Assembly: GCF_000152985.1 (NCBI RefSeq)
Contig: NZ_CH672395.1
Location: 599,849-663,848 of the forward strand
Length of the DNA: 64,000 bases
Direction: 5' to 3'
Source: Leeuwenhoekiella blandensis MED217
GTDB lineage: Bacteria; Bacteroidota; Bacteroidia; Flavobacteriales; Flavobacteriaceae
Under the pieces are notes generated by a model. That model searched no databases, was not told the origin of the DNA, and worked only from the letters and a program-made list of their open reading frames with translations. The translations under genes and the position numbers were made by a program. Of the stretch, positions 1 through 64,000 are shown in pieces. The stretch's first letter is position 1. Each line of letters opens with the position of its first letter.

Positions 1-546
1 AAAGAAACTTCAAAAAAAGCCATCGCTACGCTTCAAGAAAGGGGCATCGAGGTCTATATGCTCACGGGAGATAACAATAAAACGGCTTCCGCCGTGGCAA
101 ATCAGGTGGGGATTTCAAATTACCAGGGCGAAGTAATGCCTTCGGACAAAGCCGCTTTTGTTGAAAAATTACAGACAGATGGAAAGATAGTCGCAATGGT
201 AGGCGATGGTATCAACGATTCGCACGCTTTGGCGCAAGCCAATGTGAGTATTGCAATGGGTAAAGGTTCGGATATAGCAATGGATGTAGCGAAAATGACC
301 TTGATAACATCGGATTTACAATCCATCCCAAAAGCATTGGAATTATCAAAAAGAACTGTTTTGGGCATACGTCAGAACTTATTTTGGGCATTCATTTACA
401 ACATCATTGGTATTCCAATCGCAGCAGGGGTTCTTTATCCCGTAAATGGATTTTTATTAGACCCGATGATTGCAGGTGCAGCAATGGCATTCAGTAGTGT
501 ATCCGTTGTTGCAAATAGCTTAAGACTTAAACGAGTAAAACTTTAA
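1..546 (+). CDS. copA: copper-translocating P-type ATPase, C-terminal part (cut by window start)
   Basis: The reading frame is open from base 1, so this is the C-terminal 181 residues of a longer protein. It starts inside the HAD-type ATPase domain. VYMLTGDN lies near residues 18-25 and the hinge motif GDGIND at about 68-73. Two C-terminal membrane helices follow. The last carries the pattern AMAFSSVSVVANSLRLK, whose Met and Ser residues belong to the copper site of P1B-1 ATPases. The enzyme would pump Cu(I) across the inner membrane, out of the cytoplasm, using ATP. The next gene, 20 bp downstream, encodes a small metal-binding HMA protein, which supports copper over other metals. The N-terminal metal-binding domains are outside the window. 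Confidence 0.9.
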   Translation, partial: KETSKKAIATLQERGIEVYMLTGDNNKTASAVANQVGISNYQGEVMPSDKAAFVEKLQTDGKIVAMVGDGINDSHALAQANVSIAMGKGSDIAMDVAKMTLITSDLQSIPKALELSKRTVLGIRQNLFWAFIYNIIGIPIAAGVLYPVNGFLLDPMIAGAAMAFSSVSVVANSLRLKRVKL

Positions 547-566
547 TAATAAATAAATTCAATACT

Positions 567-779
567 ATGAAAACTTTAAAATTTAAAACAAATATCAATT
601 GTGGTGGGTGTGTATCGAAAGTAACCCCTTTTTTAAACAAACAAGAAGGTGTAGAAAGTTGGGAAGTAGATACCTCTAATCCTGATAAAATCCTAACCAT
701 TGAAAGCGATGGTGCAACCGAAGAAGACGTAAAATCAACTTTGCAAAAAGTAGGATTTAAGGCGGAACCTGTAGATTAA
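567..779 (+). CDS. small HMA-domain heavy-metal (copper) chaperone
   Basis: A 70-residue protein that is a single heavy-metal-associated domain. The metal-binding cysteines are C12 and C15 in NCGGC. The usual Met two residues before the first Cys is replaced by Ile, a common variation in Bacteroidota. No signal peptide is visible, so it should be cytoplasmic and hand copper to the ATPase encoded just upstream. It is very likely co-transcribed with that gene. A general heavy-metal role cannot be excluded. Confidence 0.85.
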   Translation: MKTLKFKTNINCGGCVSKVTPFLNKQEGVESWEVDTSNPDKILTIESDGATEEDVKSTLQKVGFKAEPVD

Positions 780-793
780 TACGTTTTTTTAAT

Positions 794-1579
794 ATGGCTT
801 ACATTTTAATTTTAGTTGTGATTGTTCTCTTTGCTGTTCATTTTTATAGAAAAGCGAAACGCCATAGTGTAAAGCCATTTCCAGAGGATTGGCACAAATT
901 ACTGATGGATAATGTGCTGTTTTACAGAAACCTTTCAAAAGATAGGCAGCTTATTTTTCAGCAAAAAATGATGCAATTTTTAAGTGAGGTCTATATCGAT
1001 GCTGTGCAGTTTGAATTGGAAGAATTGGATAAGATTTTAATTGCGGCAAGCGCAGTAATCCCTGTTTTTGGTTTTAAAGAATGGCATTACACCAACTTAA
1101 GCGGTATCCTTTTATATCCAGATTATTTTAATGAGGATATGCAATTTAGTAGTAAGGATAACTCAAGAAATATTGGTGGAATAGTTGGGAATGGACGTTT
1201 TGAGAAGCAAATGATTTTATCTAAAAAAGCATTGTACCACGGCTTTAAAAACACAACCGATAAAAGTAATACTGGCATACACGAATTTGTGCATCTTATT
1301 GATAAGCTGGATGATAGTACAGATGGAGTTCCAGAGCGATTATTAGAACATCAATATGCATTACCTTGGTTGAATTTAATTCATAAGGAAATGGAAGCCA
1401 TAAACGACAATCATTCTGATATCCGAAAATATGGAGGTACAAATCAAGCTGAATTTTTTGCAGTAGCTTCAGAATATTTCTTCGAGCGTCCAGACTTACT
1501 CAAAAAGAAACATCCCGAATTATACAAGATGTTGGTTAAATGTTTTAATCAGAAACTTATAGGTTCAATTGAAGTATAG
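794..1579 (+). CDS. M90-family (MtfA-like) zinc metallopeptidase
   Basis: A 261-residue protein with an N-terminal membrane helix (about residues 1-17) and a zinc-peptidase motif HEFVH at 163-167. A downstream acidic stretch (EFFAVASEYFFERP) probably supplies the third zinc ligand, as in the MtfA family. Length and layout match M90 peptidases. In Escherichia coli MtfA interacts with the glucose-PTS regulator Mlc, but this organism type normally lacks that system, so the substrate here is unknown. It starts 14 bp after the HMA chaperone on the same strand and may be part of the metal-handling transcript. It is the last cargo gene before the convergent integrase. Confidence 0.8.
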   Translation: MAYILILVVIVLFAVHFYRKAKRHSVKPFPEDWHKLLMDNVLFYRNLSKDRQLIFQQKMMQFLSEVYIDAVQFELEELDKILIAASAVIPVFGFKEWHYTNLSGILLYPDYFNEDMQFSSKDNSRNIGGIVGNGRFEKQMILSKKALYHGFKNTTDKSNTGIHEFVHLIDKLDDSTDGVPERLLEHQYALPWLNLIHKEMEAINDNHSDIRKYGGTNQAEFFAVASEYFFERPDLLKKKHPELYKMLVKCFNQKLIGSIEV

Positions 1580-1614
1580 TACACCTTAAGAGGTAAAGTT
1601 TGCTGTAGGACAAT

Positions 1615-2829
1615 TCAAAAGTTAACAACGCTATCTAAAGCATCATCTGCTTCTTTATGGATAAAATTTGCCTGATAATTCAGTGTAGTTTTCAAGTCAC
1701 TATGCCTATATAGTTTTTGTAACATTAAAGGATGAATAGAATCACCGGCAATATTGCCAAAAGTATGTCTGGCAATGTGCATTGTAATCTTCTTGTCTAT
1801 TTTTGCTTTTTTGGCAATGGATTTTAAGTTATCGTTAAATTTTTTGGTTGCCGTTTTTCTTTTATTATAAATGTCTTTTGCATCATCCAGATTGGCCTTT
1901 TTCAATTCAGGAAAAACAAAATCGGTAGCGTGTTTTTTATCATCTCTGTAGAAATCTAAAATACTTAGAACCTTATCTGGAATTTTTAAGGACAGTAGTT
2001 TTGAGTTTTTATTCATTCTATAATGAAGCCTATTGTCGTATATGTCTGACCACTTTGTCCAGAGTACATCTGTAACCCGCATTCCTGCAAAATAGAAACT
2101 GAAAAGCCAAACATTCCTTGTATGGATTTCATTACAGGTTAGATTATCTAAAGCTTCAATAGCTCTTACCTCAATAATATTCAACCCTATTTTTGTAGTC
2201 TCAGGAAACTTGATTTTAATTTTGTCACCACCGAAAGGATATAGTTCCCTACTGACTATTTTTAGCTTTATAGCTCTGTTGAATAATAAGCGGATTAGGA
2301 CAAGAATATTCATTATTGAAGTCTCTGCAAGGTTGTGTTTAACTTTGAGGTATATCATTAATTTTTTAAGAAAACGCTCGTCAATTTCTTGAAATGAAAG
2401 CTGTTTAGATTTGTGAAATTTTACAATGTAACTAATCAATGCGCTGTCCGTAGATAGACGGTTTAACTTTTCTGCAACTTCCAGTTCGTCCAGATGTTCT
2501 TGTGCCAGTTCAAAGAAAGTTGAGGAATTCCCTGAGGCATAAATTTCTTTTTTAATCTGGTTTGCTGAAGCATCTTTATATTCGGACTGTAAATCAATAA
2601 GTGCCTTATTGGCATCAGAAAGTTGTTGTGATAGCAACTTGTTTAGGCTATCAGCATTTGGGTTTGATTTTTTTACCCGAAGGTTTTTCTCGTCCCATTC
2701 CTCAATATCAATATAATGACCTACATATTGATAGGTGGAACGACGGTTTTTTGTAATTCGAATAGCCAACGGATATTGCCCCTTGGTGTTCGGTTTTTTG
2801 CGTAGAACTATTTTTGCATTTGATGACAT
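1615..2829 (-). CDS. site-specific tyrosine recombinase (integrase)
   Basis: A 404-residue phage-type integrase. The N-terminal about 100 residues form the arm-binding part common in Bacteroidota integrases, followed by a SAM-like core-binding domain (about 105-200) and the catalytic domain. Visible catalytic residues are R251 (GMRVTD), H351 and R354 (HIARHTF), H376 (YRHSD) and the nucleophile Y385 (LNYQ). It would catalyse integration and excision of the element. Its start codon faces the repeated AGGTACAACA boxes and the tRNA-Leu fragment 230-290 bp away. No excisionase gene is visible between it and the attachment site. Confidence 0.92.
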   Translation of the reverse strand: MSSNAKIVLRKKPNTKGQYPLAIRITKNRRSTYQYVGHYIDIEEWDEKNLRVKKSNPNADSLNKLLSQQLSDANKALIDLQSEYKDASANQIKKEIYASGNSSTFFELAQEHLDELEVAEKLNRLSTDSALISYIVKFHKSKQLSFQEIDERFLKKLMIYLKVKHNLAETSIMNILVLIRLLFNRAIKLKIVSRELYPFGGDKIKIKFPETTKIGLNIIEVRAIEALDNLTCNEIHTRNVWLFSFYFAGMRVTDVLWTKWSDIYDNRLHYRMNKNSKLLSLKIPDKVLSILDFYRDDKKHATDFVFPELKKANLDDAKDIYNKRKTATKKFNDNLKSIAKKAKIDKKITMHIARHTFGNIAGDSIHPLMLQKLYRHSDLKTTLNYQANFIHKEADDALDSVVNF

Positions 2830-2861
2830 AATTGACCTGTTTTGAGTACGAAAGTCAAATC

Positions 2862-2967
2862 AGGTACAACATAGGTACAACATTGTGTTTTTTGCTCAAT
2901 TTTTGCTGTACAATTTCTATAAAGATACGAATTTATTGGGCTTTTTAGGTACAACATAGGTACAACA
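2862..2967. repeat. paired direct repeats of AGGTACAACA boxes (probable integrase arm sites)
   Basis: The 10-mer AGGTACAACA occurs four times, as two tandem pairs separated by one T, at 2862-2882 and 2947-2967. The two 21-bp pairs are identical and lie 85 bp apart. They sit between the integrase start (2829) and the attachment-site tRNA fragment (3065). That is where arm-type integrase sites or excisionase sites usually lie. The repeats are seen directly; their role as protein-binding sites is inferred. Confidence 0.6.
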
Positions 2968-3064
2968 AATGCTGAAATCAACTGATATTAAATGACTTTA
3001 AAGAAAATGAAAAAATGACTAACTCATTGAAAATGAGCGTTTTTGTGTTTCTTTGGTGCAATAT

Positions 3065-3122
3065 ACGCTAGACTTAGGATCTAGTGCCGCAAGGTGTGAG
3101 AGTTCGAGTCTCTCCGCCTGTA
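3065..3122 (+). pseudogene. 3' fragment of tRNA-Leu(UAG), attachment-site remnant
   Basis: The fragment holds a perfect anticodon stem (CTAGA 3068-3072 with TCTAG 3080-3084) around the loop CTTAGGA, giving anticodon UAG at 3075-3077. It also has a variable arm, a T-arm (GAGAG 3098-3102 with CTCTC 3110-3114), the 3' acceptor strand CGCCTGT (3115-3121) and discriminator A. The matching 5' acceptor strand ACAGGCG and the D-arm are absent upstream, so the tRNA is incomplete. This is what remains when an element inserts into a tRNA gene and displaces its 3' half. Confidence 0.75.
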
Positions 3123-3127
3123 CAAAG

Positions 3128-3157
3128 AAAAACCTCTGATGAAAGTCAGAGGTTTTT
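3128..3157 (+). terminator. rho-independent terminator after the tRNA fragment
   Basis: A 12-bp stem is formed by AAAAACCTCTGA (3128-3139) and TCAGAGGTTTTT (3146-3157), with a 6-nt loop and a following T-rich run. It sits right after the tRNA 3' end, as expected for the native tRNA terminator. A nearly identical hairpin lies at 7626-7657. Confidence 0.75.
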
Positions 3158-3326
3158 TTATTTTCTATTCTTAATACATTTCTTTCTCAATTGTGTTAGT
3201 CTGTTTATTTTATAGGTTTTGATAGGAAGCAAAAGAATATGTTTCTGTATTTCAATGGGGTGGAACTATTATCAAACAGCTACCTCTTAACTTACTGTAG
3301 CAAAAGCAATGTGTCTTCTTTGCTAT

Positions 3327-3404
3327 ATGTCGATGTATTGCAAAGATTTCGACATATATTTACAGTATGTCGATGTCTTCGACATAGTTGTTTTTAAATG
3401 TCGA
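3327..3404. promoter_or_regulatory. operator array of ATGTCGA / TCGACAT boxes at the fic start
   Basis: Five 7-bp boxes occur in 78 bp: ATGTCGA at 3327-3333, TCGACAT at 3349-3355, ATGTCGA at 3367-3373, TCGACAT at 3379-3385 and ATGTCGA at 3398-3404. They form two inverted pairs plus a half-site ending 4 bp before the fic start codon. The Fic protein has a winged-helix-like C-terminus, so autoregulation is a reasonable inference. The protein that binds here is not shown by the sequence. Confidence 0.6.
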
Positions 3405-3408
3405 TATC

Positions 3409-4482
3409 ATGTACAACCCTGAAGAAGCCTATAACGACCTTCCTTTATTACCTCCAGTTGTTGAGGTTGAAACTAAGAAAATATTAAAGCAAGCCATTGT
3501 ATCTAATAAAATATTAGCGGAGTTGAAGGGTAGAGCAGATGAAATACCTAATCAATCTATGCTGGTAAACGCCATTACCTTGCAGGAAGCAAAGGATAGT
3601 TCTGAAATTGAAAATATAGTGACGACACAGGACACTTTGTATAAAGCTTTTTCGTCTAATATTTCTACTACAGATGCTCAGACAAAAGAGGTTTTAAGAT
3701 ATCGTCAGGCATTATGGGAAGGATATACTGATTTAAGTAAAAGACCACTCTCTACAAATTCCTTTATTCAAATCGTACAGACTATTAAAGAGAACAATTC
3801 AGGCATACGTAATGCACCCGGAACAAAAATTACGAGTAATGGTAAGACTATTTATACGCCACCTGAAGGTGAGACTGTAATTAGAAGTCTTCTCAAAAAT
3901 CTGGAAGATTATATTCATGCAGATGATGATGTTGATCTTCTTATAAAATTGGCAATAATGCATTACCAGTTTGAAGCGATACATCCCTTCTTCGATGGAA
4001 ATGGGAGAACTGGTAGAGTAATCAACATGCTCTTTATGGTTGAGAACGGGCTTTTAGACACTCCTATACTTTATCTAAGTAAATACATCATCGAACATAA
4101 GAATGCCTATTATACAAACCTTAGAGGTGTAACCGAAAATTCAGCGTGGGAAGCCTGGATTCTCTTTATTTTAAAGGGAATAGAAGAAACGGCATTATAC
4201 ACTTTAGAAAAGATTAACTCCATTAATAGTTTGATGCATGAAACTATAGTTTTCGCAAAAGAGCAACTTCCTGCTCGAGTGTATTCTAAAGAGTTGATAG
4301 AACTGTTATTTGAACAACCCTATTGTAAAGTTAAATACCTGGTGGATAATGGAATTGCTAAACGTCAAACTGCAGCGGAGTACCTTAATGCGCTTGAAGC
4401 AATTGGAATCCTAAAATCACAAAAAGTCGGAGTTGAAAACCTGTATTTAAATGTAAAATTGTTTGAGCTTTTAAAGCTATAA
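3409..4482 (+). CDS. Fic-family protein AMP-transferase with N-terminal inhibitory motif
   Basis: The start was placed at ATG 3409 (357 residues); an upstream TTG at 3388 would lie inside the operator array. The Fic motif HPFFDGNGRTGR is complete at about residues 192-203. A Fic N-terminal domain precedes it and contains SSEIEN (about 64-69), which matches the inhibitory helix motif (S/T)xxxE(G/N) of class II Fic proteins. The C-terminal about 80 residues read as a winged-helix domain (VKYLVDNGIAKRQTAAEYL). Family members transfer AMP from ATP to a protein hydroxyl; the target here is unknown. No antitoxin gene is adjacent, which fits self-inhibition. Confidence 0.9.
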   Translation: MYNPEEAYNDLPLLPPVVEVETKKILKQAIVSNKILAELKGRADEIPNQSMLVNAITLQEAKDSSEIENIVTTQDTLYKAFSSNISTTDAQTKEVLRYRQALWEGYTDLSKRPLSTNSFIQIVQTIKENNSGIRNAPGTKITSNGKTIYTPPEGETVIRSLLKNLEDYIHADDDVDLLIKLAIMHYQFEAIHPFFDGNGRTGRVINMLFMVENGLLDTPILYLSKYIIEHKNAYYTNLRGVTENSAWEAWILFILKGIEETALYTLEKINSINSLMHETIVFAKEQLPARVYSKELIELLFEQPYCKVKYLVDNGIAKRQTAAEYLNALEAIGILKSQKVGVENLYLNVKLFELLKL

Positions 4483-4576
4483 GAGGGAATATTGATTGAA
4501 TATTTGCCTAAAACGTTTTTTTTTTTTTTGAACTTATACCTCAGTAAATGTGTACTTTAGAAGGTGTGTTCAAAAT

Positions 4577-7500
4577 ATGAAAGCTAAACTACTTATTGCG
4601 CTCTTGTTGATTTTGCTTCAGCCTATTCTTGTTGAAGCTCAAAACCGTACCGTAATAAGCGGAAGCATTTATGATGCAGAGACCAAAAAGGCACTTCCTT
4701 ATGTGAATATTGGCTTTTTAAAGGAAAGTATAGGTACTGTTTCTGATGAAAACGGAGAGTTTCATTTAGCTGTTGATGCAACCACTATTGGGCAAAATTC
4801 TAGCTTGCAAATTTCTTATATCGGTTATAAAACACTAACGCTTTCTGCTGCTGAATTTTTCTCGCAAGCAGCGGGAGATTCAAAATTTTATCTAGAGCCA
4901 GAGCCTTTCAGTTTAGCAGAAGTTGTCCTAACTAACGAGTTACGAAAAGAAAAGAATATTGGTTCGTTAAGGATCAAGCAAGGCGTGACAGGTTATTGGC
5001 TTAATCCCGAAGCCTTAGGAGGTGAGATTGCCACAAGGTTTAAGGTTGAAAATAAAAAGACCAAGCTTCACGATCTCAAATTCAACATCACAAAGAATAA
5101 TTCGGGTGGTATTAAAGTGCGGGTTAATGTCTATAACTATAAAGAAGGTTACCCGGCAGAGAATATCTTAACTCAAAATATCATTTATGAAATCAGAGGA
5201 GATGGCGTGCAGACCATAAACCTTGAGCCTTATGATATTTTAGTTGATCAAGATGTCGTGGTTTCTTTAGAATTGATTGAGGTTTACGGTAGATATATAG
5301 ATTTTGAAGTTGGAGGTTCAGACTATAAAACATTTTCATTTACCAGACTTTATAACCAAGATGATTGGGAACGCGTGAACCAAGGTTTGATGTTTAGTCT
5401 GAGAGTGTCTTATCCTAGCGAGAATGGCAAAGTGATCCCACGAACTCGAATTACACCTAAAAACCTTACGGTGTATTGGGATGCTTCAATAAAAATGAGT
5501 TCAGACAGTCGTGATGTTGATGAGGAATTAAAGCTGTTGCGAAAATATTTAGATCATCTGAACTATGCTTCTGTAAATGTGATCGTTTTTAGTGCGCTTA
5601 AGATGGAAGAGAGGGCATTTTCAGTGAAAGATGGAGATTCAAAAAATATTATCAAGTTCTTAGAAAGTGTTACCTATGATGGTGAGGTAGATTTTGCAAC
5701 TATTTTAAAAGACAATACAACTGAAGCCGATGCCGCATTATTATTTTCAAACGGAAACACGATTTTTTCAGCGTTGAATCAAGAGGTATATCTGCCAACC
5801 TATAGCATAAGCTCTAGCCCTGAGGCAAATCATGAAAGCTTACAAAAAGCTAGTTTTTACGGCGAAGGACATTACATCAATTTAGAAAGCTTATCTGTTA
5901 ACGAAGCGCTTGAGCGGATGCTTACGTTTCAGGCAGACAATGAATCATTTGAAGATAATCACAAAAATACCATCACAGGAGGGATCTATACCGAAGATAC
6001 TATTGCTATTCCGCAAGCGGCCATTCGAGTTAAAAATACATTGAAAGAAACACTAAGTGATAATCTGGGTAATTTCAGTATATCTGCTGATAAAGGTGAT
6101 GTTCTTATCATTGATGCCTTAGGTATGTATGAAAAACAACTAGTGATTGAAGCCGATACAAACCTGCAGGTGGCGTTAAAGCCTAACACTACAGTTTTAG
6201 ACGAAGTCAATATTTACACAAAAATCAAGCAAGAGTCAGAAACTAGACTCACTCCGTATGGAGAGAAAAAAGTTGATGCCATTGGGTATACGGTAGATGA
6301 ACTTACAAAGAATCAAATTTTACCAACTGATACGCGCCTCGATGATATCATTGGCAGAATTCCGGGAGTTTTGATCTCGGGGGTTGGAACAAATAAACGC
6401 TATAGTTTTCTCAATAATGTTACAAGTACTACAGGGATGTTTGTAGATCCTAATCCTGCTATTGTGATTGATGGCACTCCATATTCTCAGGGAAACGGTT
6501 TAAGCAATTTGCCTCCAATTAACGTGCAGAATATAAAAAGCATCAGAGCAATAAAATCTCTTGCAGGAACTAATCGGTATGGTAGTATTGCAGCTTTTGG
6601 TGCGATAGAAATTATAACACAGGACGGCGTAGTAAATACTCAAGATAAGCATCAGGCAAACAAAAACCGTGCACTTATTAAAGGTAACGACTATCGTGAG
6701 CAAGAGGTATCTCTCTGGGAAGAGGTCAACAATACGTCGAGTTACACAAAAGAGTTAGAAATGGCTTCAACTTTTAAGGAAGCTCAACGTATTTATGAAA
6801 AGCAGAAATCTGTGACGCAGATGACTATTCCTTATATTTTAAATGTTTCAGATTACTTTAAAAAATGGGACGCTGATTACTCCTATGTTGTCTTGACCAA
6901 TATTGCAGCACTAGCAAGTGACAATCTAAAAGCATTAAAAACTTTGGTTTTTAAACTTGAAGAACGAGGGAATTTTGATAAAGCACAGATGGTCCTTGAG
7001 CGTATTTTAGAATTACGTCCTAGTGATGCTCAAACGTATCGGGATTTGGCAATGAATTATCAGGAAACCCACAAATATGAGAAAGCTTTTGATTTATATA
7101 AGCGAATGCTTGCAAATGCCATACCTGAAGCCGATTTCTCAGGATTACGTGAAGTGATAATTGATGAGTTGAAGCATTTGCTCGCGTTACACCGCAGTAA
7201 AGTTGATTTTAAAAGCTTACCTGCAGACCTACTCAAAGCAGGATTTAAACAAGATATTCGTTTAGTTTTTGAATGGAACGATCCCAACACAGATTTTGAA
7301 TTACAATTCGTAAATCCTCAGAAAAAGTATTTTAAATGGTCGCATACGCTGTTTGATAATCGAGACCGACTTCTCAACGAAGTGAATAAAGAGTATGCTG
7401 CAGAAGCTTATCTTATAGACGACGAGGAGCCTGGAGAATGGATCATCAATCTGGAAGCCTTTGATCAAGAGGATTCGAATAATCCCAACTTTTTAAAATA

Positions 7501-7609
7501 TACGATTTATAAAAACTACGGATCAAGGGACGAGACCAAATTGACTAAAGTTATTCAGCTAAACACACTGAATTCTAAGGTGACTTTAGATCGTATTGAC
7601 TATAAATAG
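4577..7609 (+). CDS. exported multi-domain protein: carboxypeptidase-like, VWA-like, TonB-plug and TPR regions
   Basis: The start at ATG 4577 puts a clean signal peptide (to about residue 22, VEAQ) at the N-terminus of a 1010-residue protein. In order: a CarboxypepD_reg-like domain (about 24-105), a beta-rich segment, a degenerate VWA-like region beginning LTVYWDAS (about 300-460), a second carboxypeptidase-regulatory-like domain (about 465-535), a TonB-dependent-receptor plug (about 585-685, with AIVIDGTPY and GAIEIIT), TPR-like helices (about 780-880) and a beta-rich C-terminus. There is no room for a 22-strand barrel, so it is not a full transporter. Its job is unknown; surface assembly or a partner role with a separate barrel is possible. 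A 14-T run lies about 48 bp upstream. Confidence 0.75.
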   Translation: MKAKLLIALLLILLQPILVEAQNRTVISGSIYDAETKKALPYVNIGFLKESIGTVSDENGEFHLAVDATTIGQNSSLQISYIGYKTLTLSAAEFFSQAAGDSKFYLEPEPFSLAEVVLTNELRKEKNIGSLRIKQGVTGYWLNPEALGGEIATRFKVENKKTKLHDLKFNITKNNSGGIKVRVNVYNYKEGYPAENILTQNIIYEIRGDGVQTINLEPYDILVDQDVVVSLELIEVYGRYIDFEVGGSDYKTFSFTRLYNQDDWERVNQGLMFSLRVSYPSENGKVIPRTRITPKNLTVYWDASIKMSSDSRDVDEELKLLRKYLDHLNYASVNVIVFSALKMEERAFSVKDGDSKNIIKFLESVTYDGEVDFATILKDNTTEADAALLFSNGNTIFSALNQEVYLPTYSISSSPEANHESLQKASFYGEGHYINLESLSVNEALERMLTFQADNESFEDNHKNTITGGIYTEDTIAIPQAAIRVKNTLKETLSDNLGNFSISADKGDVLIIDALGMYEKQLVIEADTNLQVALKPNTTVLDEVNIYTKIKQESETRLTPYGEKKVDAIGYTVDELTKNQILPTDTRLDDIIGRIPGVLISGVGTNKRYSFLNNVTSTTGMFVDPNPAIVIDGTPYSQGNGLSNLPPINVQNIKSIRAIKSLAGTNRYGSIAAFGAIEIITQDGVVNTQDKHQANKNRALIKGNDYREQEVSLWEEVNNTSSYTKELEMASTFKEAQRIYEKQKSVTQMTIPYILNVSDYFKKWDADYSYVVLTNIAALASDNLKALKTLVFKLEERGNFDKAQMVLERILELRPSDAQTYRDLAMNYQETHKYEKAFDLYKRMLANAIPEADFSGLREVIIDELKHLLALHRSKVDFKSLPADLLKAGFKQDIRLVFEWNDPNTDFELQFVNPQKKYFKWSHTLFDNRDRLLNEVNKEYAAEAYLIDDEEPGEWIINLEAFDQEDSNNPNFLKYTIYKNYGSRDETKLTKVIQLNTLNSKVTLDRIDYK

Positions 7610-7625
7610 CCTTCGAGATTTCAAC

Positions 7626-7657
7626 AAAAAACCTCTGATGAAAATCAGAGGTTTTTT
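7626..7657. terminator. bidirectional rho-independent terminator
   Basis: A stem AAAAAACCTCTGA / TCAGAGGTTTTTT (ACCTCTGA 7631-7638 with TCAGAGGT 7645-7652, extended by A-T pairs) lies between two convergent genes. It has A and T runs on both flanks, so it can stop transcription from either side. It is almost identical to the hairpin at 3128-3157. Confidence 0.8.
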
Positions 7658-7669
7658 GTTTTTTAAAAA

Positions 7670-8692
7670 TTACTGTCTATACCTAGATTGGCGTTGTACC
7701 ATCCAGCCGGGATAAAGTTTCGGTTTTGGACTCACCGCATCTATTTTTTCTAGATCTTCTTTGCTCAAATTGATTTCGGTAGACTTGATGTTTGATTGAA
7801 GTTGGTCTATAGTTTTTGCGCCAATGATCGTGCTAGTAACGCCTTTTTGATGGCGTACCCAAGCCAATGCAATTTCTGCTACTGAAACCTGATGTGTAGC
7901 TGCGAGTTCTTTCATCGCATCAACCAAGTTAAACGCTTTGTCTTTATCAATAGGCGGAAAGTCAAAATCGGCTCTTCGAGATCCTTTTTCACTGCTGCCT
8001 TCTCGAGAATATTTTCCGGTAAGAAAACCACCCGCTAACGGACTCCAAGGAAAAATCGCCAGATTATGATCTTGAGCCATCGGTACCAATTCGGTCTCAA
8101 TATCTCTGGAAACAGCCGAATAATAATATTGCAAACCAATGAATTTTTGCCAGCCTTTGTGCTCAGCGATGGCTTGTGCTTTAGCAACCATCCACGCCGG
8201 CCAGTTGCAAATGGCGATATAACGCACTTTTCCGGTAGCAACGATATCATTGAGCGATTGTAAAATTTGTTCTACAGGTACTTTAGCATCTACACCGTGT
8301 ACATATAAAATATCAATGTGATCCAGCTGTAAACGCTTTAAACTCGCATCAACCGAATTGAAAATATGATAGCGAGAAAGACCTACATCATTAGGGTTTT
8401 CGCTCATTGGGCCCAAAACTTTAGTTGCGACCACAACTTCATCGCGATTGATTCCTAGATCTTTCAGTCCTTGTCCTAGTAATTGCTCTGATTGCCCAAA
8501 GGAGTACACATTAGCCGTATCAATAAAATTGATTCCGGCGTCAAAAACCGCTTTGAGCATCTGGTTCACTTCTTTCTGAGGTACCGATGCGATCTGGCTC
8601 CACGTTCCTGCATCTACTCCGCCAAAGGTCATCGTCCCAAAACAAAGTTCAGATACCATAAGACCGGTATCGCCTACATAATTAAATTTCAT
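7670..8692 (-). CDS. aldo/keto reductase
   Basis: A 340-residue TIM-barrel NAD(P)H-dependent oxidoreductase. The catalytic tetrad is visible: D58, Y63 (NVYSFG), K91 (VVATK) and H132 (LYVHG). The C-terminal cofactor-binding stretch TSTIIGAKTIDQLQSN is also present. It has no signal peptide and should act in the cytoplasm, reducing an aldehyde or ketone; the substrate is not predictable. It lies 105 bp downstream of the dienelactone hydrolase fragment on the same strand. The two genes may once have been adjacent, before the 8808-18252 segment arrived. Confidence 0.92.
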   Translation of the reverse strand: MKFNYVGDTGLMVSELCFGTMTFGGVDAGTWSQIASVPQKEVNQMLKAVFDAGINFIDTANVYSFGQSEQLLGQGLKDLGINRDEVVVATKVLGPMSENPNDVGLSRYHIFNSVDASLKRLQLDHIDILYVHGVDAKVPVEQILQSLNDIVATGKVRYIAICNWPAWMVAKAQAIAEHKGWQKFIGLQYYYSAVSRDIETELVPMAQDHNLAIFPWSPLAGGFLTGKYSREGSSEKGSRRADFDFPPIDKDKAFNLVDAMKELAATHQVSVAEIALAWVRHQKGVTSTIIGAKTIDQLQSNIKSTEINLSKEDLEKIDAVSPKPKLYPGWMVQRQSRYRQ

Positions 8693-8797
8693 GTTTTAAA
8701 TTTTCCTTTAAAGTTATGCAGCGCGGGCTTCTTCTGTTTTAAATTGAGGTTAAAGTTTGAGAGCACGCATTTTAAACCTTCAATCAAAAAAGATTAA

Positions 8798-9052
8798 TCA
8801 GGACAGATGTTCTTTAAAAAAGGCAATGGTACGTTCCCAGGCGAGTTCAGCGGCTTCTTTGTCGTAACGGGGTGTGGTATTGTTGTGAAAGCCATGATTT
8901 ACATCAGGATATAAAAACATCCCGTATTCTTTATTGTGCGCTTTTAGCTTGGCTTCATAAGCCGGCCATCCGGCATTTATGCGCTCGTCGAGACCGGCAT
9001 ATTGCAATAAAAGCGGCGCTTGAATTTGATCAATATCTTCTGTGGGTTGCAT
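8798..9052 (-). pseudogene. truncated dienelactone hydrolase, C-terminal fragment
   Basis: The 84 codons match residues 212 to the end of the full-length dienelactone hydrolase at 18240-19127. The fragment keeps the Asp and His of the catalytic triad but has lost the nucleophilic Cys and the whole N-terminal half, so it cannot be an active hydrolase. At the DNA level 243 bp are shared with 7 differences, all synonymous. The last residues differ (HLS against HLNN). The first ATG is formed at the break point and is probably accidental. It marks the left edge of an inserted segment. Confidence 0.85.
8808..9050. repeat. left copy of a 243-bp direct repeat (dienelactone hydrolase 3' end)
   Basis: This stretch aligns without gaps to 18253-18495 in the same orientation, with 7 mismatches (about 97% identity). 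Similarity stops abruptly on both sides. The pair encloses the 9.2-kb block holding the exported-protein operon and the sigma/CHAT genes. Recombination between the copies would delete that block and leave one intact hydrolase gene. Confidence 0.85.
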
Positions 9053-9114
9053 GGCATGTATTAATATCTTAAGAACAACTATAAGAAGTTTTAGCTAAGG
9101 CAGGTGTGTAAAAA

Positions 9115-9138
9115 AAAGCCCCTCAAATGAGGAGCTTT
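9115..9138 (-). terminator. terminator of the exported-protein operon
   Basis: A hairpin AAAGC-C-CCTC / GAGG-A-GCTTT with a 4-nt loop lies 45 bp beyond the end of the lipoprotein gene at 9183. On the minus strand it is followed by a run of T (the A run at 9110-9117 on the plus strand). It would close the operon 13530 to 9183. Confidence 0.65.
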
Positions 9139-9182
9139 AAAAAAGGCGTTTCACAAAACTTAAAATTCTTGTACTTCCTGTC

Positions 9183-9638
9183 TCAATAATGAACGGAGAA
9201 ACTTCCGTTTTCTATGGTGTAACTGGCTGCTTCAGAGTTCATAGGTTTGCTCGTGAAATTAAAACTTCCCTTGATGTATTTGTTTTTAGTATCGTGGGAC
9301 TCGATTATCAGCTGGCCGGCATTTGCAAATGAGAAATCTTCGTCTGTTTTTTGGTATTTACCCTGAATACCCATATCGTAACTGTATGTGCCGGCACCAG
9401 TATCCTGTGGTAAAAAAAGTTGAATATCCTCACCGTTACCCATACTGCCGCTTAATAACAATGTATTGGTGATTTCTGTAATGTGTCCTTCTGCAAATTT
9501 TGCAGTAAAGTCTTTGCCGTTAACGACCGCCGTAAAACTATTTTTGGACAAGTTTTTACCTGCTTTTGAATTTTGACAGGCAGATACGATTATCAGCAGC
9601 AAAAGCGCGATTGCCGCAAATGATTTCTTTGTTGTCAT
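9183..9638 (-). CDS. small lipoprotein, DUF6252-like
   Basis: A 151-residue protein with a lipoprotein signal (LLIIVSAC, lipidated Cys at about 21). The mature part is beta-rich and contains FTAVVNGKDFTAKFAEGHI, which resembles the DUF6252 family of small Bacteroidota lipoproteins. It should sit on the outer membrane or in the periplasm. It is the last gene of a five-gene minus-strand operon of exported proteins. Function is unknown; family assignment is from pattern memory only. Confidence 0.7.
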   Translation of the reverse strand: MTTKKSFAAIALLLLIIVSACQNSKAGKNLSKNSFTAVVNGKDFTAKFAEGHITEITNTLLLSGSMGNGEDIQLFLPQDTGAGTYSYDMGIQGKYQKTDEDFSFANAGQLIIESHDTKNKYIKGSFNFTSKPMNSEAASYTIENGSFSVHY

Positions 9639-9656
9639 AGATTTAGTTTTAATGAT

Positions 9657-10202
9657 TTAAATCCAGACGATAAGGTTGGCCTCTTCAATTTTACCGCTGC
9701 TACCCATGGGTATGGCTTTAATTTTAACCAAATATTTGCCCTTGGTGAGATTACCAGGATAAACGCCTTTTTCAAGTGGATTACCTTGCGCAAAAGTGAG
9801 TAGTGGGATAACGTCAAAGGCCTCTACAGGTTCGAGCATTTCACCGGGAAAAAAGGTAAGCGGTTCGCGTTTTACACTGCGCATCAGTTTTCCGTCTTTG
9901 TAGATCTCGGTCACAAAGGAGAAGAGTGCCACGCCACGGCCTTGTTGATCTTTAGGCAAGCCTGCTCCTTTAAATACAAATTGAATCTGATGTTTATTTG
10001 TTTTAAAATTCTTAAATAGATCTACAACGTTGCCTTGATTGAGGCGTAGCTCGACCGAAGATTTTCCGTTAACGAGCAGTTGACCTGCAACCTGAGCTTT
10101 TTGGCTAGGCGAGATGCTTCGGTTTAAACTGGTTTTTGAGATTTGCGCTTGGGCGAAAGCGACGCTAAAAACGATTGCGAAAAGAAGAGTTATTTTTTTC
10201 AT
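9657..10202 (-). CDS. exported protein of unknown function
   Basis: A 181-residue protein with a signal peptide ending at AQAQ (about residue 19). The mature part has beta-strand character, with paired patterns such as VAGQLLVNGKSSVELRL and GKYLVKIKAIP that suggest a single beta-sandwich domain. No catalytic motif is seen and no family is recognised. It lies 18 bp before the lipoprotein gene and 56 bp after the gene at 10259-10909, all on one strand, so it is likely co-transcribed with them. Confidence 0.65.
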   Translation of the reverse strand: MKKITLLFAIVFSVAFAQAQISKTSLNRSISPSQKAQVAGQLLVNGKSSVELRLNQGNVVDLFKNFKTNKHQIQFVFKGAGLPKDQQGRGVALFSFVTEIYKDGKLMRSVKREPLTFFPGEMLEPVEAFDVIPLLTFAQGNPLEKGVYPGNLTKGKYLVKIKAIPMGSSGKIEEANLIVWI

Positions 10203-10258
10203 GATTAAAAATGGAATTAATAAAAGTTTTAAAAGTGATTAGGTGTTTTTGGAGTTAA

Positions 10259-10909
10259 TTATTCGACCCATATTTTGTCTATTGCATAATTCACTCCGGT
10301 GGCCGGAAAACCATAAAATTGGATCAGGACACTATCTACATCGGCAATGTCAAAAGCAGATGGGCTATCGGTCGTAGCTTTCTTGGCTGTTAGCTGTTCA
10401 AGCGGAATACTGATTACTTTTTTGCTGTTTACCCCCATAGCATTTATAGAACCTTGAAAGGGAAGGTGATTTTCTCTGTTACCTCTCCAGAATGCCCGGT
10501 TTGCACCATTAGACCACATATTGAGATAGACCCGGGCAAAATTGGTTTTGCCTTTCAAGCTGATTTTGATGGTTTTGTAACGGGATAAATCCATATTAAG
10601 CGCTCGCTCCCGGTTGCCACCATAGGTAATGTTCATTGAACTTGCAGTACCAAAGCCGGTACTGCTAATGAGAGTACCTTTTTGAATAGTGAGTTGAAAA
10701 AGCTGTTGATAAGGATTTTCGGTCACATTATACGTGATGTAGCGTGTGCCTCCCAGAATGTTTTTTCCGGGTTGTTCAATTTTTATTTTTTCGGCTTTTA
10801 GCGTTGTAATTTGCTTCAGAGGGCCGGTTGTAAAATCGTCCCATACCTGTTGTGCTTCTGCGAAAGCGAAACAGTGAACAACAAAAAGTAGATTGATAAG
10901 AGTTCTCAT
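10259..10909 (-). CDS. exported protein, possible galactose-binding-like beta-sandwich
   Basis: The start was set at ATG 10909, giving 216 residues with a clean signal peptide (AFAEAQ, to about residue 19). A longer frame opening at 11074 would run deep into the upstream gene and hide the signal peptide. The mature part is a single beta-rich domain ending VDSVLIQFYGFPATGVNYAIDKIWVE. That layout recalls CIA30 or carbohydrate-binding jelly-roll folds, but no family is confirmed. It starts 10 bp after the gene at 10920-12212. Confidence 0.65.
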   Translation of the reverse strand: MRTLINLLFVVHCFAFAEAQQVWDDFTTGPLKQITTLKAEKIKIEQPGKNILGGTRYITYNVTENPYQQLFQLTIQKGTLISSTGFGTASSMNITYGGNRERALNMDLSRYKTIKISLKGKTNFARVYLNMWSNGANRAFWRGNRENHLPFQGSINAMGVNSKKVISIPLEQLTAKKATTDSPSAFDIADVDSVLIQFYGFPATGVNYAIDKIWVE

Positions 10910-10919
10910 AATTTCTTTT

Positions 10920-12212
10920 TTAAAGAGGAAGCAACTCCATTGTGTAGTGATACCCGAAGCGTATTTTACCTTTTTTAGGTTCGATAATATCGCCATAGCC
11001 ACGTACATAGCGCTTACCGCCAATGCTCTCCAGCCAAAAAGTGTCATTACTATTGGGTAGGCGTCTTCTGCCATTTGTCCCGTTTACCAGAGGATAATCT
11101 TCAGCACGGGTCTGGCCGCTTAAAAACTTTAAAACTTCTTTGAGTTCAATATTTCTCTTGGCGTTTATTCTTTCGTTTTCGGCAAAAACTAAAGCACCTC
11201 CTTTAGAAATAACCGGAAACTCGCGAAAAACAAATTGCATTTTTGCAGCGTACCGGCCTGGCTGAAATAAATTGATAGGATAGATAATGGGATAAACAGC
11301 GCTGTTGTTTATTTGTATGGCAGTACCTACCGGATAATTTTCTTTAAATCTGGCATCTGGGGTATATAAGCTTGACCGGTGTTCTGATACTTTTTGATCT
11401 CCTGTCTGTATATTAAAATTGCCCGGTTTTACATCAACTCCCATTGTTTGAAGTGAAGGGACAACATATACAAAACCCTGCTCTCGGTTAAATAAGTTAT
11501 CAGCCCCATTACACTTAAAACTGTTTAAAGTGATTTTGAGCTTAAATTTAGGTTGGGGTGCAGTACTTCTGTCTGTTGTGGATGAGGTTGTGGTATTTTC
11601 CCTGACACGGGTACCGTTCCAGCTGCCGTATTCGTTAGCGTCAAATTTTCCTTTAAACGTGTTGTTGTCTGTGAAAATAAAGCTGCAAGTACGGGGTTCA
11701 CGGCCTAGTGCGTTGGTATAATTGCCGGTAAAAATTTTTGTGCCAGCATATTTTCCCCAGATCATTCCACCTTTATCTCCATAATGTCCAGCAACAATTC
11801 CCGTAGGGCTGTGGATTAAGAAGAGGTCTTCATAATCAGTGTTCCATTGCCCTTTGAGATAGTGTTGCTTCACATCAGCCACAAGGTTACCGTCCCAAGA
11901 ACCACCTTCGAGTTTGTATGTCCATCCCCATTTTCCGGTAAAGCCTTTGGCGGTTTTGGTAAACTTGAAATGGCCTTCTTTTCCATTATTGTAAAACACC
12001 CCAATGAGTTGATTATTACTAACGTACATTGATCGAATTCCGCCCAAATCACGGTAAGTACCCACTACATAGTTGGCTTTTTGATGTAGGATGATCTGGC
12101 CAAAATTAGTATTGTAAGTGCCAGTCCAATCTGTAGCTGTATTGGTGTCTTTAGCATGTGTCTGGCTCAATGACAGAGCTGTCATAAACAGAAGTAATAG
12201 TATACGTTTCAT
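10920..12212 (-). CDS. exported beta-rich protein with two internal N-terminal repeats
   Basis: A 430-residue protein with a signal peptide ending at THAK (about residue 20). Residues 29-108 and 119-200 are two copies of one motif. Each begins with a G-x-(Y/W)-N-T pattern, then G-x-Y-x-D-x-GG(I/M), and closes with GSW(D/N)G. The C-terminal 200 residues are unrelated, with strands around GIDVKPGNFNIQTGD-like segments and an end at HYTMELLPL. No enzyme motif is visible and no family is recognised. It lies 10 bp from both neighbours in the operon. A structural or binding role outside the inner membrane is a guess. Confidence 0.65.
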   Translation of the reverse strand: MKRILLLLFMTALSLSQTHAKDTNTATDWTGTYNTNFGQIILHQKANYVVGTYRDLGGIRSMYVSNNQLIGVFYNNGKEGHFKFTKTAKGFTGKWGWTYKLEGGSWDGNLVADVKQHYLKGQWNTDYEDLFLIHSPTGIVAGHYGDKGGMIWGKYAGTKIFTGNYTNALGREPRTCSFIFTDNNTFKGKFDANEYGSWNGTRVRENTTTSSTTDRSTAPQPKFKLKITLNSFKCNGADNLFNREQGFVYVVPSLQTMGVDVKPGNFNIQTGDQKVSEHRSSLYTPDARFKENYPVGTAIQINNSAVYPIIYPINLFQPGRYAAKMQFVFREFPVISKGGALVFAENERINAKRNIELKEVLKFLSGQTRAEDYPLVNGTNGRRRLPNSNDTFWLESIGGKRYVRGYGDIIEPKKGKIRFGYHYTMELLPL

Positions 12213-12222
12213 ATGTTTAGGA

Positions 12223-13530
12223 TTAAAGTTTAGAAATGGTCACACGACGGTTCAAGGCTTTGGCTGTAACAGTGTTTTCTGTTGAAACGGGCTCAGAAGA
12301 TCCTTTGCCGGCAGTTTGAAGTCTTGAGCTATCTATACCAAATTCACTAACTAATGCCGCTTTTACCGCTTCGGCTCTGCTTTCAGACAAAGGCATATTT
12401 AAAGCAACATCTCCGTCAGAATCAGTATGTCCTGTAATAAGATAATTGCCGGTAGCATCGCTCTGGATGGCTTGTGCGATTTGCTTAATACTGGCATATG
12501 AAGCAGGCTGAATGCTGGCGCTACCACTGTCAAAAGTGATTCCATAAGCAGTATGGGTTCCATTTTTAAAAAGGCGCTCACCGCTCTCGACACCTGTGGC
12601 AAACTTGACATTGCCCAGATAGAAGTATTCATTTTTAGGACTCACGTTACTTTCAAAACGCAGCGTGCGGTAGTTTATCTCGCTCTCTGCCCCACGTGGA
12701 ATGTCGAGCACTTTATCCTGATCAACATAGACTTTGATGCGACTGCCTTTTTTAAGAATGGCAATGTGATAGGGGACACCACTTTTCCCGTTTTTTGAAA
12801 ATGCAGGATGGTTGTTGCTGCCTGAAACATTCATGCCTTTTTGAACGGTTTTCTTATTTAGCACTACCGCGCGAGTTGATGACGAATTGCTCAGGCTTAT
12901 GGTGGTCACTTGTTTTCCGTAACTAAACTTATCCATATACATGTTGGGGTTCTCAAGTTCAGATAGTACCACATTTACATAGCGTTTAAAGGCATAGTTT
13001 TCTGCATTAAAGTCATACAGCATATCAAATTCTAGCGTAAAGTCTTTTGGTAAATCCTGAGGAATTCCTTCAAAAACATAAGTTCCCAAACCATTACCTA
13101 TGCGCAACCATTTACCCGGTAGTGTAGAAAGTGTAACTACCTCTGCACTCGAGTTGGTATTCCATTTTTGAGGTAAATCACCCAAGAGATCTTCAGAGAA
13201 ATCTTCAAAAGCCACAAGGTTTGTGCCTGGTACAAAGTCGTATTTGCTGTAAGCTTCAAAGCCCTTTTCCTCATAGCTTTCTGCAGTATCCTGAGGATAC
13301 TCCATTTCATCCATCTCCATATCATCAGTCATAGGAAACTCTTCATCTTCATCCTCATCTTCGAGTCCTAATATTTTATCAACCTGTTTGTCGGCCTTGT
13401 CTTCCAGACTTTTTGTGGTTTTATCAAGTTTTTGCTCTAGCTTCTTGGTAAGCTTTTTTAAGAACTGGGCCTCAATAGTACCAGTGTAGCAAAAGGCCAT
13501 CAGTACCAATAAAAATGTAAGGTGTTTCAT
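12223..13530 (-). CDS. OmpA-family outer-membrane protein with acidic linker and LamG-like middle domain
   Basis: A 435-residue protein: signal peptide (to about 22), a Lys/Asp-rich coiled stretch (25-52), a very acidic linker (about 57-90), a LamG/jelly-roll-like domain (about 100-315) and a C-terminal OmpA peptidoglycan-binding domain (about 325-435). The OmpA part shows ITGHTDSDG, LSESRAEAVKAAL and NRRVTISKL. The protein would tie the cell wall to the outer membrane or periplasmic partners. It is the first gene of the five-gene exported operon and is transcribed away from the ECF sigma factor gene 116 bp off, so the two may share control. Confidence 0.85.
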   Translation of the reverse strand: MKHLTFLLVLMAFCYTGTIEAQFLKKLTKKLEQKLDKTTKSLEDKADKQVDKILGLEDEDEDEEFPMTDDMEMDEMEYPQDTAESYEEKGFEAYSKYDFVPGTNLVAFEDFSEDLLGDLPQKWNTNSSAEVVTLSTLPGKWLRIGNGLGTYVFEGIPQDLPKDFTLEFDMLYDFNAENYAFKRYVNVVLSELENPNMYMDKFSYGKQVTTISLSNSSSTRAVVLNKKTVQKGMNVSGSNNHPAFSKNGKSGVPYHIAILKKGSRIKVYVDQDKVLDIPRGAESEINYRTLRFESNVSPKNEYFYLGNVKFATGVESGERLFKNGTHTAYGITFDSGSASIQPASYASIKQIAQAIQSDATGNYLITGHTDSDGDVALNMPLSESRAEAVKAALVSEFGIDSSRLQTAGKGSSEPVSTENTVTAKALNRRVTISKL

Positions 13531-13646
13531 AATATTTAGTTTTTAAGATTCACTCTTTTATGTATTCATTAGGAAAAGGTTAACATCATTTTTAAAAAAT
13601 TGTATTTTTAAGTTTACGTGTTAACATTTTTCCATATGCTTCATTA

Positions 13647-14186
13647 ATGATTGAAGAACCAACTCTAGAACAATTACGAACAGGAGATTCTGAGGCCTAT
13701 ACTAAAATTTATGAAGCTTATCGAGATAGCTTTCTTGGCTATGCCAGAAAGTATGAGCTTTCAGAGGAAGATGTCTTGGAGATTTATCAGGATAGTGTAG
13801 TAAAACTCTATGAAAATGTGATGAGCAGAAAGCTTAACAAGCTCACCAGTAGCCTAAAAACCTATTTGTTTAGTATTGGGAAGTTTAAGATTTATGAACA
13901 GTTGCGATACCGTAAGAAGCGAGTCAGTAGGGAAGAATCAGATTTTAAGACTGAAACTTTTGAGCAATCTTATTTTGAAGAACATCAGCTTACAGAACGC
14001 CAGATCGCGTTACGTAAACATTTTGAAACCTTAGGTGTACGCTGCAAAACACTGTTGAACTGCTTTTATCTCAAAGGCATGAGTCTGGAGGAGATCAAGC
14101 AAGCAGAACAGTATGAAAACGTCAATACGGTAAAGGCGGCAAAGTCTAGGTGTATGAAACAATTAAAAGAAAAAATGATCCCCTAA
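13647..14186 (+). CDS. ECF-type RNA polymerase sigma factor
   Basis: A 179-residue sigma-70 family protein. Region 2 spans about residues 15-85 (YTKIYEAYRDSFLGYARKY, then a DxVVKLYENV helix). Region 4 is about 125-175 and holds a helix-turn-helix (GMSLEEIKQAEQYENVNTVKAAKSRCMKQL). It should guide RNA polymerase to a small set of promoters. The next gene begins 2 bp downstream and encodes a membrane protein with the layout of an anti-sigma factor. Divergent orientation to the exported-protein operon makes that operon a likely target. Confidence 0.9.
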   Translation: MIEEPTLEQLRTGDSEAYTKIYEAYRDSFLGYARKYELSEEDVLEIYQDSVVKLYENVMSRKLNKLTSSLKTYLFSIGKFKIYEQLRYRKKRVSREESDFKTETFEQSYFEEHQLTERQIALRKHFETLGVRCKTLLNCFYLKGMSLEEIKQAEQYENVNTVKAAKSRCMKQLKEKMIP

Positions 14187-14188
14187 TC

Positions 14189-14917
14189 ATGAATAAAGAA
14201 GAACTTGTTGAACGTTATTTTTCAGGAATTCTAAGTGAAGATGAGGCACGCCGACTCCAGAAGGAGCTACAAAAGGATGCTGCTTTTTCAGAAGCCTTTG
14301 AGTTGGAAAAAGAGCTACAGGCAGTCTTGGTATCCAAAGGCAAAAACGATTTAAAGTCGAGGCTGTCTCATTTAGAGGCTGATAAGTACCTTAAAGATCA
14401 GTCGTCCCAAGGTTCCAATTGGTTGCGGTATGTGGCGGCAGCTGCTATAGTGATTGGTCTAAGTATTTTTGGGGCGCTATATATGGGTAACAATGCCACT
14501 CCAGAAGAATTGTATACAGAAAATTTTGAACCCTACCGCAATATCATTGCACCCGTGGTACGTGGTGGAAATGCTGAGAGTCTACTCGAAAAAAGCTTTG
14601 CGGCCTATGAGCGGGGCAACTTTGAGCAGGCCGAAGAAGCATTTGAAACCCTTTATGAAGCAAGCGGGGACCGGTATTTACTTTTTTACCGGGGTAATGC
14701 TCTTTTGGCTTTGGATCGTGTAGAAGAAGCTATTACTGTTTTTGAGTCGCATCAGGAAACCCAAGATAATTTTTACTATAAATCCAGGTGGTATTTGGCT
14801 CTGGCCTATCTAAAACACAATAAGCCCGAAATGGCTCTTACATTGCTTAAAGAACAAGTAAGTCAAAAGGCGTTTAATTATAGAGCTGCAGAAACCCTAT
14901 TAAGTAAATTAGAATGA
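14189..14917 (+). CDS. membrane anti-sigma-like protein with periplasmic TPR region
   Basis: The start at ATG 14189 follows the sigma stop after 2 bp and gives 242 residues. Residues 1-78 are charged and helical (MNKEELVERYFSGIL, typical of anti-sigma N-termini). A membrane helix lies at about 81-99 and TPR-like helices at about 130-240. The predicted topology is N-terminus in the cytoplasm, where it would hold the sigma factor, and TPRs in the periplasm. No zinc-binding HxxxCxxC anti-sigma motif is seen. The next gene encodes a TPR-CHAT protease predicted on the same side of the membrane as the TPRs. Confidence 0.75.
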   Translation: MNKEELVERYFSGILSEDEARRLQKELQKDAAFSEAFELEKELQAVLVSKGKNDLKSRLSHLEADKYLKDQSSQGSNWLRYVAAAAIVIGLSIFGALYMGNNATPEELYTENFEPYRNIIAPVVRGGNAESLLEKSFAAYERGNFEQAEEAFETLYEASGDRYLLFYRGNALLALDRVEEAITVFESHQETQDNFYYKSRWYLALAYLKHNKPEMALTLLKEQVSQKAFNYRAAETLLSKLE

Positions 14918-14939
14918 CTTGCTTTTATAAATAGTATAT

Positions 14940-17900
14940 ATGGTTTTAAAACTAGCATTTACCCGATTTTTACTCGTTTGCTTTTGTAGCATTTCTTTTG
15001 TTTCTGCACAACAAATAGATACCAGTTCGTTGGACTATAAAAGGCAAGTAGCAGCATTAAAAACCTGGAAAAAACAAGAGGCTGCAGATCGTGGTTACCA
15101 GCGAGCAACTCTTGAAAAGCTCAATGATCTAAAATCCTATTTTTCTCAGGTTCCGCAAGGTAAACCTTATATTACCACCCTGATGGAGACCGCATTATAT
15201 TATGAGCGTGAGAGGACCATAAAAGAGGCACTTCCAAAATACGAGTTGGCTCTTGAGGCCTTTAGAAAATCTTCCCTTAAGGACACCTGGCTAGTCAATA
15301 AACTATTAAACCGATATGCAGGTGCTTTATACGAGGCCGGAAAAAATCTTCAGGGGATCGCAATAACTAAAGAACTACTGGCTTTTAATAAAAAACACTA
15401 TCAAGAGGAGGTGGGCAGAACATATTTAAACCTCGCTGCTATGTATACTAAATCTTCTAACAGGGAGCTGAGCTTAATCTATAACGACAGCGCATATCAA
15501 CACACTAAAGAATCTGGTCTTGCAGATAATACTAATTTGGGAGCTTTTATTCAGTTTAATAAGGCCATGAGTTTAAGGGCTACAGGGGCCTATCAAGAAT
15601 CCAGAGAGGCAATGCAACGCGCAAATAAGATTTATGATTCATTGAATTATCATACCATACCTTCTCGAAGGGTTAACTATTTATTGTACAATTCCTATGT
15701 GTTAAATGGCCCAGGCACGTTGCAGGCTTCAAAAGCATCAATAGAAGAAATTAGAGAGGCACTGGCTATTTTCGATTCTATAAATCCTTTAAACTACAAT
15801 GCATATTATTTAAACATCCTTTATTCTGAGAACCTGTTTGTTTTAGAAGATTATAAAAAGGCATTAGAAGAAAATAAAAAGGGTATTGAAGTTTTAATAC
15901 ACAATTTTGGCATATCAAACCCAGACCTTTCTTTATCCTACGTACAGCAGGGACGTATCTACAATCGTTTACATGAAATAGATTCTGCGCGGATCTATTT
16001 TGAAAAATCTCTTTCCTTTTTTCCAAAGAGTAAAGACGAAGAGAATAAATATCGTTTCTCAGAGGTGGCACTTGAAGTGGCTTTGTTTTACGCACAACAA
16101 GGTGAAAGACAGAAAGCGATAGACCTTACACTGGCTGCTTTAAATTCGCTAAGCGTGGGTGTTAAGCTCAATTCTATTTTGCAAAATATAGATTTTTCTA
16201 AAATCCCTGCACACCCTGAGCTGGCTTCCCGTTTTTTTTTACAATCTAAAATATTAGAAAACCTTTATAAAGAAAATGAAGACCTAGCTTTGCTTGATCG
16301 AGCTTCACAGGCAATGCTTGATTGCCTAAAAGCTGTTAATCAGAGTAAAGAGGCTTTATTTAATCTCAAAAGCAAATCACGATTTTATGAACTAAAAGGG
16401 AACTATTTTGATAATGCCATTCGTATAACCCATGAGCTCTATGCAAAAACGCAACAAAAAGAGCACCTCAGAAGAGCGTTAGTGATTATGGAACTACATA
16501 AAAATGCCACCCTGCGTTCTCTTATTAATGACAGCAGGCAATACCTTGATAATTTAATTCCTTTGAAGGTGAGATCTGAAGAATTGGAGCTGCAGGCAGA
16601 AATTAATATTCTCGAAGAGCAACTGCAGCAACCCTATGATTCTCTTGTGCCTGCATTGGTTAAAGAACATGCTGCGCTTAAGGCAAGTGTCTTGGCCAAA
16701 AAAGAGGCTATGCATCAATGGCTTCTGCGAATCAAGAAGGAATACCCGGAATACTATGAATTGCAGTATAAAAACACAGACTGGATTGCATCTATTCAAA
16801 ATGAAATTGATTCTTGGATGGAATCTTCGTCAGATGCGTTGACTATTCAGTTTTTTGAGAGTGAAACGTCGTGGTTTGTTATTGCAAGGAAAGGAGCAGA
16901 CTTTAAATTTCTAAAGCTTGATCGAAGCGAGGCATTCAATAAGAATATAGATCAGTTTTTACTTGCGATTTCCAGTCCCGGAGAAATAGAATTTGCAAAT
17001 GAAGGACTGGCCATTTACAGTCGGTTATTAGCACCTTTAGGTACAGGTTTTCTGTCAGCCCGGGATTATTTCATAATTCCAGATGGGACGCTGTCTTTCC
17101 TCCCTTTTGAAAGTCTCATTTCTAAGAAGCCGCAAAATGTTGGAGCCTGGAGTGATTATGCATATTTGATTAAAGAGCATCGATTTTCATACCTCAATTC
17201 TCTCTTAGAAGCCACCTATCAAAATCGCGAGCAGGTCTCCCAATCGGTGATGGTTTTTGCTCCTTTTGCATTTGTATCAGATCAATCAGGAACCATGAGA
17301 AGTTTGGCTAGCACCCATGGTTTGGGAGCGCTTGATTTTACAAATGATGAAGCCGAGGCTATTTATAATTTAAAAGAGGCTAAAATATTCAAAGCCTTCG
17401 ATGCTACCGAAACTGCAGTCAAAGAACAAACAAAAGCCTTTGCTATATTACACTTGGCCACACACGCTGTGGTTGATGGTGAAAACCCTATGAGCTCCAA
17501 ATTGATTTTTGCTAAGGACTCTTTAAACGACGGGTATTTGTACAATTATGAACTTCCTACATTAAATCTGGATGCTGATCTAGTCTGCTTATCAGCTTGC
17601 GAAACCGGTTTAGGGCAATATCAAAAAGGAGAAGGTGTTTTGAGTCTTGCTCGCGGATTTCAGTTGGCTCAAATCCCAAATATTATGATGACCCTTTGGA
17701 AAATTCCCGATGCTTCCTCTAGTGCCTTGATGACGGGTTTTTATGAAAATCTGGAAGATAATCGTTATGCAGATGCACTCCACAAGGCAAAATTAAATTT
17801 TGTGGATCAACAGGATGATACCTATGCACACCCGTATTATTGGAGCGCTTTTATTCTGGTAGGTCAGCCCGCCGAAAACACTATTTCTCACGTAATTATT

Positions 17901-17972
17901 TATACTATAGTGGGAATTTTGTTGGGGCTTGTTTGCTTTTATTTTATACGGAAACGTCGAAAAGGCGTTTAA
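14940..17972 (+). CDS. exported TPR-CHAT cysteine protease with C-terminal membrane anchor
   Basis: A 1010-residue protein. A signal peptide (to about residue 24, SFVSAQQ) is followed by many TPR-like helical repeats (about 60-560), a coiled segment, and a CHAT domain (about 700-980). The CHAT catalytic dyad is visible: H842 in LHLATHA and C887 in LSACETG. A membrane helix near residues 982-1002 is followed by FIRKRRKGV, placing the tail in the cytoplasm and the protease in the periplasm. CHAT proteins are caspase-like peptidases. It starts 22 bp after the anti-sigma gene, so a sigma/anti-sigma/protease unit is likely. Confidence 0.88.
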   Translation: MVLKLAFTRFLLVCFCSISFVSAQQIDTSSLDYKRQVAALKTWKKQEAADRGYQRATLEKLNDLKSYFSQVPQGKPYITTLMETALYYERERTIKEALPKYELALEAFRKSSLKDTWLVNKLLNRYAGALYEAGKNLQGIAITKELLAFNKKHYQEEVGRTYLNLAAMYTKSSNRELSLIYNDSAYQHTKESGLADNTNLGAFIQFNKAMSLRATGAYQESREAMQRANKIYDSLNYHTIPSRRVNYLLYNSYVLNGPGTLQASKASIEEIREALAIFDSINPLNYNAYYLNILYSENLFVLEDYKKALEENKKGIEVLIHNFGISNPDLSLSYVQQGRIYNRLHEIDSARIYFEKSLSFFPKSKDEENKYRFSEVALEVALFYAQQGERQKAIDLTLAALNSLSVGVKLNSILQNIDFSKIPAHPELASRFFLQSKILENLYKENEDLALLDRASQAMLDCLKAVNQSKEALFNLKSKSRFYELKGNYFDNAIRITHELYAKTQQKEHLRRALVIMELHKNATLRSLINDSRQYLDNLIPLKVRSEELELQAEINILEEQLQQPYDSLVPALVKEHAALKASVLAKKEAMHQWLLRIKKEYPEYYELQYKNTDWIASIQNEIDSWMESSSDALTIQFFESETSWFVIARKGADFKFLKLDRSEAFNKNIDQFLLAISSPGEIEFANEGLAIYSRLLAPLGTGFLSARDYFIIPDGTLSFLPFESLISKKPQNVGAWSDYAYLIKEHRFSYLNSLLEATYQNREQVSQSVMVFAPFAFVSDQSGTMRSLASTHGLGALDFTNDEAEAIYNLKEAKIFKAFDATETAVKEQTKAFAILHLATHAVVDGENPMSSKLIFAKDSLNDGYLYNYELPTLNLDADLVCLSACETGLGQYQKGEGVLSLARGFQLAQIPNIMMTLWKIPDASSSALMTGFYENLEDNRYADALHKAKLNFVDQQDDTYAHPYYWSAFILVGQPAENTISHVIIYTIVGILLGLVCFYFIRKRRKGV

Positions 17973-18239
17973 AAAAAGGCGATTTTTTTAGTAGATTGTA
18001 CACATATAAAAACATCAAGAGGGGTGATGGAGAAATTGATACGTTGATTTCTTAATATCAAATGAAGTACAAGAAAACATTCTTGCTTCCGAAAAAATAA
18101 ATAGCGCAAAGCTCTACTATCTTTGAAAAGATATTCTAGTTGCCGCAAAGCGCTGCGCACAACGCAATTGAATAATTGCCCAAAGCTTCCGCAGCAGTAC
18201 AAATAAAATAGCTCAGGATTATCTGGAACTTTGTGAAAG
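17973..18239. other. intergenic region at the right edge of the accessory block
   Basis: No intact gene is visible in these 267 bp. About 18044-18240, read on the plus strand in more than one frame, gives protein-like pieces (EVQENILASEKINSAKLYYL and later KIAQDYLELCES) broken by stops. This may be a decayed gene. No clear terminator hairpin follows the CHAT gene. The repeat boundary at 18253 lies just beyond. Confidence 0.3.
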
Positions 18240-19127
18240 TTAATTGTTGAGGTGTTCTTTAAAAAAGGCAATGGTACGTTCCCAGGCGAGTTCAGCGGCT
18301 TCTTTGTCGTAACGGGGTGTGGTATTGTTGTGAAAGCCGTGATTCACATCAGGATATAAAAACATCCCGTATTCTTTATTGTGCGCTTTCAACTTGGCTT
18401 CATAAGCCGGCCATCCGGCATTTATACGCTCGTCGAGACCGGCATATTGCAATAAAAGCGGCGCTTGAATTTGATCAATATCTTCCGTAGGTTGCCCGCC
18501 ATAAAAGGGAACGGAAGCTTTTAAAGTAGGCACTTTTACCGCCATCATATTGGAGATTGATCCCCCAAAGCAAAAGCCTACAACGCCTACATTTCCGTTA
18601 CAGTCCTCGTGATTTAGAAGATACTCATAAGCAGCGATAAAATCTTCAAGCATCTCTTTGCTGTCACGTTTGCGCTGCATCGCACGACCGTCATCATCAT
18701 TACCGGGATAACCACCTAACGGACTCAACGCATCGGGTGCAATGGTGATAAAACCTTCAAGTGCTGCGATACGGGCTGTGTCTTCGATGTAGGGGTTGAG
18801 TCCGCGATTCTCGTGTACTACTACAATACCGCCTAATTTTGTTCTGGCGTCTTTAGGTTTTGAAAGTAAAGCTTTTATGCTTCCGCCGCCCTTAGGAGAA
18901 TTGTAAGTGATGAACGTTGAATCCAGATTGGGATCGTTAGGTGCGATTTGCCTCGTGGTTTCATAATCTGGCATCAAAAAACTTAAAAGCGCAGGCACAG
19001 TGATGCTGCTAGCTGCAAAAAGCGATAAACGCTCTACAAATTCTCGACGTTCTAGTTTATTATGCGCATAAGCGTCATACAGATCAAAAACTTCTTGTTG
19101 AATGTCTTCTTTTTTGAGCGTTTTCAT
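18240..19127 (-). CDS. dienelactone hydrolase family protein with Tat-like N-terminus
   Basis: A 295-residue alpha/beta hydrolase. The Cys-Asp-His triad is visible: C186 in GFCFGGS, D232 in AGLDER and H263 in VNHGFHN. The N-terminus has a twin-arginine-like stretch (RREFVERLSLFAASS, about 27-41) before a hydrophobic segment, as in YghX-type relatives, so export by Tat is possible. Family members hydrolyse lactones or esters; the substrate is unknown. Its last 81 codons are shared with the fragment at 8798-9052. It follows the gene at 19145-20326 after 17 bp. Confidence 0.9.
   Translation of the reverse strand: MKTLKKEDIQQEVFDLYDAYAHNKLERREFVERLSLFAASSITVPALLSFLMPDYETTRQIAPNDPNLDSTFITYNSPKGGGSIKALLSKPKDARTKLGGIVVVHENRGLNPYIEDTARIAALEGFITIAPDALSPLGGYPGNDDDGRAMQRKRDSKEMLEDFIAAYEYLLNHEDCNGNVGVVGFCFGGSISNMMAVKVPTLKASVPFYGGQPTEDIDQIQAPLLLQYAGLDERINAGWPAYEAKLKAHNKEYGMFLYPDVNHGFHNNTTPRYDKEAAELAWERTIAFFKEHLNN
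18253..18495. repeat. right copy of the 243-bp direct repeat (inside the intact hydrolase gene)
   Basis: This is the partner of 8808-9050: same orientation, same length, 7 mismatches. Here it is part of an uninterrupted hydrolase gene. The differences (for example the Leu codons CTA and TTG, and the Asp-Val-Asn-His codons) leave the protein unchanged. Confidence 0.85.
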
Positions 19128-19144
19128 ATTCAGATTATTTTAGG

Positions 19145-20326
19145 TTATTGCGTTATATACATCACGGCAGAATCTTCGATATATTTTGAAGGGTTAAAAA
19201 CGGCATTAAAGTTAGAATCTACTTGATCGATGCTGCTTTGCAACTCGAGTAGTTTGGTTCTGAATTCATCAGCAAAGGCGTCATTTTTAGAAAACTGCGT
19301 AATAAGTTCTTGGTACTTGCCTATGTTACTTTTCATACGTAAGGTAAGTTGACCAAAACGCTGGCGTAGCGATTGTGTTTTTACCATAAAGCGTTCTACT
19401 TCGGTAAGCCAGTCTTTATTTCCTTCTTTTTCCCATTTTGAAATACGGTCGTTTATCGCCTTTCTAAAGTTGTTTTTTAAGGTTTCACGTTCACTGTCTA
19501 AGGTTGCATTTTGATATTGCTTAACCGCGCTCATATCTAGCCCGTAATATTTTGCTTGTTCTTCTAGCAAGCGCTTGTATTCGTCTTCAAGCTTATTAAG
19601 CTCTTCATTGATGCTGGTCCACTCGTTGTCAATAATGCTCTGTTGCTGGCTGAACTGACTCGCAGTATTGAGCACGTTGAGCATTGCCGGAGTTTGATCA
19701 CGCAGATCGCGACCGGTTCCTCCTACGATTTCCATTGCTGAAGTGATTCCTGTAGAAAAAGTTTGAAAAAGCGAACCATAAAGCGGCACGTTGCTCGCAG
19801 GCTCATTTAAAACCGTGATGCTTTTATTGATGAGATCAAGCCAATTGTCCTTGCCTTTTTTACGCTCGTACCATTCTTGATATTCCTTAAACCAGGCTTC
19901 ATACGCAGGATAATTCATAGGATTATTTATCGCAGCTACTTTGCTGAAGAATTCCTGAGAAGAAAGTAGCAAGTTGCTGGGTTTAATATCGCGATGAATG
20001 CTCATCAACTCGGTAAAAGCGAGTTGACCATTCAGTTTAAGCTGAATTTTTCTTGAATTTTCAAGAAGGGTGATGCGGTTTTCCTGTTTAGAAATGATGC
20101 TATCCAGGCTTCCCAAACGCTGACTGGTGCGATTAGGGTTTAAGTCTGAAAACTCGCCCTGAAGCGATTTTAGTTTGATCGCATTATCTTCTAATTGTTT
20201 GTTGAGGTTGAGCAGTAAGGAGTCACGCTCTTTTATAATTTGTTCCGAAACCTGATCTTGACCGTAGCTGCCTGTAATGGCAAATACACCAAAAATCATC
20301 AGGAAAATTCGATTCATGTAATTCAT
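19145..20326 (-). CDS. exported coiled-coil protein of unknown function
   Basis: A 393-residue protein with a signal peptide (ITGSYGQ, to about residue 22); ATG 20317 is an alternative start. The mature part is almost all helical, with coiled-coil stretches around residues 25-75 and 225-290 and no cysteine. A middle part (about 140-215) carries KEYQEWYERKKGKDNWLDLI. No family is recognised. It should be periplasmic. It is followed after 17 bp by the dienelactone hydrolase gene and is likely co-transcribed. A -7-like box lies 20 bp upstream. Confidence 0.65.
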   Translation of the reverse strand: MNYMNRIFLMIFGVFAITGSYGQDQVSEQIIKERDSLLLNLNKQLEDNAIKLKSLQGEFSDLNPNRTSQRLGSLDSIISKQENRITLLENSRKIQLKLNGQLAFTELMSIHRDIKPSNLLLSSQEFFSKVAAINNPMNYPAYEAWFKEYQEWYERKKGKDNWLDLINKSITVLNEPASNVPLYGSLFQTFSTGITSAMEIVGGTGRDLRDQTPAMLNVLNTASQFSQQQSIIDNEWTSINEELNKLEDEYKRLLEEQAKYYGLDMSAVKQYQNATLDSERETLKNNFRKAINDRISKWEKEGNKDWLTEVERFMVKTQSLRQRFGQLTLRMKSNIGKYQELITQFSKNDAFADEFRTKLLELQSSIDQVDSNFNAVFNPSKYIEDSAVMYITQ

Positions 20327-20345
20327 ACAGTTAATAGTTTAAAAC

Positions 20346-20353
20346 CAAAAATA
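20346..20353 (-). promoter_or_regulatory. candidate Bacteroidota -7 box TATTTTTG
   Basis: On the minus strand the sequence reads TATTTTTG, matching TAnnTTTG, 20 bp before the start of the coiled-coil gene. No good -33 TTTG was found at the usual distance, so this is only a partial match. Confidence 0.35.
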
Positions 20354-20436
20354 GCGAATTAACCTTTGGTAAACTGTTAACATTTCAAGGCCTAAACTAG
20401 TTCATAATCTAGGAGTTACACGAGGGCTTTAACATT

Positions 20437-21144
20437 TTAATTTCCTGATTGCTTGTGAAGTATAGCGTTTTTAGCATCTTCGAGATAGTTGCGGCCTATG
20501 GTATAACGCTTGTTTGCAATCTCGACACTATTGCCTTCAACAGCTTCTACTTTATTGATATTTGCCGTGTACGAGCGATGAATACGCACAAACTGATTGC
20601 TGGGTAATTCATCGGTAAAGCTGCCCAGTGTTTGATGCACGACATAATTGCCGTTAATAGTGATGATTTTGATATAATCTTTGAGGCTTTCTACGAGAAG
20701 AATATCGTCGAGATATACTTTTTTCATTTTCTTCTTATCTACCTTAACAAAGATCGACTCGTTTTCTGTTGTAGTTTTTGGGCTTTCTTGCTTTTTTGCA
20801 AGGGCTTTATTGGTGGCTTTTAAAAAGCGTGGGAGCGAGATGGGTTTAACGAGGTAATCCAGAACTTCGAGTTCAAAACCTTCAACAGCATATTCTTCGT
20901 GCGCTGTGGTTAAAATGACCATAGGCTTGGTGTCTAGGCTTTTTAAAAAGCTAAGGCCGTCAAGCACCGGCATATTGATATCTAGAAAAAGAAGGTCTAC
21001 CTCGTTGCTGCGTAAAAAGTCTAAGCTTTCTATAGCGTTGTCAAATGTTTTTATGATTTCCAAGCCTTTGAGTTGTGCAATATGATTTTTAATCACATTG
21101 ATGGCTAGGGGTTCATCGTCTATGATCACACATTTTAAACTCAT
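20437..21144 (-). CDS. LytTR-family response regulator
   Basis: A 235-residue protein with an N-terminal receiver domain (1-120; phospho-acceptor D55 in FLDINMP, K100-region VKPISLPRF) and a C-terminal LytTR DNA-binding domain (about 130-230; SIFVKVDKKKMKKV, LPSNQFVRIHRSY). It overlaps the sensor kinase gene upstream by 4 bp (ATGA), so the pair is translated together. LytTR proteins bind direct-repeat sites. The pair lies divergently next to the glycan locus, which makes that locus a possible target. Confidence 0.92.
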   Translation of the reverse strand: MSLKCVIIDDEPLAINVIKNHIAQLKGLEIIKTFDNAIESLDFLRSNEVDLLFLDINMPVLDGLSFLKSLDTKPMVILTTAHEEYAVEGFELEVLDYLVKPISLPRFLKATNKALAKKQESPKTTTENESIFVKVDKKKMKKVYLDDILLVESLKDYIKIITINGNYVVHQTLGSFTDELPSNQFVRIHRSYTANINKVEAVEGNSVEIANKRYTIGRNYLEDAKNAILHKQSGN

Positions 21145-22226
21145 AATAATCTCAATTTTAAATATACTTTATATTCATTGTCCTCTTCATAAATTTTCAA
21201 CTCATAATCCTGAGCTCCGTAGCCCAATTTAAGGCGTTTTTCAACATTTTCAATCCCAATACCGCCGGCATCAGGTATTTTATTGCGTAACTCTTTTTGA
21301 GGCAGGGTGTTGCTCATTTTAAAATATAAAAACGAATCTTTGATATCGAGATGAATGTTGATTTTTACTTTGCCTATATTCTTGCTGGCACCGTGCTTAA
21401 AGCCATTCTCAATAAAATGAATGAGCAACATAGGGGCGATATTTTTGCCTTTGGGGTTGCCTGTAACTTCAAACTTTAAATCCAGTTTTTTGTTGTACCT
21501 GATGTGCTCAAGATCAAGATAATTTTGAATAAACTTGATTTCTTTGGCCAGCGGTTGCCTTTTTTCTTTGGTTTCATACAACAAATACCGCATCAAGTCA
21601 GAAAGTTTTAAAATGGTTTCCGGCGTATTTTCAGATTTCTCAAGACTTAAGGAATAAATGTTATTCAAGGTGTTGAAGAAGAAATGAGGAGAGATCTGTG
21701 AACGTAAAAAACGCAATTCGGTTTCCAGATTTGACTTAGCCAGATTTGCAGCGATTTGTCTTTCGCGCAGCCAATCTATCGTAATTTTGATAGCAGCTCC
21801 AAACGAGATTACATACAATTCGCCCAGCATCATGACCACGACATAATTCACTCCAAGACTTGTGGTTTCTTCGGGCCCTTCTGGCCAAACATTGTTACTG
21901 ATCAAGAAATAGGTAAGTTCATATTTAATGATTACCATAATAAAAATCGCACCAATAAGACTCAGGCTAAAAAGGATGTATTTGCGCTTATAGATAAACA
22001 TCGGGATCAATACATACACCGTAAAATAGGTGAGTGAGATGTGAATAGGAAACCCTAATATGTTGGCTTTAAAGGAGTATAGGTAGTCATTGTAATAACT
22101 TCCCCAACGCAAAAAATTGAATAAAAAATAGACAATCCAAAAAATCAGATGGTGCGTAAGATTAATTTTATAACCCGTATTTGCATTGAGCAAAAAGTTA
22201 TTTCTAAAAGAATGGCGAAGGGGCAT
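21141..22226 (-). CDS. LytS-like sensor histidine kinase
   Basis: A 361-residue inner-membrane protein with four hydrophobic helices (about 24-42, 60-78, 84-102, 127-147), a short linker, and a His_kinase domain. The phospho-acceptor is H181 in SQISPHFFFNTLNNIY. The ATPase end shows MLLIHFIENGFKHG and GGIGIENVEKRL. No separate sensing domain is present, so the signal is probably sensed in or at the membrane. It forms an operon with the LytTR regulator and lies 141 bp from the divergent GH92 gene. Confidence 0.9.
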   Translation of the reverse strand: MPLRHSFRNNFLLNANTGYKINLTHHLIFWIVYFLFNFLRWGSYYNDYLYSFKANILGFPIHISLTYFTVYVLIPMFIYKRKYILFSLSLIGAIFIMVIIKYELTYFLISNNVWPEGPEETTSLGVNYVVVMMLGELYVISFGAAIKITIDWLRERQIAANLAKSNLETELRFLRSQISPHFFFNTLNNIYSLSLEKSENTPETILKLSDLMRYLLYETKEKRQPLAKEIKFIQNYLDLEHIRYNKKLDLKFEVTGNPKGKNIAPMLLIHFIENGFKHGASKNIGKVKINIHLDIKDSFLYFKMSNTLPQKELRNKIPDAGGIGIENVEKRLKLGYGAQDYELKIYEEDNEYKVYLKLRLL

Positions 22227-22367
22227 AGGTCAAAAGTCGGTTTTTAAGCTGTTTAGCTTTTGAAAACTGTTGTTGGTCTAATAAAAGCTAGAATCCGGGA
22301 TAAGATATTACATATTTATTAAAATTCTTAACAGAATACGCCCATTGAGGCGCAAACAGGCATACAA

Positions 22368-24623
22368 ATGTTAAAAAAAACTTTCTATATTCTTCTAATT
22401 TTTGGAGTTGCAGCGTGTAAAAATGATGCAGAACCTCAAGCTGAAGCAAAAACAGATTTAAACCTTACCTCCAGTGTAGATCCGTTTATCGGTACAGGAG
22501 GTCATGGGCATACCTATCCCGGTGCTACCGTGCCTTTTGGGATGGTGCAGGTGAGTCCAGATAACGGTACAAACGGCTGGGACTGGTGTTCCGGTTATCA
22601 TTATTCTGATTCTATCGTTTCAGGGTTTAGCAACTTGCACTTAAGCGGAACCGGAATTGGCGACCTTGCCGATATTCTTTTTATGCCTACCAACAAGGAG
22701 GTAGATCTTACCGGAAGCTATGAGAAGCCTGCAGACCGACCTTATGCTTCAAAATATTCACACAAACGCGAGAGTGCCGAGCCAGGCTACTACTCGGTGT
22801 ATCTTGAAGATTCGCAAATAAAAGTGGGGCTTACCGCAACACAACGCACTGGCTTTCAGAAATACAATTATGAAGGAGCGGGAGAAGCTTCAGTTGTACT
22901 TGATCTGGGCTTTGCGATCAACTGGGATGCGCCAACCGAAACTGCGATAAACATTGAAAATGAAACTACAATAAGTGGATATCGCCACAGCACAGGGTGG
23001 GCAAAAAATCAGAAAGTGTTTTTTGTAGCCGAATTTTCAAAACCGATTGCCAGACATATTTTGGTTCAGGATAAAAAAGTGATCGAAACAGATAGCGTTG
23101 CCGGAAAAATCACAGCCGCCCAGTTTTTCTTCAATATTGACGGGAGCCGTGATGTGAGCGTAAAAGTTTCGGTTTCTTCGGTAAGTGTGGCTAACGCTAA
23201 AGCGAATTTTGCTGAAGCGGCCGATACCGATTTTGAGACTGCTAAGGCTGAAGCTAAAAAGACCTGGGAAAAGCAACTCGAACATATCGTAGTTGAAACG
23301 CCTACCGATTCTTTAAAAACGATTTTTTATTCAGCATTGTATCACACCCAGATTGCTCCGGTAACTTTTGGAGATGTAAATGGGGAGTTTCGATTAGAAA
23401 ATGACAGCATTGCTAAGGCCGATTTTACGGCATATTCTACGCTTTCTTTGTGGGATACCTTCCGTGCAGAAAACCCATTACTTACGCTTTTGGAACCAGA
23501 AAAAGTAAGTGATATGGTAAACTCGATGCTTACGTATTATGAGGTGAACAAGAGTCTGCCGGTGTGGACACTCTACGGAAATGAAACCAACACTATGACG
23601 GGTAATCACGCGATTCCTGTGATTGCAGAAGCTTATTTTAAAGGGATTAAAGGTTTTGATGCAGAAAAGGCTTTTGAGGCGATGAAAAACACGCAGATGC
23701 GTGACGCACGCGGACTCAAATTCCTTAAAGAGTATGGGTATATTCCTTGGGATAAAATCGATGAGAGCGTCACTTTTAATCTGGAGTACGCATACAACGA
23801 CTGGTGTGTGGCGCAAATGGCAAAAGCTTTAGGCCATGAAGAAGATTATCAATACTTCAAGGAGCGCTCCAAGTCTTATGAAAACTTATACGATGCCGAA
23901 ACCGGCTTTATGCGTGGGAAGTCTTCAACAGGAGAGTGGCACGAGCCCTTTGATCCTAAATTTTCAAGACACCGCGAGAATACAGATTACACCGAAGGGA
24001 ACGCGTGGCAACACAGCTGGTTTGTACTTCACGACACCGATAATTTTATAGCGCTTCACGGCGGTGCCGAATCCTTTACCGAGATGCTCGAGCAGTTGTT
24101 TACAGAGAGTTCAGAAATTACCGGAGAGCATATCTCTAATGACATTTCAGGTTTGATAGGTCAATATGCACACGGTAATGAGCCAAGTCACCACATAGCC
24201 TATTTATTCAACCGTGCGGGTAAGCCTTGGAGAACACAATATTGGATAAACCAAATTCTTAAAACGCAGTACAACACTACGCCTAATGGATTGAGTGGTA
24301 ATGAAGATGCCGGTCAAATGTCTGCCTGGTATGTTTGGAGCTCGATGGGACTGTATCCTTTTAATCCTGCAAGTGCGACGTATGAAATAGGAAGTCCGGT
24401 TTATGAGAAATCAACCATCAATCTTCCTTCAGGAAAAACCTTTACCATAACTGCAGCAGGTGTTTCAGAAGACAATTTCTACATACAGTCGGCTACACTT
24501 AACGGAGAGGCGTTTAACCAAACCAGCATCACGCACGAGCAAATCACAGCTGGCGGTGAGTTAAAATTAGTAATGGGAGCAACACCTAATAAAAATTGGG
24601 GTGTAGCAGCACAGGCAGAGTAA
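22368..24623 (+). CDS. GH92 alpha-mannosidase-type lipoprotein
   Basis: A 751-residue protein with a lipoprotein signal (GVAACKN, Cys about 17), so it is anchored in a membrane, probably the outer one. The N-terminal beta domain opens with SVDPFIGTGGHGHTYPGA, a GH92 hallmark. The catalytic (alpha/alpha)6 domain includes SLWDTFRAENPL and GNEDAGQMSAW (about 644-654). GH92 enzymes are calcium-dependent exo-alpha-mannosidases acting on N-glycans. It is the first gene of the glycan locus; the SSS symporter gene starts 1 bp after its stop. Confidence 0.93.
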   Translation: MLKKTFYILLIFGVAACKNDAEPQAEAKTDLNLTSSVDPFIGTGGHGHTYPGATVPFGMVQVSPDNGTNGWDWCSGYHYSDSIVSGFSNLHLSGTGIGDLADILFMPTNKEVDLTGSYEKPADRPYASKYSHKRESAEPGYYSVYLEDSQIKVGLTATQRTGFQKYNYEGAGEASVVLDLGFAINWDAPTETAINIENETTISGYRHSTGWAKNQKVFFVAEFSKPIARHILVQDKKVIETDSVAGKITAAQFFFNIDGSRDVSVKVSVSSVSVANAKANFAEAADTDFETAKAEAKKTWEKQLEHIVVETPTDSLKTIFYSALYHTQIAPVTFGDVNGEFRLENDSIAKADFTAYSTLSLWDTFRAENPLLTLLEPEKVSDMVNSMLTYYEVNKSLPVWTLYGNETNTMTGNHAIPVIAEAYFKGIKGFDAEKAFEAMKNTQMRDARGLKFLKEYGYIPWDKIDESVTFNLEYAYNDWCVAQMAKALGHEEDYQYFKERSKSYENLYDAETGFMRGKSSTGEWHEPFDPKFSRHRENTDYTEGNAWQHSWFVLHDTDNFIALHGGAESFTEMLEQLFTESSEITGEHISNDISGLIGQYAHGNEPSHHIAYLFNRAGKPWRTQYWINQILKTQYNTTPNGLSGNEDAGQMSAWYVWSSMGLYPFNPASATYEIGSPVYEKSTINLPSGKTFTITAAGVSEDNFYIQSATLNGEAFNQTSITHEQITAGGELKLVMGATPNKNWGVAAQAE

Positions 24624-24624
24624 T

Positions 24625-26499
24625 ATGGATAGTATTGATGTAATTATAATTGCAGTTTACCTGCTGCTTACTATTGGGATTGGAGTTTACGTAGCAAAGA
24701 AGGCCTCAAAAGGACTTGACTCTTATTTTCTAGGAGGTAAAAGTATCAAGTGGTACTATTTAGGCTTGAGTAACGGCTCGGGAATGTTTGACGTTTCCGG
24801 AACGGCTTGGATGGTAGGAATCCTCTTTTTATATGGGGTTAAGAGCTTCATGTTTATGTGGATGTGGCCCATTTTTAATCAGGTTTTTGTGATGATGTTC
24901 TTGGCCGTTTGGATACGTAGATCTAACGTGATGACCGGTTCAGAATGGATTCTCTCGCGTTTTGGCGATGACAAAGCCGGCCGTGCTTCGCATTTGATCG
25001 TAGCGATCTTTGCGGTGGTAGCTTCGGTAGGATTTATTGCCTACTTTTTTGAAGGAGCCGGTAAATTTATGACGGTGATCTTACCTTGGGATGTAAGTTT
25101 GGTTCTGGGCGATGTCACACTTTTAAATGCGGAACAAGTCTATGCGCTAATTCTTATTTTACTTACAACGATCTACACGATCAAGGGCGGAATGTTCTCT
25201 GTAGTTTCTACCGAAGTATTGCAGTTTGGGATTATGGTTCTTGCGGGAATTTTGGTAGCCGGATACACCTTTTTCTCCTTTACCGATGCTGAAATTACAG
25301 CCTTGATTCCTGAAGAATGGACTACAGTAACTTTTGGTAGCCAGCTCACCGGATTCTGGGCAGGTGATTTTGAAGAATTCAACACGCTCATTGATACGCA
25401 GGGTTATAAGATGTTTGGCGCTTTTGTGGGGATGAGTCTGTTTAAAGGATTCTTTGCAAGTATTGCCGGGCCAACGCCTAGTTATGATATGCAACGTATT
25501 TTATCTACACGCACCGCCAAAGATGCAGCCTATATGAGCGGATTTACCAACTTGGTTTTGTTCATTCCGCGGTATTTGATGATCGCTGCAATTGTACTTT
25601 TGGGTCTGGTTTACATCGCACCAGAGTTGGCAAACTCAGGAGGTGTAACCAGTAATGATCTTGAGGTGATTCTTCCGCAGGTGATCAATAATCACGTTCC
25701 GGTAGGAATCAAAGGGCTGTTGCTTGCAGGATTGTTGGCGGCTTTTATGTCTACGTTTTCGGCTTTTGTAAATGCAGGTCCTGCTTATATCGTAAATGAT
25801 ATTTATAAGAAATATTTTAAACCTGAAGCTTCAGATAGGCATTATGTAAAAGCAAGTCACGTGGCTTCTTTTGCAGTGGTAACTCTAGGGGTCATTATGG
25901 GATTCTTTGCAGATTCGATCAACTCGATCACCCTTTGGATTACGAGTTCGTTGTACGGTGGTTATGTAGCTGCCAATTTCTTAAAATGGATCTGGTGGCG
26001 TTTTAACGGCTGGGGGTATTTTTGGGGGATGTTGAGCGGTTTGATAGTTGCGACGCTTCAGTTTATGATAGATCAAGGTGCATCAACGTATGCAGAAGGA
26101 AGCTTCTTGTACTGGTATGCACATATTCCGGCAATTTATTTATTTCCGGTAATTCTCGGCTTTTCCCTTTTAGGATCTTTTCTGGGAACCTATCTGACTC
26201 CACCAACGGCGACAAAAACCTTAAAGCGTTTTTACACTTCGGTACATCCTTGGGGCTGGTGGAAACCGGTGCGCGAGCAATTAACCGAAGAAGAGCAAGT
26301 AGGAAAAAATAAAGATTTTGGCTTAGATATGTTCAACTGTATCGTGGGTATAGTATGGCAATCAAGTATGATTTTACTGCCTATTTATTTGGTGGTTAGA
26401 GATTATGAGAAAACTGCAGTAAGCTTTTTAGTATTTGGGGTAACCTCGCTTATTCTAAAGTTTACGTGGTTAGACAAGGTTAAAAAATTAAAAAACTAA
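24625..26499 (+). CDS. sodium:solute (SSS) symporter
   Basis: A 624-residue inner-membrane protein of the SSS family. It has about 14 hydrophobic segments, begins DVIIIAVYLLLTIGIGVYVAKKASKGLDSYFLGGKS and carries the conserved GLLLAGLLAAFMSTFSAFVNAG region in the second half. It would import a sugar or amino sugar with sodium. The start follows the GH92 stop by 1 bp and a GH130 gene comes next, so a mannose-containing mono- or disaccharide is a likely cargo, though this is inferred from context only. Confidence 0.92.
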   Translation: MDSIDVIIIAVYLLLTIGIGVYVAKKASKGLDSYFLGGKSIKWYYLGLSNGSGMFDVSGTAWMVGILFLYGVKSFMFMWMWPIFNQVFVMMFLAVWIRRSNVMTGSEWILSRFGDDKAGRASHLIVAIFAVVASVGFIAYFFEGAGKFMTVILPWDVSLVLGDVTLLNAEQVYALILILLTTIYTIKGGMFSVVSTEVLQFGIMVLAGILVAGYTFFSFTDAEITALIPEEWTTVTFGSQLTGFWAGDFEEFNTLIDTQGYKMFGAFVGMSLFKGFFASIAGPTPSYDMQRILSTRTAKDAAYMSGFTNLVLFIPRYLMIAAIVLLGLVYIAPELANSGGVTSNDLEVILPQVINNHVPVGIKGLLLAGLLAAFMSTFSAFVNAGPAYIVNDIYKKYFKPEASDRHYVKASHVASFAVVTLGVIMGFFADSINSITLWITSSLYGGYVAANFLKWIWWRFNGWGYFWGMLSGLIVATLQFMIDQGASTYAEGSFLYWYAHIPAIYLFPVILGFSLLGSFLGTYLTPPTATKTLKRFYTSVHPWGWWKPVREQLTEEEQVGKNKDFGLDMFNCIVGIVWQSSMILLPIYLVVRDYEKTAVSFLVFGVTSLILKFTWLDKVKKLKN

Positions 26500-26545
26500 A
26501 CAAGAAAAAAGACACCGTAACAGGTGAATAATAGAAGTATATTTT

Positions 26546-27517
26546 ATGAGTACAACGCAAATCCCTTGGCAAGACAGACCGGCAAACAGCACAGATGTAA
26601 TGTGGCGTTATGATGCAAATCCTATTATAGACAGGTATGCAATTCCTAGTTCTAACAGCATTTTTAACTCTGCGGTAGTGCCGTTTGAAGATGGGTATGC
26701 CGGGGTTTTTAGATGTGATAACAAAGCGGTGCAAATGAATATTTTTGCAGGCTTTAGTAAAGATGGAATCGACTGGGAGATCAATCACGATCCGATCGAG
26801 TTTGGTGCCGGAAATACAGAGATGATCGAGTCTGATTACAAGTACGATCCGCGTGTTTGTTTTATCGAGGATCGCTATTGGATCACATGGTGTAACGGTT
26901 ATCACGGTCCTACCATTGGTATTGGGTATACCTTTGATTTTAAAGAATTCTTTCAGTGCGAAAATGCCTTTCTCCCCTTTAATAGAAATGGTGTATTGCT
27001 TCCGCAGAAAATAGACGGGAAATACGCGATGTTAAGCCGCCCGAGTGATAACGGTCACACGCCTTTTGGAGATATTTACATCAGCTACAGCCCAGATATG
27101 AAATATTGGGGCGAGCACCGTTGTGTGATGAAAGTCGCGCCGTTTACAGACAGCGCTTGGCAGTGTACAAAAATTGGTGCAGGTCCTGTACCTATTTTAA
27201 CTGATGAAGGTTGGTTGCTGTTTTATCACGGGGTGATCAATACCTGCAACGGATTTAGATATTCGGTAGGAGCGGCGATCTTAGATAAAGACAGCCCGGA
27301 TAAAGTATTGTATCGCAGTCAGCCGTATTTATTAGCGCCTGCAGCGCCTTACGAATTGGTAGGTGATGTGCCTAATGTGTTGTTCCCTTGTGCTACATTG
27401 CATTCTGTAGAAGAAGATAAGGTGGCGTTGTATTACGGAGCGGCAGATACCGTAACTTCGGTAGCTTTTGGAAAACTGAGCGAGATCATAGATTTCGTTA
27501 AAAATAACAGCTTATAA
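26546..27517 (+). CDS. GH130 beta-mannoside phosphorylase-like protein
   Basis: A 323-residue five-bladed beta-propeller protein without a signal peptide. Family features include [23 protein letters not shown] near 33-55, [16 protein letters not shown] (about 99-114) and GAGPVPI with LLFYHGVI (about 212-231). GH130 members phosphorolyse or hydrolyse beta-mannosides; in Bacteroides one acts on Man-beta-1,4-GlcNAc from N-glycan cores. A cytoplasmic enzyme placed right after the symporter fits use of an imported mannoside. Exact linkage cannot be read from the sequence. Confidence 0.9.
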
Positions 27518-27518
27518 T

Positions 27519-28577
27519 ATGATTAAGAACACAATTTCACTACTGTTTCTATTAGTGTCTTTTTTGAGTTGTGCTCAGGAACAAGTGCCACGTTCTTATG
27601 TGGCACATCATATAGAAACACCTCTTGAGATTGATGGCAAGGCCGATGAAGAAGTCTGGCAGAAAGCACCATTTTCTGCATCGTTCATCGATATAGAAGG
27701 TGTAAAAACACCCAAGTATGATACGCGTGTAAAAATGCTTTGGGATGATGAAAACCTATATTTCTATGCCGAACTTAAAGAGCCGCACGTGTGGGCAACA
27801 CTAAAGCAACGTGATACGGTAATCTTTTACAATAATGATTTTGAGATTTTTATAGATCCTGACGGCGACACGCATAACTATTACGAGTTTGAGATGAATG
27901 CCCTCAATACGGTTTGGGATTTACTTCTGGTAAAACCCTATCGCGAGTCGGCTCCTGTACTCGACAGTTGGGATATTCAAGGCTTGCAAACTGCAGTTTC
28001 TATTGATGGAACTTTGAACGATCCTACAGATACAGATGCGGGTTGGAGTGTTGAGATTGCGATGCCTTGGGAAGTCTTAAAAGAAGCTAGCGGAAGCAAT
28101 GACCTGCCCACAGATCAATTTTGGCGCATTAATTTTTCTCGTGTGAATTGGGATCACCAATTAGACGGCGAGACCTACAGCCGTAAAAAGGATGCTGAAG
28201 GCAACTTTTTACCCGAATACAATTGGGTGTGGTCGCCGCAAGGTGTGATCAATATGCACGAACCCGAGCATTGGGGCTATGTGTATTTTTCTACCAAGCC
28301 GGTTTCAGACGAAGTTACGTTTGAAATTCCGCAGGAGGAAAAAATACGCTGGAAATTGTATGAATTTTACCGTGCTCAAAAAGCCTATTTTTCTGAGCAT
28401 AAAGCTTGGGCAACTTCGCTTGAAGCAATTGAGGCTGAAAGCTTTCAGCTAGATCAAAAAACTATAACTCCGGTTTTGGATAATCATAACTATGGTTGGT
28501 CTATAACTGTCGAAAGTCCATATTCTGATGCGAGCTATCGCATTCAGGAAGATGGCAAATATTCAAAAATTAATTAA
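27519..28577 (+). CDS. CBM9-like carbohydrate-binding lipoprotein
   Basis: A 352-residue protein with a lipoprotein-type signal (SFLSCAQE, Cys about 18). Residues about 25-235 form a CBM9/DOMON-like domain: VAHHIETPLEIDGKADEEVW at the start, then FEIFIDPDGDTHNYYEFEMNA and FWRINFSRVNWD. The C-terminal about 80 residues are a separate helical and beta part. It probably binds sugar chains at the cell surface or in the periplasm. It starts 1 bp after the GH130 stop and 8 bp before the next gene, within one operon. Confidence 0.85.
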   Translation: MIKNTISLLFLLVSFLSCAQEQVPRSYVAHHIETPLEIDGKADEEVWQKAPFSASFIDIEGVKTPKYDTRVKMLWDDENLYFYAELKEPHVWATLKQRDTVIFYNNDFEIFIDPDGDTHNYYEFEMNALNTVWDLLLVKPYRESAPVLDSWDIQGLQTAVSIDGTLNDPTDTDAGWSVEIAMPWEVLKEASGSNDLPTDQFWRINFSRVNWDHQLDGETYSRKKDAEGNFLPEYNWVWSPQGVINMHEPEHWGYVYFSTKPVSDEVTFEIPQEEKIRWKLYEFYRAQKAYFSEHKAWATSLEAIEAESFQLDQKTITPVLDNHNYGWSITVESPYSDASYRIQEDGKYSKIN

Positions 28578-28585
28578 GGAAATCT

Positions 28586-29707
28586 ATGAAACTAAAACTT
28601 GTAATCGTAGCGCTATTCACGATAATAGCTACTTCTTGTATTGATAATATGCATCCTGCAGGAAGCAAAGAAGAGGCTGCAGAGCCTACAACTGCTGCTG
28701 CATCTGCTGCATCTGACGATTTTAAATTCTGGACTTGGACGACTGCAGATCCTAAGCGTAGCGATGATTCTTATGTAGAGGAATTTAAGAAGTATGCTGA
28801 AAATGGTCTGGATGCTGTTTTGATCAATACCAATGCAGATGCAGATTTATTAGCCCGCCTTACTCCTTTAGCAACCGCTGAAGGTCTTGAGGTGCACGCT
28901 TGGATGTTTACGATGAACCGCCCCGGAGACACGGTAGCGCTTAAACACCCGGAGTGGTATGCGGTAAGCAAAGAAGGAAATTCAACGTTTGACCATCGTC
29001 CGTATGTAGATTATTATCAGTTTTTATGCCCTACGCGTGAGGGATCGCGTAATCACATTTTAGGTTTGATCGACAAGCTTACTCAGGTAGAAGGTGTGAG
29101 CAGTTTCCATCTGGATTACATTCGTTATCCAGATGTGTTCTTACCAATAGGTCTTTTACCAAAATACGATCTCGTTCAAGACACAGAGTTGCCTGAATAT
29201 GATTTCTGTTATTGCGACGCTTGTATTGCAAAGTTTGAAGAAGAGCATCATAAAAATCCGTTAGAATCACACAACACGGCGATCGATATGGAGTGGAAAC
29301 AATTCCGTTTAAATCAGATCAAAGCTGTTGTTGACGATGCCTATGAGATTGCGCATAAAAACGGAAAACTCTTAACAGGAGCTGTTTTTCCTTATCCTGA
29401 AATGGCAGACCATATGGTGCGTCAGCGTTGGGATAAATGGAACATCGATGTGGTTTTACCTATGATCTACCACAATTTTTATAACGAAGAGATCGACTGG
29501 ATTGGCTTTGCTACCGGTCAGGGTGTAAAAGATCTTGAAGGAACAGGTACAGAATTGCATACTGGTATTTATGTGCCAGAAATGAGTCCCGAAGATCTTG
29601 CAACGGCCATTCAGCTTGCAAAAGATAACGGTGCAAAAGGAGCATCCTTTTTTGACGGAAATGCGCTTACGCCAGAATTACTTGAGGTAATTAAGGCTGC
29701 AAACTAA
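28586..29707 (+). CDS. GHL10-like putative glycoside hydrolase lipoprotein
   Basis: A 373-residue protein with a lipoprotein signal (ATSCIDN, Cys 18) and an Ala/Glu-rich linker (about 28-44). The rest is a TIM-barrel-type domain related to the GHL10/DUF4015-like putative hydrolases. LDYIRYPD lies near residues 176-183, a Cys pair CYCDAC near 210-215, and DVVLPMIYHNFY near 290-301. The family has few characterised members, so substrate and activity are open. Its place in the operon suggests a glycan substrate, probably at the surface. It is the last gene before a hairpin-rich intergenic stretch. Confidence 0.75.
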   Translation: MKLKLVIVALFTIIATSCIDNMHPAGSKEEAAEPTTAAASAASDDFKFWTWTTADPKRSDDSYVEEFKKYAENGLDAVLINTNADADLLARLTPLATAEGLEVHAWMFTMNRPGDTVALKHPEWYAVSKEGNSTFDHRPYVDYYQFLCPTREGSRNHILGLIDKLTQVEGVSSFHLDYIRYPDVFLPIGLLPKYDLVQDTELPEYDFCYCDACIAKFEEEHHKNPLESHNTAIDMEWKQFRLNQIKAVVDDAYEIAHKNGKLLTGAVFPYPEMADHMVRQRWDKWNIDVVLPMIYHNFYNEEIDWIGFATGQGVKDLEGTGTELHTGIYVPEMSPEDLATAIQLAKDNGAKGASFFDGNALTPELLEVIKAAN

Positions 29708-29713
29708 GCCTGG

Positions 29714-29920
29714 CATAAGGCTTTATATGTGTGTTTAGATTCGCTTAGAGATTCTAAAACCAAGAACGAATCTTTATTGGCACCGCCAAAGGGTTTAATA
29801 CTTCGAGGCTTGCCTCGAAATTGAAAATTCGTTTCCAATCAATGCCTTATGGGCTTGCCCTGAGGAAGTTTACTTAGGTACAGCTAGTCCCGGAAAACAA
29901 TTTCTGGGACAACTGTACCT
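29714..29920. other. hairpin-rich intergenic element
   Basis: Six inverted repeats lie in about 207 bp. CATAAGGC (29714-29721) pairs with GCCTTATG (29844-29851) and encloses four hairpins: AGATTCG/CGAATCT (29737-29743, 29767-29773), with TTAGA/TCTAA (29745-29749, 29753-29757) nested inside it, TTGGC/GCCAA (29777-29781, 29785-29789) and TTCGAGG/CCTCGAA (29802-29808, 29813-29819). A 45-nt hairpin follows (AGGTACAG 29876-29883 with CTGTACCT 29913-29920, plus an inner GTCCC/GGGAC stem). No T run follows. It could be a structured leader of the GH20 gene, an RNA-processing site or a decayed small element. Confidence 0.45.
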
Positions 29921-29975
29921 TATGCTATGTAATAGAATGGCTTGTCTTAGATTCAAAATATTGAAATACTATTTT

Positions 29976-32297
29976 ATGAAACCTATAAAAACACTCTTTT
30001 TTCTTTTAGCAATTGCCTTGATAGGTTGTGCCGAAAAGGAGCATCCCTCTTTTACTGAGGCTGATCTGGTTTTAATTCCTCAACCTAAATCTTTGGAGTT
30101 GCATTCCGGGAGTTTTGAGATCACTCCAGAAACGCAATTTGTTATTGCAGAAGATAGTCTTGAGGTTCTAACCGGTATTCTCAATGATCTATTAGTGCGG
30201 TCTGCAGGCTTTACGCTAGGAGTTACTTCAGAAAAAACTTCAAATAGCATTCAGTTAAAACGGAATGACACTTTAGAAAGTGAGGCTTATTCGCTCAAGG
30301 TTACTAATGAAAAAGTGACTTTAGGAGCCAACTCTAAACTAGGTTTCGTTTACGGTTTAGAAACCATCAGACAACTGCTTCCAAAAGAGATTGAAAGTAC
30401 TTCAGAGGTTTCAGATCTAGCATTATACATTCCTAATGTTTCAATTGATGACGCACCGCAATACCCGTATCGCGGAAGCCATTTAGATGTCTCTCGTCAT
30501 TTTTTCGGTAAAGAATACATCAAAAAACATCTGGATCGTATGGCTTTTCTAAAGCTCAATACCTTTCATTTTCACTTGGTAGACGATCAGGGCTGGCGCA
30601 TAGAAATTAAGAAGTATCCTAAACTTACAGAAGTTGGAGGTTTCCGCGTAGACCAGGAAAACAAACACTGGAATGCCCGCACTCCAAATGATCCGGATGA
30701 CGAAGCAACTTTTGGTGGTTTTTACACGCAGGAAGACATTAAAGAGATCGTAGCCTACGCAAAAGAAAAAGGAATTCGAGTGATTCCTGAAATCGAGATG
30801 CCCGCGCACGTGATGAGCGCGATCGCGGCGTACCCTTGGTTGTCGTGTAAAGAAGAACCTATCGCAGTGCCTTCGGGAGGTGTGTGGCCCATAACCGATA
30901 TTTATTGCGCAGGTAAAGAATCTACTTTTGAATTTCTTGAAGATGTGTTAACCGAAGTAATGGAACTTTTTCCGGGAGAATACATTCACGCAGGCGGAGA
31001 TGAAGCAACAAAAACCGACTGGGAAACCTGCCCACATTGCCAAAAGCGCATGCGCGAAGAAGGTCTTGCGAATACCGGCGAATTGCAAAGTTATTTTATG
31101 AAGCGCATTGAGAAATTTCTAAGCGCTCACAATAGAACCTTGATCGGTTGGGATGAGATTCTCGAAGGTGGTTTGCCACAAAAAGCAACGGTGATGAGTT
31201 GGCGTGGTTTTGAAGGAGGTTGGGAAGCGACCAAAGCCGGTCACGATGTGATTATGACACCGGTGAGCCATATGTATTTTGATTATTATCAAGGCAGTCC
31301 AGACTATGAGCCGGTAGCCTTTAATGCGTTTCTTCCGCTAGAAAAAGTGTATGCGTTTAGTCCGGTGGTCGACTCGATGAGCGTAGAACAAAAGAAACAC
31401 GTTTTAGGAGGGCAGGCCAATTTGTGGTCAGAATATATTCCTACCGAAGCGCATTCAGAATACATGTTATTTCCAAGGTTAACAGCGGCTGCAGAAGTAC
31501 TTTGGAGTCCAGAAGAAAAACAAGATTGGCAAAACTACGCGCAGCGTGTGCGTAAAATGATGCAACGTTTTGACGTGATGGATATCAATTATGCAAAAAG
31601 TGCGTTTGCTATTCAACCGGAGTCTGAAATTGATTTAGAAACCGGTAAGATAACGGTGGCTTTACAATCAGAATTTCCGGAAACTGAAATTCATTACGCA
31701 TTAGATGATGCTGAATTAACTTCAGGATCTTCAGTTTATGAAGTGCCAATTACAATTGATAGCACCACGCTCGTAAAAGCTGCTGTTTTTGAAAACGGAA
31801 AGCAAATGGGCGATGCGATGAATAAGTTTTTTGACTTTCATCAAGCCGTTGCAAAGCCGGTAACGTATAAATTTGACTACAATGCGAATTATGCTTCAAC
31901 TGGGGCAACAGCTTTAGTTGATGTGCTGCGCGGAAGCAAATATTTTGAAGACGGTCGCTGGCAGGGATGGATCAATAATCCGGCTGTGGTTACGATCGAT
32001 TTACAGGAATTGAAATACGTGCAGCAAGTGGTTGTAGGAACTTTAGAAGAGCAGGGAACCGGGATTTATTTTCCAGAGGAAGTGAAAGTTGAAGTGTCTC
32101 AAGATCGGGCAAACTTTCAGCAAGTAGCGCAAACCACACGAGATTATCAACCCAATCCGGGCGCAAAGATTGAGAATTTTAAACTGGATTTTGAAGCGCA
32201 GCAGGCACAGTACATTCGCGTAAGTATTCAGCCTTTGTCTAAAACTCCAAAAGGAGGCGGCGCGTGGTTGTTTGTAGATGAGATTTTAGTGAATTAA
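29976..32297 (+). CDS. GH20 beta-N-acetylhexosaminidase lipoprotein with C-terminal F5/8-type domain
   Basis: The start at ATG 29976 (773 residues) gives a lipoprotein signal (ALIGCAEK, Cys about 18); a start at 29922 would bury it. In order: GH20b N-terminal domain (about 30-150), GH20 barrel (about 155-500) with the catalytic pair D342-E343 in HAGGDEATK, a chitobiase-like C-terminal beta segment (about 545-620), and a discoidin/F5-8 C-type domain (about 640-773). It removes terminal GlcNAc or GalNAc from glycans outside the cytoplasm. Freed GlcNAc would feed the NagB enzyme encoded further on. Confidence 0.93.
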   Translation: MKPIKTLFFLLAIALIGCAEKEHPSFTEADLVLIPQPKSLELHSGSFEITPETQFVIAEDSLEVLTGILNDLLVRSAGFTLGVTSEKTSNSIQLKRNDTLESEAYSLKVTNEKVTLGANSKLGFVYGLETIRQLLPKEIESTSEVSDLALYIPNVSIDDAPQYPYRGSHLDVSRHFFGKEYIKKHLDRMAFLKLNTFHFHLVDDQGWRIEIKKYPKLTEVGGFRVDQENKHWNARTPNDPDDEATFGGFYTQEDIKEIVAYAKEKGIRVIPEIEMPAHVMSAIAAYPWLSCKEEPIAVPSGGVWPITDIYCAGKESTFEFLEDVLTEVMELFPGEYIHAGGDEATKTDWETCPHCQKRMREEGLANTGELQSYFMKRIEKFLSAHNRTLIGWDEILEGGLPQKATVMSWRGFEGGWEATKAGHDVIMTPVSHMYFDYYQGSPDYEPVAFNAFLPLEKVYAFSPVVDSMSVEQKKHVLGGQANLWSEYIPTEAHSEYMLFPRLTAAAEVLWSPEEKQDWQNYAQRVRKMMQRFDVMDINYAKSAFAIQPESEIDLETGKITVALQSEFPETEIHYALDDAELTSGSSVYEVPITIDSTTLVKAAVFENGKQMGDAMNKFFDFHQAVAKPVTYKFDYNANYASTGATALVDVLRGSKYFEDGRWQGWINNPAVVTIDLQELKYVQQVVVGTLEEQGTGIYFPEEVKVEVSQDRANFQQVAQTTRDYQPNPGAKIENFKLDFEAQQAQYIRVSIQPLSKTPKGGGAWLFVDEILVN

Positions 32298-32313
32298 GAG
32301 AAAATATAAGAGC

Positions 32314-34545
32314 ATGAATTATTTAAAAGTTGCTTTGTTCGTCGCATTATGCTTCGGTTTTGTGGCAACTGCGCAGCAAAAGGATTACACCCAATATGTT
32401 AACCCATTTATAGGTACTTCTAATTTTGGAGCTACCCATCCGGGAGCGATCGCTCCGCGCGGGATGGCGAGTGTTTCGCCATTTAACGTTGCTGGGCCTC
32501 AAAATGTACTGGAAAAAGACAGCCGCTGGTTGTCTAACCCTTATGTGAACGAGAATACCTTTTTAACCGGTTTCAGTCACCTTAATATGAGTGGTGTGGG
32601 CTGTCCTGATCTAGGCGTGATTTTGAGTATGCCCACTACAGGCGAACTCAAAACAGCGCATTTAGAGTATGGTACGACCTATAAAAACGAAGAAGCAAAA
32701 CCGGGATATTATTCGGTTGACTTAGATAAATATGATGTCAAAACCGAACTCACCGCAAGCACGCGCGTGGGTGTGAGCAGGTATAGTTTTCCTGCCGGAA
32801 AGGCCAATCTTTTATTGAATTTAGGCCTTGGTCTTACTAACGAACACGGTGCGATGCTTAAGTTCAATTCACCTACAGAGATTGAAGGCTACCGTATGGT
32901 AGGTTCGTTTTGTTATAATAATGCTGAAAGTGCCTATCCGGTATATTTTGTTGCGCGCATTTCTGAAGCACCACAAAATTTTGGTATTTGGGATAAACCG
33001 GCAACCTATGAAGGTGTAGAAGCGCAGTGGATGGGTTATAACGGAAAGACGCGTCTCAAAGAGCAATTTATGCGTGAAGTGGTGGGAGATAGTATTGGCG
33101 CTTATGTGCAGTATGATTTTGAAAAGCCTACGCAGGTCGTGATGAAAATCGGCGTTTCTTATGTGAGCATAGCAAACGCACGTGAGAATCTTGATAAAGA
33201 AGTGGGCGATGCATCTTTTGACGAGGTGTATGAGCAAACCAAAAAAGCATGGAATGATAAATTGAGTGTTGTAGAAGTAGAAGGGGATGATGCAGACGAC
33301 AAAACCATTTTCTATACCGGCTTGTATCATACGCAGATAGCGCCAAGTATTTTGAATGACAGTAATGGGGAGTACCCCGCGATGAAAACCCGGGCGACTA
33401 AAAAAACAGACGGTACCCGTTATACGGTGTTTTCGCTATGGGATACCTATCGTAATTACCACCAGTTGATGAGTTTGCTGTATCCGCAGGAGCAATTAGA
33501 TATGGTGAATTCTATGCTTGAGATCTATGATCAAAATGACTGGCTGCCCAAGTGGGAACTTAATGCAACCGAAACTTTTACGATGGTTGGTGATCCGGCA
33601 GCGGTTGTTCTAGCAGATACATACCAAAGAGGAATCACTGATTTTGATGTGGAAAAAGCTTACTCGGCAATGCTAAAAAGTGCTGACGCTAAAGAGAATA
33701 ATCCGTTGCGCCCGGGTATAGCTGAGTACATTGATAAGGGTTATGTAAGTGTCGACTCTGACGTTGCGGGTCCTGTTTCTACCACTCAGGAATATAATAT
33801 TGCAGATTTTAGTATCGCTCAATTGGCTGAAGCGCTAGGAAAAAAAGAAGATGCTAAGCGTTTTACGAAGCGCGCGCTTTCGTATAAAAAACTGTTCAAT
33901 AAAACATCCGGTTTTTTGCAACCTAAAATGTCTGACGGCACTTGGTACGAACCTTTTGATCCTCTTGCCGGTGCTAATTTTACCGAAAATCCGGGCTTTA
34001 TAGAAGGTAATGCGTGGCAATATTTATTTATGCAGCCACACGACATCAAGGGAATGATCAAAATGATGGGTGGTGCAAAAAAGTTTGAGGCAAAGCTCGA
34101 TGCACTTTTTGCGGAAGATCAGTTTGATATGGCTAATGAGCCTGATATTGCGTATCCGTTTTTATACAATTACCTTCCGGGGAAGAGTTATAAGACTCGT
34201 GAAAAAGTAGCTGATTTGATCGATACGTATTTTACTAATAAACCTGCCGGGCTTCCGGGTAACGAAGATACCGGGACGATGAGCGCCTGGCTCATTTATG
34301 CGATGATGGGCTTTTACCCGATGACTCCGGGCGAAGCAACCTATACACTTTCGGCACCACAATTCAACAAGGTTACTATTCATTTGAATTCTGATTTTTA
34401 TGCTAACGACACCTTGGTGATACAAAATGTTTCAGAAAACCCAACAAAGGTCTCTGCTGGTTTTTCAATCGACGGAAAATCTATCAAAAAACAAGCAATC
34501 ACGCATAAAGAATGGGTGAATGCCAGGGAGGTGATTTTTGAGTAA
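32314..34545 (+). CDS. second GH92 alpha-mannosidase-type enzyme, exported
   Basis: A 743-residue GH92 protein with an ordinary signal peptide (FVATAQQ, to about residue 21), unlike the lipoprotein at 22368. Hallmarks are QYVNPFIGTSNFGATHPGA near the N-terminus, SLWDTYRNYHQL near 377, and GNEDTGTMSAW at about 649-659. It is only distantly similar to the first GH92, so the two probably cut different mannose linkages or substrates. It starts 16 bp after the GH20 gene. The end is followed by a perfect palindrome. Confidence 0.92.
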   Translation: MNYLKVALFVALCFGFVATAQQKDYTQYVNPFIGTSNFGATHPGAIAPRGMASVSPFNVAGPQNVLEKDSRWLSNPYVNENTFLTGFSHLNMSGVGCPDLGVILSMPTTGELKTAHLEYGTTYKNEEAKPGYYSVDLDKYDVKTELTASTRVGVSRYSFPAGKANLLLNLGLGLTNEHGAMLKFNSPTEIEGYRMVGSFCYNNAESAYPVYFVARISEAPQNFGIWDKPATYEGVEAQWMGYNGKTRLKEQFMREVVGDSIGAYVQYDFEKPTQVVMKIGVSYVSIANARENLDKEVGDASFDEVYEQTKKAWNDKLSVVEVEGDDADDKTIFYTGLYHTQIAPSILNDSNGEYPAMKTRATKKTDGTRYTVFSLWDTYRNYHQLMSLLYPQEQLDMVNSMLEIYDQNDWLPKWELNATETFTMVGDPAAVVLADTYQRGITDFDVEKAYSAMLKSADAKENNPLRPGIAEYIDKGYVSVDSDVAGPVSTTQEYNIADFSIAQLAEALGKKEDAKRFTKRALSYKKLFNKTSGFLQPKMSDGTWYEPFDPLAGANFTENPGFIEGNAWQYLFMQPHDIKGMIKMMGGAKKFEAKLDALFAEDQFDMANEPDIAYPFLYNYLPGKSYKTREKVADLIDTYFTNKPAGLPGNEDTGTMSAWLIYAMMGFYPMTPGEATYTLSAPQFNKVTIHLNSDFYANDTLVIQNVSENPTKVSAGFSIDGKSIKKQAITHKEWVNAREVIFE

Positions 34546-34559
34546 GATGCTCAATATAT

Positions 34560-34585
34560 TTTGCAATTTGATAACAAATTGCAAA
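34560..34585. repeat. perfect 11-bp palindrome with 4-bp centre
   Basis: TTTGCAATTTG (34560-34570) and CAAATTGCAAA (34575-34585) are exact inverted copies around ATAA. The sequence lies 15 bp after the GH92 stop and about 190 bp before nagB. It has no T run and is AT-rich, so an operator or an mRNA-end hairpin fits better than a terminator. The rest of the 231-bp gap shows no gene. Confidence 0.5.
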
Positions 34586-34776
34586 TACCAGAGCCCTGCA
34601 ATTGATGTTATTTAGCTTCTTACAGCCGTTGTCTATCGAATCTTTTTTGAAATAGTTAAGAAAATTGGGAATTTCATCCTTAGAAAGCTAGATATTGTAG
34701 CGCGGTGATGTAGAAATTTCAAAAAAAGTTAGCTTTTCTAAACATTTTTAAAGTCAGCAAAACTCATTCAGTAGAT

Positions 34777-36708
34777 ATGGATTTACAGGTTAAAGATTCA
34801 GCATTGATCAAATATGAACCCGCGGGAAAGTTTGAAGAAACGCGTTTTGAAAAGATACACAACATCAGCTTTCAGAATGCTACCGATGCATCAGTGATCG
34901 TAGCGCAGGAAATTGCAGATTTAATAAAAAGCAAGGAAGCTGCAGGTGAAAAGTGTGTTTTAGGCCTTGCCACAGGTTCTTCCCCAATTAACGTTTACGC
35001 AGAACTTGTGCGTATGCATCAGGAAGAAGGCTTGAGCTTTAAAAATGTAATCACTTTTAATCTTGACGAATACTGGCCAATGGATAAGTCAGACGTGCAA
35101 AGTTATCATTACTTTATGCACGAGCATTTATTCAATCACGTGGACATTCCTGCAGATCAGGTGAACATCCCTGATGGGACGATCTCTCAAGAAGAGATCA
35201 AGCCGTTTTGTATCGCTTACGAAGAAAAAATTAAAGCTGCCGGAGGACTCGATTTTCAACTTTTGGGAATTGGTAGAACCGGTCATATTGGTTTTAACGA
35301 ACCGGGGTCGCACTTTAATAGTGGAACCCGAATGATCACCCTAGATTATCTAACCCGTGCTGATGCTTCAGGAGCTTTTAGAGGTTTGTCTAATGTGCCT
35401 AAAAAAGCGATCACAATGGGGATCAATACGGTACTTGGCGCTAAGCGAATTGTACTTTTAGGATGGGGGCAAAATAAAGCTGAGATCTTAAAAGAGACCA
35501 TTGAAGGTGAGATTTCTTCACACGTTCCGGCGACTTATCTTCAGGAGCACGAAAATACCACATTTGTGCTTGACGACGCAGCTGCTTCTGAATTAACCCG
35601 AGTGAAAACTCCGTGGTTAGTGGGTACTTGTGATTGGACTAAAGAATTGACTGCAAAAGCAGTGTTTTGGCTTTGCCAAAAAGTAAATAAAACGATTTTA
35701 AGTCTTACCGATAAAGATTATAATGACAACGGAATGTCAGACCTATTGGCGCTTCAAGGTTCTGCGTATAATCTCAATATCGAAATGTTTAACAAGCTGC
35801 AGCACACCATTACCGGATGGCCGGGTGGTAAGCCGGGAGCTGATGATACTAACAGACCAGAGCGTGCAACCCCAGAGAAAAAACGCGTGATTATTTTTAG
35901 TCCGCACCCTGATGATGATGTGATCTCTATGGGAGGTACTTTTGACCGTCTGGTAGAACAAGGGCACGAGGTGCATATCGCTTATCAAACTTCTGGAAAC
36001 ATCGCAGTTTCAGATCACGAGGCTTTGAAGTTTGCCGAAGTTGCAGCCCAAATTGGTAACGGAGATAAAGAAAAATTTGCTGCAATTGCAGAGCAAATAA
36101 AAAACAAACAACGTAACGAGATCGATCCGGTTGAAGTACGCCAGTTAAAAGGAATCATCAGACGCTGCGAATCACTAGGAGCAACCCGTTTTGAAGGTGT
36201 TGCTGATGAGCACGTACACTTTTTAGATCTTCCGTTTTACGAAACAGGAGGAATTAAAAAGAATCCCATGTCGCAAGATGATGTGGATATTGTAAATGAA
36301 CTAATCGCGAACGTTAAACCGCATCAAATCTATGCTGCGGGAGATCTTGCAGATCCGCACGGAACGCATAAAGTATGTTTAAATATTATATTTGAATCGC
36401 TTGAGCAACTTAAGGGCGAGGCGTATATGAACGACTGCTGGGTGTGGTTATACCGCGGCGCGTGGCACGAGTTTGAAATGCACGAGATCGAGATGGCAGT
36501 TCCTATGAGCCCTGATCAGGTGCTGAAAAAGAGACAGGCCATTTTCTATCACCAATCACAAAAAGATGGTGTGATGTTTCAAGGAGAAGACCTGCGAGAA
36601 TTTTGGGTGCGTGCAGAAGATCGAAATAAAGAAACTGCTAGTAAGTACAGAGCTTTAGGTCTTGCCGAATATGCAGCGATGGAAGCATTTATGCGTTATC
36701 ATTTTTAA
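34777..36708 (+). CDS. nagB: glucosamine-6-phosphate deaminase fused to a PIG-L/LmbE deacetylase-like domain
   Basis: A 643-residue cytoplasmic fusion. Residues about 20-290 are NagB: GLATGSSP (63-70), LDEYW (96-100) and GRTGHIGFNEPGS (166-178, H170). It turns glucosamine-6-phosphate into fructose-6-phosphate and ammonia. Residues about 370-640 are a PIG-L-type metal-dependent deacetylase domain, starting IIFSPHPDDDVISMGG. Such fusions of about 640 residues are usual in Bacteroidota. The second domain might supply deacetylated substrate. The gene lies between the hexosaminidase/mannosidase operon and the second SSS symporter, where released GlcNAc would be used. Confidence 0.93.
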   Translation: MDLQVKDSALIKYEPAGKFEETRFEKIHNISFQNATDASVIVAQEIADLIKSKEAAGEKCVLGLATGSSPINVYAELVRMHQEEGLSFKNVITFNLDEYWPMDKSDVQSYHYFMHEHLFNHVDIPADQVNIPDGTISQEEIKPFCIAYEEKIKAAGGLDFQLLGIGRTGHIGFNEPGSHFNSGTRMITLDYLTRADASGAFRGLSNVPKKAITMGINTVLGAKRIVLLGWGQNKAEILKETIEGEISSHVPATYLQEHENTTFVLDDAAASELTRVKTPWLVGTCDWTKELTAKAVFWLCQKVNKTILSLTDKDYNDNGMSDLLALQGSAYNLNIEMFNKLQHTITGWPGGKPGADDTNRPERATPEKKRVIIFSPHPDDDVISMGGTFDRLVEQGHEVHIAYQTSGNIAVSDHEALKFAEVAAQIGNGDKEKFAAIAEQIKNKQRNEIDPVEVRQLKGIIRRCESLGATRFEGVADEHVHFLDLPFYETGGIKKNPMSQDDVDIVNELIANVKPHQIYAAGDLADPHGTHKVCLNIIFESLEQLKGEAYMNDCWVWLYRGAWHEFEMHEIEMAVPMSPDQVLKKRQAIFYHQSQKDGVMFQGEDLREFWVRAEDRNKETASKYRALGLAEYAAMEAFMRYHF

Positions 36709-36755
36709 GTTGAAAATAGCCAAAAAAGAACTTTAACGTAAACGAATATTCATCT

Positions 36756-38576
36756 ATGGTAGCTTTAGAAACACTTGATTATGCCATTATCATTGGCTTT
36801 TTTGCAACAACCCTGATTGTCGGACTTCTCGTTGCAAAAAAATCAGGTAAAAGCTCTTCTGAATATTTTCTTTCAGGCAGAAACATGCCGTGGTGGTTGT
36901 TAGGGGTCTCTATGGTGGCCACAACTTTTTCTACCGATACGCCTAACTTGGTTACTGATATTGTGCGTAATCAAGGCGTAAGCGGTAACTGGGTTTGGTG
37001 GGCATTTTTGATCACCGGTTTACTTACTGTTTTTGTCTATGCAAAACTCTGGAGAAAGTCTGAAGTCAACACCGATATCGAGTTTTATGAATTACGCTAC
37101 GGCGGAAAACCAGCGAAGTTTTTACGTGGTTTTCGAGCAGTGTATTTAGGTGTGATTTTCAACGTAATGGCGATGAGTGCAGTAACACTAGCCGCTATTA
37201 AAATCGGGCAAATTATGCTTGGTTTAACACCGTTAGAAACCATAGGATATGCCGGATTGGTTACCGTGATCTTTAGTACGATAGGAGGGTTTAAAGGAGT
37301 TGTTTATACCGATTTTATTCTCTTTTTTGCTGCAATGGCAGGTGGTATTGGCGCAGCATATTACTGTGTGAATCTCCCAGAAGTTGGTGGGATGGAAGGC
37401 CTAATGGCGAATGAAGCGGTTATTAACAAAATAAATATACTTCCTGATTTTAATGATACTACGACCTTGATCTCACTGTTGATTATCCCGCTTGCGGTAC
37501 AGTGGTGGAGCGCTTGGTATCCAGGTGCAGAACCTGGTGGAGGTGGTTACATTGCGCAGCGTATGCTTGCGGCTAAAGATGAGAATCACGCGATTGGAGC
37601 AACCTTTTTCTTTAATGCTTTGCACTATGCGTTGCGTCCTTGGCCGTGGATCTTAGTAGCCTTAGCTTCAATTGTAGTATATCCTGATATTGCAAGCATT
37701 CACGAGGCATTTCCCAATATTGTGGAAAGTAAATTAGGTGATGATTTGGCGTATTCTGCTATGTTGACCAAACTACCAAGCGGATTGTTAGGCTTGGTGA
37801 TGGCGTCACTGATCGCAGCCTATATGTCAACAATTTCAACGCATTTGAACTGGGGTTCATCGTACGTAGTAAATGACTTTTACGCGCGCTATGTCAAACC
37901 GAAAGCCTCTCAAAAAGAGCTGGTAAATGTAGGCCGAATTTCAACAGTATTGTTGATGGTGGTAAGTTCAGGGGTTGCGTTACTGTTGACTAATGCATAT
38001 CAACTCTTCAACATTATCTTGATGTTTGGAGCAGGTACTGGATTGATATTTATTCTACGCTGGTTTTGGTGGAGAATCAACGCGTGGAGTGAGATCTCTG
38101 CAATGTTCTCATCAGGAATTATTTCCATTCTTTTCAACTTTACGTCTTTAGGAGTGGTGCTCTTTGGTACCGCCGAAGCAGATGGTATTTTGCCTAATTG
38201 GTCAACCTATCCTGTTGTAGTGCTTTTAACTTCAATTGTTTGGTTAGCAGTTACCTTCTTGACGCGCCCTGAAAAGGATAAAACCTTATTTGATTTTTAT
38301 AAACAAACACAACCCGGTGGTCCCGGTTGGGAGAAAATTATTATTAAAGCACGTGCCCAAGGTGTTGCTTTAGTGACCAACAATCAAAAATGGTCTGTTC
38401 CTGCGGGTATTTTAGCCACATTGGTAGGTTGTGTCACAATATATGGTGCGCTTTTTAGCACCGGATACTGGATTTACGGGTATTATACCCAAGCCAGCAT
38501 CCTAACGTTACTCACGCTGATTGCAACCATAGCCCTGGTGAAGCTATGGCAGCGCATAAAAACGAGAGTTTTTTGA
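36756..38576 (+). CDS. sodium:solute (SSS) symporter, second copy
   Basis: A 606-residue inner-membrane protein of the SSS family with about 14 hydrophobic segments. It begins LDYAIIIGFFATTLIVGLLVAKKSGKSSSEYFLSGR and contains GLVMASLIAAYMSTISTHLNWGSS in the second half. It differs clearly from the symporter at 24625. Its place 47 bp after nagB suggests an amino sugar such as GlcNAc as cargo; this is inferred from context. A strong terminator follows. Confidence 0.92.
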   Translation: MVALETLDYAIIIGFFATTLIVGLLVAKKSGKSSSEYFLSGRNMPWWLLGVSMVATTFSTDTPNLVTDIVRNQGVSGNWVWWAFLITGLLTVFVYAKLWRKSEVNTDIEFYELRYGGKPAKFLRGFRAVYLGVIFNVMAMSAVTLAAIKIGQIMLGLTPLETIGYAGLVTVIFSTIGGFKGVVYTDFILFFAAMAGGIGAAYYCVNLPEVGGMEGLMANEAVINKINILPDFNDTTTLISLLIIPLAVQWWSAWYPGAEPGGGGYIAQRMLAAKDENHAIGATFFFNALHYALRPWPWILVALASIVVYPDIASIHEAFPNIVESKLGDDLAYSAMLTKLPSGLLGLVMASLIAAYMSTISTHLNWGSSYVVNDFYARYVKPKASQKELVNVGRISTVLLMVVSSGVALLLTNAYQLFNIILMFGAGTGLIFILRWFWWRINAWSEISAMFSSGIISILFNFTSLGVVLFGTAEADGILPNWSTYPVVVLLTSIVWLAVTFLTRPEKDKTLFDFYKQTQPGGPGWEKIIIKARAQGVALVTNNQKWSVPAGILATLVGCVTIYGALFSTGYWIYGYYTQASILTLLTLIATIALVKLWQRIKTRVF

Positions 38577-38911
38577 GTTTTTTTAAATTGTTTCTGGTGA
38601 AAAGGGTGCTCGCAAAAGCACCCTTTTTTTGTTTAAGCGCAGACCTGCTTTGGGATTAACTTCAAACTAATTTAATATTTAATTTTTAAATCAAGTACAA
38701 CGTTTTCAAAGGCTGGAGGCGATTACACCTACTTTACAAACATTTAAAAAAATCTTAATATTTAGCGTTACTAAGCTACGTTCAGCGGTTATTCAGCGAT
38801 TATTTTTCAAATCTGTTTAATGTTCTTTTAGTTTTAAAAAGCTTATTGTTGAAATTCTAACGTAAAGTTTGCGTTTTTCACAAAGCGATACCAAAATTGA
38901 TAAAGAACCTT
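38577..38911. other. 335-bp intergenic region before the GH3 gene
   Basis: No gene is visible. It holds the terminator at 38601-38630 and a tandem direct repeat TTCAGCGGTTA / TTCAGCGATTA at 38781-38804, about 110 bp before the GH3 start. The rest is AT-rich. The next operon must start here, but no full -33/-7 promoter was found. Confidence 0.5.
38601..38630 (+). terminator. rho-independent terminator after the second SSS symporter
   Basis: A 10-bp stem AAAGGGTGCT (38601-38610) / AGCACCCTTT (38617-38626) with a 6-nt loop runs straight into seven T. It lies 24 bp after the symporter stop and separates the nagB part of the locus from the GH3 operon. Confidence 0.88.
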
Positions 38912-41323
38912 ATGTGTTATATTTATTTGAAGAAGTTGTTTGCCACTGTGTTCGTGCTTGTTTTCGCAGTGGCGCAGCTTTGCGCTCAAGAAGAAGTGCC
39001 TGCAAATGCAGTCTATAAGAATGCGCAGGCGCCAATAGAAGATCGCGTTACCGATCTCGTAGAGCGTATGACCATCGAAGAAAAGGTAGGACAACTCACC
39101 ACACTTTTGGGATGGAAAATGTACACAAAAACTGGTAATTCAGTTAAAGCCAGTGAGGCTTTAAAAGAGGCGATTGCCATTCAAAAAATAGGCGCTCTTT
39201 GGGGCGTGATGCGTGCCGATCCTTGGACGCAAAAAACTTTGTCAAATGGGCTGAATCCGGAACTCGCTGCAAAAGCGACTAACGCCATTCAAAAAGTTGC
39301 TGTCGAAGAAAGCCGATTAGGAATCCCATTATTTCTGGCGGAAGAAGCGATGCACGGCCATATGGCTATTGGGACTACCGAATTTCCATCAGCTATCGGT
39401 CAGGCGAGTACCTTTAATCCGCAATTGAATAAAAAAATGGGAGCGGCAGTTGCAAAAGAATTGCGCGCTCAAGGTGCCCACATCGGTTACGGGCCTATTT
39501 TAGATTTAGCACGTGAACCGCGTTGGTCTCGGGTAGAAGAGACCTTCGGCGAAGATCCTTATTTGATTTCTGAAATGGGATTGGGTGTCATCGAAGGCTT
39601 TCAAGGTGAAGGAATAGAAAATCCTGAAAGTGTAATTTCTACTTTAAAGCATTTTGCTGCATACGGCGTTTCAGAAGGTGGTCACAACGGTGGTGCAGTA
39701 CATATTGGGCAACGCGAACTCATGCAAGATTATATGTATCCGTTTAAAAAAGCAATCGATGCTGGTGTGCTTTCTGTAATGACGGCGTACAGTTCGGTTG
39801 ATGGAATTCCGAGTACTTCAAACAAAGCCTTGCTTACCGGTTTATTGCGCGAGCAATGGGGTTTTGAAGGGTTTGTGGTCTCAGACTTAGCAAGCATCGA
39901 AGGTATTAAAGGTGATCATCACGCGGCTGCAACTTTTGAGGATGCTGCTGCCTTAGCGATGAACGCCGGTGTAGATGCAGATTTAGGCGGAAATGGTTTT
40001 GATGATGAATTGCTCAACGCTTTTAAAAATGGAAAAGTTTCTGAAGCGCGCTTAGACGAAGCCGTAAAATATGTATTGCGTTTAAAGTTTAAAATGGGGC
40101 TTTTTGAAAATCCGTATGTAGAAGAAAAGGCGCCTAAAAAAGTGGTGCGTAGCGCGGCACATATTGCGATCGCAAAAGAAATGGCGCTGGAAGGCGTGAC
40201 CTTACTTAAAAATGAGAATGGGTTGCTTCCGCTTTCTAAAGAGCTTAAAAAAATTGCAGTGATCGGTCCTAACGCTGATATGATGTATAATCAATTAGGC
40301 GACTATACTGCACCACAAGAACCCGAATTTATCGTAACGCCTCTGGAAGGAATTCGTGCCAAAATGCCAAAGGCTGAAATCACTTATGTAAAAGGAACAG
40401 CCATTCGCGATACCACTCAAACTGATATTCCTGCGGCGGTTGCAGCGGCCAAAAGCGCTGAAGTAGCTATTGTGGTGCTCGGTGGTTCTAGCGCTCGTGA
40501 TTTTAAAACAGAATACTTAGAGACGGGTGCAGCGACCGTTTCCTCAAAAGAGGATCAAGTTTTAAGTGATATGGAAAGTGGAGAAGGTTATGACCGTTCT
40601 ACTTTAGATCTTATGGGAAAACAATTAGAGCTTTTACAGGCGGTAGAAGCGACAGGAACTCCCACAATATTAGTGTTGATTACCGGCAGACCTTTGTTGA
40701 TCAATTGGCCTGCCAAACACATTCCTGCGATCATAGACACGTGGTATCCCGGCTCACAGGGAGGTCACGCGCTGGCAGATGTTTTATTTGGTGATTATAA
40801 TCCGGCGGGGCGTTTGCCGGTCTCGATCCCAAAATCGGTAGGGCAATCTCCGGTGTATTATAACCACTGGTGGCCTAAACGCCGAGATTATGTTGAAGAA
40901 ACTTCGGCACCATTATATGCTTTTGGTCACGGCTTGAGCTATACCACTTTTGACTATTCAGATTTGAAAATTTCGCAAAGCGGAAATGCTACAAACACAA
41001 CCATTGAAGTTTCGGTTGAAGTTACAAATACCGGAGATCGGGATGGAGACGAAGTCGTTCAACTGTACCTGAGCGATGTGGTGAGTAGCGTGGTCACTCC
41101 GGTAAAACAATTACGCGGATTTGAACGCATTCATTTGGACAAAGGCGAAAGCAAAACAGTGACTTTTATCTTAACACCGGCAGAATTAGCGCTGTTTGAT
41201 GCCGAAATGAATCATGTAGCCGAAGCCGGCGAATTTGAAGTTCAATTAGGAGCTTCTTCTCAAGATATTAGACTTAAAGAACGTTTTGAACTTTCAGAAT
41301 CTATACAACTTACTAACAACTAA
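38912..41323 (+). CDS. GH3 beta-glycosidase, exported
   Basis: The start at ATG 38912 (803 residues) was preferred over a TTG five codons earlier. A signal peptide ends at QLCAQE (about residue 26). The GH3 N-terminal barrel carries the nucleophile D325 in FVVSDLASIEGI. The second alpha/beta domain (about 405-640) and a C-terminal fibronectin-III-like domain (about 690-780, GDEVVQLYL) follow. Layout matches periplasmic beta-glucosidase/xylosidase types. Within this locus it may act on glycan-derived beta-linked sugars; the exact sugar cannot be told. Confidence 0.92.
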   Translation: MCYIYLKKLFATVFVLVFAVAQLCAQEEVPANAVYKNAQAPIEDRVTDLVERMTIEEKVGQLTTLLGWKMYTKTGNSVKASEALKEAIAIQKIGALWGVMRADPWTQKTLSNGLNPELAAKATNAIQKVAVEESRLGIPLFLAEEAMHGHMAIGTTEFPSAIGQASTFNPQLNKKMGAAVAKELRAQGAHIGYGPILDLAREPRWSRVEETFGEDPYLISEMGLGVIEGFQGEGIENPESVISTLKHFAAYGVSEGGHNGGAVHIGQRELMQDYMYPFKKAIDAGVLSVMTAYSSVDGIPSTSNKALLTGLLREQWGFEGFVVSDLASIEGIKGDHHAAATFEDAAALAMNAGVDADLGGNGFDDELLNAFKNGKVSEARLDEAVKYVLRLKFKMGLFENPYVEEKAPKKVVRSAAHIAIAKEMALEGVTLLKNENGLLPLSKELKKIAVIGPNADMMYNQLGDYTAPQEPEFIVTPLEGIRAKMPKAEITYVKGTAIRDTTQTDIPAAVAAAKSAEVAIVVLGGSSARDFKTEYLETGAATVSSKEDQVLSDMESGEGYDRSTLDLMGKQLELLQAVEATGTPTILVLITGRPLLINWPAKHIPAIIDTWYPGSQGGHALADVLFGDYNPAGRLPVSIPKSVGQSPVYYNHWWPKRRDYVEETSAPLYAFGHGLSYTTFDYSDLKISQSGNATNTTIEVSVEVTNTGDRDGDEVVQLYLSDVVSSVVTPVKQLRGFERIHLDKGESKTVTFILTPAELALFDAEMNHVAEAGEFEVQLGASSQDIRLKERFELSESIQLTNN

Positions 41324-41331
41324 CAATACTT

Positions 41332-42783
41332 ATGCGGGACCTTTCATACTCTAAGTTTTTTTATGTTTTAGCTGTGCTGCTGGGATCCCTATCCGGCAGC
41401 AACGGCTTATTTGCTCAAGGGGGTAATTTGCACGAACAATCCAAAATATATCAAGCACCTAGCGATCCTCAGGTAAAGGAAAAACTTTCCGTTTGGGGAG
41501 ATCAAAAATTTGGAATGCTTATTCACTGGGGTGTGTATGCAGTTCCCGGGATTATCGAAAGCTGGCAAATTTGCTCTGAGCCTTGGCTGGAGCGTCCTGA
41601 AGGAATCTCATACAACGATTACAAAAAATGGTACTGGAATCTGAGTTCGGTTTTCAATCCTGTGAATTTTGATCCGGATCAATGGGCCGAGGCTGCAGCT
41701 GATGCCGGAATGAAATATGTGGTTTTTACTACGAAGCACCACGACGGTTTCAATATGTTTGATACCCAGCAAACCGATTATAAAATCACCAACGGACCTT
41801 TCAAAAACCATCCAAAAGCCAATGTCGCCAAATATGTATTTGAGGCATTTAGAAAGAAAGATTTTATGATCGGCGCTTATTTTTCTAAACCAGACTGGCA
41901 TTCGCAAGATTTCTGGTGGGATAAATATGCAACACCAGACCGTAATGTGAATTATGACATCAGAAAGTATCCTGAAAAATGGAAAAGCTTTCAGGATTTC
42001 ACATTCAACCAGATCAGTGAGTTGATGCAGGATTATGGGTCTATAGACATTTTATGGTTAGATGGTGGCTGGGTACGCCCGCGTGAGACGGTGACCGATG
42101 AAGTGCGCGCTTGGGGAGCTCCAATTCCAGAATTCAGTCAGGAGATCGATATGCCACGCATCGCAAAAATGGCACGCGAAGCACAGCCGGGAATCATCTT
42201 TGCAGACCGTACCGTTCACGGGCCTTACGAGAATTATCAAACTCCTGAGCGTTCGATCCCGGAAACCAAACTAGATCATCCTTGGGAAACCAATATGACC
42301 TTAGGAAATAACTGGGGTTATGTGCCTAATGATAACTTTAAAACTTCGGCAAAAGTGATTCACAGTTTAATTGAAGTGGTAGCCAAAGGTGGAAACATGC
42401 TTTTAGGTGTTGGCCCACAACCAGATGGTTTGCTGCCTCCTGATGCGCTACCTATTCTTACTGAAATAGGAGATTGGTTAGATACAAACGGTGAGGCAAT
42501 TTACAGTACCCATGCAATTGACAATTATCACAGTGAGGCAACGTATTTTACGGCAAACGACAAAAATACCTTTGCAATAACTTTATTGACCGAAGGTGAA
42601 GCGGTACCCAATACGGTGAGCTGGGAAGGTAACCTTCCTAAAAAAGGAAGCAGTCTTAAACTGGTAAGTACCGGAAAAAAAATAAACTATACGATTAAAG
42701 ATAATGTGGTAACTGTAAGGCTTCCTGCTTCAGTAAGAAACACCGCAAAAGCAGCGCTTGCATTTTCTTATAAATCAGAATAA
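41332..42783 (+). CDS. GH29 alpha-L-fucosidase, exported
   Basis: A 483-residue protein with an N-terminal signal segment ending at GLFAQG (about residue 29). The GH29 barrel shows FGMLIHWGVYAVPG, FTTKHHDGFNMFD (about 131-143) and the nucleophile D244 in LWLDGGWV. A small C-terminal beta domain follows. It would remove alpha-fucose from glycans in the periplasm. It starts 8 bp after GH3 and 9 bp before a second, different GH29 gene. Confidence 0.92.
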   Translation: MRDLSYSKFFYVLAVLLGSLSGSNGLFAQGGNLHEQSKIYQAPSDPQVKEKLSVWGDQKFGMLIHWGVYAVPGIIESWQICSEPWLERPEGISYNDYKKWYWNLSSVFNPVNFDPDQWAEAAADAGMKYVVFTTKHHDGFNMFDTQQTDYKITNGPFKNHPKANVAKYVFEAFRKKDFMIGAYFSKPDWHSQDFWWDKYATPDRNVNYDIRKYPEKWKSFQDFTFNQISELMQDYGSIDILWLDGGWVRPRETVTDEVRAWGAPIPEFSQEIDMPRIAKMAREAQPGIIFADRTVHGPYENYQTPERSIPETKLDHPWETNMTLGNNWGYVPNDNFKTSAKVIHSLIEVVAKGGNMLLGVGPQPDGLLPPDALPILTEIGDWLDTNGEAIYSTHAIDNYHSEATYFTANDKNTFAITLLTEGEAVPNTVSWEGNLPKKGSSLKLVSTGKKINYTIKDNVVTVRLPASVRNTAKAALAFSYKSE

Positions 42784-42792
42784 ACGCTTTTT

Positions 42793-44244
42793 ATGAATAG
42801 ATTCTATATTCCTTTTTTAAGTTTTTTATTGTGTGGTCTTGTGGCCTGCGAATCTTCAAATGATGGTGTCCCTGAGCCTTATGGTGCAGTGCCTTCAGAA
42901 GATCAACTCGCTTGGTATGATATGGAAATGAATGCCTTTATTCATTTTACCATAAACACCTTTACCGATAAAGAATGGGGTTATGGAGACGAATCTCCAG
43001 AGCTTTTTAATCCATCTGCATTGGACACTGATCAGTGGATGTCTGTTCTGGAAGAAACCGGTTTTAGCGGAACCATTCTAACTGCAAAACACCACGACGG
43101 TTTTGCTTTATGGCCTTCTGCATACACGGAGCACGATATAGCGTCGAGTCCGTATAAAGATGGAAAAGGGGATTTAGTAAAAGAAGTTGCAGAAGCAGCC
43201 AAAGCACATGGATTGGAGTTTGGCGTTTATTTATCACCTTGGGATCGTAATCGTGCCGATTATGGTGAGGAATCTTACATCAGATATTACCGCAATCAAC
43301 TTAAAGAGTTATTCACCGGTTACGGACCTGTTTTTGAAATGTGGTTTGATGGTGCTAACGGAGGTGACGGCTATTATGGCGGCGCCAATGAAGAGCGCAA
43401 GATCGATCGTCAAAATTATTATGATTGGCCCACAACGTTGAAAATGGTTGATTCTATGCAGCCGCCTGTGTTGTTTTTTAGCGATGCAGGACCAGATTTG
43501 CGTTGGGTAGGAAATGAACGCGGAATTGGCGGAGAGACCCATTGGAACACCATTACAACAGATACGCTTTATGCCGGTAAAGCAGGGATTGAAGAACTCT
43601 TGCAAAGTGGAACTAAAAATGGCAAAAGCTGGATTCCGGCAGAGGTAAATACTTCGATTCGTCCGGGGTGGTTTTATCACGCTTCAGAAGATTCGCTGGT
43701 GCGTTCTCCAGAAAATTTATTTGAATTGTATCTGACTTCGGTAGGTCGCGGTTCAACCTTATTATTGAATATTCCGCCAGACCGTCGCGGTTTATTTCAC
43801 GAGAATGATGTGGCGTCACTTCGTGGATTCAGAAAAATATTAGACAGCGTTTTTGCTGAAAATTTAGCCGAAAAAGCCACTGCTACCGCAACTCCTGTGC
43901 GTGGCGATAAGCCAGTTTATGCTGCAGACAAAGTGCTTGATGGCGATGCAGAAACTTATTGGGCAACAAATGACGGTGTAACTACCGGAAGCATCGAACT
44001 GAGTTGGGAAGCGCCGCAAACACTGAATTATATTTCGCTTCAAGAGTATATTAAACTAGGTCAGCGCGTGGCTGCGTTTACGGTTTCGGTTTGGGAAGAT
44101 GGTGCTTGGAAAGAAGTGCAAAACCAAACAACGATCGGGCATAAACGCATCCTGAAATTAAACGGAGTGGAAACGTCAAAACTTAAAATCGAGATCACCG
44201 AAGCACTAGCTTGCCCATTGATCTCTAACATCGAAGTATACTAG
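42793..44244 (+). CDS. GH29 alpha-L-fucosidase lipoprotein with F5/8-type domain
   Basis: A 483-residue lipoprotein (LVACESS, Cys about 19). The GH29 domain shows NAFIHFTINTFTDKEWGYG, LTAKHHDGFALWPS and the nucleophile D186 in FEMWFDGANGG. A discoidin/F5-8 C-type sugar-binding domain covers about residues 355-483. Sequence and layout differ from the GH29 just upstream and resemble the branch that acts on alpha-1,3/1,4-fucose in branched glycans; this subgroup call is tentative. The next gene begins 5 bp downstream. Confidence 0.9.
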   Translation: MNRFYIPFLSFLLCGLVACESSNDGVPEPYGAVPSEDQLAWYDMEMNAFIHFTINTFTDKEWGYGDESPELFNPSALDTDQWMSVLEETGFSGTILTAKHHDGFALWPSAYTEHDIASSPYKDGKGDLVKEVAEAAKAHGLEFGVYLSPWDRNRADYGEESYIRYYRNQLKELFTGYGPVFEMWFDGANGGDGYYGGANEERKIDRQNYYDWPTTLKMVDSMQPPVLFFSDAGPDLRWVGNERGIGGETHWNTITTDTLYAGKAGIEELLQSGTKNGKSWIPAEVNTSIRPGWFYHASEDSLVRSPENLFELYLTSVGRGSTLLLNIPPDRRGLFHENDVASLRGFRKILDSVFAENLAEKATATATPVRGDKPVYAADKVLDGDAETYWATNDGVTTGSIELSWEAPQTLNYISLQEYIKLGQRVAAFTVSVWEDGAWKEVQNQTTIGHKRILKLNGVETSKLKIEITEALACPLISNIEVY

Positions 44245-44249
44245 ATTCT

Positions 44250-46112
44250 ATGCAAGTTGTAAGAACAAACTTTTTCGCTTTAGTCTTAATTGTGTTGAGT
44301 TTTGGCTTTGCTCAAGCTCAAGATGATGCATCATTCAAAATAGAAAATGGCTCTTTTGTATATAATGGGAAGCCGACGCCTATTTACTCTGGCGAGATGC
44401 ATTATGAGCGTATTCCGAAGGAATATTGGCGTCATCGCATTCAGATGATGAAAGCGATGGGTTTGAATACCATCGCCACCTATGTGTTCTGGAATTATCA
44501 CAATCCGGCGCCCGGAGTTTGGGATTTTGAAAGCGGAAACCGCAATGTAGCCGAGTTTATTAAAATCGCCAAGGAAGAAGAGATGTTTGTCATTTTACGC
44601 CCTGGACCTTATGCCTGCGGTGAGTGGGAATTTGGCGGGTATCCTTGGTTTTTGCAAAACATTCCGGGACTTAAAGTGCGTGAGAACAATGCGCAATTTT
44701 TAGCAGCTTGTAAAGAATACATCAACGAACTCGCTAAACAGGTGGCGCCTTTGCAGGTCAATAATGGAGGAAACATCATTATGACGCAGGTAGAGAATGA
44801 GTTTGGTTCGTATGTGGCTCAGCGGGAAGATATCGCTCCGGAAGATCATAAAGCATACAAAGAAGCTATTTTTAAAATGCTGAAAGATGCCGGTTTTCAG
44901 GCACCATTTTTTACTTCTGATGGTGCGTGGCTTTTTGAAGGCGGAAGTCTTGAAGGCGTATTACCCACAGCTAATGGAGAAGGAAATATCGATAACCTGA
45001 AAAAGGTGGTCAATAAATTTAATAATAACGAAGGGCCGTATATGGTTGCTGAGTTTTATCCCGGTTGGTTAGATCATTGGGCAGAGCCTTTTGTGAAAAT
45101 TAGCGCTTCAGATATTGCAAAACAAACTGAAGTGTATCTCAAAAACGGTGTGAATTTCAATTTTTATATGGCCCACGGCGGAACCAATTTCGGTTTTACC
45201 TCAGGAGCCAATTATAATGATGAACACGATATTCAGCCGGATATTACCAGCTACGATTATGATGCGCCAATTTCTGAAGCTGGTTGGGTAACTCCTAAAT
45301 ATGACAGTATTCGCGCATTGATGCAAAAATATGCACCGTATGAGATCCCGGCGGTACCGGAGCAAATTCCGGTGATTGAAATTCCACAGATTCAATTGGC
45401 AAAAACAACGGATGCGCTTACGTTTATCAAAAAGCAAAAACCAGTGACGAGTGATAGTCCGCTTACGTTTGAGCAACTCGAGCAAGGTTTTGGTTATGTG
45501 TTGTATAAAAAACGCTTTACGCAACCTATCACCGGAACGCTTAAAGTGCCCGGGCTACGCGATTTTGCGACCGTTTATGTAAATGGTAAGAAAGTAGGCG
45601 AACTCAACCGCGTCTTCAACTCGTATGAAATGCCGATTAAAATCCCTTTTAATGGGAGTTTAGAGATCTTGGTAGAAAATATGGGCCGCATCAATTACGG
45701 AGCAGAGATCGTAAATAACCTTAAAGGAATTACCGCTCCCGTGAGTATCAATGATTATGAGATCACAGGTGGTTGGGAGATGTATAAAGCGCCTTTTGCG
45801 GAAGTGCCGGAAGTTATAAATTCAACGGAAGTAAAAACAGGAAGACCGGTCGTGTATTCCGGAAGTTTTGATTTGAAAAAGCAAGGAGATACCTTTCTTA
45901 ATATGAGTGAAATGGGTAAAGGAATCGTTTTTGTAAACGGACATAATTTAGGGCGTTATTGGAAAGTAGGCCCACAGCAAACGCTGTATGTTCCCGGGTG
46001 CTGGTTGAAGAAAAAAGGCAATACCATTACCATTTTTGAACAGCTTAATGAAGTTGCGGCGACTTCTATATTTGCACAAAAAACACCGATTCTTGAGGAT
46101 CTAAAAAATTAA
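44250..46112 (+). CDS. GH35 beta-galactosidase, exported
   Basis: A 620-residue protein with a signal peptide (GFAQAQ, to about residue 24). GH35 hallmarks are YSGEMHYERIP, RPGPYACGEWEFGGYP, the acid/base E184 in QVENEFGSY and the nucleophile E268 in MVAEFYPGWLDHW. C-terminal beta domains contain FVNGHNLGRYW. It would remove beta-galactose from glycan antennae in the periplasm. It sits between the fucosidases and cutC in one tight operon. Confidence 0.93.
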   Translation: MQVVRTNFFALVLIVLSFGFAQAQDDASFKIENGSFVYNGKPTPIYSGEMHYERIPKEYWRHRIQMMKAMGLNTIATYVFWNYHNPAPGVWDFESGNRNVAEFIKIAKEEEMFVILRPGPYACGEWEFGGYPWFLQNIPGLKVRENNAQFLAACKEYINELAKQVAPLQVNNGGNIIMTQVENEFGSYVAQREDIAPEDHKAYKEAIFKMLKDAGFQAPFFTSDGAWLFEGGSLEGVLPTANGEGNIDNLKKVVNKFNNNEGPYMVAEFYPGWLDHWAEPFVKISASDIAKQTEVYLKNGVNFNFYMAHGGTNFGFTSGANYNDEHDIQPDITSYDYDAPISEAGWVTPKYDSIRALMQKYAPYEIPAVPEQIPVIEIPQIQLAKTTDALTFIKKQKPVTSDSPLTFEQLEQGFGYVLYKKRFTQPITGTLKVPGLRDFATVYVNGKKVGELNRVFNSYEMPIKIPFNGSLEILVENMGRINYGAEIVNNLKGITAPVSINDYEITGGWEMYKAPFAEVPEVINSTEVKTGRPVVYSGSFDLKKQGDTFLNMSEMGKGIVFVNGHNLGRYWKVGPQQTLYVPGCWLKKKGNTITIFEQLNEVAATSIFAQKTPILEDLKN

Positions 46113-46123
46113 ACAAAGCCCCT

Positions 46124-46759
46124 ATGTCAAAAAAATATATCAAAGAAGCTTGCGTAGAAAGCCTGGCTCAGGCTATTAAAGCCGAAGAAAAAGGAGCAGA
46201 CCGCTTGGAGCTTTGTGCTTACCTCGCTTTTGACGGTTTAACGCCGGCTCCAGATCTAATTTCTGAAGTGATCAAGGCGGTTAAGATCCCGGTACGCGTG
46301 ATGATCAGGCCGCGTAATGGCGACTTTAATTACAATGAAGAAGAGCTTGAACATATGAAAGCCTGCATAGCATTTTGTAAGAAAGAAGGCGCTGAGGGTG
46401 TAGTTTTTGGCGTTTTAAACGAATCTAAGAAACTCAATATTGAGGCTATTAAAATGCTTACTAAAGCAGCAAAGCCTTTAAAAGTGGTGATTCATAAAGC
46501 CATTGATGCAACACCAGATATTGACGCAGCTTTAAAAGAGCTTTTGCAGGTTGAAGGTGTAGATACTTTACTCACTTCTGGAGGGAAATCTAATGCGTTT
46601 GATGGGGCGGAAAATTTAAACCGACTAATAACAATGGCGGGAAATAAACTTCAGATTATGCCTGCCGGAAAAATCACTCAATTCAATTTAACCGAACTTC
46701 ATCATCTCGTGGAAGCAGAAGCATATCACGGAAGATTGATCGTTGGAGAATTAGCCTAA
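46124..46759 (+). CDS. cutC: CutC-family TIM-barrel protein
   Basis: A 211-residue cytoplasmic protein of the CutC family: EACVESLAQAIKAEEKGADRLELCAYLAFDGLTPAPDL at the N-terminus, VRVMIRPRNGDFNY (about 57-70) and VDTLLTSGGKSNAFDGAENL (about 146-165). The family was named for copper homeostasis, but that role is doubtful for many members. Here it lies inside a glycosidase operon, 11 bp after GH35 and 3 bp before the sialidase-like gene. A part in sugar processing therefore seems more likely than copper handling; this is inference. Confidence 0.88.
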   Translation: MSKKYIKEACVESLAQAIKAEEKGADRLELCAYLAFDGLTPAPDLISEVIKAVKIPVRVMIRPRNGDFNYNEEELEHMKACIAFCKKEGAEGVVFGVLNESKKLNIEAIKMLTKAAKPLKVVIHKAIDATPDIDAALKELLQVEGVDTLLTSGGKSNAFDGAENLNRLITMAGNKLQIMPAGKITQFNLTELHHLVEAEAYHGRLIVGELA

Positions 46760-46762
46760 TCA

Positions 46763-47818
46763 ATGCATTCAGAAAAGATCAAAGTACAAGTAGTCGTTTT
46801 AATTTTAGGTGTGTTTACTGCGTGTCAAACGAGCGAAACGCCTAAATTAAGTATCGTACAAGAAGGGTTTATTTATGAGGAAGCACCTTTTCCGCAGTGT
46901 CACGCTTCAACCTTGGTTGAGGCCCAGGACGGAAGTATTATCGCAGCTTGGTTTGGTGGGGAATACGAGCGGCATCCCGAAGTAAGTATTTATCAAAGTA
47001 AACTAACGGATACCGTTTGGTCAACACCGCAAAAAATCGCTGACGGTAAGGTAGAAAACGATACACTGAGTTACCCTACGTGGAATCCCGTGCTTTTCAA
47101 AAATGCCGAAAATACATTGATGCTGTATTACAAAGAAGGTCCGTCGCCATCTTCCTGGTGGGGAAAATTGAAAACTTCTGAAGATAACGGCGCTTCGTGG
47201 TCAGCATCAGAGCAATTACCCGATGGCATTTTAGGTCCTATCAAAAATAAGCCTATTCAACTTGCAAACGGAAGTATTGTAAGTCCGTCTAGCGTAGAGT
47301 CAGAAGATGGTGCAGTTTGGAAATCTCATATCGAATTATCAAGCGATAACGGCTATACCTGGGAACGCGTTGCGATACCTTCAGTAGATACAGTTAAAGT
47401 TATTCAGCCTACCTTGATTCAGCTTCAAAATGGAAATCTGAAAGCACTTTTACGCAGTGATCAAAATTACATTTTAGAAAGTGAAAGTTCAGATCAGGGA
47501 AAAACCTGGTCAGAAGCTACCAAGGGAACGATGCTTAATCCCAACAGCGGGATTGATGCGGTTACGCTTAAGAGCGGAAATTTTCTTTTGGTTTACAATC
47601 CTACCGAAGCCGGAGCTGATTGGTCAGACGGGCGCAATAAACTCAATCTGGCGTACAGTACAGACGGTTCGCATTGGGAAGACGTGTTGCAGTTAGAAAA
47701 TGAGGCTGAAGGCGAATTTAGCTACCCTGCGATCATTCAAGATTCAGAAGGTTTGGTGCATATTACATACACGCATAACCGGTCAAAAATTAAATACCTG
47801 CAACTTAAGCTAGAGTAG
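46763..47818 (+). CDS. sialidase-like BNR-repeat lipoprotein
   Basis: A 351-residue lipoprotein (GVFTACQT, Cys 21) with a six-bladed propeller layout. Three clear Asp-box motifs are present: SEDNGASW, SSDNGYTW and SSDQGKTW, plus a weaker STDGSHW. The N-terminus has ECHAST-like PFPQCHASTLVEAQDG and WFGGEYERHPEVS. The usual FRIP-type arginine motif of classical sialidases was not seen, so it may cut another terminal sugar. It ends one base from the convergent DeoR gene and closes the glycan operon. Confidence 0.82.
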   Translation: MHSEKIKVQVVVLILGVFTACQTSETPKLSIVQEGFIYEEAPFPQCHASTLVEAQDGSIIAAWFGGEYERHPEVSIYQSKLTDTVWSTPQKIADGKVENDTLSYPTWNPVLFKNAENTLMLYYKEGPSPSSWWGKLKTSEDNGASWSASEQLPDGILGPIKNKPIQLANGSIVSPSSVESEDGAVWKSHIELSSDNGYTWERVAIPSVDTVKVIQPTLIQLQNGNLKALLRSDQNYILESESSDQGKTWSEATKGTMLNPNSGIDAVTLKSGNFLLVYNPTEAGADWSDGRNKLNLAYSTDGSHWEDVLQLENEAEGEFSYPAIIQDSEGLVHITYTHNRSKIKYLQLKLE

Positions 47819-47819
47819 T

Positions 47820-48572
47820 CTAGACCAAGGTTAATTTAATTCCCATCTCGCGAATACGCTCTGCATCAGCGGCAGATAGGTCCTTATCTGTGATGATCTC
47901 GCTGATCTCATCAAGCTCACAAATCTTTGCCAGACTGCGCTTTCCAAATTTTGAAGAATCGGCTAGAATGATGGTTTTTTGAGCAGCTTCCATCATTTTT
48001 TTATTAAGAATGGCCTCTTCAATATTGGTTGTGGTACAGCCAAAATCCAGATCAATCCCGTCTACGCCCATAAAGAATTGATGCGAAGAGATGTGGTTGA
48101 GAATGTGCTCGGCATAGTGACCGGTAACAGAGCCAGAGCGGTGTCTTATATTTCCACCCAACTGAATGATGTCTATATCGCGATGTTTCATCAACTCAAT
48201 CGCAACGAGAAGCGAGGAGGTGATTACGTTGAGCTTGCCAATGGGTTTAATCGCTTTCGCCAGCTGTTGTACGGTTGTTCCGCTTGCGATAATGATAGAA
48301 TCGTTTTCCTGGATGCGTTGAGCAGCCGCTTCTGCAATCAAAGATTTTTCTTCGGCAGATATTGAAGCTTTTTCGCTTACGTCGCGCTCATTCATATAAG
48401 GATTTTCTAAAGAGGCACCACCGTGCGTTCTAAAGAGTAAACCTTTATCTTCCAGAAGTTTCAAATCTTTTCTTATGGTTACGGCTGAGACATCGAGTCG
48501 CTCACAAAGGGTCGCAACTTTAACATGTTTCTCTTTTTTTAAAAGATCTAAAATTTCCTGATGACGTTCCAT
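47820..48572 (-). CDS. DeoR/GlpR-family transcriptional regulator
   Basis: The start was set at ATG 48572 (250 residues, MERHQEIL); an ATG at 48593 lies almost on the predicted transcription start. The N-terminal HTH (about 5-57, HVKVATLCERLDVSAVTIRKDLKLLEDKGLLFRTHGG) is typical of DeoR. The C-terminal DeoRC sensor domain (about 75-240) has the IIIASGTTVQQLAKAI phosphate-sugar pocket. Such regulators release DNA on binding a phosphorylated sugar. It is divergent to glpD, so glycerol-3-phosphate is a likely ligand. Confidence 0.9.
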   Translation of the reverse strand: MERHQEILDLLKKEKHVKVATLCERLDVSAVTIRKDLKLLEDKGLLFRTHGGASLENPYMNERDVSEKASISAEEKSLIAEAAAQRIQENDSIIIASGTTVQQLAKAIKPIGKLNVITSSLLVAIELMKHRDIDIIQLGGNIRHRSGSVTGHYAEHILNHISSHQFFMGVDGIDLDFGCTTTNIEEAILNKKMMEAAQKTIILADSSKFGKRSLAKICELDEISEIITDKDLSAADAERIREMGIKLTLV

Positions 48573-48603
48573 TACTATAAGGTTTGAGTGCATAAAAGCA
48601 CTA

Positions 48604-48611
48604 CAAATATA
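48604..48611 (-). promoter_or_regulatory. candidate -7 box TATATTTG of the deoR-type gene
   Basis: The minus strand reads TATATTTG, a full TAnnTTTG match. Transcription would start near 48597, which leaves about 25 nt before ATG 48572. No clear -33 box is seen because a perfect palindrome fills that region. Confidence 0.5.
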
Positions 48612-48618
48612 AGGTCTT

Positions 48619-48640
48619 AAAGCGTTTTTAAAAACGCTTT
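48619..48640. promoter_or_regulatory. perfect 22-bp palindrome, probable DeoR-type operator
   Basis: AAAGCGTTTTT followed directly by its exact complement AAAAACGCTTT makes a gapless palindrome. It starts 8 bp upstream of the -7 box of the regulator gene, so a bound protein would block that promoter. Autoregulation is the simplest reading. Confidence 0.6.
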
Positions 48641-48645
48641 CTTTT

Positions 48646-48685
48646 AGTTTCGTTTTTAATCGTTATTGTGAATTTTAACGAAACT
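48646..48685. promoter_or_regulatory. inverted repeat AGTTTCGTT / AACGAAACT, possible second operator
   Basis: AGTTTCGTT (48646-48654) and AACGAAACT (48677-48685) are exact inverted copies with a 22-bp gap, upstream of the glpD promoter. TTCG/CGAA half-sites are common in GlpR-type operators. It may be the glpD-side site for the same regulator. Confidence 0.45.
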
Positions 48686-48723
48686 TTAACTTTCAAATGA
48701 AATCGATTTAGTATCATTTTATA

Positions 48724-48731
48724 TATATTTG
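48724..48731 (+). promoter_or_regulatory. candidate -7 box TATATTTG of the glp operon
   Basis: TATATTTG lies 31 bp before the glpD start, a full TAnnTTTG match. The usual -33 TTTG was not found at 17-23 bp, which fits a promoter that needs other contacts or is weak. Confidence 0.5.
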
Positions 48732-48762
48732 GCAGCATAAAGAAAAATTAAGAAACCAAACG

Positions 48763-50355
48763 ATGGCGAATATATTTGCGCGTGAGCATTTGACAGGACA
48801 ACTTTCACAAACCAAAAAATGGGATGTGATTGTGATTGGAGGAGGAGCTACCGGACTGGGTGTTGCTTTAGATAGTGCTACTCGAGGCTATAAAACCTTG
48901 TTGTTAGAGCAGGTAGATTATGCAAAGGGAACTTCTAGCCGAAGTACAAAATTAGTGCACGGTGGCGTGCGCTATCTTGCACAAGGAGATATTGACCTGG
49001 TTAAAGAAGCTTTATACGAGCGCGGATTATTGGCGCAAAACGCACCGCATCTGGTGAAGAACCAAAACTTCATCATTCCAAACTACAGATGGTGGGAAGG
49101 AATTTATTATACCATCGGGTTAAAAGCTTATGATTTTCTAGCCGGAAAATTGAGTTTAGGAAAATCGAAGCATATCAACAAAACCAAGACTACAGAGCGT
49201 CTTTCAACCCTAAGACAAAAAGGACTTTATGGTGGAGTCGTATATAAAGATGGGCAGTTTGATGATTCGCGTTTGGCGACGAATATCGCACAAACCGCAA
49301 TTGAAAACGGAGCTACTTTACTCAACCATTTTAAAGTCATTGATCTTTTGCAAAACGATACCGGTAAAGTCATAGGTGTCGAAGCGAAAGATACCGAAAC
49401 CGATGCGCATTACAGGTTTTCAAGTGATGTGGTGATCAATGCAACCGGAGTATTTACCGATGAGATCCTGCATATGGAAAACGCCGAAGCTAAAAAATCG
49501 GTAGTGCCAAGTCAGGGGGTGCATCTAGTTTTTGATAAATCATTTTTGCCGGGAGACGATGCGATTATGATCCCTAAAACCAGTGACGGTCGCGTGTTGT
49601 TTGCTGTGCCTTGGCATGATAAAGTGTTAGTGGGTACTACAGATACCAATCTGGATGATCATAGTTTGGAGCCTCAGGCACAGGAGCAGGAAATTGAATT
49701 TATCCTACAAACCTTCAATAATTATTTGAATAAAAAAGTGACGCGCGCTGATGTACGCAGCATTTTTGCCGGTTTGCGTCCGCTTGCTGCGCCTAAAGAT
49801 GATTCTGAAAAAACAAAGGAAATCTCGCGTAGCCATAAAGTGATCGTTTCAGAAACTGGATTGATTACCATCACCGGCGGAAAGTGGACGACCTATCGCA
49901 GAATGGCGCAAGACACGATAAATAAGGCTATTTCGCTTAAAAAGCTTCCGAAGAAAGCCTGTGAAACTGCGCATTTAGCAATTCACGGAGCAACGGCTAC
50001 AGAAGATCGTACCAATCATTTATACATCTATGGTAGTGATCAAAAAGGGATTGCGAGTCTGATAAAAGAACAACCGGAATTGGGTGAGAAATTACACGAG
50101 CGTCTTCCGTTTTTGAAAGCGGAAGTGATCTGGGCCGTGCGTTATGAAATGGCGCGTACAGTTGAAGATGTGTTGGCTAGACGCGTGAGAGCTTTGTTTT
50201 TAGATGCGGCTGCTGCCCGTGAAATGACTGCTGAGGTAGCGCGATTGATCGCAGCTGAGCTGAATCGTGATGAAGCCTGGAAACTTAATCAGATAGAAGA
50301 ATTTACAAAATTGGCTAACCACTATTGCATTGAAGGCAATACGGTTACCGCATAA
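48763..50355 (+). CDS. glpD: aerobic glycerol-3-phosphate dehydrogenase
   Basis: A 530-residue FAD enzyme. The dinucleotide-binding motif is VIGGGATGLGVALDSATRGY (about 25-44), followed by SSRSTKLVHGGVRYL, a family signature. A C-terminal DAO_C domain covers about 400-520. It oxidises glycerol-3-phosphate to dihydroxyacetone phosphate at the inner membrane and passes electrons to quinone. The next genes encode glycerol kinase and the glycerol channel, so the pathway is complete. It is divergent to the DeoR-type regulator. Confidence 0.95.
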   Translation: MANIFAREHLTGQLSQTKKWDVIVIGGGATGLGVALDSATRGYKTLLLEQVDYAKGTSSRSTKLVHGGVRYLAQGDIDLVKEALYERGLLAQNAPHLVKNQNFIIPNYRWWEGIYYTIGLKAYDFLAGKLSLGKSKHINKTKTTERLSTLRQKGLYGGVVYKDGQFDDSRLATNIAQTAIENGATLLNHFKVIDLLQNDTGKVIGVEAKDTETDAHYRFSSDVVINATGVFTDEILHMENAEAKKSVVPSQGVHLVFDKSFLPGDDAIMIPKTSDGRVLFAVPWHDKVLVGTTDTNLDDHSLEPQAQEQEIEFILQTFNNYLNKKVTRADVRSIFAGLRPLAAPKDDSEKTKEISRSHKVIVSETGLITITGGKWTTYRRMAQDTINKAISLKKLPKKACETAHLAIHGATATEDRTNHLYIYGSDQKGIASLIKEQPELGEKLHERLPFLKAEVIWAVRYEMARTVEDVLARRVRALFLDAAAAREMTAEVARLIAAELNRDEAWKLNQIEEFTKLANHYCIEGNTVTA

Positions 50356-50363
50356 ATAAAATC

Positions 50364-50391
50364 GGCACTACGGCTTTAACGTCGCAGTGCC
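50364..50391 (+). terminator. weak hairpin between glpD and glpK
   Basis: GGCACT (50364-50369) pairs with AGTGCC (50386-50391) across a 16-nt loop, followed by TTAATCTTT. The stem is short and the T run interrupted, so it may weaken rather than stop transcription into glpK. Confidence 0.35.
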
Positions 50392-50418
50392 TTAATCTTT
50401 AAACCTATATTATACAAC

Positions 50419-51912
50419 ATGGACCAGTTTATATTATCCCTGGATCAGGGAACAACAAGTTCGCGCGCAATCGTTTTCGACAAGAAAGGTGGAATTGTGT
50501 CGATAGCTCAGAAAGAATTTAAACAATACTTCCCTAAACCGGGTTGGGTAGAGCACGATCCTCAGGAGATATGGTCTACGCAGGCAGGTGTTGCAGCAGA
50601 AGCAACGGTTTCTAAAGGTTTAAATGGAAAAAATATAGCAGGGATCGGGATTACCAATCAGCGGGAAACAGTTGTTGTTTGGGATAAAAACACCGGTGAA
50701 CCCGTATATAACGCGATCGTTTGGCAAGACAAGCGTACGGCAGATTATTGCGAAGAACTGAAAGAAAATGGCAAGGCTGAAATGATTCAGGAGAAAACCG
50801 GATTGGTGATCGACTCGTATTTCGCCGGGACCAAAGTAAAATGGATTTTAGATAATGTGAAAGGTGCACGCGAAAAAGCCGAAGCCGGAGATTTGATCTT
50901 AGGAACGATAGACACGTGGTTGATCTGGAAATTCACCAAAGGTGACTTACACGTGACCGATGTCACTAATGCGTGTAGAACCTTGCTTTTTAACATCAAT
51001 ACGATGGAATGGGATGAGGAGCTTCTTGAGCTTTTTGATGTTCCTAAAAGTATGCTTCCGGAAGTTAAAGATTCTAGTGAAGTGTATGGGCATACCAAAA
51101 CCACCATTTTTGCATCTAAAATTCCTATTGCCGGAATCGCGGGAGATCAGATGGCAGCATTGTTTGGGCAGATGTGTACCAAAAAAGGAATGGTTAAAAA
51201 TACCTACGGAACGGGTTGCTTTATGTTGATGAACATTGGAGATAAACCTATTCTTTCTAAAAATAATTTATTGACCACGGTTGCCTGGAGAATTAACGGT
51301 AAAACCGAATACGCACTCGAAGGAAGCATTTTTATTGGTGGTGCCGTAGTACAATGGTTACGCGATGGTTTAGGAATTATCAATAAATCTGAAGATGTAG
51401 AACCGCTGGCAGAGTCTGTTGAATCTACAGATGGCGTATATTTTATTCCAGCATTTGCCGGTCTTGGTGCACCGTATTGGAATCAAAAAGCAAAGGGAAC
51501 TATTTTTGGCGTAACCCGCGGAACCACTGATGCGCATATCGCACGTGCTTCGATAGAAGCGATCGCTTATCAAACGATGGATATTCTAAAATCTATGGAA
51601 GCTGATTCAGGAATTGATATTAAAGAACTGCGTGTTGACGGTGGCGCTTCAGTAAATGAAACCTTGATGCAATTTCAGGCAGACGTATTAGATTCAATAA
51701 CAGTGCGTCCTAAAATCACCGAAACTACTGCTCTGGGAGCTGCATATCTTGCAGGTCTTGCCGTAGGCTTCTGGGAAAGTAAAGAAGAGATTCAAGAGAT
51801 GTGGCAAGAAGATAAACGCTTTGAGCCTGTTAAACCTAAGGAGGATGTAGAAGCCGGGATCAAAGGTTGGTACCGCGCAGTTAAAGCACTAGAACACTGG
51901 ACTAAATTATAA
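50419..51912 (+). CDS. glpK: glycerol kinase
   Basis: A 497-residue FGGY-family kinase of normal length. Phosphate-1 motif [13 protein letters not shown] at about 8-20; [16 protein letters not shown] (about 98-113); [13 protein letters not shown] (about 239-251); and [13 protein letters not shown] (about 259-271). It phosphorylates glycerol to glycerol-3-phosphate in the cytoplasm. glpF starts 5 bp after its stop. The E. coli-type EIIA-Glc control is not expected in this phylum. Confidence 0.96.
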
Positions 51913-51917
51913 GAATT

Positions 51918-52649
51918 ATGACACCATTTATAGCAGAAGTTTTAGGAACGGCTTTATTGATCCTTTTAGGAGGAGGGATTGTAGCTAATGATATTTTAAA
52001 CAAAACCAAGGGAAATGGTGGTGGTTGGATGACCATCACCACCGCTTGGGGACTTGCAGTTTTTGTAGGTGTTGTTGTTGCCGGCCCATATAGTGGGGCG
52101 CATTTAAACCCAGCGGTGACCATTGGTCTGGCAGCCGGTGGATTGTTTCCGTGGGCAGATGTACCTACGTATCTCGCAGCAGAATTTATTGGGGCGATGA
52201 TTGGTTCGTCCTTGGTGTATGTGATGTACAAAGACCATTTTGATGCTACCGAAGACGGCGGACTCAAACGGGCAGTTTTTTGTACAGACCCGGCGATCCC
52301 AAACAATTTTAGAAATATAGTAAGTGAGATTTTAGGGACTTTCGTGTTGCTTATTTGTGTATTCTATTTTTCTGATGCAGAAATTGCCGACGGTACAGGA
52401 ACTAAAGTGGGTCTGGGTTCTATAGGAGCGATTCCTGTGGCATTCGTCGTGTGGGGAATTGGTCTTTCTTTAGGAGGAACCACTGGTTATGCCATCAATC
52501 CCGCTCGGGATTTAGGTCCGCGTATCGTGCACGCTATTCTTCCTATAAAAGGAAAGATCGATAGCGGTTGGAGTTACGCTTGGATTCCCATAGTAGGTCC
52601 AATTATCGGAGCCGTGCTGGCAGCTTTACTCTTTTTAGTCTTAAACTAA
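51918..52649 (+). CDS. glpF: glycerol uptake facilitator (MIP family)
   Basis: A 243-residue inner-membrane channel with six helices and both NPA motifs: N64-P65-A66 (GAHLNPAVT) and N194-P195-A196, followed by RD (NPARDLGPR). The Asp after the second NPA-R is a mark of glycerol facilitators rather than water-only aquaporins. It lets glycerol into the cell, where GlpK traps it. It is 5 bp from glpK and 22 bp from the outer-membrane protein gene. Confidence 0.94.
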   Translation: MTPFIAEVLGTALLILLGGGIVANDILNKTKGNGGGWMTITTAWGLAVFVGVVVAGPYSGAHLNPAVTIGLAAGGLFPWADVPTYLAAEFIGAMIGSSLVYVMYKDHFDATEDGGLKRAVFCTDPAIPNNFRNIVSEILGTFVLLICVFYFSDAEIADGTGTKVGLGSIGAIPVAFVVWGIGLSLGGTTGYAINPARDLGPRIVHAILPIKGKIDSGWSYAWIPIVGPIIGAVLAALLFLVLN

Positions 52650-52671
52650 TTTATATCTAAAAAATCATTTT

Positions 52672-53451
52672 ATGAAATTATTGAAAACGGCCTTAGCGCT
52701 GTGGTGCATTCTCGCACTTCAGCAGCTACAGGCACAGGAAGACTTACGCTCTTCTGATCTTGAAATTACTGATTCTACAGCAACCGAATACAAGCCTTTT
52801 TCGTTCAATCTGAAGGCAAAAAATATGCACTTATGGAAGGGTTTGCGCGTTACCGATGCTCCGGTTCTGGATGTAGATCTTAACTATACCTCACGCGACG
52901 GCAAGTTTAAAGCCGGACTTTGGGGCGGTGCGGGTGTTACAGGATACTACACCGAATTTGATTATTATGTTTCCTACAGCACCAATGGTTTTTCACTTAG
53001 TGTTTGGGATATCAACAACTACAGTGATTTTCCTGACGCCGGAATCTTTGATTATGACCGAAGCACAACATCTCATTTTATCGATGTAACCTTAGGCTAT
53101 GAGTTTAAGCCGATTCCTTTAAAGCTTTCCTGGAGTACCATCGTGCAAGGACGAGATACGTATCTTGCTGATAATGGCGAGTTGAAGAATGCCTTTTCAA
53201 ACTATGTTGAGGTAAGCTACGGTCTGATTCAGAAAAAAGACTGGTCGCTAAGCGCATTTGTAGGTGGGGCCTTTTCTTTTGAGAATGAAGCGCACTTTTA
53301 TGGTGATAAACCTAATGTTACCAATCTAGGGATTATTTATGCTAAAGAAGTTCCTGTGCTTAAGAAATTCACCATCCCAATGGCTGCAACCGCCATGTGG
53401 AATCCCGAGCAAGAGTATGGCGCGATCGAAGTTGCTATAACCTTATTCTAA
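52672..53451 (+). CDS. outer-membrane beta-barrel protein of the glp operon
   Basis: A 259-residue protein with a signal peptide (LQQLQAQE, to about residue 22). The mature part alternates polar and hydrophobic residues in about 10-12 strands, is rich in Gly, Tyr and Trp, and ends in ITLF with a terminal Phe, as outer-membrane barrels do. No named family is certain. Being last in glpD-glpK-glpF, it may be a channel for glycerol or glycerol-containing compounds. Its stop codon overlaps that of the convergent TrkA gene (53448-53451). Confidence 0.75.
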   Translation: MKLLKTALALWCILALQQLQAQEDLRSSDLEITDSTATEYKPFSFNLKAKNMHLWKGLRVTDAPVLDVDLNYTSRDGKFKAGLWGGAGVTGYYTEFDYYVSYSTNGFSLSVWDINNYSDFPDAGIFDYDRSTTSHFIDVTLGYEFKPIPLKLSWSTIVQGRDTYLADNGELKNAFSNYVEVSYGLIQKKDWSLSAFVGGAFSFENEAHFYGDKPNVTNLGIIYAKEVPVLKKFTIPMAATAMWNPEQEYGAIEVAITLF

Positions 53452-54131
53452 GAATTAATAAATTTTCTAATGTCTTTATTGGCACCATAAAGTACCAAGA
53501 TGTCGCCATGCTCTAAAAGTAATTGGGGGGTGGCGACACTTTGAACATCAATAATCGTTTTGGTCTTTCCTATTTCGCTGTCTACACGAGCATTCTTCAG
53601 TGTAGTTAGAACAAGAAGATTGTAGCGTTCTCTAAACTGTACCTCTTCAACAGTTTTATTTTCATAATGCTTAGGCAATTTTACCTCTACAATACTGAAA
53701 TAATCATTCAACTCAAAAGAGTCTACTACGCCGCGCATACATAATTTTTTTGCCAGACGCTCTGCACTTTCTTGTTCAGGATGCACGATCTCATCTACAC
53801 CAATGGCGCTTAACACATTTTCGTGCAAAGGATTTACTGCACGACTGATGAGTTTTTTCACCTTCAGGTTTTTAAAAAGTGCGGTAACCATCACATTGGT
53901 TCCTTGGTTTTCCCCAATGGCAACAATGACCATATCGGTATCTTTAAGTGGTAAACCAGAAACGGTAGATTCATCTGTCGCATCAAGGCAAATGGTGTGC
54001 GTGATCTTTTCTTTTAAGGCATCTACGCGATTCATTTTAATATCAATGCCAATAACTTCGTTTCCTTGCCCGGTAAGTTTTTCGGCTAATGAAGCTCCAA
54101 AACTTCCTAGTCCCACAATGATATATTTCAT
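53448..54131 (-). CDS. TrkA/KtrA-type potassium channel regulatory subunit
   Basis: A 227-residue protein with one RCK unit: a TrkA_N Rossmann domain (1-130; GLGSFG at 7-12 and the acidic E/D end of strand 2, VIGIDI) and a TrkA_C domain (about 140-220). It binds nucleotide and gates the membrane channel made by the upstream gene, 12 bp away. The single-unit length matches KtrA rather than the double-length TrkA of E. coli. It lies convergent to the glp operon with a 4-bp overlap. Confidence 0.92.
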   Translation of the reverse strand: MKYIIVGLGSFGASLAEKLTGQGNEVIGIDIKMNRVDALKEKITHTICLDATDESTVSGLPLKDTDMVIVAIGENQGTNVMVTALFKNLKVKKLISRAVNPLHENVLSAIGVDEIVHPEQESAERLAKKLCMRGVVDSFELNDYFSIVEVKLPKHYENKTVEEVQFRERYNLLVLTTLKNARVDSEIGKTKTIIDVQSVATPQLLLEHGDILVLYGANKDIRKFINS

Positions 54132-54143
54132 AATCTAAAGCTT

Positions 54144-55937
54144 TTAGTTGATCAAAATTTCTTCGGTAGGATAGCGGTAAGCTTTGTATTTCATTTTTCT
54201 GAAAAGTGCGATCAGAATGGTAAGCATACTTACTCTCCCTATAAACATAACTACGATTAAAACACCTTTACTTCCTGCAGAAAGATTAGCGGTAATTCCT
54301 AAACTAAGTCCTACTGTACTGTATGCTGAAAAGCATTCAAAAGCGATGCTCAGCAAGGTTTTGTCAGGGTCAAATGCTGCGATAGCGATCACCGCAAAAC
54401 CAATAACCACTAGCGATAGCGAGATAATGGCAAAGGCTCTTCTTACCGAAATATCTGCGATCTCTCGTCGATAAACTTCAATACGTTCTTTTCCTTTAGC
54501 GAGACTTAAAAAGTTTAAAGTGGCAATGGCAAACGTACTGGTTTTGATTCCACCTCCTGTTGAAGCCGGCGAGGCACCAACCCACATTAACAAGAAAATC
54601 ATCATCAGGGTAGAAAAATGCAGCTGGTTCATATCTAAGGTGTTGAAACCGGCAGTTCTGGGTGTTGTTGCTCCAAAAAGCGCGGTAACCAATTTTCCAA
54701 ATTCGTTATGTTCTGCCAGTGTATTTTGATATTCGTTAGCATAAAATACGGCAGTTCCTAAGAGCGCTAACGCAGAGGTTGTGATCAAGGTGATGCGACT
54801 GCTCAAACTTAAAACCCAGGGTTTGTAGATGATTCCGCGGTTGCGATATTTGATCGGATTTATGATCTTATATTTTAAATATTTTAAAACATTGATCACT
54901 ATTGGGAATCCCAATCCGCCAAATACAAACAGTGCTATGAGCGTGAGCTGTAAAAAATAATTATATCTAAAGTTGATGTCGTAGATCCCGTTAGATAAGG
55001 TAGAAAAACCAGCGTTACAAAATGCAGAAACAGCATGAAACACCGAGAAAAAGATGCGGTCTGTAAGGTCTTGGAAGTTTTCGGCTTTAAGACTGATGAA
55101 TATCAATACGGCACCTACCGCTTCGATAGAAAAGGTAATGACTAGAATACGCTTTAACGTAGAAAACACTTCGCCGATCTTATTAGAATTATTCATATCG
55201 CTCAAGACAACTTGATTCTCAAAAGAGGACATTCCTTTAAAAAAATAGCTGAAATAGCTCGCAAAAGTCAAGATCCCCAATCCGCCTAGTTGAATGAGAA
55301 AAACAATAATATTTTGTCCTAGAGGAGTGAAATAACTTCCGGTATCTACAACGATAAGTCCCGTTACGCAGACGGCGCTTGTTGAGGTGAACAACGCATC
55401 TAGAAATGAAATTCCCTCGTAAGTTGCTTTGGGCAACATCAGTAAAAAAGTGCCTAATAAAACGATCGCGATAAAACTGGCGATAAAAAGCTGTGCCGGG
55501 TTGAGATGACTTTTTTTATAATCGATACGTTGCTCTGCAAACTCTCGTATGAATGTGAGTAAAATCGCGGCTTTCACCCATTTGTCATTGTATAAAAAAC
55601 TCAGGTGGTTGTGTGCTTCGGTACCCAAAAAATGAATGCCAATAATGTACAAAATGACCAGAATACTCAAGGCGTCAAATAGGATGACCTGGGTGCTTAG
55701 TCGTTTTGATTGTGTGAAGTAACGTACCAGTGTGGTAGCTATTCCTATAAAAAGAATAAAAAGGTAGTAGGCATTTAAAAAGGTTTGAATGTGTTTTGAT
55801 TGTTCATAACCAAAGTCGAGAATGAAAGCAAAAACACCCAGCAGACTTAATATAAAAACAGTGCGAAACAGCGTCTGTAGCTTAAACACGTTAGCTAATG
55901 TCTCTCTCAAAGCTTTTCTATTAAAATTACGGGGCAA
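54144..55937 (-). CDS. TrkH/KtrB-type potassium uptake channel
   Basis: A 597-residue inner-membrane protein. Residues about 180-590 form the TrkH/KtrB channel, with four pore-loop regions such as STSAVCVTGLIVVD, VSAFCNAGFSTL, ATTPRTAGFNTLD and AYSTVGLSLGIT. The extra N-terminal about 175 residues add helices (about 20-42, 47-64, 72-90), as in longer Bacteroidota members. With the RCK subunit it imports potassium. It lies divergent to the decarboxylase gene. Confidence 0.92.
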   Translation of the reverse strand: MPRNFNRKALRETLANVFKLQTLFRTVFILSLLGVFAFILDFGYEQSKHIQTFLNAYYLFILFIGIATTLVRYFTQSKRLSTQVILFDALSILVILYIIGIHFLGTEAHNHLSFLYNDKWVKAAILLTFIREFAEQRIDYKKSHLNPAQLFIASFIAIVLLGTFLLMLPKATYEGISFLDALFTSTSAVCVTGLIVVDTGSYFTPLGQNIIVFLIQLGGLGILTFASYFSYFFKGMSSFENQVVLSDMNNSNKIGEVFSTLKRILVITFSIEAVGAVLIFISLKAENFQDLTDRIFFSVFHAVSAFCNAGFSTLSNGIYDINFRYNYFLQLTLIALFVFGGLGFPIVINVLKYLKYKIINPIKYRNRGIIYKPWVLSLSSRITLITTSALALLGTAVFYANEYQNTLAEHNEFGKLVTALFGATTPRTAGFNTLDMNQLHFSTLMMIFLLMWVGASPASTGGGIKTSTFAIATLNFLSLAKGKERIEVYRREIADISVRRAFAIISLSLVVIGFAVIAIAAFDPDKTLLSIAFECFSAYSTVGLSLGITANLSAGSKGVLIVVMFIGRVSMLTILIALFRKMKYKAYRYPTEEILIN

Positions 55938-56057
55938 ATTTACGGTATTACGACATACTCCTCATTTTTAGGTCTTAAAATAAACCCAAAGTTGGGCCGA
56001 CTTATTTTCGGCTGAAAAGGATAAGGCTTCAAGGGTTTTTAGCTGAATTTAAAGCCG

Positions 56058-56065
56058 TATTTTTG
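56058..56065 (+). promoter_or_regulatory. candidate -7 box TATTTTTG of the decarboxylase gene
   Basis: TATTTTTG lies 17 bp before the start codon, a full TAnnTTTG match. A TTTTT run sits at about the -33 distance in place of TTTG. The 5' leader would be only about 10 nt. Confidence 0.45.
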
Positions 56066-56082
56066 CGAAAAATTGAATAGCG

Positions 56083-57507
56083 ATGGAAGCAAAGGATACA
56101 GCGCGTTTAGAATTGTCTGAAGAACAAATGCGTGATTACGGTTATAAAGTGGTAGATGCTATTGTAGAGCATCATCTTAACCAGCATAAAAAGAAACCGG
56201 TAGCACAAGCGAGCCGAGAAGAAATGGATTCTTTATTGCGAGAGCACGCTCCAGAAGCGCCAACTTCGGCAGACGAGGTGTTTGATACTGTAATGGAAAA
56301 AGTGATGCCTTTTACAAACATCATGAGTCATCCTAAGTTTTATTCTTTTGTTCCCGGGCCTAGCAATTATGTGAGTGCGATGGCAGATGCTTTGGCTACA
56401 GGATTTAATGTGTTTTCTGGAGGTTGGGCAGCTTCGCCGGCAGCAGCAGAGCTCGAGATTATCACCATAAACTGGTTGCTGAGTTTATATGGTTTTCCTA
56501 AAAAACGCGGTGGCGGAATTTTCACCAGCGGTGGCTCGATGGCAAATCTTACTGCATTGATCACGGCACGCAATATTAAGTGTGGTGATGATTTTTCTAA
56601 AGCAGTGATTTACCTTTCAGATCAGGCGCATTCTTCAAACATCAAGGCGATTCGCGTGATGGGTTTCAGAAAGGAACAAATACGCTTAATCCCAACCGAT
56701 ATTGAATTTAAGTTCGCGATCAATAAGCTGAAAAATGCGATTAATAAAGACCGTCTCGCCGGTTGGAAACCGTTTTGTTTACTGGCTTCAGCGGGTACAA
56801 CAAATACGGGAACTGTAGATCAATTGACCGAACTGGCCGCGATTGCAAAGGCCGAAGATTTATGGTTTCATATTGATGGGGCGTATGGTGGCGCAGCAAT
56901 TCTGGCTAAGAATGGAAAGCAATTGTTGAAAGGTGTTGAGAAGGCCGACTCGCTAACGGTAGATCCGCACAAATGGTTTTATCAGCCTTATGAAATGGGA
57001 TGCTTGCTTGTGCGCAATCACAAGTGGCTAAGCGGAACGTTTACCGAAGTTCCTGAGTATCTTAAAGATGTAGAAGGTAATAGTTCTGAGATCAATTTTT
57101 ACGACCACGGAATCCAATTGACGCGTCGATTTAGAGCGCTTAAATTTTACATGAGTATCAAAACCTTTGGCCTAAAGGCCTTTAGAGAAGCGGTGCAATA
57201 CAACTTTGATCTGTGTGAAAAGGTAGAGAGCATTCTACGGAAAAGTAAAAAATGGGAAGTGGTTTCTCCGGCTACTCTGGCAGTGATCAATTTTAGATAC
57301 AATCCTATTGATCAAAACCTATCTGAGCAGGAGCTTGATGCGCTTAACACCAAAATCTCTGAAGGTGTTGTCAATTCTCGAGAGGCGATGCTGGTTACCA
57401 CTATTCTTAACGGGCAGACCGTTTTACGTATGTGTTTGATCAATCCGCGTACGACGCTGGCAGATGTAGAAGAAACCATCGCATTGTGCGAGAGCATGGC
57501 AGAATAA
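56083..57507 (+). CDS. PLP-dependent amino-acid decarboxylase (group II)
   Basis: A 474-residue fold-type-I PLP enzyme of the aromatic-amino-acid/glutamate decarboxylase family. Visible motifs are FNVFSGGWAASPAAAELEI (about 106-124), IFTSGGSMANLTAL, HIDGAYGGAA (about 265-274) and the PLP lysine K297 in VDPHKWFYQP. It decarboxylates an amino acid to an amine in the cytoplasm; the substrate (Trp, Tyr, Phe, Glu or other) cannot be told. It is a single gene, divergent from the potassium channel and convergent to the PfkB gene. Confidence 0.9.
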   Translation: MEAKDTARLELSEEQMRDYGYKVVDAIVEHHLNQHKKKPVAQASREEMDSLLREHAPEAPTSADEVFDTVMEKVMPFTNIMSHPKFYSFVPGPSNYVSAMADALATGFNVFSGGWAASPAAAELEIITINWLLSLYGFPKKRGGGIFTSGGSMANLTALITARNIKCGDDFSKAVIYLSDQAHSSNIKAIRVMGFRKEQIRLIPTDIEFKFAINKLKNAINKDRLAGWKPFCLLASAGTTNTGTVDQLTELAAIAKAEDLWFHIDGAYGGAAILAKNGKQLLKGVEKADSLTVDPHKWFYQPYEMGCLLVRNHKWLSGTFTEVPEYLKDVEGNSSEINFYDHGIQLTRRFRALKFYMSIKTFGLKAFREAVQYNFDLCEKVESILRKSKKWEVVSPATLAVINFRYNPIDQNLSEQELDALNTKISEGVVNSREAMLVTTILNGQTVLRMCLINPRTTLADVEETIALCESMAE

Positions 57508-57545
57508 GTACTCGGTAATCGAGGTTTTAATTCTTTATATACTAA

Positions 57546-57578
57546 AGGCTAAAATGGACTATTCTTCCATTTTAGCCT
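57546..57578 (+). terminator. terminator overlapping the end of the opposing pfkB-type gene
   Basis: A perfect 13-bp stem AGGCTAAAATGGA (57546-57558) / TCCATTTTAGCCT (57566-57578) with a 7-nt loop is followed by a T-rich run on the plus strand. It lies 38 bp after the decarboxylase stop. Its right arm and loop are the last codons and stop of the convergent kinase gene. Confidence 0.75.
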
Positions 57579-58452
57579 CTATTTTTTCTATAGGAACCGG
57601 AGCATTAGCACCCTTGGTTCCGGCTACGAGAGCACCAAGCGCACAAGCAAATGCTAAAGATTTTTCGGGTGTGTTTTCAACTTTAAAAAGTTGGTAGATG
57701 AGTCCGGCTAAAAATGAATCCCCGGCACCCACGGTATCCACAACTTGGGTGCTGTAACCGCTATTTTTGGCGATAGCTCCATTTTTATAAAGTAGAGCAC
57801 CATCAGCGCCTAGAGTAATACAAATAATATCGGTATTGGTAAGTTTACTTATAGCTGAAAGTTGCGCTTCAATACTAAGATTTGAGATGTCTAAAAACTG
57901 AGCAACTTCTTCAAGCTCCTCGTCATTCATTTTGATCATTTGTGCTTGCTTCATAAACTCGATGAGCGTTTCCATCTCATAGTGTGGCGCGCGCAAATTC
58001 ACATCAAAAATAGCATAGTTAGCCAGCTGAAGCAGGCTGTTAAGCGTTTCGCTAGATTCTTTACTACGAGCTGCTAAAGAACCAAAAATAAATAGATCGG
58101 CATTTTTAACGGCTTTACTATTTTTTTCGGTAAGCCTAATAGTATCCCAGGCAACCGGTTTTTTTATAGTGTAAGAAGCACTGCCTGAAGCATCGAGAGC
58201 GACTTCTACTTGGCCGGTTTCTAGTTTATGATCTTCCTGAATGAGATTTTGATCGAGTTCAAAAGTTTTGATGGCTTCACGGGTTTCTTCAGCTAAAGCA
58301 TCTTGTCCCAATTTACTGATCATTTGCATCGTGACGCCCAGACTTTTCATACGCAAGCACAAATTGAGCGGAGCGCCGCCTAAAGCTTTTCCGTCAGGAA
58401 AAACATCCCATAAAATTTCACCGAAACAAATTGCGTTTAAATACTCTTTCAT
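57559..58452 (-). CDS. PfkB-family sugar kinase, probable fructokinase
   Basis: A 297-residue ribokinase-fold kinase. N-terminal FGEILWDVFPDGKALGGAPLN is typical of fructokinases. The C-terminal catalytic motif is TVGAGDSFLAGL with the base D245. It phosphorylates a sugar, most likely fructose released by the GH32 enzyme of the same operon. Start and stop overlap by one base with the MFS transporter gene (TAATG), so translation is coupled. Its last codons form a terminator arm for the opposite strand. Confidence 0.9.
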   Translation of the reverse strand: MKEYLNAICFGEILWDVFPDGKALGGAPLNLCLRMKSLGVTMQMISKLGQDALAEETREAIKTFELDQNLIQEDHKLETGQVEVALDASGSASYTIKKPVAWDTIRLTEKNSKAVKNADLFIFGSLAARSKESSETLNSLLQLANYAIFDVNLRAPHYEMETLIEFMKQAQMIKMNDEELEEVAQFLDISNLSIEAQLSAISKLTNTDIICITLGADGALLYKNGAIAKNSGYSTQVVDTVGAGDSFLAGLIYQLFKVENTPEKSLAFACALGALVAGTKGANAPVPIEKIEAKMEE

Positions 58453-59789
58453 TATCCCAATATTTTTTCTTCTAGTTCTTCCAAGGAAATTCCTTTGGTT
58501 TCAGGCATCATAAATTTGGTAAACAATAATTGTAAAAACATCATAAACGCAAAAAAGGCAAAAATTGGCCACGGATTGTCTTTGAAAATTCCGTTTTCCC
58601 CATCTAGGAAAACCGGAGTTAAAAGCGTGATCAAAGCGGCAAAAACCCAATGCGTTCCCGTTCCCCAAGATTGCCCGTAAGCACGTACTTTATTAGGGAA
58701 AACTTCAGAAATAAATACCCAAATTACGGCACCTTGACCCACTGCGTGTGAAGCGATAAAGATCAAGATAAAAGTGAGCAACACTGCCGAACTCGCTCCG
58801 CTGTAAAAACACCAAGCAACCGTAACGAGACTGATGATGTAACCAAATGAGCCAATAAACATCAACGTGCGACGTCCCAAACGATCGATCAAACCAACAC
58901 CAACAAATGTAAAGACCAGATTCACGACGCCGATTGAAATAGAGTTTAGTAAAGAATCTTCAGTAGCTAAACCGGCTTTTACCAAAATTTCAGGGGCATA
59001 ATACAGAATAAAATTAATCCCGGAAACCTGATTGAAAAAGGCGATTAAGAAGGCCAGAATCAGTGGTTTTTTAAAACGCGCGGTAAAGAGTTTTACATCA
59101 TCGGTAGTTTTTGCTAATTCGGTTTTAATGCTGTCAATTTTACGCTGTGTTTGCAATTTGTCATAAACCTGATTAAGCACGGCAAAAGCAGCTTTTTCAT
59201 CCTTTTTCTTATGAAGCAGCCAGCGCGGACTTTCAGGAACGGTCATTACCAGAACCGTATATAAAAACGCAGGAATCGCTTCAACACCCATCATCCAGCG
59301 CCAGTCATTTTCACCTTGAAAACCTTCTAAAAGATAATTTGAAAAGAATGCGATAAGAATACCTAATACCAGATTAAATTGATACAGAGCGACCAGCTTA
59401 CCGCGATTAGAAGCGGTTGTGATTTCTGAAATATACGTAGGCGCAGCTACGGAAGAAGCACCAACACCCACACCCCCAATAAATCTAAAAAAGGAAAATA
59501 AATAGGGGTCGGGAGACAAGGCAGAACCTAAAGCCGAAGCAAAATAGAGAATCCCGATCCAGAATAAAGTCTTTTTACGCCCGAACTTGTCACAAGGGAT
59601 TCCGCCGGTCAATGAGCCCAGAACGGTACCCCAAAGTGCCATAGACATAATGAACAGGCCGTGAAACCAAGGTGAGAGATTCCATAATTCTTTAACCGGT
59701 AAATTAGCTCCAGATATTACTACGGTGTCAAAACCAAATAAAAAACCGGCAAGTGCTACCGTGACAGACCATTTTTGTACTGCTTTCAT
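58452..59789 (-). CDS. sugar-porter MFS transporter
   Basis: A 445-residue inner-membrane protein with 12 predicted helices. Sugar-porter signatures are present: DKFGRKKTLFW (loop 2-3), PESPRWLLHKKK (about 188-199), QVSGINFILYYAPEIL (about 252-267) and a C-terminal PETKG. It imports a hexose or disaccharide, probably with protons. In an operon of GH32 and fructokinase, fructose or sucrose is the likely cargo. It begins 14 bp after the GH32 stop. Confidence 0.93.
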   Translation of the reverse strand: MKAVQKWSVTVALAGFLFGFDTVVISGANLPVKELWNLSPWFHGLFIMSMALWGTVLGSLTGGIPCDKFGRKKTLFWIGILYFASALGSALSPDPYLFSFFRFIGGVGVGASSVAAPTYISEITTASNRGKLVALYQFNLVLGILIAFFSNYLLEGFQGENDWRWMMGVEAIPAFLYTVLVMTVPESPRWLLHKKKDEKAAFAVLNQVYDKLQTQRKIDSIKTELAKTTDDVKLFTARFKKPLILAFLIAFFNQVSGINFILYYAPEILVKAGLATEDSLLNSISIGVVNLVFTFVGVGLIDRLGRRTLMFIGSFGYIISLVTVAWCFYSGASSAVLLTFILIFIASHAVGQGAVIWVFISEVFPNKVRAYGQSWGTGTHWVFAALITLLTPVFLDGENGIFKDNPWPIFAFFAFMMFLQLLFTKFMMPETKGISLEELEEKILG

Positions 59790-59803
59790 AAACTTGTATT
59801 CAA

Positions 59804-61357
59804 TTAATTATTGTCCTTCCAGATCGAAGGAATAGGGGTGATTTTTAAATTTTTCACTTCGTCTTCAGTAGTGATACTGAATTGCGTGTAAGGCTTATTT
59901 GGGAAAAACTGTGCGGTGATCGCATTAGCGCCGCTATCTGCAAAAAATTCTATCGAAGACGCATCCAGAAAAATTTGAAATTCCGCTGAATCGCTGTCGA
60001 TGAAGTCAGCAGGAGCTTCCATTATTGGGAGTGCAAATTTATCTGAAAAATCGGTTAAGCCACTTTTGCTTCGGTCCAAACTGTATTTTGAGGCTTGTGC
60101 GTCAAATGAAATAGTAATTTTCTCATCTTCTGCATTCCCCAGAACAATAGTGAAATCTTTAAGTGGTTTGGGTAGCTCAAAGGAGACTGCTGATTGGTTG
60201 AGGTCTTTATGTGAAAATGAAGATGTGTTTTCCTCTTTTGAAATTTTGATGGAAGCTTCGCTTAAACCTTCAGTAATTGAAGCTACCGGAGTATTTGCTA
60301 AAAAGTAATCCTCATTTTTATGTAAGCTCACTTGCTGTGGAAGCGTCATAGCGCTGCGCCATTTTTCGGTAGGTGTTTCTTGGCCGTATTCCCAGTTGCT
60401 CATCCAAGCAATAAACGTGCGTTCTTCATCAGGTAAGTTGTTGTAAGTGATCCCGGCATAATTATCACGGCCAAGGTCGATCCATTTTTCATCGGTTTGG
60501 TTGGTTGTAAACTGTTTTCCGTCAAAGTCACCAATAAAATATTGTGTTCCCGAACCGCCGTTAGGAGCGCCCGGATTGATGCTGATAAACAAAACCCATT
60601 TGGTCTCGCCGGTTTCTTTTACGATCAACGGAAATAAATCAGGACATTCCCAAACGCCACCGTGAGCACCGATGTCTTTGCCAAATTCGCTGAGGTAAGT
60701 CCAGTCAATTAAATTATCAGAATTGTAAATCATCGCACGATCGCCGGCAACTAGCACTAAAATCCATTTATTAGAGTCTTCGTGCCAGAAAACCTTCGGG
60801 TCTCTAAAATCTATAAGGTTTTCGTTATTCGGCACAACGGGATTGCCGGCATACTTTGTAAACGACTTTCCGTTATCAAGACTGTAAGCAATTCCCTGAT
60901 ATTGATAATCTGAAGTTTTTGCCTCAGCACCTTTGGGTTCGTGATAGGTGAACATGGCGATCAGCGGCGGGTTTTCGGCAGTGCCTAAGCCAGAAGAATT
61001 GTTGTGATCAACCACGGCACTTCCTGAAAAAATGTAGCCTAATTCATCCGGCTCAAGTGCAATTGGCTCGTTTTTCCAATTTTTTAAGTCCTCACTGGTC
61101 GCGTGCCCCCAATGCATAGGTCCCCAAACGGTAGAATCTGGGTAAAATTGATAGAAAAGATGATAGGTTCCGTCATTGTAAACCAGACCGTTAGGGTCGT
61201 TCATCCAGTGTGCTTCGGGCGAAAAATGATATTGTGGGCGAAAATTTTCGTGATATGATTTAACTGCCGTATCTTTAGGGGTATCATTTGCGGTGTTTTC
61301 TTTTTTACAAGAACTCATAATTAGTGTGATTAACAGAATGGAATGTACATATTTCAT
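59804..61357 (-). CDS. GH32 fructan/sucrose hydrolase lipoprotein
   Basis: A 517-residue lipoprotein (IMSSCKKE, Cys 17). The GH32 five-bladed propeller shows all three catalytic motifs: nucleophile D54 in HWMNDPNG, D186 in FRDPK and acid/base E237 in WECPDLF. A C-terminal beta-sandwich (about 355-510) contains IFLDASSIEFFADSG. It cuts terminal fructose from sucrose, inulin or levan outside the cytoplasm. It is the first gene of the operon with the MFS transporter and PfkB kinase and is divergent to the LacI regulator. Confidence 0.94.
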   Translation of the reverse strand: MKYVHSILLITLIMSSCKKENTANDTPKDTAVKSYHENFRPQYHFSPEAHWMNDPNGLVYNDGTYHLFYQFYPDSTVWGPMHWGHATSEDLKNWKNEPIALEPDELGYIFSGSAVVDHNNSSGLGTAENPPLIAMFTYHEPKGAEAKTSDYQYQGIAYSLDNGKSFTKYAGNPVVPNNENLIDFRDPKVFWHEDSNKWILVLVAGDRAMIYNSDNLIDWTYLSEFGKDIGAHGGVWECPDLFPLIVKETGETKWVLFISINPGAPNGGSGTQYFIGDFDGKQFTTNQTDEKWIDLGRDNYAGITYNNLPDEERTFIAWMSNWEYGQETPTEKWRSAMTLPQQVSLHKNEDYFLANTPVASITEGLSEASIKISKEENTSSFSHKDLNQSAVSFELPKPLKDFTIVLGNAEDEKITISFDAQASKYSLDRSKSGLTDFSDKFALPIMEAPADFIDSDSAEFQIFLDASSIEFFADSGANAITAQFFPNKPYTQFSITTEDEVKNLKITPIPSIWKDNN

Positions 61358-61424
61358 GATAGACTACATTAATTAAACCTTTCGGTCAACAAGAGTCGAA
61401 ATTTAAAACAAATTAAGAGAACTT

Positions 61425-61448
61425 AATCGATTTAGTCGCGTAAATTTG
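61425..61448 (+). promoter_or_regulatory. LacI-type operator AATCGATT next to a -7 box TAAATTTG
   Basis: TAAATTTG (61441-61448) matches TAnnTTTG and lies 67 bp before the LacI start. The centred-CG palindrome AATCGATT (61425-61432) sits 8 bp upstream, between where the -33 and -7 boxes would be. LacI-family proteins bind palindromes with a central CG. The site could also reach the divergent GH32 promoter, 60-70 bp off. Confidence 0.45.
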
Positions 61449-61514
61449 CCACAAGTAGTAATTATCAATAGTCTTTCAAGATAGACAAAAAGAATTAAAC
61501 CGATTTTTCAAATT

Positions 61515-62561
61515 ATGAAAAGAAAGTTAACCCTAAAATCAATAGCAAAAGAGCTGGGTGTTTCGATCTCTACCGTTTCAAAAGCGCTTAGAGACAGCCC
61601 GGAAATCAGTGAAGAAACGCGTGAGAAGATCAAAGCTTACGCAAAACTTTATAATTACAAACCCAACAATATTGCGTTGAGTTTAAAAAACCGTAAGACC
61701 AATACGATAGGAGTTATTATTCCTCAAATTGTACATCACTTTTTTACTACCGTGATTTATGGTATCGAGCAGGAAGCGCGAGAAAATAATTATAATGTGA
61801 TCATCTGTCTGTCAAACAACGCTTTTGATAAAGAAGTTCTTAATATGGAGCTTTTGGCCAACGGAAGTACAGACGGATTTATTCTTTCTGTATCAAAAGA
61901 AACAATGATGAAAGAAGATTATCATCATTTAAATGAAGTGATCGATCAAGGAATGCCGGTGGTTATGTTTGACCGTGTGGTTGAAGGTATTCAATGCGAT
62001 CGTGTATTGATCGATGATAAAGCCGGAGCTAAGAAGGGAGTTTCTCATATGATACGTTCAGGATGTCGTAAGATAGGAATCATCACAAGTGAAGATTATG
62101 TAAGTGTAGGACGTCTGCGTACTGAAGGTTACCTTGATGCTCTTGATGATTTTGGAATCAAGGCAGATGATAATCTTATCTTGAAGCTTGATAATATTGA
62201 TGACCTTTCAGATAAATCTAAAAAGCGCATCGAAGATTTTATAACCAACAATGATCTTGATGGTGTGTTTACCGTAAACGAATTATTTGCAGTGCACGCT
62301 TCACGGGTGATCAATGCATTAGGTAAAAAGATTCCAGATGATATTTCTTTGGTATGTTTTACAGACGGTCAGTTGTCAGAACATGCTGTGCCAAGCCTAA
62401 CCGCTGTAAGTCAGCACGGGGAAGAAATGGGGCGTAAAGCAGCTTCTATTCTTATCAATAAATTAGAAAGCGCTGAAGACGAGGAAGAAGAATATAGCAC
62501 AACCTATATTGATACCAGTCTTGTAGAGCGTGAATCTACTAAAGAAGTAACGCGCAGATAA
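61515..62561 (+). CDS. LacI-family transcriptional regulator
   Basis: A 348-residue regulator. The N-terminal LacI HTH is LTLKSIAKELGVSISTVSKALRD (about 5-27), followed by the hinge helix KPNNIALSLKNRKTNTIGVIIPQ. Residues about 60-340 form a periplasmic-binding-protein-like sugar sensor (VMFDRVVEGIQCDRVLIDD). It would control the disaccharide genes on both sides. The beta-phosphoglucomutase gene starts 2 bp after it, so it is probably in the same transcript. Confidence 0.93.
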   Translation: MKRKLTLKSIAKELGVSISTVSKALRDSPEISEETREKIKAYAKLYNYKPNNIALSLKNRKTNTIGVIIPQIVHHFFTTVIYGIEQEARENNYNVIICLSNNAFDKEVLNMELLANGSTDGFILSVSKETMMKEDYHHLNEVIDQGMPVVMFDRVVEGIQCDRVLIDDKAGAKKGVSHMIRSGCRKIGIITSEDYVSVGRLRTEGYLDALDDFGIKADDNLILKLDNIDDLSDKSKKRIEDFITNNDLDGVFTVNELFAVHASRVINALGKKIPDDISLVCFTDGQLSEHAVPSLTAVSQHGEEMGRKAASILINKLESAEDEEEEYSTTYIDTSLVERESTKEVTRR

Positions 62562-62563
62562 GG

Positions 62564-63220
62564 ATGGGTAAAAAAGGTTTTATTTTTGACTTAGACGGAG
62601 TAATTGTAGATACGGCCGGATTTCACTACTTAGCGTGGCGAAATCTGGCTCATGAATTGGGTTTTGAATTTACCGAAAAGCAAAACGAGCGTTTTAAAGG
62701 TGTGAGCCGGGTGCGATCTTTAGAAATCCTTCTGGAGATAGGAGGAGTGCAAGCTACTCAGGAACAAAAAGACGGATGGCTCATTTCTAAAAACGAAGAG
62801 TACCTGAGCTATATCTCAAAAATGACTGCAGATGATATTTTGCCGGGTGTGCTTAAAGTACTCAATTATCTAAGAGATAAAAACATACCTATGGCGTTGG
62901 GCTCTGCAAGCAAAAATGCACAGCCTATTTTAAAGCGTGTAGGGCTTTTTGAGCGTTTTGACTGTATTGTTGATGGTAACCACGTTACCAAGGCAAAACC
63001 CGATCCAGAGGTTTTTACCATTGGGGCAGATGAATTGGGAGTTGCTTATGAAGATGCGATAGTTTTTGAAGATTCAATTGCAGGAATTCAAGCAGCAAAC
63101 CGCGTCAATATGGTGAGTGTGGGTATTGGCGATGCTCAGGTTTTGAACGAAGCCGATCATAATTTTAATGATTTTACAGAGATCGATACCTCATTTTTAG
63201 ATCAACTAATCAACGCATAA
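62564..63220 (+). CDS. pgmB: beta-phosphoglucomutase
   Basis: A 218-residue HAD-superfamily enzyme with a cap domain. The nucleophile and acid/base are D9 and D11 in FDLDGVIVDT. FKGVSRVRSLEILLEIGG (about 44-61), LGSASKNAQPIL (about 111-122) and VFEDSIAGIQAA (about 167-178) complete the family pattern. It converts beta-glucose-1-phosphate to glucose-6-phosphate. The next gene encodes a GH65 phosphorylase, which releases beta-glucose-1-phosphate, so the two work in series. Confidence 0.94.
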   Translation: MGKKGFIFDLDGVIVDTAGFHYLAWRNLAHELGFEFTEKQNERFKGVSRVRSLEILLEIGGVQATQEQKDGWLISKNEEYLSYISKMTADDILPGVLKVLNYLRDKNIPMALGSASKNAQPILKRVGLFERFDCIVDGNHVTKAKPDPEVFTIGADELGVAYEDAIVFEDSIAGIQAANRVNMVSVGIGDAQVLNEADHNFNDFTEIDTSFLDQLINA

Positions 63221-63223
63221 ACT

Positions 63224-64000
63224 ATGAATCAAGATTATATCATTCCTGCTCCCTGGGCAGTTATAGAAGAAGGATTTGAAAAGGAACGCGTAAAATCTTC
63301 AGAAAGTCTTTTTAGTATCGGAAACGGTGCTATGGGACAGCGCGCTAACTTTGAAGAAGAATACAGCGGAAAAACCTTTCAGGGAAGCTATATAGGAGGT
63401 GTTTATTATCCTGATAAAACTCGAGTTGGCTGGTGGAAAAACGGCTATCCAGAGTATTTTGCAAAGGTGCTTAATGCTCCGAGCTGGATCGGGATCAAAG
63501 TAACCGTAGATGGTGAGTCTCTCGATTTAAATACCGTAAAGACGGTGTCAAAATTTCGTCGCGAACTCAATATGAAAGAGGGTTGGCTGGGACGTAGTTT
63601 TGAAACCGAATTGCAAAACGGAACACAGCTGAAAGTGAAAGCAAAACGCTTCCTGAGTTTAGAACACGACGAGTTGGGCGCGATCCATTACGAAGTGACC
63701 CCGCTCAATAAAGATGTGAGTATAAGTTATGAACCGTATTTAGATAGTGGTATTACCAACGAAGATACCAACTGGGATGATAAGTTTTGGAATACGCTTG
63801 ACGTAGAAGAAGACGGAAACAAAGCCTACATTACAGCGCACACGATGAAAACGATGTTTTACGTGTGTACGGCAATGTCAAACACTTTTACCGTTGATGG
63901 GAAAGAGATTTCATTAACGCTTAAAACCAACAAAACAGAAACCTATATTGGCCACGTTTATGAGACCGATATCAGAGAAGGAGAGACTTTTGCTATTCAG
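63224..64000 (+). CDS. GH65 disaccharide phosphorylase, N-terminal part (cut by window end)
   Basis: The frame is open from ATG 63224 to the last base (259 codons), 3 bp after pgmB. The visible part is the N-terminal super-sandwich domain of GH65: PWAVIEEGFEKERVKSSESLFSIGNGAMGQRANFEEEYSG at the start and LGRSFETELQNGTQLKVKAKRFLSL later. GH65 enzymes phosphorolyse maltose, trehalose, kojibiose or nigerose to beta-glucose-1-phosphate. The catalytic barrel is outside the window, so the substrate cannot be judged. Maltose is the commonest in this gene setting. Confidence 0.88.
   Translation, partial: MNQDYIIPAPWAVIEEGFEKERVKSSESLFSIGNGAMGQRANFEEEYSGKTFQGSYIGGVYYPDKTRVGWWKNGYPEYFAKVLNAPSWIGIKVTVDGESLDLNTVKTVSKFRRELNMKEGWLGRSFETELQNGTQLKVKAKRFLSLEHDELGAIHYEVTPLNKDVSISYEPYLDSGITNEDTNWDDKFWNTLDVEEDGNKAYITAHTMKTMFYVCTAMSNTFTVDGKEISLTLKTNKTETYIGHVYETDIREGETFAIQ

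Follow-up and report, generated by a model that had tools for sequence, protein, structure and literature searches.

A predicted caspase-like periplasmic switch for an ECF sigma factor in a flavobacterium

In a 64,000-nucleotide stretch of the Leeuwenhoekiella blandensis MED217 genome (GCF_000152985.1, contig NZ_CH672395.1, positions 599,849 to 663,848 of the forward strand; hereafter the window), three neighboring genes, separated by gaps of 2 and 22 bp, encode a sigma factor, a one-helix membrane protein resembling an anti-sigma factor, and a TPR-CHAT protein with a predicted export signal and a C-terminal anchor. The three genes and the features discussed below, in window coordinates, are as follows.

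13647..14186 (+), ECF-type sigma factor, 179 aa
14189..14917 (+), single-pass membrane anti-sigma-like protein with extracytoplasmic TPRs, 242 aa
14189..14392 (+), predicted cytoplasmic four-helix domain (residues 1-68), the likely anti-sigma domain
14420..14482 (+), transmembrane helix (residues 78-98), from the model and hydropathy of relatives
14501..14566 (+), juxtamembrane motif (residues 105-126), predicted protease recognition and cleavage segment
14561..14566 (+), R125-G126, predicted scissile bond (P1-P1')
14582..14911 (+), extracytoplasmic TPR domain (residues 132-241), from the model
14940..17972 (+), TPR-CHAT protease, predicted to be exported, 1010 aa
14940..15011 (+), signal-peptide-like N-terminus (residues 1-24)
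17010..17867 (+), CHAT domain (residues 691-976)
17349..17351 (+), E804, predicted S1-pocket acid that reads Arg at P1
17463..17465 (+), H842, catalytic His
17598..17600 (+), C887, catalytic Cys
17709..17711 (+), D924, a second column that follows the specificity class
17892..17966 (+), C-terminal membrane anchor (residues 985-1009) with basic tail

The 179-aa protein matched NCBIfam TIGR02937 over residues 16-177 (E=2.4e-17) and Pfam Sigma70_r2 (E=1.5e-7), although region 4 was not matched by a Pfam model of its own, and the family profile matched the structures of SigW, SigH, and RpoE (5wuq, E=1.2e-13). The 242-aa protein has TPRs (TPR_16, E=1.9e-8) but only a weak NCBIfam anti-sigma match (E=0.013), and no anti-sigma family above cut-off was seen for it. 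Its model (mean pLDDT 88) has a four-helix N-terminal part (helices 3-11, 17-29, 31-49, and 52-68), the transmembrane helix, and TPR helices from residue 132, for which the best structural match was the YbgF TPR (Z 15.5, 113 residues, rmsd 1.6). No anti-sigma fold appeared among the structure matches, a list filled by TPR proteins. Four helices define class I anti-sigma domains (PMC7406223), and the protein lies next to a sigma gene in 123 of 130 of the pairs described below; the anti-sigma assignment thus rests on context and helix count rather than on a curated family, and sigma binding is inferred.

The 1010-aa protein has a full CHAT domain (PF12770, E=1.1e-54, 186.3 bits against a cut-off of 24), a signal-peptide-like N-terminus, and a C-terminal transmembrane segment at residues 985-1003 by hydropathy. 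H842 and C887 align with the catalytic residues of relatives. A search against PDB sequences returned nothing, and profiles of the whole CHAT protein and of the anti-sigma protein matched TPR, PPR, or other repeat proteins. The model (mean pLDDT 79) matched the Csx29/Craspase TPR-CHAT best (Z 32.0, 585 residues, rmsd 5.5) and also matched yeast separase (Z 26.4, 643 residues, rmsd 5.5). PADLOC gave only one chance-level match for the three proteins (E=0.044).

The trio proved to be a widespread Bacteroidota module, linked far beyond chance. Of 126 family genomes with a strong anti-sigma match, 121 also encode a CHAT domain, against 14 of 173 others (Fisher p=3e-60). The cut-off for a strong match (E<1e-25) was set by eye in a gap between about 1e-27 and 1e-16, and the profile came mostly from CHAT-linked anti-sigmas, so this association may be somewhat inflated; the relatedness of genomes was not corrected for. 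Thirty-four of 39 family loci taken from a CHAT search alone hold the anti-sigma homologue, 33 of them next to a sigma gene (47 and 44 of 55 if loci chosen with knowledge of both hits are added), and 45 of 58 named Bacteroidota CHAT loci hold an adjacent sigma and anti-sigma. In the host genus, 5 of 5 genomes with the anti-sigma have a CHAT like that of the 1010-aa protein (E<1e-20), compared to 0 of 8 others, two of which have weaker CHAT matches.

Linkage did not extend to a fixed operon. In two sister species of the same genus, the CHAT gene is not in the sigma locus, and the partner may lie elsewhere; in one sister locus, the 314-aa ORF that follows the anti-sigma has no meaningful BLAST match to the CHAT protein and no Pfam family, and the 204-aa ORF has only a chance-level Pfam match. 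More broadly, 43 anti-sigmas had no CHAT within 7 genes, some of them on short contigs, and ten neighbors of anti-sigmas without CHAT, one each from 10 of 22 such loci, revealed no common protease. Across 130 pairs, gene order also varied (68 convergent adjacent, 35 divergent apart, 22 collinear adjacent, and 5 other), with CHAT on the other strand from the sigma operon in 105 of 130. This arrangement is one that a separate sigma target could have, and it raises the possibility that the CHAT protein is an output of the sigma factor, for example a cell-death or envelope-clearing protease, linked only because the sigma controls its gene; bacterial CHAT proteases do cut other neighbors such as gasdermin (PMC9729208). 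However, no shared promoter-like element stood out upstream of sigma and CHAT genes in a crude word-pair count, and this view does not predict the residue-level covariation described below. We consider it improbable.

The predicted topologies place the CHAT domain and the extracytoplasmic part of the anti-sigma on the same side of the membrane. By simple hydropathy, a C-terminal membrane segment was present in 127 of 128 complete relatives of the CHAT protein and a signal-peptide-like start in 114 of 128, with more Lys/Arg after than before the C-terminal segment in 122 of 127. The anti-sigma had one transmembrane segment in 128 of 129 complete relatives and positive-inside charge in 127 of 129. 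Of note, the most conserved part of the anti-sigma is neither the cytoplasmic domain nor the TPRs but residues 102-128, just outside the membrane (mean KL 1.81, compared to 1.33 for the cytoplasmic, 1.65 for the transmembrane, and 1.42 for the TPR parts; 85 pairs). The juxtamembrane motif within it, about 26 residues beyond the membrane, ends at R125-G126.

To ask whether the two proteins are matched to each other, we aligned 130 nonredundant anti-sigma/CHAT pairs, drawn from the higher-scoring part of the search list and reduced from 132 by removing near-identical anti-sigmas. The catalytic His and Cys were present in 130 of 130. Position 125 of the anti-sigma is Arg in 108 of 108 pairs whose CHAT has Glu at 804 and in 0 of 22 others, which are mostly Met-Ser. 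E804 ranked first of 393 CHAT columns, and position 125 ranked first of 233 anti-sigma columns. CHAT position 924 also followed the class, being Asp in 108 of 108 E804 pairs and Glu in 18, Asp in 2, Ala in 1, and Pro in 1 of the other 22. The residue after position 125 is small in most pairs (62 RG, 34 RS, and 15 MS), as expected of a cut site. An earlier set of 85, selected with a different filter, gave 72 Arg, 12 Met, and 1 Lys; the Lys case reads Arg in the final alignment. The rule also held in all 41 pairs retrieved after it was first seen (31 R/E, 10 neither). In the wider stretch of residues 119-128, 2 of the 22 non-Glu pairs do contain an Arg, though not at 125, and three of the 22 have Gly, His, or a gap at the aligned column. 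In addition, of the 43 anti-sigmas without a nearby CHAT, 34 have Arg at 125 and 4 have Met, so Arg is kept also where no partner is near.

Such a pattern could in principle arise if positions 125 and 804 were only markers of old subfamilies inherited together, without direct contact, and 17 of the 22 non-Glu pairs do form one clade. There are only about four joint changes on the tree, one at a node without support. Nonetheless, Pagel's test supported correlated change (p = 8.5e-8), 0 of 20000 simulations were concordant, and the rule held in the 113 pairs outside the large Met clade (Fisher p=7e-9). Genomes with both classes keep them matched locus by locus; one has 3 R/E pairs and 1 M/L pair, a second has 1 and 1, and a third has 4 R/E and 2 non-R/non-E pairs. 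Together with the ranking of these columns at the top of the scans of both proteins, this leaves shared ancestry alone a very unlikely explanation.

Covariation requires contact, not catalysis. The anti-sigma segment might therefore sit in the CHAT site without being cut, holding the protease inactive, much as securin appears to act as a pseudosubstrate of separase, to which the fold is close; alternatively, the CHAT protein might pull or shield the anti-sigma by binding only. The invariant His and Cys, the small residue after position 125, and a location about 26 residues outside the membrane, which fits site-1 cleavage, argue against this, and we regard it as unlikely, although not excluded. 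The placement of E804 in the S1 pocket is likewise an inference. Profile comparison with C14 metacaspases aligned only the His motif and was uninformative here, and a low-confidence alignment puts a Glu at this place in Sb TPR-CHAT, which cuts Csx30 after Leu (PMC9729208).

The preliminary description of this locus suggested that a signal activates the CHAT protease, which cuts or moves the anti-sigma protein and frees the sigma factor. Our analysis supports that interpretation, with the correction that the three-gene operon is not fixed even in close relatives, and points to a protease-substrate relation at a defined bond. We imagine that the anti-sigma holds the sigma at the inner membrane with its cytoplasmic helices and shows a short tethered segment plus TPRs to the periplasm, while the TPR-CHAT protease, exported and anchored in the inner membrane by its C terminus, is normally idle. 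When its TPR part senses an envelope signal, the CHAT site (H842/C887, with E804 reading the P1 arginine) would cut the anti-sigma at R125-G126 and remove the TPR domain; the stump would then be cut in the membrane by the RseP-like protease, freeing the sigma. One RseP-family match is present in the genome. In other lineages, Arg/E804 is replaced by Met (or Leu) with a hydrophobic or small residue at 804, so that each protease would recognize its own anti-sigma. Cleavage, sigma inhibition, the site-2 step, the role of the TPRs as sensor, the signal, and the regulon are inferred, but we are fairly confident that this is the best reading of the comparative evidence.

Among the closest parallels is the Csx29/Csx30/CASP-sigma system of type III-E CRISPR (Craspase), in which a TPR-CHAT protease with a His-Cys dyad cleaves an inhibitor of an ECF sigma encoded nearby and so relieves inhibition (PMC10028731). 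There, the protease is RNA triggered and bound to the Cas7-11 effector. Here, it has a signal-like start and a membrane anchor, which Csx29 probably lacks, and the anti-sigma is a membrane protein. No direct-repeat family of 23 bp or more with copies within 400 bp was found in positions 1-40000 of the window; the neighbors scanned were limited to an OmpA protein, a YghX-like hydrolase, and an unassigned protein. The 1010-aa protein also matched, by Foldseek, solved structures of the transmembrane anti-sigma factor DdvA of Myxococcus xanthus (8rot and 8rw5, E about 1e-11, deposited as "CHAT domain-containing protein"). The cognate sigma, DdvS, controls an antiphage island with CBASS and type III-B CRISPR-Cas (PMC12288465). 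In DdvA, anti-sigma and CHAT seem to be one chain with an incomplete active site and proposed self-cleavage, whereas here, and in the relatives' loci, they are two separate ORFs, with an intact dyad and a predicted trans site. In the sigma-E envelope stress response, a site-1 cut of the membrane anti-sigma RseA by DegS, likely a trypsin-like PDZ protease, is followed by RseP cleavage and sigma release (PMC10028731); here, the predicted site-1 enzyme is a separase-like cysteine protease joined to TPRs. Eukaryotic separase similarly combines a helical-repeat arm with a caspase-like domain and cuts after Arg, but reads P1 Arg with D2151 (PMC9729208), while the covarying acid in these CHATs is E804. 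The kind of switch is already known, but we did not find this variant described in the papers that we could search.

A broader possibility, which we judge about as likely as not, is that Bacteroidota use a large family of mutually insulated caspase-like envelope switches, each exported TPR-CHAT protease recognizing its own ECF anti-sigma through a P1/S1 code (Arg with Glu804, Met or Leu with a hydrophobic or small residue). Several such pathways would run side by side in one cell; six matched pairs of two classes were seen in one genome, and up to 25 anti-sigma matches were seen in one genome. In this view, the Csx29/Csx30 and the fused DdvA systems are offshoots of this wider kind.

One survey found class I anti-sigmas beside only 6% of Bacteroidetes ECF sigma factors, against 32% across phyla, and left open how the rest are controlled (PMC7406223). 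A common sigma/TPR anti-sigma/CHAT module with a predicted cut site offers one testable answer. It would extend caspase-like signaling from CRISPR to envelope sensing and supply natural protease-substrate pairs with two specificities for use as orthogonal switches.

All three ORFs lie on the + strand, separated by gaps of 2 and 22 bp, and are as laid out in the preliminary description, which had proposed a unit of sigma factor, membrane anti-sigma protein, and exported TPR-CHAT protease. They are found in a 4.24-Mb single-contig genome. The first encodes an ECF sigma factor. The second, P0002, referred to here as the anti-sigma, is a 242-aa one-helix membrane protein; its predicted model (mean pLDDT 88) has four N-terminal helices, a transmembrane helix at residues 78-98, and TPR helices from residue 132, with a conserved stretch at about residues 105-126. 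The third, P0003, is a 1010-aa exported TPR-CHAT protein with a full CHAT domain, the residues H842 and C887, and a C-terminal anchor with a basic tail.

To ask whether the linkage of these genes is real, we searched related genomes. P0003 matched 56 of 120 family genomes and 17 of 60 relatives, and P0002 matched 17 of 60 relatives. Sixty loci were retrieved. Of the 39 taken from the CHAT search of the family genomes alone, 34 hold the anti-sigma homologue, and 33 have it next to a sigma gene; when loci for which both hits were already known are included, the counts are 47 and 44 of 55. The eight loci without it are L090, L097, L098, L105, L109, L116, L121, and L136. Aminicenantes and Acidobacteriota-type CHAT loci (L177, L183, and L217) have a sigma-like gene nearby but no adjacent anti-sigma of this family. 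Over 299 family genomes, 121 of the 126 with a strong anti-sigma match also have a CHAT domain, against 14 of the 173 others.

Gene order differs among these loci, with sigma-anti followed by CHAT in line, sigma-anti facing CHAT tail to tail, or sigma-anti divergent from a small cluster that includes CHAT. In four convergent loci (L100, L103, L107, and L108), the 3′ ends of the anti-sigma and CHAT genes overlap by 8 to 21 bases on opposite strands. Association despite shuffled gene order argues for function rather than inheritance of one operon. Of note, a cluster divergent from sigma-anti recurs at positions 6444-13166 of locus L111 and in similar loci (L110, L112, L113, L117, L135, L275, L280, and L306); it comprises a 147-aa retropepsin-like aspartyl protease (PF13650), an 860-aa CHAT, a 650-aa PKD/DUF7619/DUF7849 protein, and one or more small unknowns, although the proteins were scanned for families only in L111. 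A second protease may belong to this version of the pathway.

Within the same genus, two genomes (G121 and G124) keep the sigma and anti-sigma, at 65-79% identity, between the same OmpA and hydrolase genes, but without the CHAT gene there. Both have a TPR-CHAT with a signal-like start and a C-terminal membrane segment elsewhere, at loci L097 and L098. Of 13 genomes of the genus, the five with the anti-sigma are the five with a P0003 match at E<1e-20; two others (G123 and G130) have weaker matches around 1e-15. The unlinked CHAT of L097 has Glu at the position of E804 of P0003, and the orphan anti-sigmas keep R-G, consistent with the rule developed below.

The predicted topology places the CHAT domain and the conserved anti-sigma stretch on the same side of the membrane. 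Among the pooled pairs, 127 of 128 complete CHAT proteins have a C-terminal membrane segment, 114 have a signal-peptide-like start, and 113 have both; 122 of 127 have more Lys/Arg after the segment than before it. Of 129 complete anti-sigmas, 128 have a single membrane segment and 127 have the charge pattern of an inside N-terminus. These assignments rest on simple hydropathy rules rather than on a trained predictor.

The stretch just outside the membrane is the most conserved part of the anti-sigma. It ends in Arg-Gly or Arg-Ser in most and in Met-Ser in a class with about 1080-aa CHATs. In a first set of 85 pairs, six acidic CHAT columns were conserved in the Arg class, and only E804 was lost in the Met class. 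We then retrieved 60 further loci, most of them from other families of the class, and 20 more. In 130 non-redundant one-to-one pairs, aligned afresh, position 125 is Arg in 108 of 108 pairs with E804 and in 0 of 22 without it (18 Met, 1 Leu, 1 Gly, 1 His, and 1 gap). In the three with Gly, His, or a gap, a Met or Leu is next to the column, while two of the 22 have an Arg elsewhere within residues 119-128. The 41 pairs retrieved after the rule was seen obey it without exception (31 and 10). In column scans, E804 is first of 393 CHAT columns and position 125 is first of 233 anti-sigma columns (0.656 bits against 0.545 and 0.37 for the runners-up).

On a CHAT-domain tree built without columns 804 and 924, each character needs four changes, and, as the two agree in all 130 tips, these fall on the same branches: a 17-member clade (support 0.996), the pair at L296, those at L283 and L285 together (0.979), and those at L274 and L279 together (0.0). 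Pagel's test gives LR 38.6, p = 8.5e-8, and none of 20000 independent simulations reached full concordance. Furthermore, three genomes that carry both classes (G038, G045, and G333) keep them matched within each locus.

Several features make this look like a P1/S1 relationship. Position 125 is a median of 26 residues beyond the membrane segment and is mostly followed by a small residue. In the predicted model of P0003, E804 lies at the start of the helix after the first core strand of the CHAT. Metacaspases appear to carry the aspartate that reads P1 Arg at the corresponding place, in an L-G-C-x-N-D motif; a metacaspase-like protein of the same genome aligns with plant metacaspase-4 at that N-D-V, but profile comparison with the CHATs did not extend to it. 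Thus, the S1 role is an inference supported by chemistry, with an acid for Arg and a hydrophobic or small residue for Met and Leu. D924, four residues after a conserved Trp, changes with the same classes. It is worth noting that this genome has three C14 caspase-like matches within 10 kb (G000, contig C1, 3003390-3013362), one of which also scores weakly as CHAT.

We favor a model in which the CHAT protein acts as a site-1 protease. CHAT would cut the anti-sigma at 125-126, the TPR domain, possibly the sensor, would leave, and an RseP-type enzyme, for which there is one family match in the genome, would complete release of the sigma, which would then act. This order of events, the cleavage itself, and sigma binding are inferred. 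The strongest alternative is that CHAT binds the anti-sigma without cutting it.

The predicted model of P0003 is closest to the Csx29/Craspase TPR-CHAT (Z 32.0, 585 residues, rmsd 5.5) and then to separase and TPR proteins. DdvA, a transmembrane anti-sigma, is among the top Foldseek matches. We found no paper describing the present arrangement, judging by titles and the opening of abstracts in a collection without most subscription journals or any preprints, so this is no proof of novelty. Csx29 cuts Csx30, an inhibitor of an ECF sigma (PMC10028731), and the authors of that study call the likeness to DegS/RseA convergent. In the model proposed here, the present system joins the two, with a CHAT enzyme in the DegS position.
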